Source: a virus. Taken from it: a stretch of 39,989 bases of DNA. Location of the stretch: the IMG/VR virus record IMGVR_UViG_3300021963_000269, positions 1 through 39,989 of that record, one strand, 5' to 3'. Of the stretch, positions 1-39,989 are shown piece after piece (position 1 is the first letter of the stretch; the number at the start of each line of letters is the position of its first letter). The position numbers were made by a program, and so were the translations under genes. The notes beneath the pieces are model-generated. The model ran no database searches. It had not been told where the DNA came from and saw only the letters and a program-made list of their open reading frames with translations.

Positions 1-1
1 T

Positions 2-571
2 GAGAAGACAAAGATGATTGTGAAGAAGTTAGAGCGCGACTTGGTTGTTGAGGGGAAGGAAGAAGTTATTTTGGCTGACACGCCGGTTAAGTTGATGCAG
101 AAGTTACACCAATTGTGGAGTGGCACTGTGAAGTTCGAGAGTGGCAACAGCATGACGATTGATACCACGAAGGCTGAGTTCATTAAAAATAGGTGGCACG
201 ACAAAAAAATAGGCGTGTTCTACAAGTTTAAAGAAGAACTGAGCGCACTCAGTCAAGTATTCCTTGACAACTTGACGACTGATTTGGAGGAGTTCGACAA
301 TGGTGACTATCAGGTAATAGCTTTGCAGATCGTCTCCGGACGTGAGGGTATAAGCTTACGCAATGCAGATTACATTATCTTCTACAACATTGACTTCAGT
401 GCCACATCGTACTTTCAAGCAAAAGACAGAATGACTACCATGGAGCGGAAGTTCAACAAGGTATACTGGGTATTTAGTAACGGCGGCATAGAGGACAAGA
501 TCTATAAAGCTGTCAAGAGTAAGAAGAGTTATACGTTAAACATATTTAAGAAAGATTATGAGCGAATTTAA
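2..571 (+). CDS. SNF2-type DNA helicase, C-terminal part (cut by window edge)
   Basis: This is the C-terminal RecA-like domain of a superfamily 2 (SNF2-type) helicase or translocase. The reading frame is open back to base 2, so the ATG at 14 is probably internal and the gene starts outside the window. Visible are a VSGREGISLRNADYIIFYN segment (motif V, equivalent to the tGGeGlNL...VI pattern of SNF2 proteins) followed by FQAKDRMTTMERK, which holds the Q..DR motif VI with its arginine finger. The family unwinds or remodels duplex DNA using ATP; in phages it is commonly part of the replication or recombination set. The end overlaps the next start by 14 bases, so it is in the same operon as the genes after it. 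The ATPase half is not visible, so specificity cannot be assigned. Confidence 0.8.
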   Translation, partial: EKTKMIVKKLERDLVVEGKEEVILADTPVKLMQKLHQLWSGTVKFESGNSMTIDTTKAEFIKNRWHDKKIGVFYKFKEELSALSQVFLDNLTTDLEEFDNGDYQVIALQIVSGREGISLRNADYIIFYNIDFSATSYFQAKDRMTTMERKFNKVYWVFSNGGIEDKIYKAVKSKKSYTLNIFKKDYERI

Positions 572-923
572 AATAGATTTTTTCGAGCTGGCATTCCTAG
601 CAGAAGCATGTATACCACCAAGACCAATCGCTAGGACAATGTTTTGGCAGAGCTTAACTGACAAGTATTGGGAGCAGATGACTGAAGATCAGAGAGACCA
701 TTTGTTTGATTGGATGAATAGAAACGAAAATTACAAGCAAGGGCTTGAAATGAATGAGGACATCAAAGTGTTCCATGCAAGGTTTAATCCTGACACTCAG
801 TACTTAGTTTATACATTAAGGAACGAGGAACCAACAAGAGCCTACTTGCTTAGAGATAATTACTATGTCAAGCGAAACACTTGGATACAAAAGGAATACA
901 TAACAAGAGTTGAAAAGATATGA
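558..923 (+). CDS. Hypothetical phage protein, 121 aa
   Basis: I do not recognise a domain with known function. The protein is acidic and aromatic-rich. Its N-terminal half (FFELAFLAEACIPPRPIARTMF) looks helical, and its C-terminal half alternates charged and hydrophobic residues as in a small beta sheet (VFHARFNPDTQYLVYTL). The start at 558 overlaps the helicase end by 14 bases, and the TGA stop overlaps the next ATG in an ATGA junction, so it is expressed with both neighbours. It resembles small proteins often found beside replication genes in Bacteroidota phages, but that is recall, not a search. Confidence 0.75.
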   Translation: MSEFKIDFFELAFLAEACIPPRPIARTMFWQSLTDKYWEQMTEDQRDHLFDWMNRNENYKQGLEMNEDIKVFHARFNPDTQYLVYTLRNEEPTRAYLLRDNYYVKRNTWIQKEYITRVEKI

Positions 924-1162
924 AGCAATGCTTTGAGTGCAGGAGAATGCTTGAGCTAGATAACTTCACCGATAACAAACGCCAGTATACATTGAAGACT
1001 GACCTTGGAAAGAATCGCGTGTGTAAGATTTGTACGTTTGAGCGTTCGGTTAAGAGTAAGAGCCTTGTGCAGTACAACTTTGAGGAAAATAAATTTGACA
1101 ACATTAAGTTCGATGACATCGGTCAGGTGGCAGAGTACTTCACTAAAAACAATATGATATGA
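920..1162 (+). CDS. Small zinc-ribbon-type protein, 80 aa
   Basis: Two Cys pairs are visible: C4-x2-C7 near the N-terminus and C35-x2-C38 after a basic stretch, a spacing that fits one zinc site. Upstream phage-host HNH or recombination cofactors often use such a site, but there is no HNH His-Asn signature here, so nuclease activity is not supported. The C-terminal 30 residues are acidic and hydrophobic (VAEYFTKNNMI) and may form a helix. Both ends join neighbours through ATGA overlaps. Role unknown; nucleic acid or protein binding is the reasonable guess. Confidence 0.7.
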   Translation: MKQCFECRRMLELDNFTDNKRQYTLKTDLGKNRVCKICTFERSVKSKSLVQYNFEENKFDNIKFDDIGQVAEYFTKNNMI

Positions 1163-1392
1163 CAGCAACACAATGGCTATTTGAAAAGCTATGGGATACA
1201 CCCAAGGATAAGTTTGAATGGTATGCAATACTGAAGGAAGCTGAGGAGAAGTTTGAGGATGATGTTACTGAGGCATTTAATGATGGGCAGTGGGATTGGT
1301 GTGAGGCTACAGTTAATGGGACAAAACCTAAAGAACCTAAAGAATACTATGATGAAACATTTAGGGTAGATAAACGGAATATAACCGATTAA
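1159..1392 (+). CDS. Hypothetical acidic protein, 77 aa
   Basis: A small acidic protein, rich in Trp (W6, W12, W21, W45 and W47), with a helical first half (WLFEKLWDTPKDKFEWYAIL) and a charged tail. It starts inside the previous stop (ATGA). A 24-base gap follows before the next gene, one of the few gaps in this block, and no clear promoter is seen in it. I have no function for it; it is a common kind of early phage protein. Confidence 0.7.
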   Translation: MTATQWLFEKLWDTPKDKFEWYAILKEAEEKFEDDVTEAFNDGQWDWCEATVNGTKPKEPKEYYDETFRVDKRNITD

Positions 1393-1416
1393 GTATAACT
1401 TTTAAAGCAGAATGAT

Positions 1417-1629
1417 ATGATGGGTGCTTTTTTATGTCCGTATTGTAAGACACACAATGCGTGCAACTGTGAGACCTGTAGACCTTACATAATAGAAGGT
1501 GAGTATATTAATACTTGGACCGAAGATGGTGAGAATATGATATGTGGCAAGTGCAATGAAACGTACAGCCCAGATCAATCAATGGAGGAAGAATTTAAAC
1601 AAAGAAAAGATGAGACAAACAGTTTATAA
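1417..1629 (+). CDS. Small Cys-rich (zinc-binding) protein, 70 aa
   Basis: Eight cysteines in 70 residues: FLCPYCKTHNACNCETCRP near the N-terminus and ICGKCNETY in the second half. The CPYC and CGKC pairs form a likely zinc ribbon, with the CNCETC cluster either a second site or a redox centre. The ATG at 1417 is followed closely by the motif; the residues before the first Cys are hydrophobic (MMGAFL). It overlaps the next start (1610) by 20 bases. No catalytic motif seen. Confidence 0.7.
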   Translation: MMGAFLCPYCKTHNACNCETCRPYIIEGEYINTWTEDGENMICGKCNETYSPDQSMEEEFKQRKDETNSL

Positions 1630-2005
1630 CGCGATTAAATGCCTTGAATGTGAGGAGACGATTGTAAGCCGTAGCCGGCATGACTACGTTACTTGTGGAT
1701 GCCCTAACGGGGCTATGGTTGATGGAGGTAATGACTACGAGAGATATGGTGCCATGGATATGGATAAGATTGAACCTAAGTATGTCTATGCCGATGATGA
1801 CTTTGAGATTGTACGGAAGTATGCAACAAGAGGGAGCCGTGGAGTAGATGGAAGACAGCCACTAACTTACATCGCGATATGCGATATTGATGACGACTAC
1901 CTATGGGCAATCTTAGAGTATGGTGGACCTGAGTGGCACCTTGATATCATTAGGAAAGAAATTAAATATAGAGAAGATGGACGAGATACAAGTATTGATC
2001 AATAG
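1610..2005 (+). CDS. Conserved phage protein with N-terminal Cys motif (DUF7695-like), 131 aa
   Basis: The N-terminus reads AIKCLECEETIVSRSRHDYVTCGCPNGAMVDGG, with C11-x2-C14 and CGC further on: a compact zinc-binding or zinc-like knuckle. This matches my memory of a small phage family (DUF7695 or close) of unknown function. I chose the ATG at 1610 because residues from here look conserved. The frame is open further upstream (ATG at 1544) but that would overlap the previous gene by 86 bases. The C-terminal part (LTYIAICDIDDDYLWAILEY) looks like a beta strand and helix. It ends with TAG, which shows TAG is read as stop in this phage. Confidence 0.75.
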   Translation: MRQTVYNAIKCLECEETIVSRSRHDYVTCGCPNGAMVDGGNDYERYGAMDMDKIEPKYVYADDDFEIVRKYATRGSRGVDGRQPLTYIAICDIDDDYLWAILEYGGPEWHLDIIRKEIKYREDGRDTSIDQ

Positions 2006-2213
2006 AATGAAAAGGATAGGTATAGAGCTTGAGTTATTAGGTAATGTACCTTGGATATACCTTGACAAGGTCAATGGAAATAAGATCAAGCCTGAGGACT
2101 ATAGTTCTAACCATGGATACACAATCGCTTGGTACCCTGTTAGGTTAGGATCAGAGCCTCACCTTGATGAGGATATTAAAAGAACGTTTAACATAATAAG
2201 AAAGTACAAATGA
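1977..2213 (+). CDS. Conserved phage hypothetical protein, 78 aa
   Basis: Recognisable by the string GIELELLGNVPWIYLDKVNG followed by SSNHGYTIAW, which I recall from many Bacteroidota phage replication blocks; function unknown. Its start could be ATG 1977 (overlapping the previous gene by 29 bases) or ATG 2007 (right after the previous stop). I prefer 1977 because family members carry a short helical lead (EIQVLINRMKR) before the GIELEL strand. The end forms an ATGA overlap with the next gene. Confidence 0.75.
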   Translation: MDEIQVLINRMKRIGIELELLGNVPWIYLDKVNGNKIKPEDYSSNHGYTIAWYPVRLGSEPHLDEDIKRTFNIIRKYK

Positions 2214-2443
2214 AAGTAACAATTGAATACGACGGATACGAAGAGAAAGAAGAACTTCAAACAGCATTAGATGGCCACAAGTGGAAAGGTCTCGTATGGG
2301 AAGTAGACCAAGAACTTAGGAAGATAACTAAGTATGGTTTTGTTGGTCAAAGAGAAGCCACCAAAGAGGAAATGGATGCGGCTGAAGTGCTTAGGGAAGA
2401 ACTAAGAAGATTATTAAATCAGTGGGAATTAAATTTAGACTAA
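2210..2443 (+). CDS. Hypothetical protein, 77 aa, coiled-coil tail
   Basis: Begins with a beta strand (KVTIEYDGYE), then a charged helix and a conserved-looking KWKGLVWEVDQELRK stretch; the last 30 residues (TKEEMDAAEVLREELRRLLNQW) form a strongly predicted amphipathic helix. It is joined to its neighbours by ATGA at 2210 and TAATG at 2441. I recall similar short proteins in phage early regions without assigned function. Confidence 0.75.
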   Translation: MKVTIEYDGYEEKEELQTALDGHKWKGLVWEVDQELRKITKYGFVGQREATKEEMDAAEVLREELRRLLNQWELNLD

Positions 2444-2742
2444 TGCAACCAGGAGACACTGTAATATGCATCGATGATTCGATAAAGGCCGATAAGATTG
2501 AGTTTGTATCGGCCGCCTATCCTAATTGGATAAAGGAAGGTCGCAAGTATACCATAAGAGCTATGCTAGACAACGACGATATAGTTCCTGGATTGTTACT
2601 AGAGGAAGTTAGAAACCCTTTAATATTCATCCATTTGATAAATAAAGTACAAGAGCCAGCATTTGGTATGTTTAGATTTGCTAAATTTGCTCATGACCGA
2701 GCAACAAATACAGTCGAAGCTTATCAAGAAATTGGAGTCTGA
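2443..2742 (+). CDS. Conserved phage hypothetical protein (small beta barrel?), 99 aa
   Basis: The start is fixed by the TAATG junction at 2441-2445; an earlier in-frame ATG at 2422 is less likely. The protein opens with PGDTVICIDDS and continues with GRKYTIRAMLDND and PGLLLEEVRNPL. This pattern of short strands with a leading GD turn resembles SH3-like or KOW-like barrels and recurs in Bacteroidota phages as an uncharacterised family. The last 17 residues overlap the nuclease gene that starts at 2693. Confidence 0.75.
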   Translation: MQPGDTVICIDDSIKADKIEFVSAAYPNWIKEGRKYTIRAMLDNDDIVPGLLLEEVRNPLIFIHLINKVQEPAFGMFRFAKFAHDRATNTVEAYQEIGV

Positions 2743-2950
2743 TGGCTTTTATGTTATCAAGTTGTCGGTTACAAACAAGACGGGAATCCCTGATCTAGTC
2801 GCCATACCAAAAAACTCAGACGTACAATTCATAGAAGTTAAACGGCCCGGTCAAAAGCCACGGCCATTACAAGTGTATAGGATAAATGAAATTAAAAGGC
2901 ACGGCGTCTCAGCAAGAGTCTATAATGGTGAGGAATTCCTTGACTATTGA
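2693..2950 (+). CDS. VRR-NUC domain nuclease, 85 aa
   Basis: A minimal, stand-alone VRR-NUC protein of the PD-(D/E)xK superfamily. The core is visible in full: GIPDLVAI gives the metal-binding D34, FIEVKRPG gives the E48-x-K50 pair, and RPLQ gives Q60 of the QxxY-type motif. Family members cut branched DNA or act as Holliday-junction-type resolvases, usually in replication or recombination. An 85-residue size is normal for phage versions. I chose ATG 2693 (residues TEQQIQSKLI lead into the first helix); ATG 2663 would add a hydrophobic lead with no counterpart in the family. It overlaps the previous gene by 50 bases. Confidence 0.85.
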   Translation: MTEQQIQSKLIKKLESDGFYVIKLSVTNKTGIPDLVAIPKNSDVQFIEVKRPGQKPRPLQVYRINEIKRHGVSARVYNGEEFLDY

Positions 2951-3320
2951 GAGAAACAAAACATTAATTAGGCAACTTACAATTGAAGGAAAATCAGTAC
3001 AATACATAGCAGATACTATAGGCGTAAATGTGCATGCATTAAATAGAAAATATTTAAGCTCACTGTCAGCTAATTTAGAGACGCATAGAGTAGAGATGGG
3101 GCATAAAGATGAGCCATACTACCGCACTGAAAAAGAAATGTTAAATGAAGTTAAATACGATTATAATACTTTAAGCTATGAAGAAAAACAAATCTATAAC
3201 TGGAGAGAAAAAGCTGGCATCCTTGGTTGGGATTTTACCGGTGATGATGGATTTCATGGAAGATCTCCAAACCCAATACCCTGCAGTATACAGCCGGGAG
3301 ATCAAGAAGGCAGGCAATGA
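2925..3320 (+). CDS. HTH-containing hypothetical protein, 131 aa
   Basis: Residues about 15-45 (TLIRQLTIEGKSVQYIADTIG and what follows) read as a helix-turn-helix of the kind used by small phage regulators and terminase-like or recombinase N-domains. The middle contains YRTEKEMLNEVKYDYNTLSYEEKQIY, helical. The start is uncertain: ATG 2925, TTG 2940 or ATG 2886 are all in frame; 2925 gives a modest overlap with the nuclease gene. The last 25 residues are Gly/Pro/Ser-rich and lie over the start of the next gene, so the true C-terminus looks like an overlap-driven tail. Probable DNA-binding protein, target unknown. Confidence 0.6.
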   Translation: MVRNSLTIERNKTLIRQLTIEGKSVQYIADTIGVNVHALNRKYLSSLSANLETHRVEMGHKDEPYYRTEKEMLNEVKYDYNTLSYEEKQIYNWREKAGILGWDFTGDDGFHGRSPNPIPCSIQPGDQEGRQ

Positions 3321-3459
3321 TTTCATCAAGGCTGTCGAAAAGAAGACTGACATCTTGTACAAAAAGATGAAAGGCGAGGAAGATGAAAAGGTTGAAGAGT
3401 TCTACTATGAGATCATTAACATGGGAAATATGTTTAGAGAGTGGCTAAAGGAATTGTAA
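3244..3459 (+). CDS. Hypothetical helical protein, 71 aa
   Basis: An all-helical, highly charged protein (DFMEDLQTQYPAVYSREIK, then FIKAVEKKTDILYKKM and an acidic helix). The frame is open from 3178, but I start at the ATG pair 3244/3247, because the residues from there look protein-like and this shortens the overlap with the previous gene to 77 bases. That is still a long overlap for this compact block. Function unknown. Confidence 0.6.
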   Translation: MMDFMEDLQTQYPAVYSREIKKAGNDFIKAVEKKTDILYKKMKGEEDEKVEEFYYEIINMGNMFREWLKEL

Positions 3460-3698
3460 GATATACAGTCGTTTGGATCAGCCAGAATCTAGCTATTCCG
3501 TTTTGGTCTATTGGTCATATTCATTTAATGACTACAGTCTATGACGATGTGATAGAGATAGTTAGCTCTATCGGCATGAATGCAATTGTAGCAATTGGTT
3601 TCTATATAAGTTATAAGGAAGATGGAAGGAGTGTACATGATAAGCGTCCGGATAAAAGCAGTACCATTAAAGGCAGGAACAAGGCTACTAAAGATTGA
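3441..3698 (+). CDS. Small membrane protein, 85 aa
   Basis: Two hydrophobic segments are visible: residues about 8-30 (VVWISQNLAIPFWSIGHIHL) and about 40-57 (IEIVSSIGMNAIVAIGFYIS), followed by a basic, polar tail of 28 residues. The start is GTG at 3441, overlapping the previous gene by 19 bases; no in-frame ATG lies close by. It could be an inner-membrane accessory protein, for example superinfection exclusion or an antiholin-type factor, but nothing in the sequence decides this. Confidence 0.5.
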   Translation: MAKGIVRYTVVWISQNLAIPFWSIGHIHLMTTVYDDVIEIVSSIGMNAIVAIGFYISYKEDGRSVHDKRPDKSSTIKGRNKATKD

Positions 3699-3867
3699 CA
3701 AGGTTTTAAACTATATACCAATTGCTATAGATAGTGATGGTAAATTAATGGGTGATTACTTTATTAAGAAGGCAATTAGAAGAGACCATTTAGACAAGTA
3801 TAGAATCACATATGAAGTTTTGTCTAAAATATATTTGTCAGGATTATGCCACAATGTTAAAAATTAA
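3637..3867 (+). CDS. Hypothetical protein, 76 aa
   Basis: Basic, beta-rich small protein (MISVRIKAVPLKAGTRLLKI, then LNYIPIAIDSDGKLMGDYF) with a helical C-terminus. An in-frame ATG at 3622 would add five residues. It overlaps the polar tail of the previous gene by 62 bases, and ends 12 bases before the next ATG. No domain recognised; coding status rests on frame, composition and tight packing. Confidence 0.5.
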   Translation: MISVRIKAVPLKAGTRLLKIDKVLNYIPIAIDSDGKLMGDYFIKKAIRRDHLDKYRITYEVLSKIYLSGLCHNVKN

Positions 3868-3875
3868 TATATTTG
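3868..3875 (+). promoter_or_regulatory. Possible Bacteroidota -7 box (TATATTTG)
   Basis: TATATTTG lies four bases before the ATG at 3880 and matches the TAnnTTTG consensus of the Bacteroidota primary sigma factor. No convincing TTG -33 element is found 17-19 bases upstream, and the area is AT-rich, so chance is a real alternative. Confidence 0.25.
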
Positions 3876-3879
3876 TTAA

Positions 3880-4218
3880 ATGTTGAAATTAAATTTAGTG
3901 CACAAAAATGGAAGCTCAAGAGATATTGAGCTTGACACATCAGTTATTTTTCTTAACGATTCATTTGTTAAAGAAGATATCGAAAAATATGATTCTATTT
4001 TATACGCGGCAAAGCCGGGTATACATCAGACAATATTCGACGTAAGTGATGTTAAAGATTATTTTGTTTTTGGCTTTGGTAAGAATAATAAAATGAATAT
4101 GAAAAACATTCTTACTGGAGGTCACCAATTTTTATTAGGAATGCATCAGCCCTACATATTATTCATTAAGAATAATCATTTAAGTATTGATGAAAGAATA
4201 ACAGAATTTAGCGCATGA
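3880..4218 (+). CDS. Hypothetical protein, 112 aa
   Basis: An AT-rich gene with a beta-rich product: LKLNLVHKNGSSRDIELDTS opens it and a GFGKNNKMNMKNILTGGHQF segment lies in the second half. No family recognised. It stands after a 12-base gap containing a candidate -7 box, and its base composition is lower in GC than its neighbours (many AAT, AAA, TTT codons), which hints at a later acquisition. The stop overlaps the next start in ATGA. Confidence 0.65.
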   Translation: MLKLNLVHKNGSSRDIELDTSVIFLNDSFVKEDIEKYDSILYAAKPGIHQTIFDVSDVKDYFVFGFGKNNKMNMKNILTGGHQFLLGMHQPYILFIKNNHLSIDERITEFSA

Positions 4219-4376
4219 GTAGTGTCAACTATGTGAACTTAATGATGACGGAGATCAATGATCTAACCGATTGCATCTACGAGTCACTCATAGATGACGA
4301 CACACAAGAACTAAAATCAAACATACAAAATCTAATCCGCGTACTTAAGGATCTCCAAAGGTCGCACGAAGACTAA
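4215..4376 (+). CDS. Short helical protein, 53 aa
   Basis: A small gene that fills the space between 4218 and 4380. The ATG at 4215 overlaps the previous TGA (ATGA) and the TAA is at 4374-4376, three bases before the next ATG. The product begins SSVNYVNLMMTEINDLTDCI and ends with a charged helix (NLIRVLKDLQRSHED). I recall closely patterned 50-60 residue helical proteins (V-x-Y-V-N...NDLTD-x-IYESL) in Bacteroidota phages, all without function. The clean coupling on both sides and the lack of stop codons support it. Confidence 0.75.
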   Translation: MSSVNYVNLMMTEINDLTDCIYESLIDDDTQELKSNIQNLIRVLKDLQRSHED

Positions 4377-4379
4377 TAC

Positions 4380-5543
4380 ATGGCAGTATATACTAAAAGG
4401 ATACACGAACTTTACAGAAGTGGTGTAACTAATAAGTCTGAGATAGGTAGAATTATCGCAAAGGAATTCAACCTAGACTCAAATGAAAACACCATGCGTG
4501 TGACAGTATCAAGAATATTGAGAAGTAATACTGATTGTGATGAAGGACTAAAGGACGCATGCGAAAATTTAGGCATTACGCCGAGCTCGGTTCCTTACAT
4601 GTGGCTCAAATCAAAGGAGGCTTCTCTATTTATCAAGAACCCAAACTATCGAGTGACTGAGGTTGACTATGACAAGATCATAGCTGAGTGCATGGATGGA
4701 TACGTTCCATTGATCAAGCAGTACGTTCATCCGGTAAATTCATTTGATCGTTTGATATGGACCGATGTCCACGTTGGTATGGATGCCAGTCGTAAGGGCT
4801 TGGCGTTGTATGCTACCGATTGGAATGCTGAGGTACTGAACAAGCAGATTGATGAGATGGTATCTTTTATTGTAGGCAACAAACAAAGCGATTACCTGAT
4901 CATTGATGAGCTAGGTGACTACATGGATGGATGGGATGGAGAAACGACGCGTAAGGGTCATAAACTGCCTCAGAACATGACCAACGAGGAAGCATTCGAG
5001 GTTGGATTAAAGGCCAAGGTATTATTAATAGATAAGCTAGCTAATGTATACAAAAACATTACCGTCAACAACATGTGCGAGGATAACCACTCAGGCGCCT
5101 TTGGCTATGTTGTTAATGCAGCATTTAAACATATTGTTGACTGCAAGCATTCAAACGTTACAGTAATAAACCATCAGAAATTTTTAAACCATTACATAAT
5201 TGGTGACCATGGATTCATCATTTCGCATGGTAAAGATTCCAGAAACCTTAAGTTCGGATTTAAACCACAACTTGACGCAAGAGGCGCTGAGAAAATATCT
5301 CAATACATTAGACACAATGAAGAACTCAGAAGATGTAAGTACATCGAATTCAGTAAAGGAGACTCGCACCAGTGCTTGTTCGACATGTGTACTTCAGATG
5401 AATTTGACTATTTTAATTACCCAGCCTTCTCGCCCAGCTCAGAGTGGGTCCAAACGAACTTCAAAAAAGGGCGGTCCGGATTCGTCTTCCAAAATGTAGA
5501 CATGCACTCGGACCGCAAGATTATTACCCCTTATTTTTTTTGA
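4380..5543 (+). CDS. Calcineurin-like metallophosphoesterase with N-terminal HTH, 387 aa
   Basis: The metal-binding motifs of the calcineurin-like phosphoesterase fold appear in order: D129-x-H131 in LIWTDVHVGMD, G179-D180-x2-D183-G in DELGDYMDG, an N/H position around D235-N236-H237, H283 in SHGKD, and G327-D328-x-H330 in KGDSHQ. The family hydrolyses phosphodiesters or phosphomonoesters with two metals; phage members include nucleases and cyclic-nucleotide or DNA-end phosphatases, and the substrate here cannot be read. Residues about 5-48 (ELYRSGVTNKSEIGRIIAKE and a following helix VTVSRIL) look like a helix-turn-helix, so DNA may be the target. It is the last rightward gene and its stop lies inside the end of the convergent giant gene. 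Confidence 0.8.
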   Translation: MAVYTKRIHELYRSGVTNKSEIGRIIAKEFNLDSNENTMRVTVSRILRSNTDCDEGLKDACENLGITPSSVPYMWLKSKEASLFIKNPNYRVTEVDYDKIIAECMDGYVPLIKQYVHPVNSFDRLIWTDVHVGMDASRKGLALYATDWNAEVLNKQIDEMVSFIVGNKQSDYLIIDELGDYMDGWDGETTRKGHKLPQNMTNEEAFEVGLKAKVLLIDKLANVYKNITVNNMCEDNHSGAFGYVVNAAFKHIVDCKHSNVTVINHQKFLNHYIIGDHGFIISHGKDSRNLKFGFKPQLDARGAEKISQYIRHNEELRRCKYIEFSKGDSHQCLFDMCTSDEFDYFNYPAFSPSSEWVQTNFKKGRSGFVFQNVDMHSDRKIITPYFF

Positions 5544-5549
5544 TAATCT
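5518..5549. terminator. Candidate bidirectional terminator between convergent operons
   Basis: AGATTATTA at 5518-5526 pairs with TGATAATCT at 5541-5549 (8 of 9) around a loop that contains a run of eight T. It lies exactly where the two operons meet, inside both coding ends. The stem is AT-rich and weak, so it may stop transcription only partly. Confidence 0.35.
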
Positions 5550-8500
5550 GATCAGCTGTCATTCCTTTTTGAATTTCTCTCAACATATCATCTGATGGTG
5601 TTGGGAACGCATCCATTAGTTTGACATATTCTTTACCTTGTTTGTCATCAAGGCCACCTTTACTTTCAACATAGTTGATTTCGTCAACAACGCCATTGGC
5701 CTTCTTACGAGTCTTAACTAATTCAAATTCCCACTCATTGAGATCACGGTTGATTTGTTTTTTAACCTCTTTCTCCTTTTCGTGTTGGTTCTCAGTAACG
5801 CCTTTCTTTTTAACGATATTCGTTACCTTTCTAGCAACAGTTCCTAAATCCTTAGGAGCTATACCAGTTGAATACAATATCATCAATGGAACAGATATAT
5901 TCTGTAAAATTTTTCGATCCTCCTCCGGTAAGTACTTATTAGTTACTCTACCTTGGTATTCATCTTCAAATTCCCCCGTATAAGCCATTGCGCTTAAGTC
6001 AATCAATTCTTTGTATGTATCGTAGGCAATACCCATCATACCATAAGCTCTGCCTGACTGACCATCATTTTTAAATGCTACTGAATAGATGCTGTCAGAC
6101 TTAAGTTGGTCAATGAACTTAGTTTTAGCATTGTCATCCATTTCATCTTTACCTTGAAGTCTTAAAATAGTATTCTTTTCTTCGACTGCTTTCTTGATAT
6201 CTTCATCGGATACCTGAGGGAAATTCTCCATTACCTTGTCAAACCCCATAGTAATCAAGTCATCAAAGATTGGAAGTGGAGATAAGATATCCCCTACAAT
6301 ACTTTTTACTGGGAACTTAGTAGCGCTGTATTGTTTAGATGTCATCTTTAATCCAAGAAGTGATTTATCTTTTTTCTCTTCCTCGTCATCATCACCAACT
6401 AATAAATTAGCAATGTTGTCATAAACTAAAGTCTTAACACCATATGCTATTAATTGGTATGCAAATAGCTCAGCACCTAATCCAGTCAATGATTTAATGG
6501 CTGATTTACGATCTTCAACACTAGTATCTTTTGATCTTAATGCTAGGAAATCATTATGCATTCTTGCCTTTTGGTTCATAATAAACGTAGCGAATGGCAT
6601 GATAACTTTTCTAGCAATTCGTTTTGTAGGATCATCAGATGACAAGAAGTCTCCGGCCAATTTGTCGTCAGATATATTTTGCTGTCTGTCGACCATTAAC
6701 TGAGCATATTGAGCTGAGTCTTTGTCCCATTCATGTTTAGACCAATCTATATCTTTTACATTCTCACCTTTAGACTTCATGTCTTTGAGGTAGTATGTAA
6801 TAAATGACGAGCGAGCTACCCAAACATCAGGCTTGGCTAATAATGTTTTCAACCAAAACTGATTAAGATCCTCAAGCTTTTTAATTGCTTCAGCACCAAG
6901 GCCACCTGTCTTTTCAAGCAATCTATCGATTGATTCAACAGCTGCTTGAGACTCAAGGCCACGGTTAGCAATAGGCATTCCTGATCTATTAATAGCTTCA
7001 TTCATGTCTGCATTAACAAACGTCATTGTTCCGCCTGAGTTTATGACTGTATTAATCATTACAGGAATAGTTTGTTTGATTGGCTGATCTAATCCAGCTA
7101 ATGCTTTACCAACTCCAAGTCCTGTAATAAAGTTTGCCAATCGTTCAACATCTTTTATGGTGTCAGTTGTAACAGTTCGTTTACCTTTTGCTCTTTGGAT
7201 ATATGTATTGATTCTTTTTGTAAGAATTTTTCTATCTTTTGCCTCAGGAACTAATTTATTGAATGCTTTTGATTTGACAAATCCATCAACTTGTCTGATA
7301 GCAGCAGCTGTATTAATATCAACTAATGCACCCTTAAGGCTATTGAAATTGTTTACGTCAAAGTCAAGACTAATATACCTACCATTAGGCAATACTTTTG
7401 GTCTTGTTGCTTCCATTAATACACCTGTCTTGTTTTTGTCTGTGTAATCCATAGACATCATAAACCCACTTCCACTATTCAATAAAGCTTCATCAAGACC
7501 TTGGTCTTCAGCTGATAGGCTTTTGTATCTATCAGGTGTATAGTTTGTGTCGCTACCTAGGATTGAGTTATACACGGACAAACTAACATCAGCTAATTCC
7601 CCATAGTATTTACCCCACTCATTAATCATCCAGGCTACAGCATCTTTATTCATTTGATCTGCATTTGATTCGATCACATCTAAATCAAGTTCAGCAACAC
7701 CAAGTTTATCATATGCTTCTTGGTATAGATCAGCCATTTCTATTTCTTTGTCTGTTCCGTTCTCTCTTAATGCATCAATTGATTGTTTGATTATCTCAGC
7801 TCTTCTTTTAAACTCATCTCTAATCTCAGTCTTTGTACCTATAAGATTTCTTTTTAGGAATGAAAGCATACCACGCTCATAAACGTTTTTAGCTTCCATA
7901 AATCCTTTCTCTTTGTAGAAATCTTGTTTAGAATACTCAGTCATTAAGTCATTGTGCTGTCTAATGGCTTTGTTCGATCCATTAATTACATCAACAAGAC
8001 CCATCATTTGCATGATTTTTGCCGAATTTTTAATGCCAGGGAACATCTTTTCAAACAATAAAGGAAGAGATATCATTTGCTCTCCAAAGAATCTACCTAT
8101 TGTCTTATTGAAATATGATCTTAATGGTCTAGCCTTCTTTCCTTGAGCTACAAGTTGTTTAGCATTCTGAGCCCCTTCATATGATCTGACAGCCGCTTCT
8201 AATCCGCTAGTTATATTATTCATCAAGTAGTTATCCATAGCCTCAACAACCTTAGCGGCATCTCTAACAGACATTTCATTAAGGTCCATATTAAGAAGTC
8301 TCTTAATTAACTCAGCATCTTTTGGATCGATGACAACCTCTTCTCCAGTAAATGGATTAATATTGTTATTTAGAATGTATCTAAATACCGCTTCCATTGA
8401 AGCCAATCTATTCTGTAAGAAATTAAGTTTCTTTTGATCAGCCTCAGGATCAAATTCAGCAGTAGGGTTCTCAATTAGATTGATAATTTCCTGCATTTCT

Positions 8501-11500
8501 TTAGCCGATAGATCATCGGTAAGAACTCCGGAGTCAACTAAGTATTTATACTCAGCCATCAACTCTCTCTTTCTATTCTCTTCCTGCTTAGCAATTTGTT
8601 CGTTTGCATATTCTGCAATAGACTCAATGTTAACGGCTTGTCTTAATGCCGGATCTTTAACATTTTGTTTAGATGGTCTAACAGCATTAAGTACACTTTC
8701 AGCAAGTGCGATATAGTTGTCAATATCATCTACCAATGATGGGTCGATCTTACTGAACAACTTAGCCATACCAACTACCTCAGCTTGGTTTTCAGACTTG
8801 ATCGCTTTTCTGATCAATCGTCTTACTCTAAATGCGCTAGTCAATAAGTCTTGATACTCAGCACGTTTGAAAACTTTCTCAGCGTATTGCTCGAATCGAT
8901 CAACCATTGTTTGATTGTCTAAGTTCAATGAGCTTACTCGTTTAACCAATGCAGCTGCTTGTCTAGCTGTAATGCTTCCTTTCGTTTCTAACGATCGAAT
9001 GAATGCAGCGATCTGTTTTCTTTTGGTATTAAGATCAGTCTTTGCTTCACGAGCTGCGCGAGCTTCCAATCTCAATTGATCTTTAAGGGCAGCAGCTTCG
9101 TTAACTAATACTTTTTTAACAGGAGTCTTAATAGTTTCAGACATGAACTTAACCGCGTTCAATGCATCTTCCTTAGAAACGTTTAACTGCTCAGCCGCTT
9201 TAATGATTGCCTCTTGCAAAGTAATTCCTGTCTTAACAAGAACCTTAGCTAATTTAATGATAGCTCTCATTGTAGCGACTGGTATATTGATACCAAGTGT
9301 TTCTCTACCGAACTTAGCTAAGTCATCATCAACTTTATTTAATGCACTCTCTACCTTTCTTAATACAGTTGGGTTTTTAGTGTCAGCTGTTAGTATCTCC
9401 CCTCCAAGCTCAGACCCGACAATATTTCGTCCATCTCCTTCTCTTCCTCCTCCGACACTTTCCTGTTCAGCGCTCGCTCCAGACTCATCTTGAAGAGGTC
9501 CTCCTGCCCAGGTTGGATCTTTGATACCTCCGGCTGATTCTTTTGCTTGCTCTCTTGCTTCGTTGATTGTGATTTTTCCATCTTGATAATTTTTCCAAAT
9601 ATTATTAATTTTTGCTAGCTCAGCTTTGTTACCTTTAAATGTGTCCGTGTATAAACCACGCACAGCTTCCCAAGTAATACTTTGTACCTGTCTTGGTAAT
9701 AGACCAGCTTCTTTAGCAGCCAATGCGTAAGCGTCAGCATAAGCGTAGTACAATCCTTTGATACCAAGAGGTCCTGAGTTTGAGGTCTTTGTTCCAAAGT
9801 TTTGACCAACTTGAGTTGAGTTACCGGACAAAGGTAGTAATAATGCAGCTGCAATGGCATGTGTATCCATAGTAACATCACCATCTTTACTCATTGGATC
9901 GATAATGTTATTATAGAAGTTTCTGATCTTATGCATCTCACCAAGAGATCTTGTGATGTTTTCTTGGCTTCCGTCATTTTTAATTGCGACAGCTTTACCA
10001 ATCTCACCATAAGAACCCCAAGCAACCTTAGCATTCTCTCCATTATTTTTTGTAGCTACTCCTTGAATACTACCGTCAGGAGCTACAATATTATAATCCT
10101 TTGTTGTATTTACTTCGTGGTATGTTCTTACCATATATGGTTGCATATCAGCAGGAACATCGCTCATTTTTTGACCTAAATATTTCTCAAGAGTTTTAAT
10201 TATAGCATCAGTTTTATTAATAGCTTTCTGTAATTTAACCTTTGCTTTATCTAGAGCTTCTTTGTTTGCCTTAGTTCTAGACTCCTTATAAGCTTTCTCA
10301 GCCTTCTTTAATTTTTTACCTGGTGATGTTTGAGTTTCATATAGTCCTGTTTGATTGATTTGTTTTTGATAGTCAATCATTTCTTGACTCAATGCAGGAT
10401 TATCTTTATAAGACATCAATACCAATTCAGCTAATCTAACATTTTGATACCAATCCTTTTGAGGGGACATGGCTGCGATAATTCCGGAAGCTTGTTCAGG
10501 TGATACGTCAAACTGTTCAGCAAAATCATTTGCAATAGCATTTGCACCATCATACCAAAGAGTTGATATATCTCTGAACTCAGGCTTAAACTCATTCATC
10601 AAGTACTCAAGATTATTTGCTACTTCTCTAACAAATACATCATATATTTCTTGAGCTTGCTCAACTGTTGTTGCTGTTTTAAACTTTTGCTTACCTGCAA
10701 CCAATGGGTATTTAGCAATAATATTTGCATTAGATATAAATACCTTTGGTGCATTTTCTTTTACATAATCTAGAGATAGACCTTCAGTCTCTTCAATTAC
10801 TTTTTTACCTGCAACTGTTTTAACTGATAGTCCTTTTGATATACGTTTACCCGGACGGTCTTTTGATCGAACTTCATTAACATCGATCTCAGATACTTTT
10901 GTTGGATTGAATAAAGACTTAACATCTCTGTCGTTCAAACCATTCTCAGCTGCCACTTGTTTGATTGCTTGCTCAAGTGTTATTCCTGCCTTAACAAGCG
11001 CCTTAACAGCCTGAACGATTGCCTTAGCAAGAACAATTGGTATGTTTACACCAAGTGTCTCTTTGCCGAATTGATCTAAGTCTCCTTCAATCTTACTTAA
11101 TGCGTCAAGAACTTTCTCTAAGTTTGATTGATCTTTAGTATCAGCACCTAATAATTCATCTACATTTGATACTTCTTCCTGATATATTTTTTTTATTAGA
11201 TTTTTACTTCTTGCAAGGTTTATAGATCCTGATGATTTTTCTCCTTTGAAACTAATGATATTATTTTTTACTTCAGTAATAATAGCATCTTCTCCGGAAA
11301 TATTTACTTTATCTCCAACCTGATATACTTCCTCTTTACGAGGAATGAAGTCTGTATTTTTTTCTTCAGGTTTTAATTCTAAGGTAGTTTGACCACGAAG
11401 TTCTCCATTTCTCCATTCACTAACTAATATTTTATAACCAAGATCATTAGCTACCTTACCTATCCATGCAGCTTGATAATTAGGAGAGAACGCTTGGCCC

Positions 11501-14500
11501 GGTCTTGCTTTTTGAAATTCCTCTCTTGCCTTATCGTATAGACCTAATTTATCTTCTTGTAAATAGTATACTTCTTCTTTTGGAACAAGAACAGTATGAA
11601 GCACTGGGCCAACACCAGGTTCTGCTTGGTTCTGCATTGTATAGTATTGTGCAACACCACCAACACTACTTATAGCAGAAGCTTCTTCCTTAGAAACTAT
11701 TAAACTAGCTTCTCCGCTAGTTGGTTTTATTTTGTCTCTTTTTTGAAATGAATAATGATGAAACACATAGTTTCCTTTTCCATCATCCGTTAATCTCTCT
11801 TGTACTTTTTCCGGAAGAATATTTTCTTTAGGAGCTGCTTTTGTTTCTAATAAAGGGCTTATTAGTTTATCGTACTTGCTGTATATCTCATTGTACTTAG
11901 CCAATACATCATCTGGCATGAGAGTTTTATCTATCTCGCCATTTACTTTGTAGCTTTCTATTTCAGGTATATCCTTAAGAAGCTCTGCTTGTTCCTCAGC
12001 TCTGTATGTATCTACCTGGGGACTAGTTGTCCCCTCTGGAGAAATAGTTGGTTCAGTTGTTTCCATTTTGGAAACAGGTGCTTGCTGAGCCATGATATCA
12101 TTCACCGCCTGTACATTAATAGAACCATCTACAACAGCCGGCATAATAAGCTCTAGATTTCTCTGAGCTTCCTGCTGAGCGGCTTGTATTTGTTCAGGTG
12201 TAGCATTCTCAGCAATCTTAACAGATGCTGATATGTATCCAGGACGTGGGGTATTTGAACCTTGCTCAAATATATTTTTACCGTCTGATCCCTTACGAGA
12301 GAATGCAACGGCATATTGACCACCATCCTTACCTTCTACTACAACAGTACCATTGCTTTGTTCAGGTATCTTTGATCTTACGTCGCCTAAAGTTTCCTCT
12401 CCCGATATGGTTTCATAACCTCTGACAATACCACCTATTTCGACTTTTTGAGTGGCGTCTACTTGAGTTGCAGGAGCAGCCTCTAATTCTTTTTTTCTAT
12501 CCTTGAGTTTTTTTAATTCTCCTGGTTCTGAATCTTCAAGTAATTCACCTCTACTAGCCGCCTCTTCAATTTTTAATATTCTATCATTGACTGCGACTAA
12601 CTCTTCTTTTTGACCTTCTTCGGCAATGACTTGAGATCCTGTTTTGGATTCTCCTTTCGCCACTTCTCCGCCAACTTTGGCTCCTGGCTGTATAGGTACT
12701 TCACTTGTTGTTTGCTCTTGAACGGCATAGCTTGTTGTTTTTAATTGTTCATTAATTTCAGTAATACGATCCTTTTGTTTTGCAACCAATGCAGGATCTT
12801 TACCTATAATATCCCTCTCTAATTTATCTTTTTCTGCGATTAAACTAAATGCTTCTCTTTGTGCAGATGTTGATAAATTATCAGGTATTCTCATTATAAC
12901 CGGATAAGAATCTTCTATTGATTTGATCTGTTGATCAGCCTCAACTCTAGTTAATTTACCCGATTCTACTTTTGCATTTATAGATGCAATAAATCCGTTT
13001 CTAGCTTCGTCGTTACTTACTAGGTCTTTGTATATTTTGAATCTATTGTTTGATATCTTATTTGAAATTGGATCTTTTACACCAACGCTAATAGTACCAC
13101 CTATACCACCTGCAAGAAACCCAAGATTAAATGCATCTACCGATTGAGATAATAATTGAGATATGCCTTCACTAGTTGTTAAGTCTGACACATCCTTGAA
13201 GAAACTATTCTCTTTAATTTGATCTACAATCTCTTTAGGTATTTTGCCGTCATATTTTTCTCCTGCCGCTTCTAATTGGTTTGATTGTATAATTTTATTT
13301 GCTACATCTTTTTCAACGCCTTCAAATATTTGCTGAGTAAATTCAGTACCACCCTCAACAAGACCAGCTCCTACAATTTTAATCATTCCATTTGCAATGG
13401 ACGCTGAAACACTTTTATCTATAGCAGTTTTTATCTCAAGCAATGATGCATTCTTTGGTAAAGATGTAAACACCTTTGACATAATATACTTAGAGAATGT
13501 ATTTAAGATAGGACTATCCGCAGCACTTAAACCAACCTTTGCGCCATATTTTTCTAATTGACCTATAATAAGTCCATAAGGCAATGATATAATTTTCTTT
13601 TCGTTCTCACTAAGCCCATCAAAAGCAGGTCCTCTCATTTGGTCCTCCATTGCATTGTAAGACATGGCGAAAAATGCAGCATTTTGAGCTAATTTAGATC
13701 CTGGAGCTAGTGCAACTCCTCCGGCCATTGTACCAATACTTTCTGCCAATGCACTAACCGCTTGTTCTATCTGACCTCTATCCTTTGACTTAACATACTC
13801 TTCTGTAGTGCCTGCTCCGAATACATCCGGAACATCTTTTATGATTTTATTACCGGTGCTTTTAATTATTTTCTGAGTCTCATTTTTTATTTCATCGTCT
13901 GAATAACCTAAGTTTTTTAGTTCTTGATAAGATCCTGGAGAGACTGCATTTGCAAATGTTTCTGCATCTGTAAATAATGACCCTGCGGCTGCTGCAAAGT
14001 CAACGCCCATTTTAGATACATTGGTAAGACCTTGTCCAAATTGTCTTCCGATAAGACCAAGGAAAGAACCTTCTTGCTCTTTCTTTTTCTGATCGATTAT
14101 ATCAGCTTTGTATAAATTGTTTGTAATCTTATCAATCTTCTCTGCCTCATTGACAGTGTTTGATATTACTCTCCTTCTGCTTTCTAGATCTTTTCTTTTG
14201 GCTTCTAATTCTGCGGACTTCTTATCGAATTCCTGATTAGACATTTTACCACCTTTTATTTGCGTATTGAATTCTTGAACTTCTTTATCAAAAGTTTTTG
14301 AGTCTTTTTCGTATGAGTCGGCTTTAGATCTAACCAGCTCTCCTTCTAATACTCTTCTTTTATTTTGATAGTAAGAATCAATATCTATACCTTCTAATAA
14401 TGCAGGAGAAAATTTATAAGGTCGAGTTCCAACAAGTTCAACTAAGTCATCTATAGTGGATACATTATTAAACTTATCTTTATCTGATTTTTTTAGGATG

Positions 14501-15588
14501 TTAGAACCGACAAAGCTTTTAACGTACTTATCAAATTGTGGTGAAGATAGGTCTAGAGTCTTTTCGTTTAATACTTCCTCATTGATCCCACTACCCAACT
14601 TAGAAACAATTCTTATCTCTGATCCATCTTGGTAGAATCGTAAATTTGTCCCCTTAAATTGATTATTAAGAAGCTTAGCTGCATTATCACCGCCTAGACT
14701 AGACAACTTATCTCTCGATGGAATTTTAGCTACTGAATGGTAAGCCTTAAATTCAATTTCACCGAAATCTTTTTTCATGTTTGCTTCGGCTGCTTTCATT
14801 TTATCAGCATCCATTATACCAATTGGATCACCATTAGAATCATAGTAGTCCATATATAAAGCAGGACTTATGTCCTTGAATGCTTCTATATCGTCAGGAT
14901 TATCGAAGTCAAATATCTTACCTGCTCCAATTCTCCAGTTAAGATATTTATCTTCTTGAGGAGCTGGTTTTTGCAACTCCTTGAGACGTTTTTGTTCCAT
15001 CTCTTTTTCTAGAACTTTTATGTCTCCGTATTTTTGCTCAAATGATTTCTTTAATTCTTTGTTTTCAATTGGAGTTGCTTTCAATTGTTGCTCTACTTCA
15101 GGCGCGTAATTGGCCATTCGATCTAAATCAAATTGAGAAGCAACGACAGCTTGTTGGTTTAAGATCTCCTCTCTAGCGGATACATCTCCAAGTTTTATTG
15201 GTATATAGTTTTGTCCAACTTTTTTAGACCAATGCTTACCATTTTTTTTGTATAGGGCTCCAGGATTATTCGGGAGTATGTATACTTTTTCTTCTTTTAA
15301 AGATGAAGACGCCGTAGGCTTTGTGGTTGTGCTGGATAAGCGCCCCGATGAAGTATTGCTTTGATCCAATGTTGATTGTGAAGCCGCTTTTTTTTTTAAT
15401 CCCAAAGTTTGAGCAAACGAATCGTATGTCTTCGGAGCATCAAAGCCTTTACTTAGTAAGTATGAATGATATTTCTTTGCGCTTACCTCATCGCTTAACG
15501 TTGAAACAAATGACTCATATGTTGGCGCAACATCAGCTCCGCTTGATTTTAAATAAGAATAGTACTGCTTAAGATTATCGTTTGGCAT
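5524..15588 (-). CDS. Giant ejection/internal virion protein, 3354 aa (T7 gp16-like position, polyvalent domains)
   Basis: Last and largest gene of the late operon, after two smaller internal-protein-like genes; by order it equals T7 gp16, which enters the cell with the DNA. Residues 1-65 hold two copies of a 30-residue motif (YYSYLKSSGADVAPTYESF, then YHSYLLSKGFDAPKTYDSF). Gly/Ala-rich hydrophobic segments lie near 506-533, 610-640 and 816-833. Residues about 900-1250 are charged linker. About 1278-1395 (starts FHHYSF) is a compact domain that could be ADP-ribosyltransferase-like; this is weak. About 1640-1990 resembles DUF7178 (WYDGANAIANDFAEQF, AAMSPQKDWYQN, DTHAIAAALLLPLSG), possibly a helix-hairpin-helix enzyme. 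This module sits between two copies of a 90-residue repeat (about 1475-1560 and 2060-2150). The C-terminal third is helical, with hydrophobic stretches at about 2815-2851 and 3037-3062. No SLT lysozyme motif was seen. Confidence 0.8.
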   Translation of the reverse strand: MPNDNLKQYYSYLKSSGADVAPTYESFVSTLSDEVSAKKYHSYLLSKGFDAPKTYDSFAQTLGLKKKAASQSTLDQSNTSSGRLSSTTTKPTASSSLKEEKVYILPNNPGALYKKNGKHWSKKVGQNYIPIKLGDVSAREEILNQQAVVASQFDLDRMANYAPEVEQQLKATPIENKELKKSFEQKYGDIKVLEKEMEQKRLKELQKPAPQEDKYLNWRIGAGKIFDFDNPDDIEAFKDISPALYMDYYDSNGDPIGIMDADKMKAAEANMKKDFGEIEFKAYHSVAKIPSRDKLSSLGGDNAAKLLNNQFKGTNLRFYQDGSEIRIVSKLGSGINEEVLNEKTLDLSSPQFDKYVKSFVGSNILKKSDKDKFNNVSTIDDLVELVGTRPYKFSPALLEGIDIDSYYQNKRRVLEGELVRSKADSYEKDSKTFDKEVQEFNTQIKGGKMSNQEFDKKSAELEAKRKDLESRRRVISNTVNEAEKIDKITNNLYKADIIDQKKKEQEGSFLGLIGRQFGQGLTNVSKMGVDFAAAAGSLFTDAETFANAVSPGSYQELKNLGYSDDEIKNETQKIIKSTGNKIIKDVPDVFGAGTTEEYVKSKDRGQIEQAVSALAESIGTMAGGVALAPGSKLAQNAAFFAMSYNAMEDQMRGPAFDGLSENEKKIISLPYGLIIGQLEKYGAKVGLSAADSPILNTFSKYIMSKVFTSLPKNASLLEIKTAIDKSVSASIANGMIKIVGAGLVEGGTEFTQQIFEGVEKDVANKIIQSNQLEAAGEKYDGKIPKEIVDQIKENSFFKDVSDLTTSEGISQLLSQSVDAFNLGFLAGGIGGTISVGVKDPISNKISNNRFKIYKDLVSNDEARNGFIASINAKVESGKLTRVEADQQIKSIEDSYPVIMRIPDNLSTSAQREAFSLIAEKDKLERDIIGKDPALVAKQKDRITEINEQLKTTSYAVQEQTTSEVPIQPGAKVGGEVAKGESKTGSQVIAEEGQKEELVAVNDRILKIEEAASRGELLEDSEPGELKKLKDRKKELEAAPATQVDATQKVEIGGIVRGYETISGEETLGDVRSKIPEQSNGTVVVEGKDGGQYAVAFSRKGSDGKNIFEQGSNTPRPGYISASVKIAENATPEQIQAAQQEAQRNLELIMPAVVDGSINVQAVNDIMAQQAPVSKMETTEPTISPEGTTSPQVDTYRAEEQAELLKDIPEIESYKVNGEIDKTLMPDDVLAKYNEIYSKYDKLISPLLETKAAPKENILPEKVQERLTDDGKGNYVFHHYSFQKRDKIKPTSGEASLIVSKEEASAISSVGGVAQYYTMQNQAEPGVGPVLHTVLVPKEEVYYLQEDKLGLYDKAREEFQKARPGQAFSPNYQAAWIGKVANDLGYKILVSEWRNGELRGQTTLELKPEEKNTDFIPRKEEVYQVGDKVNISGEDAIITEVKNNIISFKGEKSSGSINLARSKNLIKKIYQEEVSNVDELLGADTKDQSNLEKVLDALSKIEGDLDQFGKETLGVNIPIVLAKAIVQAVKALVKAGITLEQAIKQVAAENGLNDRDVKSLFNPTKVSEIDVNEVRSKDRPGKRISKGLSVKTVAGKKVIEETEGLSLDYVKENAPKVFISNANIIAKYPLVAGKQKFKTATTVEQAQEIYDVFVREVANNLEYLMNEFKPEFRDISTLWYDGANAIANDFAEQFDVSPEQASGIIAAMSPQKDWYQNVRLAELVLMSYKDNPALSQEMIDYQKQINQTGLYETQTSPGKKLKKAEKAYKESRTKANKEALDKAKVKLQKAINKTDAIIKTLEKYLGQKMSDVPADMQPYMVRTYHEVNTTKDYNIVAPDGSIQGVATKNNGENAKVAWGSYGEIGKAVAIKNDGSQENITRSLGEMHKIRNFYNNIIDPMSKDGDVTMDTHAIAAALLLPLSGNSTQVGQNFGTKTSNSGPLGIKGLYYAYADAYALAAKEAGLLPRQVQSITWEAVRGLYTDTFKGNKAELAKINNIWKNYQDGKITINEAREQAKESAGGIKDPTWAGGPLQDESGASAEQESVGGGREGDGRNIVGSELGGEILTADTKNPTVLRKVESALNKVDDDLAKFGRETLGINIPVATMRAIIKLAKVLVKTGITLQEAIIKAAEQLNVSKEDALNAVKFMSETIKTPVKKVLVNEAAALKDQLRLEARAAREAKTDLNTKRKQIAAFIRSLETKGSITARQAAALVKRVSSLNLDNQTMVDRFEQYAEKVFKRAEYQDLLTSAFRVRRLIRKAIKSENQAEVVGMAKLFSKIDPSLVDDIDNYIALAESVLNAVRPSKQNVKDPALRQAVNIESIAEYANEQIAKQEENRKRELMAEYKYLVDSGVLTDDLSAKEMQEIINLIENPTAEFDPEADQKKLNFLQNRLASMEAVFRYILNNNINPFTGEEVVIDPKDAELIKRLLNMDLNEMSVRDAAKVVEAMDNYLMNNITSGLEAAVRSYEGAQNAKQLVAQGKKARPLRSYFNKTIGRFFGEQMISLPLLFEKMFPGIKNSAKIMQMMGLVDVINGSNKAIRQHNDLMTEYSKQDFYKEKGFMEAKNVYERGMLSFLKRNLIGTKTEIRDEFKRRAEIIKQSIDALRENGTDKEIEMADLYQEAYDKLGVAELDLDVIESNADQMNKDAVAWMINEWGKYYGELADVSLSVYNSILGSDTNYTPDRYKSLSAEDQGLDEALLNSGSGFMMSMDYTDKNKTGVLMEATRPKVLPNGRYISLDFDVNNFNSLKGALVDINTAAAIRQVDGFVKSKAFNKLVPEAKDRKILTKRINTYIQRAKGKRTVTTDTIKDVERLANFITGLGVGKALAGLDQPIKQTIPVMINTVINSGGTMTFVNADMNEAINRSGMPIANRGLESQAAVESIDRLLEKTGGLGAEAIKKLEDLNQFWLKTLLAKPDVWVARSSFITYYLKDMKSKGENVKDIDWSKHEWDKDSAQYAQLMVDRQQNISDDKLAGDFLSSDDPTKRIARKVIMPFATFIMNQKARMHNDFLALRSKDTSVEDRKSAIKSLTGLGAELFAYQLIAYGVKTLVYDNIANLLVGDDDEEEKKDKSLLGLKMTSKQYSATKFPVKSIVGDILSPLPIFDDLITMGFDKVMENFPQVSDEDIKKAVEEKNTILRLQGKDEMDDNAKTKFIDQLKSDSIYSVAFKNDGQSGRAYGMMGIAYDTYKELIDLSAMAYTGEFEDEYQGRVTNKYLPEEDRKILQNISVPLMILYSTGIAPKDLGTVARKVTNIVKKKGVTENQHEKEKEVKKQINRDLNEWEFELVKTRKKANGVVDEINYVESKGGLDDKQGKEYVKLMDAFPTPSDDMLREIQKGMTADQIIKKNKG
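9130..9412 (-). repeat. Internal protein repeat, copy 2 (about 90 aa)
   Basis: Encodes residues about 2060-2150 of the giant protein: LTADTKNPTVL, FGRETLGINIP, LVKTGITLQEAI and so on. It aligns without large gaps to copy 1 at 10905-11161, with roughly half of the residues shared by eye, so the duplication is old. Confidence 0.75.
10905..11161 (-). repeat. Internal protein repeat, copy 1 (about 90 aa)
   Basis: Encodes residues about 1475-1560 of the giant protein: LGADTKDQSNL, FGKETLGVNIP, LVKAGITLEQAI. The shared pattern with copy 2 is ADTK, KV-x2-AL-x-K, DL-x2-FG-x-ETLG-x-NIP and LVK-x-GITL-x2-AI. Between the copies lies the DUF7178-like module. Confidence 0.75.
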
Positions 15589-15609
15589 ATTGAATTGTGT
15601 TGTTTATTA

Positions 15610-17025
15610 TTACTTCCAGTTAACTCCTGATCCTTCATTTGATCCTCCTGATCCAGGTATTCTTTTTCTTGAGTCAGCTACATAATCAGACCACTTGTCT
15701 AAATTATTGAATTCAAAGTATTTACCTGCATTATCAAAGTCAACTTCCCCTATCTCTTCAGTTCGGCCGTTTGAATTCTTCTTAAACACTTTCAATTTAC
15801 CAGCTGCTCCTTGTTTAAAGGTGTATTGTTTATCCTTTGAAAACTCTGATAATTGATCATATTTCCCATTAATGATAAGCTTTCTAATATTATCAACAGT
15901 TTGACTACTAGTATCTTTTGGCGTGGTGGTGGTAGTACTACCACTTGATGATTTAACAGGAATTTCATCTTGAGTTGATTTACTCTCTAGATAAATCCCT
16001 ACAGTTCTTATAACTGCATCTTGAGACGCTTTAATTTGCGCCGGAGTAAGAACAGGTTGATAAGTGTCTGTAGAATCCAATCGCATCTCAATAAGCCTAG
16101 TTGACGCTGTTTTAGCAAACTCAGCCTCCTCTTCTGCTGTCATTAGAGCTTTATTCATAAATGCCCTAGTATCATTTTCTTTTTTGATCATAGCTGCCAT
16201 CTTATTATTGTAGTCAGCTTGGCTCCAGTATGAATTGTATTGACCTCCTGTATTATCTCTCAATATACTTGCTGCCATTCTTGGATTATCGGTAAGCGCA
16301 CCTACAAGATCAGTAAGTTTAGTTGCATATGCGCCATTATTTCGAACATCATTAATTGTATTAATCCCGTCTTCTTTAAGAAACGGAGCCCATTCTTTTA
16401 CTACAGAGCCTACTTGTTCGTTAAGGTTTACTTTGGTAAAAACTGTGTTATTAGGCATGGCCATTGATCGAAAGCTTTGAACGGAGCTAGGATCTAATTG
16501 ACCGGTATTAGGATCAACTTTACCCATGCTCATGTTACCACTATCGTCAATAAAAATTTGCTTATCTTTTAATGTAGACATTTGAGCAAAAAATTCACCT
16601 GAGTCTGTCGTCAAACCGGAAGAATTAACATCAGATTGTTGTTTCTGAATCTCAGCCATTTTAGCATCATATGTCTTAACAGTATTAGCAAATGTACCCC
16701 AACTATCCATTACGGTAGTCATTTTTTGCTTATAATCTTTAGGGCTAATTTGTCCGGCTTTTAACTGCTTGTTTAATCCATTAATAAATTGAACTCCGCT
16801 TTGCGCGCCATTCAATGTCATTGTTTGGAATGTCTGACTTTTACCAAGTTCCGTCTCACGGATAATTTTAGCATTGTCGGTTTGGATCTTATCAAGCTCC
16901 TCTTTTTCAAGTGTTCTTCTTTCTGAAATACCTGAAAGAGTTTTAGATAGATCAGTTGTTAGCTTACCTAAGTCTAATGTTTGTGACGGCGGAAGATATC
17001 CGTAATATTCTTGTCTAGTTGCCAT
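15610..17025 (-). CDS. Internal virion/ejection protein candidate, 471 aa (T7 gp15-like position)
   Basis: Middle gene of the three that end the late operon. The N-terminal 140 residues are helical and Gln/Lys-rich (LDLGKLTTDLSKTLSGISER, then EKEELDKIQTDNAK), and a low-complexity SSSGSTTTTTPKDTSS linker at about residues 355-370 precedes a small C-terminal domain. No enzyme motif is visible. The assignment rests on order, helical composition and size, as in T7-type gp14-gp15-gp16 sets whose products form the DNA-ejection tube. The start is 21 bases from the giant gene on one side and one base from the previous stop on the other. Confidence 0.6.
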   Translation of the reverse strand: MATRQEYYGYLPPSQTLDLGKLTTDLSKTLSGISERRTLEKEELDKIQTDNAKIIRETELGKSQTFQTMTLNGAQSGVQFINGLNKQLKAGQISPKDYKQKMTTVMDSWGTFANTVKTYDAKMAEIQKQQSDVNSSGLTTDSGEFFAQMSTLKDKQIFIDDSGNMSMGKVDPNTGQLDPSSVQSFRSMAMPNNTVFTKVNLNEQVGSVVKEWAPFLKEDGINTINDVRNNGAYATKLTDLVGALTDNPRMAASILRDNTGGQYNSYWSQADYNNKMAAMIKKENDTRAFMNKALMTAEEEAEFAKTASTRLIEMRLDSTDTYQPVLTPAQIKASQDAVIRTVGIYLESKSTQDEIPVKSSSGSTTTTTPKDTSSQTVDNIRKLIINGKYDQLSEFSKDKQYTFKQGAAGKLKVFKKNSNGRTEEIGEVDFDNAGKYFEFNNLDKWSDYVADSRKRIPGSGGSNEGSGVNWK

Positions 17026-17026
17026 C

Positions 17027-17761
17027 TTAGTCGTTGTATAACATTTTTTTCTGTGACGGGTTAAGTGATTTCCACCAGCTTTTTAATTGATCATTTGACA
17101 TTTTACCTAAAGCTTCAAAATCTACATCTTGTCCACCAACTTTTCCAAATTGATTAAATTGATTTGGGTTCCATTGTTTTGACCCTAATGCTGTCTGATC
17201 TAATGGACTATCTTTATACAATCCAACCATCTTATCAATACCACCTGCTGCAGTACCTAACGCTGAGAACGCACTACCAATTGCTGCATTTCTATTAGAC
17301 TCAGATTGTGCTCTTCTCATACTAGCATCCATAGCATCGTTAATTCCAATATTGTACTCTCTCTCAGCTCGTCTTGCTTCAATACCTTGACCTGCCTCTG
17401 CTTGAGCCATGTCTCTTTGGTATTGTGCTTGATTTGCTTGGGCAGCCAAACCTAAGTAAGCTTCGTTTCCTGCGCCTACCAATTGGCCAATACCTCCGAT
17501 GATACCCTCAGCACCAGTACCCTGAAGTGCTGCAATTCCTTGTTGTGTTTGTTGGTCTTGTCCTTGTTGAGCTAACTCAAAACCAAGAGTAGGAACCTGA
17601 ACGCCTTTGAATTGGTTCACCTCCTTGATTTGTTTCATATTATTAACAGCCATCCCATATTGAGACGATGCCTTTTTCATTTCTTTGTTGGCTTTTATAG
17701 CTTGAGCGGCCGATAGACCTACTCCTCCTAATGCTACTAATGTTGATGTGACTGCTGCCAT
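17027..17761 (-). CDS. Internal virion/ejection protein candidate, 244 aa (T7 gp14-like)
   Basis: Begins with a Gly/Ala-rich hydrophobic segment (VTSTLVALGGVGLSAAQAI) and has a second one (IIGGIGQLVGAGNEAYLGLA) at about 85-105, then a Gln/Arg/Ala helix (ANQAQYQRDMAQAEAGQGIE) and a third Ala/Gly stretch (NAAIGSAFSALGTAAGGI). This layout is typical of the small internal proteins (T7 gp14, P22 gp7-type) that enter the outer membrane or periplasm during DNA ejection. Its place just before two longer ejection-type genes supports this. No catalytic motif. Confidence 0.65.
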   Translation of the reverse strand: MAAVTSTLVALGGVGLSAAQAIKANKEMKKASSQYGMAVNNMKQIKEVNQFKGVQVPTLGFELAQQGQDQQTQQGIAALQGTGAEGIIGGIGQLVGAGNEAYLGLAAQANQAQYQRDMAQAEAGQGIEARRAEREYNIGINDAMDASMRRAQSESNRNAAIGSAFSALGTAAGGIDKMVGLYKDSPLDQTALGSKQWNPNQFNQFGKVGGQDVDFEALGKMSNDQLKSWWKSLNPSQKKMLYND

Positions 17762-17762
17762 A

Positions 17763-18164
17763 TTATAGTGTTTTAATCATTTCTATACAACCGGTGCTAC
17801 CTTCATGGTAGCCACAAGCTGAAAAACTGTTTAGTAGGTTTTGGTTCTTTAGAGATGTATAAATATACTTACATCCGTATGCTTCTTTTGCTAACTCAGT
17901 AATTGCATTTATAAGAAACTCTATAGCTTCCTTCCTATCTTTATTCTTGTACTGAAAGTTAGATACAATGAACTCTATGATTGCTGTCTTTGAGTTTGTA
18001 AAGTATATAAACCCAGCACATATGTCAATCCCATCCTTCGATACCATCAAACCACCGGTTCCATCCTGCGGTAAGAAATCTCGTGGTGGTGGAGTCCATC
18101 TCCAATCCTTCCACCAAGATGATAACACATCGTAATCACCTTCGTTTAAGAACCTAACTTCCAT
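17763..18164 (-). CDS. GNAT-type acetyltransferase-like protein, 133 aa
   Basis: The sequence opens with MEVRFLNEGDYDVLSSWWKD, the usual beta1-alpha1 of a GNAT fold, continues with AGFIYFTNSKTAIIEFIVSN (strands beta3-beta4) and DRKEAIEFLINAITELAKEA (alpha3), and closes with a beta5-alpha4 unit (LLNSFSACGYHEGS). The classic Q/RxxGxG/A acetyl-CoA loop is not clear, and NFQYKNKDRKEA stands in its place, so activity is uncertain. I start at ATG 18164; TTG 18170 is in frame two codons earlier. It lies between a tail gene and the first ejection gene, a place where this short family recurs in environmental phages. Confidence 0.6.
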   Translation of the reverse strand: MEVRFLNEGDYDVLSSWWKDWRWTPPPRDFLPQDGTGGLMVSKDGIDICAGFIYFTNSKTAIIEFIVSNFQYKNKDRKEAIEFLINAITELAKEAYGCKYIYTSLKNQNLLNSFSACGYHEGSTGCIEMIKTL

Positions 18165-18167
18165 ACA

Positions 18168-18175
18168 CAAATTTA
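18168..18175 (-). promoter_or_regulatory. Possible -7 box (TAAATTTG) before GNAT-like gene
   Basis: On the minus strand TAAATTTG ends three bases before the ATG at 18164. It matches TAnnTTTG. No TTG at the expected -33 distance was found, so it may be a translation-start context instead. Confidence 0.25.
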
Positions 18176-18895
18176 AGGAAAACTTTTGAATACTGATGCC
18201 CCAACGGCAAACATTGTTACCTCATATGTTTTATCGTTCTCAAGATCGACTTGTAGGTAGTAACCTCTAGGTCCAAATGACTCAGCTGTAGGATTTTTAA
18301 CAACAACTATCAAGTCATTTTGCAATGGTGTGATAGCTACAGAATCAACTGTTATAGTGGTGTTATTGAAGTTTACGATTGATCCGATAAACTCTAGGCC
18401 GCCATTGATGGCTCTGTAAGCCAAATCGCCGATATTTAAGTATGAAGGTATGTCAGACAAGAATGTGATTGTTGTCCCGACAATATTATCTACATTCCCT
18501 ACACCTTGCGTAGACAATAAAGATGAATCAGTATTAGATAGTGGCCTTCTGATAAATGAATACCAGCGCCCTTCTTTTAAATCATACCAGTCATAATCAA
18601 TAAACCCTTCATCTAAATTGGTATGCATTGTAGTTCTCCATGGGTGGGTACTATCCTGCCAAATATTCTTGAATTTCTTGATTGTAGTTGGCTCTATGTT
18701 GAATATCGTACTTAATGTAGACGTGTAGTAAGTCTCATAGAATTTATTCCTGATCGGGTTTAAATTGTGCAAATATAGATTCCCATTCTTAAATGAATAG
18801 AAATGACTATTCATATGCAACATCCATTCAGGCACATAAGACCATCTAGATGTCCATCCATTGGCGTAGTTGTAATAAGATAAAGTATCTGTCAT
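18173..18895 (-). CDS. Phage tail/structural protein, 240 aa
   Basis: The N-terminal part (GWTSRWSYVPEWMLHMNSHF, YSFKNGNLYLHN, then a run on RNKFYETYYTS) matches the pattern of the C-terminal domain of P22-gp10-like stabilisation proteins, where it packs at the tail hub. The second half is a small beta domain (VGTTITFLSDI, LEFIGSIVNFN). It follows the glycosyltransferase by 19 bases. A split-off domain of the gp10-like protein or a separate tail tip protein are both possible; I cannot tell which. Confidence 0.6.
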   Translation of the reverse strand: MTDTLSYYNYANGWTSRWSYVPEWMLHMNSHFYSFKNGNLYLHNLNPIRNKFYETYYTSTLSTIFNIEPTTIKKFKNIWQDSTHPWRTTMHTNLDEGFIDYDWYDLKEGRWYSFIRRPLSNTDSSLLSTQGVGNVDNIVGTTITFLSDIPSYLNIGDLAYRAINGGLEFIGSIVNFNNTTITVDSVAITPLQNDLIVVVKNPTAESFGPRGYYLQVDLENDKTYEVTMFAVGASVFKSFP

Positions 18896-18900
18896 AGATA

Positions 18901-18908
18901 CAAATTTA
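18901..18908 (-). promoter_or_regulatory. Possible -7 box (TAAATTTG)
   Basis: TAAATTTG on the minus strand, five bases before the ATG at 18895, in the gap after the glycosyltransferase gene. Nearest TTG upstream is about 12 bases away, shorter than the usual 17-19. Confidence 0.25.
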
Positions 18909-18914
18909 CGAAAA

Positions 18915-19826
18915 TTAGACCAAACAGCTTTTCATTCCCTTGATCATCTCATAGTAGTTGTATGAGCATCGTTTGTCACTGAGCTTAAGATCAATACCAA
19001 ATGGATACTTGTGCATGTACTCAGCCTTATAGAACATCTCTTGGTTGTTGTTTTGAACACCGGCATTATGGAAGAAGTATACATCATCCCACCGGCTGAT
19101 CGGACAAGTGGCCCAACAAAAGTCAAACTCCTTGATCACCTCGACATGCTTGCCAAAATACCAAGCGTTCCATAGTTCGGCCCACATGCTTGCCGTCCAA
19201 GCTTGTATGCCGTATGGATCACCTTCCTTCTTAACGTTCTGCATTTTGGTTAGTAGGTTGTATAATGCTCTAGCATCTAACTCAACTTTCTTCCAATAGG
19301 TTGACGTCAAGTTCTTCATAAGCTTCTGAGCGCCACCACTGTTATGCTTGTTTGCTTGAACGATTTCTTTCTTTATGCCGATTTGGCCACACATAGCATT
19401 TAATACCTCTTCGCCTTTGCTCATAATGTAATCGTATCCTATGTATGACACAGTATCAGAGAAGTACCATGTGTCGTCAGCTAGGTATGGACTGAAGTCC
19501 AAGTGCTTGGTAAATACGAAGTCAGAGTCATGGAAAAAGAACGCATCGTTCGATGGGTATAATTCAAAATGCTTCTTAAGTATATGTGCTTGAATAGCAG
19601 GTGGATAGTTACAACTACCTAAAGTATCTTCGTAAAAATAGAAATGAGCGACATCTGAATAGTTCTCTACAAGCTTTTGCCATGACTCAGGAATTTCACC
19701 TTGATATCCTGCTACCACGTCAATGTTTTTGTATCCTAGCGATACAAAGTTGTGGATGTAAACCTCAACCTGCCAAGCATAATAGTCTAGCGCTGGTTGC
19801 GCTGAAATCATTCTAAGTGTCCTCAT
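18915..19826 (-). CDS. GT-A-fold glycosyltransferase-like protein, 303 aa
   Basis: The start is fixed by the TAATG junction with the preceding tail fibre gene (ATG at 19826). The N-terminus (RTLRMISAQPALDYYAWQVE, then KNIDVVAGYQG) is a Rossmann-like nucleotide-sugar half; FFFHDSDFVF provides the DxD (DSD) motif that binds metal and sugar nucleotide; NSGGAQKLMKN lies at a position equivalent to acceptor-loop motifs; and FFHNAGV near the end gives a late His like the one GT8-type enzymes use for metal. Together this is a convincing GT-A pattern, although the donor and acceptor are unknown. It is translationally coupled to the Thr-tract fibre gene, which suggests that this fibre, or the host surface, is modified. 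Confidence 0.7.
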   Translation of the reverse strand: MRTLRMISAQPALDYYAWQVEVYIHNFVSLGYKNIDVVAGYQGEIPESWQKLVENYSDVAHFYFYEDTLGSCNYPPAIQAHILKKHFELYPSNDAFFFHDSDFVFTKHLDFSPYLADDTWYFSDTVSYIGYDYIMSKGEEVLNAMCGQIGIKKEIVQANKHNSGGAQKLMKNLTSTYWKKVELDARALYNLLTKMQNVKKEGDPYGIQAWTASMWAELWNAWYFGKHVEVIKEFDFCWATCPISRWDDVYFFHNAGVQNNNQEMFYKAEYMHKYPFGIDLKLSDKRCSYNYYEMIKGMKSCLV

Positions 19827-22477
19827 TAGCAAGATATTGAACCACCGGTCCAATCGCTGCCATCCCATTCGTATGCAATGTTTGTAATAACTTGCAAGTA
19901 CCAAGCTGCTGGTGCAGGATCAGATCCTAAAAGGTCAACAAATATACTATTTCCCGGAACACCAAGCATACCATTTACATAAAAAGTTTCTATATTTAAA
20001 ACTGTACATACGTCAGCGCTATTGGTATTGCTTGACAATATCAATGCTGTTAATGGCGGCCTTGTCGTCGTTGTGGTAGTACTAGTAGTAGTTGTTGTGG
20101 TAGTACTAGTAGTTGTCGTTGTAGTGGTTGGAATAGATGACAAGCATTCAAAACAACTTTCATATGAATACCAAATATCAGCGTCTGTGGTAGTAGGAGC
20201 TATAACCGACTCAAGCACACTGCATATACTAGAACTATCTTTAACTGTTGTACCAAGAGCTAATGGTTCAAATGATTGAATCTTTAATTTCTTATATGTA
20301 GCAGTTCCACAAATTAATGATCTGTAATAATATGTAGGAGCAGTAGTCGTAGTCGTAGTGGTCGTTGTAGTTGAGCAATTATATTTATCAAGTATTTGAC
20401 CGGTATTTGCAATTAATAGTGCATATGTTTGTCCTAAATAAATAGCTTTATACCATTTAAATCCACCGTCGAATAATGTTGTTCCGGCTAAATCATAGTA
20501 AATAAAACCGTTTATTTCTAGAGTATTGAAATAAAAAGTTGTTGTTGCACCTGTTTGAGCGCATGCATTTCTAAAAGAAACTTGAGCATCTAAGTCTAAC
20601 TTAAAAGATATCAACGGAGCAACTGTAGTGGTAGTCGTCGTTGTCGTTGTAGTAGTTGTACCGCTACATGCCGTACAATCTCCGTATACAACTATTGGAT
20701 TCTCAGTAAGATAGTATGGGAAAGTAGCCGCTGAAGTGTTTGTTATTTCCCAGCAGTTTCCATCATCACTTTTAACGATATCACTTATACCTGCTCCTCC
20801 AGTTGTTGTGTCTAATAAAATAACTTCAACAGTTGGGTCTTGGCATGACTGAGCAACAAAGTAATCACCTGCCGGCAGTGTTGTCGTAGTTGTACTTGTG
20901 GTTGTTGTGGTAGCTCCGGGACAACTAAATGTAGCCATAACCGTTCCGTCCTGATCAATCTGAATAACTTCAGCTGAGTTGTCTAAGTAATACCACTTCT
21001 CACCACCCATGAATGGTTTGCTTATTGCAGGATCATAAAATACGGTATCACCTCTAGTTGGAACAGGCTGTGTTCCTATAAAGTATAATTGAGTAAATGT
21101 TGGAATAACACCACATGCATCTGAAGCCACCTCTTTGAATTGCTCCACATCAATAAGACACGGCTGAGCATCTGATGATGAGATAACACTAATATTAATT
21201 AGCGTGTCATTAGACGTTCCAAGGCAATTGCTAGCGTTAATGGTAAGTCTATATGTGCCGGTTGGAGCGTTATTAAATGATACGACACCATCTGCAAATG
21301 AAGCACCTATTGGAAGATCGCTAGCAACAATTGACCAAGATGTCGGATTGTTTAATACATCAATCACCTCAAATGACTGAGAGTTAGATGTTACTGTTAT
21401 TGGATTCTCATAGATAAATGGAACAGCGTACTCGTAGCAATTACACAAAGAAACAGTTAACACTAATCCGTTCTCATCTACCTCAATATATGTCTTATTA
21501 GTTGGACTTGGTACTGTACAAGTAACAGTGTCAATCATGTGAAGCGTCCCGGCATTTGAATACACTACACTGCCGTCAGATTCAGTAAATACAACGTCAC
21601 CAACAACCGGAAGAGCGTTTAATCCATTGTGGTATACTAAATCAGTAGGACATTGTGCACACACATCAGAAGGTATACCATCTGTTATATCTAAATAGAA
21701 TGATGTTAAGTATGTGTCAATTTTATTCACGATCCATAATGAACCTGTAAATGGAGACGATACGATAAGATTTGCAGCAGGCTCTGGAATATCCTTAAAA
21801 AACTCTAATGACCCGACTCCATTATTGACTAATCCATCGTATGGGAAAACTAATCCAATCTCATCCTCAGGTATACCAGCTGAAATTAATGCATTGTAGT
21901 TTGATAAACTATTAACACCAACATACAATGAATCTCGAATGATAGACCCGTTCCACTCAACTTGAAATCTAGTCGGCTGATCAGGATCCATTAGATTGTA
22001 AGATATACCGGCACGTCCGATATTAGCTCCTAAGTCAAATCCAATTGTTCTAGAGCTAGTTTCGCCTAGATAAGATACAACTGAGTCCATCTTATCCTCA
22101 TAATCCCAAAGCAAATAAATGTATGGGTAGTTGTTTGGATTGTTAAAAACAAATGTACCTTGAAACTCAGTACCATTAAAGTAAACAGGTATCTCAGTAG
22201 CCAAAGAAAGAATCAATGTCTTTTGTTCACTAGTATACTCAACGTCAGACACCAAGTAGTAAAACTTGTTATTTAACGTTGGGGCCAATTGTCTGTAGTC
22301 AGTATATATGTCACCTGCTTTAACGGTAACCGTTGATCCATTGTATGGTATATAATCAACCCCGCCCACACCTGAATTGGTGTCAAATAAAGCGATTCCG
22401 CTGCTGCTTAGTATTACATTGTCAATTGTATATTGATCACTGCCAGTATATTCAAAAGATTGTTTTGTTCTCTCCAT
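19826..22477 (-). CDS. Tail fibre/tail surface protein with poly-Thr linkers, 883 aa
   Basis: Beta-rich surface protein. Residues 1-350 form several beta domains. Around residues 360-430 there is an Ig-like domain (VTSNSQSFEVIDVLNNPTSW, then DGVVSFNNAPTGTYRLTI), similar to putative-Ig domains of bacterial surface proteins. From about residue 520 on, four Thr tracts with occasional Ser (about 521-535, 606-618, 702-712, 782-808) separate small modules of 65-90 residues that alternate between two types and are rich in Cys. It follows the gp10-like tail gene by five bases and joins the glycosyltransferase by TAATG. Thr-rich linkers of this sort are common in Bacteroidota phage tail proteins; receptor binding is the likely role. 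Confidence 0.7.
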   Translation of the reverse strand: MERTKQSFEYTGSDQYTIDNVILSSSGIALFDTNSGVGGVDYIPYNGSTVTVKAGDIYTDYRQLAPTLNNKFYYLVSDVEYTSEQKTLILSLATEIPVYFNGTEFQGTFVFNNPNNYPYIYLLWDYEDKMDSVVSYLGETSSRTIGFDLGANIGRAGISYNLMDPDQPTRFQVEWNGSIIRDSLYVGVNSLSNYNALISAGIPEDEIGLVFPYDGLVNNGVGSLEFFKDIPEPAANLIVSSPFTGSLWIVNKIDTYLTSFYLDITDGIPSDVCAQCPTDLVYHNGLNALPVVGDVVFTESDGSVVYSNAGTLHMIDTVTCTVPSPTNKTYIEVDENGLVLTVSLCNCYEYAVPFIYENPITVTSNSQSFEVIDVLNNPTSWSIVASDLPIGASFADGVVSFNNAPTGTYRLTINASNCLGTSNDTLINISVISSSDAQPCLIDVEQFKEVASDACGVIPTFTQLYFIGTQPVPTRGDTVFYDPAISKPFMGGEKWYYLDNSAEVIQIDQDGTVMATFSCPGATTTTTSTTTTTLPAGDYFVAQSCQDPTVEVILLDTTTGGAGISDIVKSDDGNCWEITNTSAATFPYYLTENPIVVYGDCTACSGTTTTTTTTTTTTVAPLISFKLDLDAQVSFRNACAQTGATTTFYFNTLEINGFIYYDLAGTTLFDGGFKWYKAIYLGQTYALLIANTGQILDKYNCSTTTTTTTTTTAPTYYYRSLICGTATYKKLKIQSFEPLALGTTVKDSSSICSVLESVIAPTTTDADIWYSYESCFECLSSIPTTTTTTTSTTTTTTTSTTTTTTRPPLTALILSSNTNSADVCTVLNIETFYVNGMLGVPGNSIFVDLLGSDPAPAAWYLQVITNIAYEWDGSDWTGGSISC
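20071..20118 (-). repeat. 24-base tandem repeat inside a Thr tract
   Basis: Two adjacent 24-base units (20071-20094 and 20095-20118) share their first 19 bases (TTGTGGTAGTACTAGTAGT on the plus strand). Both read as Thr codons with a Ser. This looks like an in-frame slippage repeat that changes linker length. Confidence 0.7.
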
Positions 22478-22482
22478 TTTAT

Positions 22483-25400
22483 TTATCCGTTAAAAGCAAT
22501 TAGTGCGATATCAGTTTTTCTTCCAAGGCCTTGTGTCAATATAAATTCTAATTCTTGATCACAAAATCTAACAACAAATTTAACCTTTCTAGGCGCGGCA
22601 GTCAAGTTATTTTGAACATTTGCGTATATATCTTGAGAGTTTGTCCCTGATAAACAATAAGGAGGAACATTCAACCAATTGGTGCCATATCCAATACTTA
22701 CTAGTTCAACAGTCCATGTCGTTACTGAATTAATACTAAACATAAAATAGCTTTGACCATTTGTCTGACCAGGTATTCCTCTACTTCCTGGAGTAATTGA
22801 TGTGCGGCATGAGTTTCTTTCAATCTCATTACCTGATATCATGTATGTCTGATTGTGCGGATCGTATGCTCCTAGCTTTTGCGTGTTTGGAGAATATGCA
22901 AAGAAGTCGATAAAGTAGTCGCGCATTCCATTCTCTGATATCTCTACGATGTCAAAACCAGTCATCATTAATACAACACCACGACGCGCATCTGAGAAGA
23001 AATAGTTATTAGACCAAACAGCAAAACTCTCCGGGTTATCACTAATACCATACTCGCTTTGATGAGCAATTTGTGTACCAAGTACTTCAGGAACTGAAGC
23101 AACTTGACTACCGCCAACAGCATCCACCAATAAGTTTTTACCATAGTAAACTGACGTCACCTTGTCTTGGTGTAAGACCAATAGATCAGTATCACGAGCG
23201 AATAACTTTCTTACCGGACCGAATGACTTATCGAGGTTCTTAAAGTTCGCTAGAGATAAATTAAATTCGTTCAATCGGTTGATTGATGAGTCGCCACGAT
23301 ACAAACCACTATATGTAAGTGATGCGTATTTATGCTGCTCCTCGTAGTCTTCAATTATTGTACTAGCTCTCAAACTATAGTCCATTCTAGGCGCATTGTA
23401 GTCGTCTAGTATTCTATATGACTCAAGACCATTGCCATAAGCAAATGCGTTGTAGTCGCTGTTCTTAAAGCCAACGTTATTGATCCTAACTCTAGCAGGA
23501 TTGGTAACACTGCTTTGATCTTGATCTGATGCATTGTATGATATACCTCCCGGTTGATTGGTTCCTGGGTATGTTAAGTTGATAACAACTGAATATCTAT
23601 CAATTGCACTAGTTACTTGGTAGAATCCAGGCGTAATATTTGGCGCTGTTACATACACCATATCCCCTGCTGTAAAGTAATGAGGAAACTTATGGTCTAT
23701 GTTTGTTAGCTTAGTTCCAATACCTGAAGCAGTTGATTTATCATAACGCCAAAGAACAATGTGCTTACCTTGATCAATAGGGTATGTTCTACTAAGCTCA
23801 TGGAAGATATCAAGATCACTTTCCTTCGGAACGGTTTCAGCGATTAGTTGTTTGTTTGATGGTGTTTGAGTTACTTTTAATTCAGCTTGTATTAAGTTTC
23901 TACTACCGCCTTGATTTAATCTAAATCCTTTTATTAACATCCATTTATTTGGATCAGTAGGTTGTACTTTTATTACATTTGTTCCAGCATTAAATAAAGA
24001 AGTTTGATCATAACCATTCCTAAATGTAACTGCATTTGCTCCTATATTAGTGCCATTTTCATCATATTGAACAAATGTTTGATATGCTCCTGACATCCAA
24101 AACCATTCTTCAATATTTTTGTAATATTGAGAAGATGTCCATGACATACTACTAGCATTTTGACCTGGCGCACCATTTGCTGGTCCATCATTTAAAATAT
24201 TTATTGATATAGAAGATCCTGGGAATATTTCACCGGGACCTTTAAGATTTGACACACCTCTATATTCATAATTATATCCCCCAAGATAATATCTACCATT
24301 TGGATTATATGTTGTAGAATACGGAGGATTTGGTAAACCATAATTACCAACAGGTTGTTTAGGTGTACCTTGCTCCCCTAAGCTTGTTATATTAAATATA
24401 AATCTATCGCCTACATTATATCCACTCGTTGAGGTAAAATTAATTCTTAAAACAGTATTACCTACAGATAGTACAGCGCCAAAAGTAGTTATATTTATGT
24501 CTGCTATCCAATATGGATTAGTAGGATTTACATCATCTGTCCAATGAAATGAAGTTCCTCCTGGTAGTATTTCAACAGTTATACGTCTATCTGATCCTGA
24601 ACTAGATAATAAACTATCAGGTATAATGCTTGGTCCTGTATTTTGTAATGTATTATCACCTGTAGCTGAATAATAAACAGGCAATGGAACATAAAATACT
24701 GGATTTTGTGAATTTTGTATAGCTGAAGGCGTTGGTCCTTGTATAAAAGTTGAATAAGCGCCTCTTCCCGATCCAGACCAACTATAATTTTGTTGTATTT
24801 GGGCACTTAAAAAAGTATCATTAGCCGAAGCTTTAATCTTGAAGTATAATCCCTCTAATGCATTCGACCCTACTATAAAGTCAGCCGCCTTATACTCAAG
24901 CTCAAGTACTTTGAATTGCTTATTTGTATGAGTAGGTCCATTGTCAAATGTCTTGAATATAATGTATCCGTTTACAGTGATCTTATCACGGTCAGCTTCA
25001 TTAATCAAAAAGTATCTGAAGTTACCATCCTTTATAAATGTCCTAGGAAAGATATTATAGTAGTCACCTTTTACCTGCTTTACAAAGAATCGATAGTTGG
25101 TTGCCCAACAAGGTGCAGGGTTTTTAATCTCAACAGATAAGCTATTTGCTGTACTTGAATTAACAGCAGGTATATATACAGCGTTTGATAAATTATTTGA
25201 TGAGTTAGTATTGTTTGACGTTAGTACAGTCGTCATGCGGCCATAGTCATCAGCGTAAGCAATACCAACCTCATAGTCTCGATCACTTCTGAACGTTTGC
25301 TGAGGCTCTCCAGTTATTGGTGTTCCTACATATCCAACCTTATAGTCAAGGTTAATAAATTGATTGTCACACGACACAATATCTCTAAACTGAGTATAGT

Positions 25401-26424
25401 CACCATAGATCAATCGGTTACCAATAATCTCTTGAGCTGAAGCCAACAAGGGTACGTTGTCAAACAATCGAGTCGTCTGATCGGCCGGTAGAGCGGAATA
25501 TGTTTTGTTGTTCATGAAGGTGAACTCATACGACGAGTCGTCAGGTATGTTAAGTTCCTCCTTATTGAATGAGTCAACAATACGAACGTTCAATCCGCTT
25601 GTATCTCTGACAAGTAATTGAATCTCAGTAACAAACTGATTACCAGTCTGAAAGGTTATATTAGCTTGGTTGAATATGTTAACCATACCCTTGTTCTCTC
25701 CGGTCTCTGTGTCGATAGAGAATCCTTTCGGATGAAAAGCAACTCCTGAATATGGTGACATAGAGCTGTACTCGTTGTCAACGTACTTGAATCGGTAGCT
25801 GAAGTATAAGAACTTCTGCTCAATATTATTTGGCTTAGGATCAGGAGCTAGTGCATTTGATAGCCTAATATACGGTGCGTTTAATGGCGGACGAAGAACT
25901 ACGTTAATGTCGTCACTGATCTTAGCATCGTTAATGTTATAAGTCTTACATCTGCTGATATTAATTCGTCTTGGAGGATTGTATCCATCAGTCCAAAACA
26001 ATAAGCTACCTGCGGAGTTATACACATAGTTTACACCCGTGATGATGTATCTTCCATTAAAGTTAAGTTGTCCTATAGTGCTACCTAATACTAGCACAGT
26101 ATCTCCCGTTAACTCGTTGTATTCAAATATACCATCAAAGTTATCTGATGTAACAAACCAATAGATAAGGTTCTGAGCTTCATAAGGAAGCGCCCCGATA
26201 ACGATTGGGTTTGTAATAGATCCTAATCCACGAGCAGCAAGTATATCATTTATATAGGCAATTCTTTCATTACCATAAGGATTCTGAGCAGCTCCAATAG
26301 TTGATCCTTCAGATGTGTTAAGCGTTACGTTTACAGCATCTAAATACTCACCATCAGCAATAAGACGCTTGTCCACGTCTTTATTCATCCTCCCGGATAA
26401 GAACTTTTTTTCTATTTCAGCCAT
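22483..26424 (-). CDS. P22 gp10-like tail/stabilisation protein with C-terminal BACON-like domain, 1313 aa
   Basis: The N-terminus carries the signature RMNKDVDKRLIADGEYLDAV followed by NTSEGSTIGAAQNPYGN, which is shared by large hub/stabilisation proteins of many podoviruses (P22 gp10-type; tail plug or hub). The middle is beta-propeller or beta-sandwich in character, with many Asn, Tyr and Thr and repeated short strands. The C-terminal region (about 1228-1300) has Trp-Thr-Val at the first strand, NWLNVPP, then YANVQNNLTAAPRKVKFVVR and a final FILTQG, a close fit to the BACON domain pattern, which in crAss-like phages occurs in a tail protein and may bind mucin or glycans. The gap to its 5-prime neighbour is two bases and to the next gene five. 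Confidence 0.7.
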   Translation of the reverse strand: MAEIEKKFLSGRMNKDVDKRLIADGEYLDAVNVTLNTSEGSTIGAAQNPYGNERIAYINDILAARGLGSITNPIVIGALPYEAQNLIYWFVTSDNFDGIFEYNELTGDTVLVLGSTIGQLNFNGRYIITGVNYVYNSAGSLLFWTDGYNPPRRINISRCKTYNINDAKISDDINVVLRPPLNAPYIRLSNALAPDPKPNNIEQKFLYFSYRFKYVDNEYSSMSPYSGVAFHPKGFSIDTETGENKGMVNIFNQANITFQTGNQFVTEIQLLVRDTSGLNVRIVDSFNKEELNIPDDSSYEFTFMNNKTYSALPADQTTRLFDNVPLLASAQEIIGNRLIYGDYTQFRDIVSCDNQFINLDYKVGYVGTPITGEPQQTFRSDRDYEVGIAYADDYGRMTTVLTSNNTNSSNNLSNAVYIPAVNSSTANSLSVEIKNPAPCWATNYRFFVKQVKGDYYNIFPRTFIKDGNFRYFLINEADRDKITVNGYIIFKTFDNGPTHTNKQFKVLELEYKAADFIVGSNALEGLYFKIKASANDTFLSAQIQQNYSWSGSGRGAYSTFIQGPTPSAIQNSQNPVFYVPLPVYYSATGDNTLQNTGPSIIPDSLLSSSGSDRRITVEILPGGTSFHWTDDVNPTNPYWIADINITTFGAVLSVGNTVLRINFTSTSGYNVGDRFIFNITSLGEQGTPKQPVGNYGLPNPPYSTTYNPNGRYYLGGYNYEYRGVSNLKGPGEIFPGSSISINILNDGPANGAPGQNASSMSWTSSQYYKNIEEWFWMSGAYQTFVQYDENGTNIGANAVTFRNGYDQTSLFNAGTNVIKVQPTDPNKWMLIKGFRLNQGGSRNLIQAELKVTQTPSNKQLIAETVPKESDLDIFHELSRTYPIDQGKHIVLWRYDKSTASGIGTKLTNIDHKFPHYFTAGDMVYVTAPNITPGFYQVTSAIDRYSVVINLTYPGTNQPGGISYNASDQDQSSVTNPARVRINNVGFKNSDYNAFAYGNGLESYRILDDYNAPRMDYSLRASTIIEDYEEQHKYASLTYSGLYRGDSSINRLNEFNLSLANFKNLDKSFGPVRKLFARDTDLLVLHQDKVTSVYYGKNLLVDAVGGSQVASVPEVLGTQIAHQSEYGISDNPESFAVWSNNYFFSDARRGVVLMMTGFDIVEISENGMRDYFIDFFAYSPNTQKLGAYDPHNQTYMISGNEIERNSCRTSITPGSRGIPGQTNGQSYFMFSINSVTTWTVELVSIGYGTNWLNVPPYCLSGTNSQDIYANVQNNLTAAPRKVKFVVRFCDQELEFILTQGLGRKTDIALIAFNG

Positions 26425-26426
26425 AG

Positions 26427-27335
26427 TTATTTAATCCATTTATCCTTGCCTCTAAGACTCATAAGAAGTCTAGCAGGATGTAGGTTACTTAATCTAATCT
26501 TTGTGTTTCTAAGGGAAGCTGTCTTCTCTTTTCGAACTCTATTTACGATGTACTCTTGAATACCATACTTGTTATTCAATAGAGCCCACTTAAGGTAGTT
26601 GTATACATACTCTTCAGCTAACTTGTTTATGGTGATCAGACTGTCGTCTCCGTTCTCCATTCCGTCTGAGATGTACTCCAAAACGATAAACGAGTTTCTT
26701 ACTCCGGATGAAAAGTCAATTACACCAGCCGCTTTATTGATTGTGAACTTAGGGTTTGAGTTCGCTTCGGTTGGGTCCATCCCAAATCGCGCACCAACAT
26801 TGTACCCAAAATACCAATTGCCATCGTAGTTCCAACCGTATGATCCGTTGTATGGGCCTGTACCTGTGTACAAGTGTTGTTCTTGGTTTAAGATGTCAAG
26901 CTTTGACTGACCTACAACCACGTTACCATTTGAATCGAATACGATATCTCCTTGGTTGTCTTGTAAGTATGCGGTAGCAGACATAACCGATCTGTTTTCA
27001 GATAGTTGTAATAGAACACCTTGACGAAGCATTGAGATTCTTACATAGTTGATGTAGTCGGGGGGCATAACCAACTTTAGGTTGTCGCCCATCTCAAACT
27101 CAAGCACCTTAATGTTTCTTAATGCGTCGTAGTTTAACTCTTGTATTGCTCGCTTGGCATGGAATAAGATTGTATATCGGTCAACATTGTTGATCAACTT
27201 ATCGTTCCCTACATACATAAGGATAAAGTTGTTAACCATGTCAGCTAGGCTTACATATTGGTATGATCCCCAATTAGCGTCTTCGGGAATATTTCCATTA
27301 TTTGTATAGTACTGATAATTGCTAATATAAGCCAT
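26427..27335 (-). CDS. Head-tail connector or tail completion protein, 302 aa
   Basis: An all-alpha start (DMVNNFILMYVGNDKLINNV, LFHAKRAIQELNYDALR) leads into a beta part containing LEFEMGDNLKLVMPPDYINY, then VRISMLRQGVL, and ends in a basic helical tail. This type recurs between capsid and tail genes in Bacteroidota podoviruses and was grouped by me with the adaptor/ring proteins (P22 gp4- or T7 gp11-like position); no direct motif proves this. It is separated from its neighbours by only two or three bases on both sides, so its amount should match theirs. Confidence 0.6.
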   Translation of the reverse strand: MAYISNYQYYTNNGNIPEDANWGSYQYVSLADMVNNFILMYVGNDKLINNVDRYTILFHAKRAIQELNYDALRNIKVLEFEMGDNLKLVMPPDYINYVRISMLRQGVLLQLSENRSVMSATAYLQDNQGDIVFDSNGNVVVGQSKLDILNQEQHLYTGTGPYNGSYGWNYDGNWYFGYNVGARFGMDPTEANSNPKFTINKAAGVIDFSSGVRNSFIVLEYISDGMENGDDSLITINKLAEEYVYNYLKWALLNNKYGIQEYIVNRVRKEKTASLRNTKIRLSNLHPARLLMSLRGKDKWIK

Positions 27336-27338
27336 CTA

Positions 27339-28076
27339 TTATTGTTTTTGTTGTGAGTCTTGAACCTCTTCTCCTTTTGCAGCAGCAGTTACTTGTTCTT
27401 CTCTAATCTGAACACCACAATAGTATAGGATCTTTACAACCAAGTTAGAAAAATCACTATTTGGAAGCTCGAAGTCTTGGTAGCCTGGTCCAGGAGCCAA
27501 TGGGTTAAATACCGGATCACCACCATTTATACTAACATAAGTCCAGTTTGGATCCTTAGGGTATCTAACGTATTGCGCTGTTATCTGAGTTGATGTAGTT
27601 ATTGGGAAGGTAATAATAGAAGGTATGATTGAATTTGGATAAACCAATATACCATCATTCTCTAATGTATAAACAGGGTAAGCAGTCGTAGGCGCAGTTA
27701 AGTTAGAATTAACTAAATAGTTAATCTTTCTATGACTAACTTTTTCTACTTCTTTGTTATTATTGTATAGTAATTTCTCTAAGAAATAATAATCATCAGG
27801 TGCTATGTAGTATCCGGTAACCGTATTGTAAGATAGAACTGATCTCTCAGAGAACAAGTCAATAACCTCACCAATGTTTTTAGGGATGTCGGAATATCCT
27901 TCACCATGCATCCGAGCGTTCTGCTTGTTGATTGCATTGCTGTACAAGAACGTGTAGTTCTCGAAGATATCTAACTGAGCTTGTTTGGCATATAGGTTAA
28001 ACTCCATTGGAGTAACATAGCCTCTATTCTCTTTGTTTAGTATGGATAAAACGATATTTCGAACATCATTAATCAT
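27339..28076 (-). CDS. Head-tail connector/ring protein candidate, 245 aa
   Basis: Starts with a helical part (INDVRNIVLSILNKENRGYV and PMEFNLYAKQAQLDIFENYT), a pattern I recall from adaptor proteins that sit under the portal of Bacteroidota phages. It then has a beta part (ENDGILVYPNSIIPSIITFP, QITAQYVRYPKDPNW) and a C-terminal helix that ends in a Gln/Glu/Lys tail. It is the first gene after an intrinsic terminator and a -7 box, and so probably begins the tail transcription unit. Function inferred from place and secondary structure only. Confidence 0.6.
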   Translation of the reverse strand: MINDVRNIVLSILNKENRGYVTPMEFNLYAKQAQLDIFENYTFLYSNAINKQNARMHGEGYSDIPKNIGEVIDLFSERSVLSYNTVTGYYIAPDDYYFLEKLLYNNNKEVEKVSHRKINYLVNSNLTAPTTAYPVYTLENDGILVYPNSIIPSIITFPITTSTQITAQYVRYPKDPNWTYVSINGGDPVFNPLAPGPGYQDFELPNSDFSNLVVKILYYCGVQIREEQVTAAAKGEEVQDSQQKQ

Positions 28077-28090
28077 GTGTCTGCTTTTTA

Positions 28091-28098
28091 CAAAGATA
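28091..28098 (-). promoter_or_regulatory. Candidate -7 box (TATCTTTG) for tail unit
   Basis: TATCTTTG lies just after the terminator at 28102-28132 and 14 bases before the ATG at 28076. A terminator followed at once by a TAnnTTTG box is the most convincing promoter context in the window, though no good TTG -33 is visible. Confidence 0.4.
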
Positions 28099-28101
28099 AA
28101 T

Positions 28102-28132
28102 AAAAAAAGGCACTTCGATTAAAAAGTGCCTT
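28102..28132 (-). terminator. Intrinsic terminator after the 98-aa gene
   Basis: On the minus strand AAGGCACTT and AAGTGCCTT form a perfect 9-bp stem around an 8-base loop, followed by a run of seven T. It lies 22 bases past the stop of the gene at 28154-28450. Confidence 0.9.
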
Positions 28133-28153
28133 CTCAGTAATAGGGTGCTAATA

Positions 28154-28450
28154 TTAAGCGATAGTAACTGCACTAACAGCTTGAGGAACAGTTGCAACGT
28201 ATGTAACGTTTGTCCAAGATGTAGTTAATGCATCGTTGATTGCTGTTTGAATAGCAGTACGCATACTAAAAGCAACTTGAGCTGCATGAGTTAATGTAAC
28301 AACTTTACCACCAGTATAAGTGATTGTAGTTGTAGTAGCAGTTCCACTACTGTTCGCAGAACCTAGTCCTGAAGCAACTAAAACAACATTATCTGCTGAA
28401 ATTAATTGGTTTGGTTGACTAGTAACCGGGATACTAATAAATTTTTCCAT
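28154..28450 (-). CDS. Small capsid-associated or decoration protein candidate, 98 aa
   Basis: A Ser/Thr/Ala/Val-rich beta protein (ISADNVVLVASGLGSANSSG, TTTTITYTGGKVVTLTH) with one Ala-rich helix (FSMRTAIQTAINDALTT) and a beta end. It has the look of small virion decoration proteins and is located close to the capsid gene, between a promoter-like box and a strong terminator, which implies a separate, possibly abundant, transcript. No family motif seen. Confidence 0.55.
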   Translation of the reverse strand: MEKFISIPVTSQPNQLISADNVVLVASGLGSANSSGTATTTTITYTGGKVVTLTHAAQVAFSMRTAIQTAINDALTTSWTNVTYVATVPQAVSAVTIA

Positions 28451-28478
28451 GTCTAAAAAATTAATGGTTTATAAAGTA

Positions 28479-28486
28479 CAAATATA
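28479..28486 (-). promoter_or_regulatory. Candidate -7 box (TATATTTG) for 98-aa gene
   Basis: TATATTTG sits 28 bases before the ATG at 28450, right after the stop of the preceding gene. A matching -33 TTG at the standard spacing is not evident (nearest TTG is about 24 bases upstream). Confidence 0.3.
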
Positions 28487-29248
28487 CTAAATATTGGAAA
28501 TCTTTTCTTCCAAGAATTTGTATAGCTCTAAACCTTCGTTAGACTGCAAATAAGAAGACAAGACATATAAATGGTCTTCTCCAAACGGAACAGTTAATAA
28601 ACGTTTCTTGTTGTCTTTCAAGTTATAATAAATCTCTTTACCATTTCTGAATGTAAGGTAACCTTCAGAGATTGCTTTGAATGCAATATTGTTAATTGAC
28701 AATGATGGATCATCTAATGCTTCCATAAAGTCTTGAGGGTAACGTTTAGCGAATAACATCATGTCACGCTTAACTTCAGCCGAACTCATTGCATCAACAT
28801 CACTGTTTAATACCAATCGAGCGATAGCTTCTAATTTACCAAAGTCATTTTGAGATAAATCACGAACCGCGATTAATGCATCAATTTCTGATACCAAGTA
28901 TTCAACATCTTCTTGAGCATCTCTTTCTGAATCAAATTCATAAAACTCAGTTCCATTGCCAGGGTGGTAATGTAAGAACTCTTGAAGCACAGGATTTGTT
29001 CTTGGAACAATCAATACACCATCTTCAAAAACAATTGGCTCTAAGATTGCATTTGCATCTTGCTCATGTTCGAATGGACTCTTTTGATTTCTTGCATATC
29101 TCAATGTAAGATTTACTCCTTCTTCTTCATCGAAGTAAAGTAATCTTTTTCGCTTTGTGTCGCGAGATAAGATAAAATAAGTTAATGGGGCTGAATCACC
29201 TTTTAAAAGATAGGTGCGATCTTTCGAATCTAGTTTTACTCTTTTCAT
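28487..29248 (-). CDS. Capsid-region hypothetical protein, 253 aa
   Basis: An acidic protein with a beta N-terminal part (YLLKGDSAPLTYFILSRD, RLLYFDEEEGVNLTLRY) and a helical middle (DVEYLVSEIDALIAVRDL, LEAIARLVLNS), ending with DNKKRLLTVPFGEDHLYVLS, a stretch I recall from similar proteins placed just after the capsid gene in environmental Bacteroidota phages. Function is unknown; a head accessory role is inferred from place. It starts 22 bases after the hairpin that ends the capsid transcript and has no -7 box of its own, so it depends on read-through or on an unseen promoter. Confidence 0.6.
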   Translation of the reverse strand: MKRVKLDSKDRTYLLKGDSAPLTYFILSRDTKRKRLLYFDEEEGVNLTLRYARNQKSPFEHEQDANAILEPIVFEDGVLIVPRTNPVLQEFLHYHPGNGTEFYEFDSERDAQEDVEYLVSEIDALIAVRDLSQNDFGKLEAIARLVLNSDVDAMSSAEVKRDMMLFAKRYPQDFMEALDDPSLSINNIAFKAISEGYLTFRNGKEIYYNLKDNKKRLLTVPFGEDHLYVLSSYLQSNEGLELYKFLEEKISNI

Positions 29249-29270
29249 TTGATATAATTTAATTTACAAT

Positions 29271-29301
29271 AAAAAATAGAGAGGAGCCGAAACTCCTCTC
29301 T
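29271..29301 (-). terminator. Intrinsic terminator after the major capsid gene
   Basis: On the minus strand AGAGAGGAG and CTCCTCTCT form a perfect 9-bp stem with a 6-base loop, followed by ATTTTTTATT. It lies 12 bases past the capsid stop codon. Confidence 0.9.
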
Positions 29302-29313
29302 GATTTGTTCTTC

Positions 29314-30726
29314 TTATTTGAAGATGAAGAAGTTGTTAGCTCCTAATGTACAAAGCGCACGCTCTGACAAGAAGTTAACCTCCATTGCATCTAGGTCACT
29401 TGTTTGTGCACCTCCAGCAGATCCAGTCATCCATGTTTTGTAACGACGGTTTTCAGCTTCAGAAGCACGGTAACGAACGTGTAAGAATGGACGTTTCGCG
29501 TTTTTACCAAGAACTTGGTCATAAACGTTCATTGTTCCAGCAGGAACTAAAACACCATTTACAGCTCCACCAACGATACCACCACGAAGTGTAGCGTCGT
29601 TCAAGTATTTCCAGTCTGTTTTGTAGAAGTCATATCCACGACGGAAGCTAGTGAAACCTAAGTTCAATGCCATTTGCTCGTCGTTATCAAACAATCCGTA
29701 AGACGTACCACCTGCTCCGTAAGAGTTTTGTGCAGCCAACATATCATCGATATCGAAAGAGAACTGACGGTTGATGAACAATGTGTTCTCAGCGATAGCT
29801 CCTTGTTTGTCTAAACGTTGTACGATTGTATCGAAGTCAGACAATGCAGATGGAATACCACCAGACCAAACGTTACCACGAGATTCGATTTCATAGAACA
29901 AACCTTTAGTACCAGCAGCAGTTGAACCAAGAGTACCAGCATAATCAGTGTTTGCAGCAGGAGATAATGATGCTAATGCAGCAGAAGAAGCAGCAGCAGG
30001 AACACCCTCAACCATAGCCATCTCTAAGTAATCCTCGAAACGTAAACGAGTTTCGTGCTCAGACTTCATATACCAAAGGTATCCAGTAGCTCCGTTCTCA
30101 GTTGTAACCTCAACCCATCCAATTTGCGCCATATCAGATCCTGATACAGTGTATTTATCTTTGATGATGATTGGTTTAACGTCGAAGAATACATCTTGAG
30201 CCTCTAAAGACCCTTCCATTCCATTTGTTCCTTTTTTGAACTCAGACCCATAAACGAATGCAGTAACAGTACCACTTGTAAATGGAGTTGAAGCTAAATT
30301 CGCATAGTAAGCAACAGTAAAAGTAGTTGAAGTTACAGCAGTAATCAATGCTTTTGCAGACTCACCTGAAATAGTTTCAGAAGAAAGAAATACAGTTTGA
30401 CCTACACGAAATACACAAGCTCCAGAAGCTAATGTAAACGTTTGAGCTCCAGCAGAAAATGCGCCATAAGTCAATCCAGTGTATTTTGTATGCAAACGAC
30501 CTTGCTCTGCCCATTTGATCAAGTCAGAGTTTGTAGGAAGCTCAGCACCAACCATACGCAAGAAAGATGCGATAGAACGGTTACCGTAACGTTCAAATTC
30601 CTGCTCATAAGTGTCAGGAAGAAATTGATTTAAGAAGTTGAAATTCGTGATGTAGTTATCAGGAATAGCAATCTTTTGTGAAGATGGAGTTAAACTTACT
30701 CCACCAGCGTTTAATGTACCAGCCAT
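29314..30726 (-). CDS. Major capsid protein, 470 aa (HK97-type fold)
   Basis: Identified by position after portal and scaffold candidate and by sequence character: an N-terminal arm (FNFLNQFLPDTYEQEFERYG, SIASFLRMVGAELPTNSDLI), an E-loop-like region, a spine helix (HETRLRFEDYLEMAMVEG) and a P-domain end (YGAGGTSYGLFDNDEQMALN, FYKTDWKYLNDATLRGG, FLHVRYRASEAENRRYKTW). I recall this last part from capsid proteins of crAss-like and related Bacteroidota phages. Its codons are more GC-rich and uniform than the neighbours' (frequent GTT, GCA, CGT), as expected for an abundant protein. A strong terminator follows. I cannot exclude cleavage of the N-terminus during maturation. Confidence 0.8.
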   Translation of the reverse strand: MAGTLNAGGVSLTPSSQKIAIPDNYITNFNFLNQFLPDTYEQEFERYGNRSIASFLRMVGAELPTNSDLIKWAEQGRLHTKYTGLTYGAFSAGAQTFTLASGACVFRVGQTVFLSSETISGESAKALITAVTSTTFTVAYYANLASTPFTSGTVTAFVYGSEFKKGTNGMEGSLEAQDVFFDVKPIIIKDKYTVSGSDMAQIGWVEVTTENGATGYLWYMKSEHETRLRFEDYLEMAMVEGVPAAASSAALASLSPAANTDYAGTLGSTAAGTKGLFYEIESRGNVWSGGIPSALSDFDTIVQRLDKQGAIAENTLFINRQFSFDIDDMLAAQNSYGAGGTSYGLFDNDEQMALNLGFTSFRRGYDFYKTDWKYLNDATLRGGIVGGAVNGVLVPAGTMNVYDQVLGKNAKRPFLHVRYRASEAENRRYKTWMTGSAGGAQTSDLDAMEVNFLSERALCTLGANNFFIFK

Positions 30727-30730
30727 TTTT

Positions 30731-31837
30731 CTAGTTTTTATTTTTACTTTTAATAACTAATCTGTTACCAAAACCACTTGGTTCGGATGCTCTAACCTGT
30801 AGACCCTCAGCTTTGTTAGTTACTTGGGGTGCTTGTCGAACCATGTCAATATTCTTTGATTCTTTAGCAATCCCATCAACCGCCTCTGCTTTACCCTTCT
30901 CATAGAAGAACTTAGCAAATTTCTCAGGGTTTGAGGCCACAGCAATTGCACGATGGAAGGTTTCCGCATCCTTCAAGTAACCTTCTTCATTTAAGAACTT
31001 ATTTACAAAGTTCGATAAGTTAGACTGTTCTTGAATCAAAGTCTTTGCATCTGTTGGCGTGTAAACAACTTTCTTATTCTCATCAATGTTGAATCCGAAA
31101 CCTTCGAATTTATCAGAGAATAACTCATTTGTTTTGTCAGCAAAATACTTCGACTTCTTTGCTTGGTCTTCCTGGGCTACAGCTCCAGACTCTATTTGTT
31201 TCTTGTAAGCCTCGTATGCATCTCTTTCTTCTTGCGGAACAAAGGTATCCCTTGACTCAAGCGGCACCTTGTACTGATCCTTCAGTTGATTGAAATACTC
31301 CTTAGCTTTAGCAAGCTCTTTTTTCTTTGCTACTTGTTTTTTCTTGATTTCCTTTTCGTCATCAAAATCTTCATCGTAACCAAACTTGGTCTCTAACTCA
31401 AACTTAACGTCTTCTAAGTCTAGACCTTTGTTTTGTTCTCGATTATATTCAAGAAGCAAAGTGTCCTGATCCATGGTGTTGTAGTCCTTATTCAAATTGA
31501 TAAAGTCTTCAATACCACGACCAGTTTCTTTTTTGTATTTTAGGAATGCAGAAACATCCTCAGGTAGATCATCATTAACCGAACGTTGTTCAGCTAGATC
31601 ATCCAAAGAAGTAATTTCTCTATTCCATCTCTTACCTAAGTAAGATACAACAATAGATTCATCTAATTCAACCGGCTCGTTTGCCGGAGGTGTATTTGTT
31701 GGTGCTTCAATGCTTGAAAGATCAACTACCGGAGTAGGTTCACTTTGCTGCTCTTCATGCGCCTTTAATAATTCTGTTTCTTTTTCTGCAACTGACTTCT
31801 CTTCGAAGTCAACTGTTCTTACTGTAAATTCACTCAT
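30731..31837 (-). CDS. Scaffolding protein candidate, 368 aa
   Basis: A highly charged Glu/Lys/Asp-rich protein just before the capsid gene, four bases apart. It opens with an acidic region (EKSVAEKETELLKAHEEQQS), has a Pro-rich linker, then long helices (EKEIKKKQVAKKKELAKAKE) and a basic end (GNRLVIKSKNKN) which in scaffolds typically binds the capsid protein. Composition, length and place all fit a prohead scaffold. No protease motif is visible, so a maturation protease would have to be elsewhere. A -7-like box precedes it. Confidence 0.65.
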   Translation of the reverse strand: MSEFTVRTVDFEEKSVAEKETELLKAHEEQQSEPTPVVDLSSIEAPTNTPPANEPVELDESIVVSYLGKRWNREITSLDDLAEQRSVNDDLPEDVSAFLKYKKETGRGIEDFINLNKDYNTMDQDTLLLEYNREQNKGLDLEDVKFELETKFGYDEDFDDEKEIKKKQVAKKKELAKAKEYFNQLKDQYKVPLESRDTFVPQEERDAYEAYKKQIESGAVAQEDQAKKSKYFADKTNELFSDKFEGFGFNIDENKKVVYTPTDAKTLIQEQSNLSNFVNKFLNEEGYLKDAETFHRAIAVASNPEKFAKFFYEKGKAEAVDGIAKESKNIDMVRQAPQVTNKAEGLQVRASEPSGFGNRLVIKSKNKN

Positions 31838-31858
31838 TATAATTAGATTTAATTGTTA

Positions 31859-31866
31859 CAAAGTTA
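31859..31866 (-). promoter_or_regulatory. Candidate -7 box (TAACTTTG) for scaffold-capsid unit
   Basis: TAACTTTG is 21 bases before the scaffold ATG and lies in the 41-base gap after the homing endonuclease stop. It matches TAnnTTTG; a -33 element is unclear. Confidence 0.35.
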
Positions 31867-31878
31867 AGTATTATTTAC

Positions 31879-32577
31879 TTATGCGTAAATCAGTGTAGTT
31901 TTGTTAGGTCTACTTCCTATTAAATAGTTATTAAGTGTACTTCTATTAATGTTAAAAGCGTCTGCCGCCTCAGTAATACATCCATAGTATATACCACTAT
32001 GCAAATCTAATATTATTTTAGCTTTCCAATTATTACTCCCACTTATCGACTTAGATCTCTTCTCTAAACATTCTTTAGATAATTTTCTACCTAATAAAGC
32101 TTTTGATATTTTATCGCAAGTATCAGCGCTAACTGTTTTTCCTATTTGTGACTTTGATATTTTCTCACAAGTCTCTTTAGAAGGTTTTCTACCTATCAAT
32201 GAAGCTATTATTTTTTTCTTTGCTTCATCCGTGTGCCTATATAATTTTGTTTTAGATCTTATCTTTTCCTTTGTGTCATCTGAAACAACTTTTATTTTGT
32301 CTTCAGTATTAGTTAAGATACAATTTAATCCATTTAAACCAATTACGCTAAAATAGTCTTGCCAGTGACGCTCTCTATTGTTAAGATGTATTACATCACA
32401 CGTTTCGATTATTTCGAATACATGATTATCTACACCATATTTTACTATAGAACTATAGAGCCTAGGCTGCATTTTGCATTTTAATTTTCTATAGGATTCA
32501 AATCTTTTATCAATATCAATTGATTGACCGATGTAAATCCTTCCAGAAGGAGATGTTATTTTATATATTCCTGTCAT
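31879..32577 (-). CDS. GIY-YIG homing endonuclease with NUMOD3-type repeats, 232 aa
   Basis: The nuclease domain shows G3-I4-Y5 and Y15-I16-G17, catalytic-type R25 in DKRFESY and E69 in NNRERHWQDYF, as in freestanding GIY-YIG enzymes. Residues about 110-170 hold three NUMOD3-type DNA-binding repeats (IGRKPSKETCEKISKSQIGK and two similar), and the C-terminal end (ITEAADAFNINRSTLNNYL) is a NUMOD1-like helix-turn-helix. Such enzymes cut phage DNA at a specific site so that the gene is copied into related phages. It shares an ATGA junction with the portal gene, an exact fit that avoids breaking either gene. No intron is seen; the portal reading frame is intact. Confidence 0.9.
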   Translation of the reverse strand: MTGIYKITSPSGRIYIGQSIDIDKRFESYRKLKCKMQPRLYSSIVKYGVDNHVFEIIETCDVIHLNNRERHWQDYFSVIGLNGLNCILTNTEDKIKVVSDDTKEKIRSKTKLYRHTDEAKKKIIASLIGRKPSKETCEKISKSQIGKTVSADTCDKISKALLGRKLSKECLEKRSKSISGSNNWKAKIILDLHSGIYYGCITEAADAFNINRSTLNNYLIGSRPNKTTLIYA

Positions 32578-35003
32578 CTAGGTCCAAATGATTCTAAAGA
32601 AAATCCATCCAAACTATCATCTTCACTCTCAAAATTCTTAGGAGGTAAATTGTTTTGTCTTTGGTTTATTAAGTCTGATTGTCTAGTAGCCTGCAAGTCA
32701 ACTCGTTTGTCTTTTGCTTTCTCTTTCTCCATGTCACGGTTCTTAATAACCTCACCCTCCATGCCTTTTAACTGCATGTTGTACTGGAATTCGACATCCA
32801 TTAACTGACGTTTAAGTTCAACCTCAGCTTGCATCTCTTTAATTCTATACTCAGTTTCAGCTTGCTTAAGTTGCATTTTAGACTGTGCTTCCAATTGGAT
32901 GAGTTGTGCTTTCTGTTCAGAGGCAGCTTGTTGAGATTGGATGTTCGACTGCATTTGCATTTGGAACTCCATCTCTTTTTGTTTCTGCTGTTGTTCCATA
33001 CGACGCTTACGTTTAACCTTAAGCATTTCGTTAGCCAACTTAATATTATTGATCATTCGAATGTCAATAGCATCCTCTAGATCAATCGTTTGTTGTTGAA
33101 GTGATATCTGAATGTTCGCCTCTAACTGAGCTTTCTGCTCTTCGTCCGGAGCAAGATCAATAAAGATACCAAAGTCATGCAGGTATAGATCTTTAATGTC
33201 ATTTAAGATAGCAACATTATACTTACCAATCTGCATAGCAAACTCCTCAGCAAAGTCAGAATACTCTAAAACGTCAGCAATACGAACTGATAAACAGTCT
33301 GCCAATCGTTTGGTTGTATACAGACCAGACTCAAGGATGTGTCTAGTTGCAGTGTTTGAATTCAATGCAGCTAACTTCTGAACACCAACCAATGCGTCAG
33401 GATGAGGAGTGGACGCATCCCTTGCCTCATTGATACCCGTCACATCGCGGATCATATTTAAGTAGTGGTTGTAATTGCCGATTAAAGCAGCCATCTTACC
33501 TTGTCCACTGTTTGTGTTTAACTCTTGGATTGGAATACGCGCGTTGTTAAACTCACCCTCTTGAGTGTAGCTACGTCCAATCACACTACCCGTTTGGAAG
33601 TATAGTTTCAATGCATCCTCAGGATTGTATGCCGCGCCGGTACCTAAGTCAACCTCATTAATACCATCAGCATCAATGAATACCCCATCAGGAACTACGC
33701 GTGCCATGACTTGTTGTAACTTAAGGTGTGTCAATTGGATCTGATCAGCAAATGGAATCATACGTCGAACCAAAGACTCGATGTTTCCTTTGTACATTCT
33801 TGGCGCATGCACCACATAGTTTGGAAGAGCTTTCTGAGTAGCAGACTTAGGACGAACCATGTTCTTCATAAGCTCCCACTTAACAAGTATGTTTGATCCA
33901 CCAACTAAGATACCATCGTACCAAACGTCACGAACCGCCTCTACTCTTTCGAATAGCATTCCGTCCTCGATGATTGGGTTGAATGACTCATCCTTACGGA
34001 TAACTCTCTCTCCACCATTCTCAAGTAATTTCTTTTTCCATACAAAACGTTTGTCAGTCTTGTAGTTGAAGTATAGTAATGTAACGACCTCATTTAAGAA
34101 TGAATCGTCTTGGTAGTTTCTAACAATAGGGAAGTAATCATACCATGCAGAACTAGCATTTCTAATCTCTTGAAGTTGCTCGTCTGTAAGTGTAGGATCA
34201 ATTTTAAGTAGCTCAGTATAGTGAACCATCTTAACCTCACCAAAGTAATAACAGTCAGAGAAGTCATTCTTCTCAGTATAACTGTAGATCATGTTAGCGG
34301 GGTCAACGTAGTCAACCTTAACGCCATCATTAACTAGGAATGTATGTCTTACAGCTCCGATACCGATAGTGGTAACGTCATAGTCATATAGCTTCTTGGT
34401 ATACTCATACTCATTCATCTTGAGTAATGTATCAATAGCTACCTCTTCAGCGATCTCAATACTTGGTTTGTATTTCAATTGCATGTACAATGACAACTCT
34501 TCGTCGTTCTCAGGAAGTTCATTTGGATCAACGTTAAATGCATCGATACCAAACTCATCCTTAGTTAACTGAAGGAAGTCCTTTGCGACCATGTCAGACT
34601 CAATCATATCCTGGAAGATGTTCTTCTTCTCAGCGGACATAACGTCTTGCGCCTCAGCCTTGATAGCATAAGGTCGCTCCGACATACCGTTTACAACAAG
34701 ATCAACGAACTTGGGAATAATGGGAATAGGAGACCAGTCTAAGTTTAACATAGACATATCTCCGTTGATAGACAATTCATCTTTATATTTCTGAACTGGC
34801 TGCTCTCCTCTTGCGTATAGTCTCAATCGGTGGAATTCCCCCCACTGGTGATAGAACCTACACGAATTTGCTTTTCTTTTAAACCACTCACCCTCAATAG
34901 ACTTTGCTACCTTAAGTCCATACTCGAAAGTAGACTTTTCTTCATCGGTAGCCATCTGATTCGGGAACGGCCGCTGGGAAATTAAAACTTGTGGTTTCTC
35001 CAT
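32574..35003 (-). CDS. Portal protein, 809 aa
   Basis: Placed after terminase with a TAATG junction. The core around residues 460-560 (LNMIRDVTGINEARDASTPH, then PDALVGVQKLAALNSNTATR) is the conserved stem and wing part of podovirus portals. The last 150 residues (about 655-775, MEQQQKQKEMEFQMQMQSNI and similar) form a long Gln/Met/Glu coiled coil, comparable to the helical barrel of P22 gp1, although the P22 barrel is different in sequence. Length is above the common 500-725 but fits large podoviruses. The portal forms the dodecameric DNA channel and docks terminase and tail. Confidence 0.85.
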   Translation of the reverse strand: MEKPQVLISQRPFPNQMATDEEKSTFEYGLKVAKSIEGEWFKRKANSCRFYHQWGEFHRLRLYARGEQPVQKYKDELSINGDMSMLNLDWSPIPIIPKFVDLVVNGMSERPYAIKAEAQDVMSAEKKNIFQDMIESDMVAKDFLQLTKDEFGIDAFNVDPNELPENDEELSLYMQLKYKPSIEIAEEVAIDTLLKMNEYEYTKKLYDYDVTTIGIGAVRHTFLVNDGVKVDYVDPANMIYSYTEKNDFSDCYYFGEVKMVHYTELLKIDPTLTDEQLQEIRNASSAWYDYFPIVRNYQDDSFLNEVVTLLYFNYKTDKRFVWKKKLLENGGERVIRKDESFNPIIEDGMLFERVEAVRDVWYDGILVGGSNILVKWELMKNMVRPKSATQKALPNYVVHAPRMYKGNIESLVRRMIPFADQIQLTHLKLQQVMARVVPDGVFIDADGINEVDLGTGAAYNPEDALKLYFQTGSVIGRSYTQEGEFNNARIPIQELNTNSGQGKMAALIGNYNHYLNMIRDVTGINEARDASTPHPDALVGVQKLAALNSNTATRHILESGLYTTKRLADCLSVRIADVLEYSDFAEEFAMQIGKYNVAILNDIKDLYLHDFGIFIDLAPDEEQKAQLEANIQISLQQQTIDLEDAIDIRMINNIKLANEMLKVKRKRRMEQQQKQKEMEFQMQMQSNIQSQQAASEQKAQLIQLEAQSKMQLKQAETEYRIKEMQAEVELKRQLMDVEFQYNMQLKGMEGEVIKNRDMEKEKAKDKRVDLQATRQSDLINQRQNNLPPKNFESEDDSLDGFSLESFGPR

Positions 35004-37222
35004 TATTTTATTATTTCGCTTCTGTTTCCACGATTATCGTATTTTACAAATTTAATACTTATTTTTGATTCCTTCTTTTCAGGTGTAAACATATACTTAC
35101 GAGTCGCCATAATGGCTAAACCTGAACTGATGGAGGCATCGTGTTTTGTTCTATTATTGATATCAAATCGAGCCCAATCTTCTAGAGTCCTAGTAAAATA
35201 CATTGATCCCATAACGTCAGAGTCTCTATAAGTCCCCTCATTATCTAAACCAACATACTCCTCGATATAAGACTCGATAGCTGCCGCGTGAGCTTGCTTA
35301 ACGTCCTCAGATGAGTTAGGTATTCCACCAAGCTCTAATTCGGTCTTAGACAGCTTAAATGTCTGCTTGTCGGGTCTATTCAATACATAACCACGGTATC
35401 CCCTATTCTTAAAGTGATATAGTAGTCGGGCTTTATTGTTCTCCGGTAAGATAGGCATTCCGTAGAATATACAAGCCATCAATACCTCCTCAAAGAATAT
35501 CTCTGCTGTTTGAGGTCTAGCCACATACTCTAAAAAGAATTCGTTCGTTGGTGCCTTCTCCATATGAAACTTGGTCAAACCATGCAATGCACCATTCGAT
35601 CCACCACCACCTACTACTCCTGAGATGTCATAGGGGTCACATCCAAACGCACCGATATGCTCGTTTGCTGGAAACTTACGCCCGTTCTTATACACTATTC
35701 GGTTTCTAAGTCCCTGCTCCGGAATCCATGACACATAGAACCTACCTTTTTGATCAGGAGTCCAAACAACCTCACTGTCTTTGACACCGTTCTTCCAATG
35801 GAAATACCCCCTAGTAATGACGCGATCCTTAATCATCGAGTCGTTGTAGTCAATCTGCTGGTATATCTTTGTCAAGTTGAATAACGACTGCTTGGACTCA
35901 TCTCTAAATGCGTGTGACTCTGTACGAGGGAACTGACGATAGAACTCATTGAGTGCATCTGAGTCAGACTTTAATGCCGCAACCTCATTGTTCCAATAGG
36001 TAATAACGCCATTACTAATCATCTCCTTGTCTACACCAACCACAGGTTTCTTTGGGTCCTCGAATACCGGCCAACCGAACTCATCGATATAACCCTCGTA
36101 GTTCCACTCCATCGGAATGAATAATGCATACAACCCTGACTTGGTCTGACCATTGGCAGATCGTTGTCTTGGGTCGCTATCGTTGAATAGTTTCTTGAAG
36201 TTCTCACCACCTTTTGACAATGCATTCGATGTTGATCCCATCATACACTTACCAATGATCCTAGATCCCAATCGGAGACACGTCTTGGTTACTCGCCAGT
36301 TATTGAGAATGTTCTCAGGCTTCTCCCATTTACCACTCTCGTCATGTACAAGTAGTAATAACTTCTCACCATCATAACTGTTGTCAGCTGTGTTCTTCCA
36401 GTCAATGGTAGTATCCAATCCCTCTATGTCATCCTCGCGCTCCTCATCCATGTTCTTACGAGTGATCTTACTCGCAGGAACTCGGAAGGCTAACTCCGTC
36501 TTCGGGTTATCCATACCATCTTGAATCGGCTTGAAAAAGAAGGGATAATTTCTTACAATAGGCACAACCTTATCAGTAAACATCTTCTTGGCATCGGATC
36601 CTGTTTTAGATAGGATTCCAAGACGAGAGTCACGGACAATTGTACCTTGATTTGATGTCTCAGCAGAAGACATAAATGAGAAACCTGAACGTCGGTTCTT
36701 TAGGTAACACATACCAAACGATCGGTTGTCTGCCTTACATGCCTCCCAAAATATGTAGAATATCCGGTTGGACTCACGGAAGTCAGGTAGACCGACGTCA
36801 ATCTTGGTCCACTGCAAGTACATATAGTGAGTACCGGTTATGTAAGTTGGCTTGCCGTTGTTCATAAACCAATGTCCATGTTCACGTCGATCAAACTCCC
36901 TCTCGATACTATCTACATACTTTGATTTGAATGAGTTGTCCTTTCTATTCCAGTCAAATATTGACTTGATCTTTTGAAGCTCAGCAGGATACTCTTGGGC
37001 AACCCATCTATTGTTGGTGTTCTCTAATTCTTTTGGTGTGGCCGGGATAGCAATCCTTAGGCCGTTGATCTCGTACACGTCACCAATCGTTCCGTCCTTT
37101 GATATGACTATTAAATCGTAGTCGGGGTGATAGCCGTAGTTCCAAGACTTATTCTTATTCTTAGCCACCACAGCTTGACGCTGTACATAGTTACTTAATA
37201 TGGAGTATAACTTATTTTCCAT
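35003..37222 (-). CDS. Large terminase subunit (TerL), 739 aa
   Basis: ATPase and nuclease that packages DNA into the prohead. Numbering from the ATG at 37222, the Walker A equivalent is LKNRRSGFS at about 174-182, Walker B is LLLVHDES with D294-E295, and a coupling motif MMGSTSN lies near 327-333. The RNase-H-like nuclease begins with GAFGCDPYDISG (D529), and later acidic clusters include LEDWARFDI. The Walker A has GFS, with no Lys at the usual place; other terminases use a displaced basic residue, here R177 or R178. I start at 37222 because 37255 would overlap the preceding gene by 44 bases; the chosen start overlaps by 11. Confidence 0.9.
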   Translation of the reverse strand: MENKLYSILSNYVQRQAVVAKNKNKSWNYGYHPDYDLIVISKDGTIGDVYEINGLRIAIPATPKELENTNNRWVAQEYPAELQKIKSIFDWNRKDNSFKSKYVDSIEREFDRREHGHWFMNNGKPTYITGTHYMYLQWTKIDVGLPDFRESNRIFYIFWEACKADNRSFGMCYLKNRRSGFSFMSSAETSNQGTIVRDSRLGILSKTGSDAKKMFTDKVVPIVRNYPFFFKPIQDGMDNPKTELAFRVPASKITRKNMDEEREDDIEGLDTTIDWKNTADNSYDGEKLLLLVHDESGKWEKPENILNNWRVTKTCLRLGSRIIGKCMMGSTSNALSKGGENFKKLFNDSDPRQRSANGQTKSGLYALFIPMEWNYEGYIDEFGWPVFEDPKKPVVGVDKEMISNGVITYWNNEVAALKSDSDALNEFYRQFPRTESHAFRDESKQSLFNLTKIYQQIDYNDSMIKDRVITRGYFHWKNGVKDSEVVWTPDQKGRFYVSWIPEQGLRNRIVYKNGRKFPANEHIGAFGCDPYDISGVVGGGGSNGALHGLTKFHMEKAPTNEFFLEYVARPQTAEIFFEEVLMACIFYGMPILPENNKARLLYHFKNRGYRGYVLNRPDKQTFKLSKTELELGGIPNSSEDVKQAHAAAIESYIEEYVGLDNEGTYRDSDVMGSMYFTRTLEDWARFDINNRTKHDASISSGLAIMATRKYMFTPEKKESKISIKFVKYDNRGNRSEIIK

Positions 37223-37487
37223 TTCTAGTCTTGGCTCTACCCTCTGCCCATCCACCTTTACCTGCCGTTACTTCAGCTGGTTGGTCTTGTCTACTTTCCT
37301 CCTCCTCAATCTTTGTCAGCATATACATAGCATCCTCAAATGCCAAACGTTTAGCTGACGCAGCGTTCTTCATCTTATCGGCCGATATATCGTCCTCAGC
37401 GTGTGTGATGATAGGAGACTTTAATACTTTGATCAGCTCATCAATCGCTTGCTTAGCTGCTTCTACAATCTCTATTTTTTTAGACAT
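37212..37487 (-). CDS. Hypothetical protein before TerL (possible small terminase role), 91 aa
   Basis: A helical, charged protein (IVEAAKQAIDELIKVLKSPI, ISADKMKNAASAKRLAFEDA) with a Gly/Arg/Lys-rich tail (GKGGWAEGRAKTRNGK). Small terminase subunits often lie directly before TerL, but this one lacks a clear helix-turn-helix, so that role is a guess from place. It overlaps the GroES-like gene by 16 bases and TerL by 11. Confidence 0.6.
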   Translation of the reverse strand: MSKKIEIVEAAKQAIDELIKVLKSPIITHAEDDISADKMKNAASAKRLAFEDAMYMLTKIEEEESRQDQPAEVTAGKGGWAEGRAKTRNGK

Positions 37488-38029
37488 ATATTCCGGTTAT
37501 ACATTCGGTAAAGAATCTCATCGTCAATCTTAAACTCATACTCACAGTCCGGCGTGTATGATACTATGTCACCTTGCTCAACTTCATCTAGCTTGTCGTT
37601 CTTATAGACCAACTCACCCCATAGTTGCTCTAGTCCACCGGTCTCATTGAACATCCGATCTTCCGATTCAATTGGTCTAACAAACACAAATGGTTCAGGT
37701 GCCTGCCATTCCTCACCTCTTTTGAATAGGTAGATCTGATCAGGCTCAGCAATAAATAAGTCTTCTGATAAGTGATGCCAACTGCTCTTTTGTCTACCTT
37801 TCATATCGTAGTAGAACTTAAACACGTTGTGGTGAACACACACGGTGTCACCTGCTTGTATTGGACCATCGTAATATATAGGCACGGATACAACCTCAGC
37901 GAATCTATTGGATACGCGGTGGTCTTCCTGAGAGGTACTAATAATAAACTCGGAATCTCCGAATTGTCTTATGTTGTCGTACCGCCTCAAGCCAACCGGC
38001 TTTATGATGAAGCAGTAGGGAGCTTTCAT
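37472..38029 (-). CDS. Tandem GroES-like co-chaperonin protein, 185 aa
   Basis: Two GroES-type barrels are visible. Barrel 1 (about 4-103): PYCFIIKPVG opens it, then RFAEVVSVPI, a GDTVCVHHNVF turn, and DLFIAEPDQIYLFK. Barrel 2 (about 114-183): FVFVRPIE opens it, then WGELVYKND, GDIVSYTPD and YEFKIDDEILYRMYNRNI, which equals the GroES end (kidgeel-x-m-x-e-x-DIL). The usual GroES has one barrel of about 95 residues. A phage co-chaperonin such as T4 gp31 replaces GroES so that GroEL can fold the capsid protein. The mobile loop is not clear, although SEFIISTSQEDHR at 26-38 is a candidate. The ATG at 38029 overlaps the previous TAA (TAATG). Confidence 0.6.
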   Translation of the reverse strand: MKAPYCFIIKPVGLRRYDNIRQFGDSEFIISTSQEDHRVSNRFAEVVSVPIYYDGPIQAGDTVCVHHNVFKFYYDMKGRQKSSWHHLSEDLFIAEPDQIYLFKRGEEWQAPEPFVFVRPIESEDRMFNETGGLEQLWGELVYKNDKLDEVEQGDIVSYTPDCEYEFKIDDEILYRMYNRNICLKK

Positions 38030-38241
38030 TAGAAATCTATTTTGTACTCTGTTGAGATTGGCATATTGGCCGAGAAGTTTTTCCAACAAACAATCGCGCC
38101 ATCCTGCATGATCCAAATAGAGATTGATCCATCATCATTCTTGATAATAGACTCAATCTCATACTCGTCTCGGAGAACGCGTTGTCCTACAACGTAGTGC
38201 ATGCACTTCATGTAGTCAGGACCAACTGATATCTTTCTAAT
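38029..38241 (-). CDS. Hypothetical protein, about 70 aa, start uncertain
   Basis: A small beta-rich protein (VGPDYMKCMHYVVGQRVLRD, IKNDDGSISIWIMQDGAI). The frame is open to an ATG at 38334, but this would overlap the previous gene by 98 bases. In-frame ATGs at 38211 and 38202 would cut into the conserved-looking GPDYMKCMHY. An ATT at 38241, eight bases after AGGTGAA and overlapping the previous TAG, would fit the spacing pattern here; I give this as the most probable start, with 38211 next. The function is unknown, and the gene is linked to the GroES-like gene by TAATG. Confidence 0.5.
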   Translation of the reverse strand: MRKISVGPDYMKCMHYVVGQRVLRDEYEIESIIKNDDGSISIWIMQDGAIVCWKNFSANMPISTEYKIDF

Positions 38242-38479
38242 TAAATTCACCTGTTTGTAGGTTAACTTGTACGTCACCGTACTCGTTGTAGATCTCCTCC
38301 TGAACGGAAGATAGGTCGTGAGCAGCGATTTCAATGTTCGCCATTGACTGAGCCTTTTGAACTTTCAAACGCTCGAAATTAATCTCGATGTCTGCAATGT
38401 TGAACTTAAGGTCTCTGAATTTTCTGTTAGCATCGATCAATCGATCTAGCTGTTCTTGTTTGATTTTTTTTGTTTCCAT
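38237..38479 (-). CDS. Small coiled-coil protein, 80 aa
   Basis: Almost entirely helical and charged: KKIKQEQLDRLIDANRKFRD, ADIEINFERLKVQKAQSMA and SSVQEEIYNEYGDVQ. A heptad pattern is visible in the first 60 residues. Similar short coiled-coil proteins occur near lysis and packaging genes, without known role. It ends in TAG, a sign that this codon is a true stop here. Confidence 0.7.
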   Translation of the reverse strand: METKKIKQEQLDRLIDANRKFRDLKFNIADIEINFERLKVQKAQSMANIEIAAHDLSSVQEEIYNEYGDVQVNLQTGEFN

Positions 38480-38491
38480 TTGATTTGATTT

Positions 38492-38893
38492 TTATAAAGA
38501 TATGTACCAAGTTGCGTTGGCGTGATTGTATTGTAAGCACACCGGAGTGTTTGCTGTTAATGTTGAAGGGGCACCTACAAATGTAGCACCGCCTGATATC
38601 CATGTTGTTGAAGCACGAGTAACTGTAGACATTATGACATACTTAGCTCCGTTTAAGTTTGAGTTAGACGCCGGAAGAGTAACCGCAAATGATGCCCCTG
38701 CTGATCCAGTGAAGTATGTGTTAGTTACTAAAATAGTTCGAGATGTCAATAAATCTGTAGCTACAACCTCAGGTGTTGCATTCAATGCCAATAAAGATTG
38801 TACGTTGAAGTTCTTTTGAGCTCCATTTTCATCTGTACCGAATACAGTACAATTAACATTTGGCGCTACTACGTTATAGTTATTTACTTTCAT
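38492..38893 (-). CDS. Small structural protein (tail/head surface), 133 aa
   Basis: A Ser/Thr/Ala-rich beta protein: NYNVVAPNVNCTVFGTDENG, then FAVTLPASNSNLNGAKYVIM, TRASTTWISGGATFVGAPST and NHANATWYISL. I recall this C-terminal pattern from tail fibre or head decoration parts of environmental phages. The N-terminal 40 residues are a separate helical or beta part. It lies between the lysis genes and the small packaging genes, and has a TAAATTTG box four bases before its ATG. Confidence 0.6.
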   Translation of the reverse strand: MKVNNYNVVAPNVNCTVFGTDENGAQKNFNVQSLLALNATPEVVATDLLTSRTILVTNTYFTGSAGASFAVTLPASNSNLNGAKYVIMSTVTRASTTWISGGATFVGAPSTLTANTPVCLQYNHANATWYISL

Positions 38894-38897
38894 ATCA

Positions 38898-38905
38898 CAA
38901 ATTTA
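38898..38905 (-). promoter_or_regulatory. Possible -7 box (TAAATTTG)
   Basis: TAAATTTG four bases before the ATG at 38893, in the gap after the endolysin. A TTC, not TTG, lies 19 bases upstream. Same layout as the boxes near 18168 and 18901. Confidence 0.3.
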
Positions 38906-38915
38906 CTAAAAATAA

Positions 38916-39488
38916 TTAAGGTCTGAACGTTTTACGATAATCTTCCAATCTTCGCAACCATCCCTTGAGAAATTTCGCGTTCTTAGATCCCGGTCTACCG
39001 ATAGCTTTGAAGAATCGCTCGCGCTCTGCTATCAGTGCGTCAAACAACTTACGAGGCTCAATTGAGTTAGCCGAGCTAATGGTATTCTTACCGATAATTC
39101 CGTCCTTCTGAACAAAGTTACCACAGTTCAGTATAGCACGTTGTAGCGTCATACCGGCCTGCTTAACACCGCTGCCCCATGCGACACCTGTCACAATTAT
39201 TGCAATATTTTGTGACTTATATTGATCACCCTTAACACCATCCCAATAACCCTTCTTGAATACCTTGAACCAGTTCTCGTCAGACATATTGAAGAAATCG
39301 TCGTCGTTGTCCTTACCGAAGTACTGAACCCATGCAGCATAAGTAATACCCATGTTTGTATGGTAGCCTGACTTACCTTTGTAGGGTGTAGGGCATGGAT
39401 AACTAGATGCTGAGTCTGCTGTATCTCTAGAAAGTCCACCCTCCCATTTCTTTGTGAAGGCAATGTATTTTTTGATTAGCTCTTCCAT
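38916..39488 (-). CDS. Endolysin, GH108-type glycosidase, 190 aa
   Basis: The catalytic N-domain begins KKWEGGLSRD with the typical GH108 (PF05838) Glu (E16) in W-E-G-G, followed by a Cys-containing insert, GYHTNMGITYAAW and a second part DDDFFNMSDENWFKVFKKGY. The C-terminal half carries the associated peptidoglycan-binding module (PF09374): SGVKQAGMTLQRAI, VQKDGIIGKNT and LKGWLRRLEDYR. The family cuts the glycan strand of peptidoglycan as a lysozyme-like enzyme. No signal peptide is seen, so it needs the holin before it, with which it overlaps by 13 bases. Confidence 0.85.
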   Translation of the reverse strand: MEELIKKYIAFTKKWEGGLSRDTADSASSYPCPTPYKGKSGYHTNMGITYAAWVQYFGKDNDDDFFNMSDENWFKVFKKGYWDGVKGDQYKSQNIAIIVTGVAWGSGVKQAGMTLQRAILNCGNFVQKDGIIGKNTISSANSIEPRKLFDALIAERERFFKAIGRPGSKNAKFLKGWLRRLEDYRKTFRP

Positions 39489-39928
39489 TTATCGCTTTCA
39501 TTTTTAAGTCCTGTGACGAAGTCTCTGAATGACTTTAGCATATCCTTTCCGGTAACGTCTTTATAGCTCTCGTTCATGCTCTTTACTTCAATAAACACAA
39601 AGAATAACGCAACTGCCTTAGTAAGCAATAGCTCGATCGATATGAAGTGAGATATGATGTCACCTGCGATGAATCTCTCTACCAAGTAAAAGAATGCAAT
39701 TGATCCAGCATAGATACCACACTTAACGCCTGTAGCAAGTGCCTTTGTGCTTTGAATGATGTCGCCTATCTTAGCTGTTGATCCTTCTTTTCGTCTGCTC
39801 TGAACAGATCTCCAAATGCCAAAACCGAAGTCAAATCCGATAGAAATTAATGCTATTGTTACCAATGGTCCAATTGGTGCGAATAGCGTGATAAAGCTTG
39901 ACAAAATGATTATTGTGTTGGTTTTCAT
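39476..39928 (-). CDS. Phage holin, 150 aa
   Basis: Three hydrophobic segments are visible: residues about 5-36 (TIIILSSFITLFAPIGPLVT and onward), about 72-92 (CGIYAGSIAFFYLVERFIA) and about 98-115 (ISIELLLTKAVALFFVFIEV), with a charged loop (SRRKEGSTAKIGD) and a charged C-terminus. It lies directly before, and overlaps, the endolysin. Holins open the inner membrane at a set time. It is the first gene of the leftward block within the window; the block may start here or continue beyond the edge. Confidence 0.8.
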   Translation of the reverse strand: MKTNTIIILSSFITLFAPIGPLVTIALISIGFDFGFGIWRSVQSRRKEGSTAKIGDIIQSTKALATGVKCGIYAGSIAFFYLVERFIAGDIISHFISIELLLTKAVALFFVFIEVKSMNESYKDVTGKDMLKSFRDFVTGLKNESDKWKS

Positions 39929-39968
39929 ATCGATATTTTAATTACCCTATATCCTGTATAGATAATAA

Positions 39969-39976
39969 CAAAGATA
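39969..39976 (-). promoter_or_regulatory. Possible -7 box (TATCTTTG) of late operon
   Basis: TATCTTTG 40 bases before the holin ATG. The -33 region would be at or past the window edge, so it cannot be judged in full. Confidence 0.3.
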
Positions 39977-39989
39977 ATCAAAAAAGCTA

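Follow-up and report, generated by a model that had tools for sequence, protein, structure and literature searches.

The glycosyltransferase (GT) encoded next to a threonine-rich structural gene in a crAss-related phage very likely belongs to a family of peptide O-glycosyltransferases that glycosylate poly-Thr tags on virion proteins, as judged from sequence comparisons and structural models. The two genes lie on the minus strand of the window (the whole stretch of 39,989 nucleotides analysed, virus record IMGVR_UViG_3300021963_000269; Table 1). The original prediction proposed that this phage glycosylates the Thr tracts of a tail fibre, and had pointed to translational coupling of the two genes and to the O-glycosylation pathway of Bacteroidota. 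Its core, glycosylation of the tracts by the GT, gains from recurrent pairing with unrelated acceptors, from the absence of the tags in relatives without the GT, and from cellular kin in peptide-maturation operons; the coupling, the fibre and the Bacteroidota pathway found no support. The gene coordinates, the TAATG junction, the DSD motif and the four Thr/Ser tracts were all confirmed in the sequence.

Table 1. Features of the locus discussed in the text (positions in the window).
Feature	Position	Strand	Basis
Muzzle-type virion protein, N-terminal part, directly upstream of the Thr-tract gene	22483..26424	minus	phrog_14478, phi38:1 match
Thr-tract protein of 883 aa, predicted acceptor; four Thr/Ser tracts link its beta-domains	19826..22477	minus	sequence, AlphaFold2
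Thr tract 1, aa 523-533, TTTTTSTTTTT, 11 residues	20879..20911	minus	sequence
Thr tract 2, aa 607-618, 12 Thr	20624..20659	minus	sequence
Thr tract 3, aa 702-712, STTTTTTTTTT, 11 residues	20342..20374	minus	sequence
Thr tract 4, aa 784-805, 22 Thr/Ser	20063..20128	minus	sequence
TAATG junction, Thr-tract gene stop/GT start, one shared base (19826)	19824..19828	minus	sequence
GT, PHROG_4417, GT-A fold, 303 aa	18915..19826	minus	profile match, AlphaFold2, Foldseek
DSD (DxD) motif of the GT, residues 100-102	19521..19529	minus	Asp invariance in homologues
Muzzle C-terminal domain as a separate gene	18173..18895	minus	PF25729 crAss_MUZ_C, E=4e-12

We analysed the four tracts, defined in the 883-aa protein as runs of at least eight Thr/Ser residues, at the level of both codons and residues. 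They use all four ACN codons (ACT 18, ACA 17, ACG 10, ACC 7), and the longest run of a single codon is three. Synonymous differences from orthologues affect about half of the tract codons or more; of the tract residues compared, 583 are the same, 72 are Thr/Ser swaps and 33 are other changes, whereas outside the tracts the protein retains only 47% identity. An origin of the tracts by slippage at a DNA microsatellite was therefore rejected, and the retention of Thr/Ser despite synonymous change shows that the tracts are under selection for Thr/Ser identity. The AlphaFold2 model of the protein (mean pLDDT 74.6, pTM 0.36) has moderately confident beta-domains between the tracts, and the tracts themselves fall below pLDDT 50; they are thus predicted to be disordered, flexible linkers. 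A Pfam search with the Thr-tract protein gave no match, and a viral fold search with the same low-pTM model returned weak beta-domain matches only.

The gene neighbourhood indicates where on the particle this protein might belong. The window has a crAss-like muzzle module, with a PF25729 gene beside a muzzle-type structural protein. The muzzle homologue of phi38:1 is a single gene product of 1324 aa; residues 1-1072 align with the window gene upstream of the Thr-tract gene and residues 1079-1323 with the separate C-terminal gene, so that the Thr-tract and GT genes sit inside the split between the two muzzle halves. A related locus (L059) encodes the N-terminal part of the muzzle and the Thr-tract region as a single, fused protein of 2067 aa. 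Given the split and the fusion, the Thr-tract protein is best described as a muzzle-borne extension, and a muzzle-borne chain of beta-domains is a better name for it than 'fibre'. The 'receptor-binding linkers' of the original prediction likewise find no support in a beta-domain chain that relatives carry fused to a tail-muzzle protein.

It had also been claimed, from the TAATG junction, that the two proteins are made together in similar amounts. Neighbouring late genes in the window are, however, mostly 1-5 bp apart, and the gap at the GT is 5 bp or less in 137 of 168 GT loci across phages. As such close packing is the rule, the overlap is ordinary phage gene packing and no evidence for equal expression.

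The GT is a full-length member of PHROG_4417, as residues 6-300 align to positions 2-292 of the 293-position profile (E=3.4e-64); the open reading frame list also allows an alternative start, TTG at 19904, upstream of the ATG that gives 303 aa. PHROG_4417 is annotated as 'unknown function', and its association with poly-Thr is a proposal of the present analysis. The AlphaFold2 model, built with 38 sequences in the alignment, is confident (pLDDT 95.4, pTM 0.92), and its top Foldseek matches in the PDB are GT-A enzymes with probability 1.00, the best being WbbM (TM 0.53), followed at TM 0.4-0.5 by UGGT, the GT8-type enzymes LgtC, GlyE, Gat1 and glycogenin, LARGE1 and COLGALT1. By this model, the enzyme is a GT-A fold glycosyltransferase. 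The match list establishes the fold and not the acceptor. Against the proposal, the closest solved structures are mixed, including WbbM and LgtC with polysaccharide or lipid-linked acceptors besides enzymes that act on proteins. The GT shares the GT-A fold and DxD motif with GT8, GT24 and related GT-A enzymes (GlyE, LgtC, glycogenin, Gat1, UGGT, LARGE1), several of which act on proteins. With TM of only 0.4-0.5, about 8-13% identity and no Pfam match, however, it falls outside these families by these tests: the Pfam search with the GT and its 37 homologues found no family above chance, GT8 and GT24 profiles included, and searches of NCBIfam and PDB sequences with the GT found no usable family. 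A likeness by eye to plant peptide O-glycosyltransferases (GT95/96) is not claimed; no GT95/96 model matched.

Other systems include GT folds that have lost catalysis, and the domain could in principle bind Thr-rich proteins without glycosylating them, for example as a chaperone or lectin. Nothing in favour of this was found, and we give it a very slim chance, because both aspartates of the DxD motif (D100 and D102), as well as a C-terminal HN-G block, are invariant in an alignment of 38 diverse homologues ranging from crAss-related to Enterococcus phages.

We then compared gene order around the GT across phages. A viral-contig search with the window GT gave 80 loci, in nearly all of which a Thr-tract gene adjoins the GT. 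A larger set of 169 loci combined this search with a second query (the phiFL1A homologue), a poly-Thr DNA-pattern sample and annotated phages. A tract of at least seven Thr/Ser residues is encoded directly upstream of the GT in 157 of these 169 loci, a sample that is partly biased in that the pattern-drawn loci were picked for poly-Thr, while those from the two GT queries were not. This co-occurrence in related genomes, which the original prediction had proposed looking for, is strictly one-sided: no such tract was found in the gene directly downstream of the GT, and only 57 of 1457 other genes of these loci have one. The databases contain redundant entries and many of the loci are incomplete; after clustering at 70% identity, the upstream tract is present in 28 of 32 clusters. 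The exceptions include loci with TTTLAPTTT repeats (L071-L075), with shorter C-terminal Thr tags (L103, L139), with the tract gene further upstream (L055-L057) and with a PTPT-rich protein (L250). Most of the exceptions are thus informative. Among cultured GT-bearing phages, the nearest that came up was Chryseobacterium phage MA9V-3.

With the tracts masked, the upstream proteins fall into 18 similarity groups, at least two of which are artefacts (one a fragment, another part of a broken GT), meaning that the association spans many unrelated proteins, among them the crAss-like muzzle extension, capsid and tail tube. The pairing of the GT with Thr-tract proteins is real and recurs with unrelated partners in phages of Bacteroidota and of Gram-positive bacteria. 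The reverse relation is far weaker. Of the 97 loci in the poly-Thr pattern sample whose tract is coding, just 13 carry this GT; poly-Thr must therefore have further uses or be served by further enzymes, and the GT predicts Thr tracts far better than Thr tracts predict the GT. GT2/GT4-type Pfam matches adjoin about 7-8 of 74 tract genes versus about 3 of 100 genes elsewhere in the same loci, an estimate from family tallies in which one protein may count twice, and this small excess over background is suggestive only of other GT families beside Thr tracts.

GTs by which phages change host serotype or DNA have been described (PMC12619734), and the LPS-type enzymes WbbM and LgtC are among the Foldseek matches. 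The GT could on these grounds act on a host glycan (LPS, teichoic acid or capsule) or on phage DNA, altering reception or blocking restriction, with its position a matter of gene order and the tracts plain flexible linkers. Such an activity, which has little chance of being the right explanation, would not account for the fact that, in unrelated phages of both Bacteroidota and Bacillota, Thr-tract genes adjoin the GT on one side only, nor for the missing tags in GT-less relatives and the peptide-operon context of cellular kin, both described below. DNA glucosylation in particular is supported by neither sequence nor context.

We next compared GT-bearing with GT-less relatives. The major capsid and tail (tube) proteins both end in poly-Thr in the GT-bearing phages phiFL1A, R3.3, iLp84 (from Lactobacillus) and 1706 (from Lactococcus), whereas the corresponding proteins of GT-less Bassarid and the Lactobacillus phage phiJL-1 (both of the same genus as R3.3), Javan47 and 049ML001 end without it; the capsid C-terminus, for instance, reads ...AIFTAGTSATTTTTTKAPTTTTTSSHA in R3.3 and ...AIFTASPKA in Bassarid. 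In whole genomes, an ACN6 run was found in 10 of 11 GT-bearing versus 2 of 10 GT-less phages (p=0.002), the GT-less controls being picked by homology and not randomly; the eleventh GT-bearing phage, 521B, carries TTVKPTTVAPTT repeats. Six muzzle-bearing relatives with no detected GT had no tract of at least seven residues in the scanned muzzle-region genes; these were taken from a phage collection, because a viral-contig search with the muzzle protein gave close relatives only.

This evidence gives the pairing and not the site, and the GT might instead modify Ser/Thr in folded domains of the adjoining structural protein, the tracts merely marking a class of surface proteins. We see only a slim chance of this. 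The Thr tract is the sole feature common to the partner proteins across phages (the window protein and its Chryseobacterium counterpart have no significant similarity), the R3.3 capsid and tube differ from those of Bassarid at the C-terminus by the tag, and the tracts stay Thr/Ser while the rest of the protein diverges.

Bacterial genomes provided a held-out set. A scan with the GT alignment gave 75 loci, none of which had been used before, and in a midpoint-rooted tree that also includes the phage sequences, a virus clade separates from a cellular clade with support 0.93. With a tract defined here as at least six Thr/Ser residues including at least five Thr, the virus clade has one directly upstream of the GT in 36 of 40 loci and within the locus in 39 of 40, versus 2 of 35 and 4 of 35, respectively, in the cellular clade (Fisher p about 1e-15, ignoring relatedness). 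Relatives with the GT and no Thr-tract protein, which the original prediction had listed as evidence against itself, thus do occur, but mainly in a separate cellular clade of two-domain proteins; in the virus clade, the sole locus with no nearby Thr tract (L308) is on a short contig that covers about 3 kb upstream. In two loci (L324 and L330), the capsid gene beside the GT lacks a tag and the tail tube further along is tagged, a placement that fits action of the GT in trans.

Most members of the cellular clade are larger proteins (about 480-830 aa), apparently with two domains, from Pedobacter, Sphingobacterium, Chitinophaga, Mucilaginibacter and others. Precursor peptides with a GG leader, which match TIGR04149 weakly, are encoded in the operons examined; in those sampled, they are accompanied by a C39-peptidase ABC transporter, HlyD, LanC-like proteins and a split lantibiotic dehydratase. 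Of 34 cellular loci, 16 yielded a candidate precursor, 12 of these with TT in the core; the cores of L332 and L322 contain TTTTTTT and TTTTTTSS, respectively. Judging from this gene context, cellular members of the family may also act on Thr-containing peptides. GG-leader RiPP operons of Bacteroidota with TIGR04149-like precursors thus house homologues of the phage GT, and their cores often have Thr-Thr and sometimes a tract. The RiPP-operon enzymes differ in their extra second domain and separate clade, and the phage system has neither precursor peptide nor exporter.

General O-glycosylation in Bacteroidota attaches O-linked sugar to Ser/Thr of exported proteins at a motif that contains Asp. 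An O-linked Ser/Thr sugar in Bacteroidota is a point in common with the present proposal. As a mechanism, however, this pathway was dropped, since the motif Asp is missing from the tracts, which consist of Thr and Ser only; nor does the parallel drawn in the original prediction hold, as none of the four tracts has an Asp and phages of Bacillota carry the GT family just as naturally.

Closer in kind are mycobacteriophages, whose own GTs are reported to O-glycosylate capsid and tail tube (PMC12363180, PMC11652166), reportedly at the C-termini of these proteins (PMC12619734), with the sugar described as a shield against antibody; phages with glycosylated virions include Che8, Corndog and Myrna (PMC12363180, PMC12619734, PMC11652166). 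A phage-encoded GT is common to both systems. The Che8 GTs gp108-110, however, have no similarity to the present family by hmmsearch or hhalign, and the poly-Thr tag is absent from the Che8 capsid and tube; moreover, in mycobacteriophages the sugar was measured, whereas in the present system it is predicted from sequences and models. By analogy, mycobacteriophage virion glycosylation can be regarded as a precedent in kind with unrelated enzymes. A literature search in a limited collection turned up no description of either poly-Thr glycosylation or this GT family.

The recurrent pairing of the GT with Thr runs, together with the lack of these runs where the GT is missing, makes it very probable that these phages sugar-coat parts of their own virions. 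In the scheme we propose, the viral branch of the family would be dedicated to threonine runs: in the cytoplasm, during production of the virion proteins and before or during assembly, it would take sugar from a nucleotide-sugar of the host and attach it to Thr (and Ser) of disordered poly-Thr segments. In this crAss-related phage the acceptor would be the 883-aa beta-domain chain, sitting on the tail muzzle or next to it; for many phages of Gram-positive bacteria, it would be the C-terminal tags, modified in trans, of the major capsid and tail tube proteins. Linkers and tails on the exterior of the particle would thereby become glycosylated and mucin-like, and the particle may benefit from linker stiffness, solubility, protease resistance or surface masking; masking from antibody is unlikely to have been the original benefit in environmental phages. 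Catalysis on the tract, the O-linkage, the host nucleotide-sugar donor and the benefit are parts of the scheme that we infer. The broader form of the proposal is probable, if less so than glycosylation of the tags itself: one GT family, with kin in RiPP operons, would serve a portable poly-Thr tag in phages of both Bacteroidota and Gram-positive bacteria, such that any tagged virion protein (capsid, tail tube, decoration protein or muzzle) is glycosylated in trans to give a mucin-like coat.

If this is true, a phage protein family of 'unknown function' and the puzzling Thr runs of structural proteins would become one testable system, and phages with glycosylated particles would be predictable from sequence. 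In structural work on such phages, sugars on flexible ends would not be visible. The tag would be a short, portable acceptor for protein glycosylation, and the cellular relatives would point to unannotated glycopeptide operons in Bacteroidota. Virion glycosylation would then extend beyond mycobacteriophages to phages of Enterococcus, Lactobacillus, Lactococcus, Staphylococcus and Bacteroidota.

Most phage contigs in a sample of loci drawn by a poly-Thr DNA pattern (L157-L276) bear long Thr tracts without a glycosyltransferase (GT) of the PHROG_4417 type. In some of these contigs the tract gene is adjoined by GT2, GT4 or GlcNAc-type transferases.

In two prophages (L150 and L378) the GT gene is broken, yet poly-Thr tags are retained on capsid, connector and tail tube. 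In two further phages, poly-Thr forms the end of the tail tube gene product, and the tail tube gene overlaps a short ORF in a different frame that is itself largely poly-Thr. As read from these sequences, a programmed frameshift could extend the Thr tail on a subset of the tail tube subunits.

The muzzle protein of Cellulophaga phage phi38:1 is encoded by a single gene, and its counterpart in the window is in two parts, with other genes occupying the gap between them. Judged by its short Thr run, a 471-aa protein of the window is possibly a second acceptor. A homing endonuclease gene also lies amid the structural genes.

Features of the window and of compared loci
Feature	Position	Remark
471-aa protein	15610..17025	late operon shared with GT; STTTTTP run, residue 363
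Muzzle, two parts	18173..18895; 22483..26424	
GIY-YIG-type homing endonuclease gene	31879..32577	adjoins portal gene
Tail tube gene and overlapping short ORF	L299:13117-13930	Staphylococcus phage VB-SauS-SA2
Tail tube gene and overlapping short ORF	L301:13173-13935	Arcanobacterium phage TPWB06
Cellular-clade example	L332:5627-7143	
Cellular-clade example	L322:5606-7569	
Cellular-clade example	L361	

Larger GT homologues, forming the cellular clade among L309-L380, are found in GG-leader peptide operons of Bacteroidota chromosomes, accompanied by genes for a C39 transporter, a LanC-like protein and a split LanB; PTT often occurs near the start of the precursor core. These operons may encode unannotated glycopeptide natural products.
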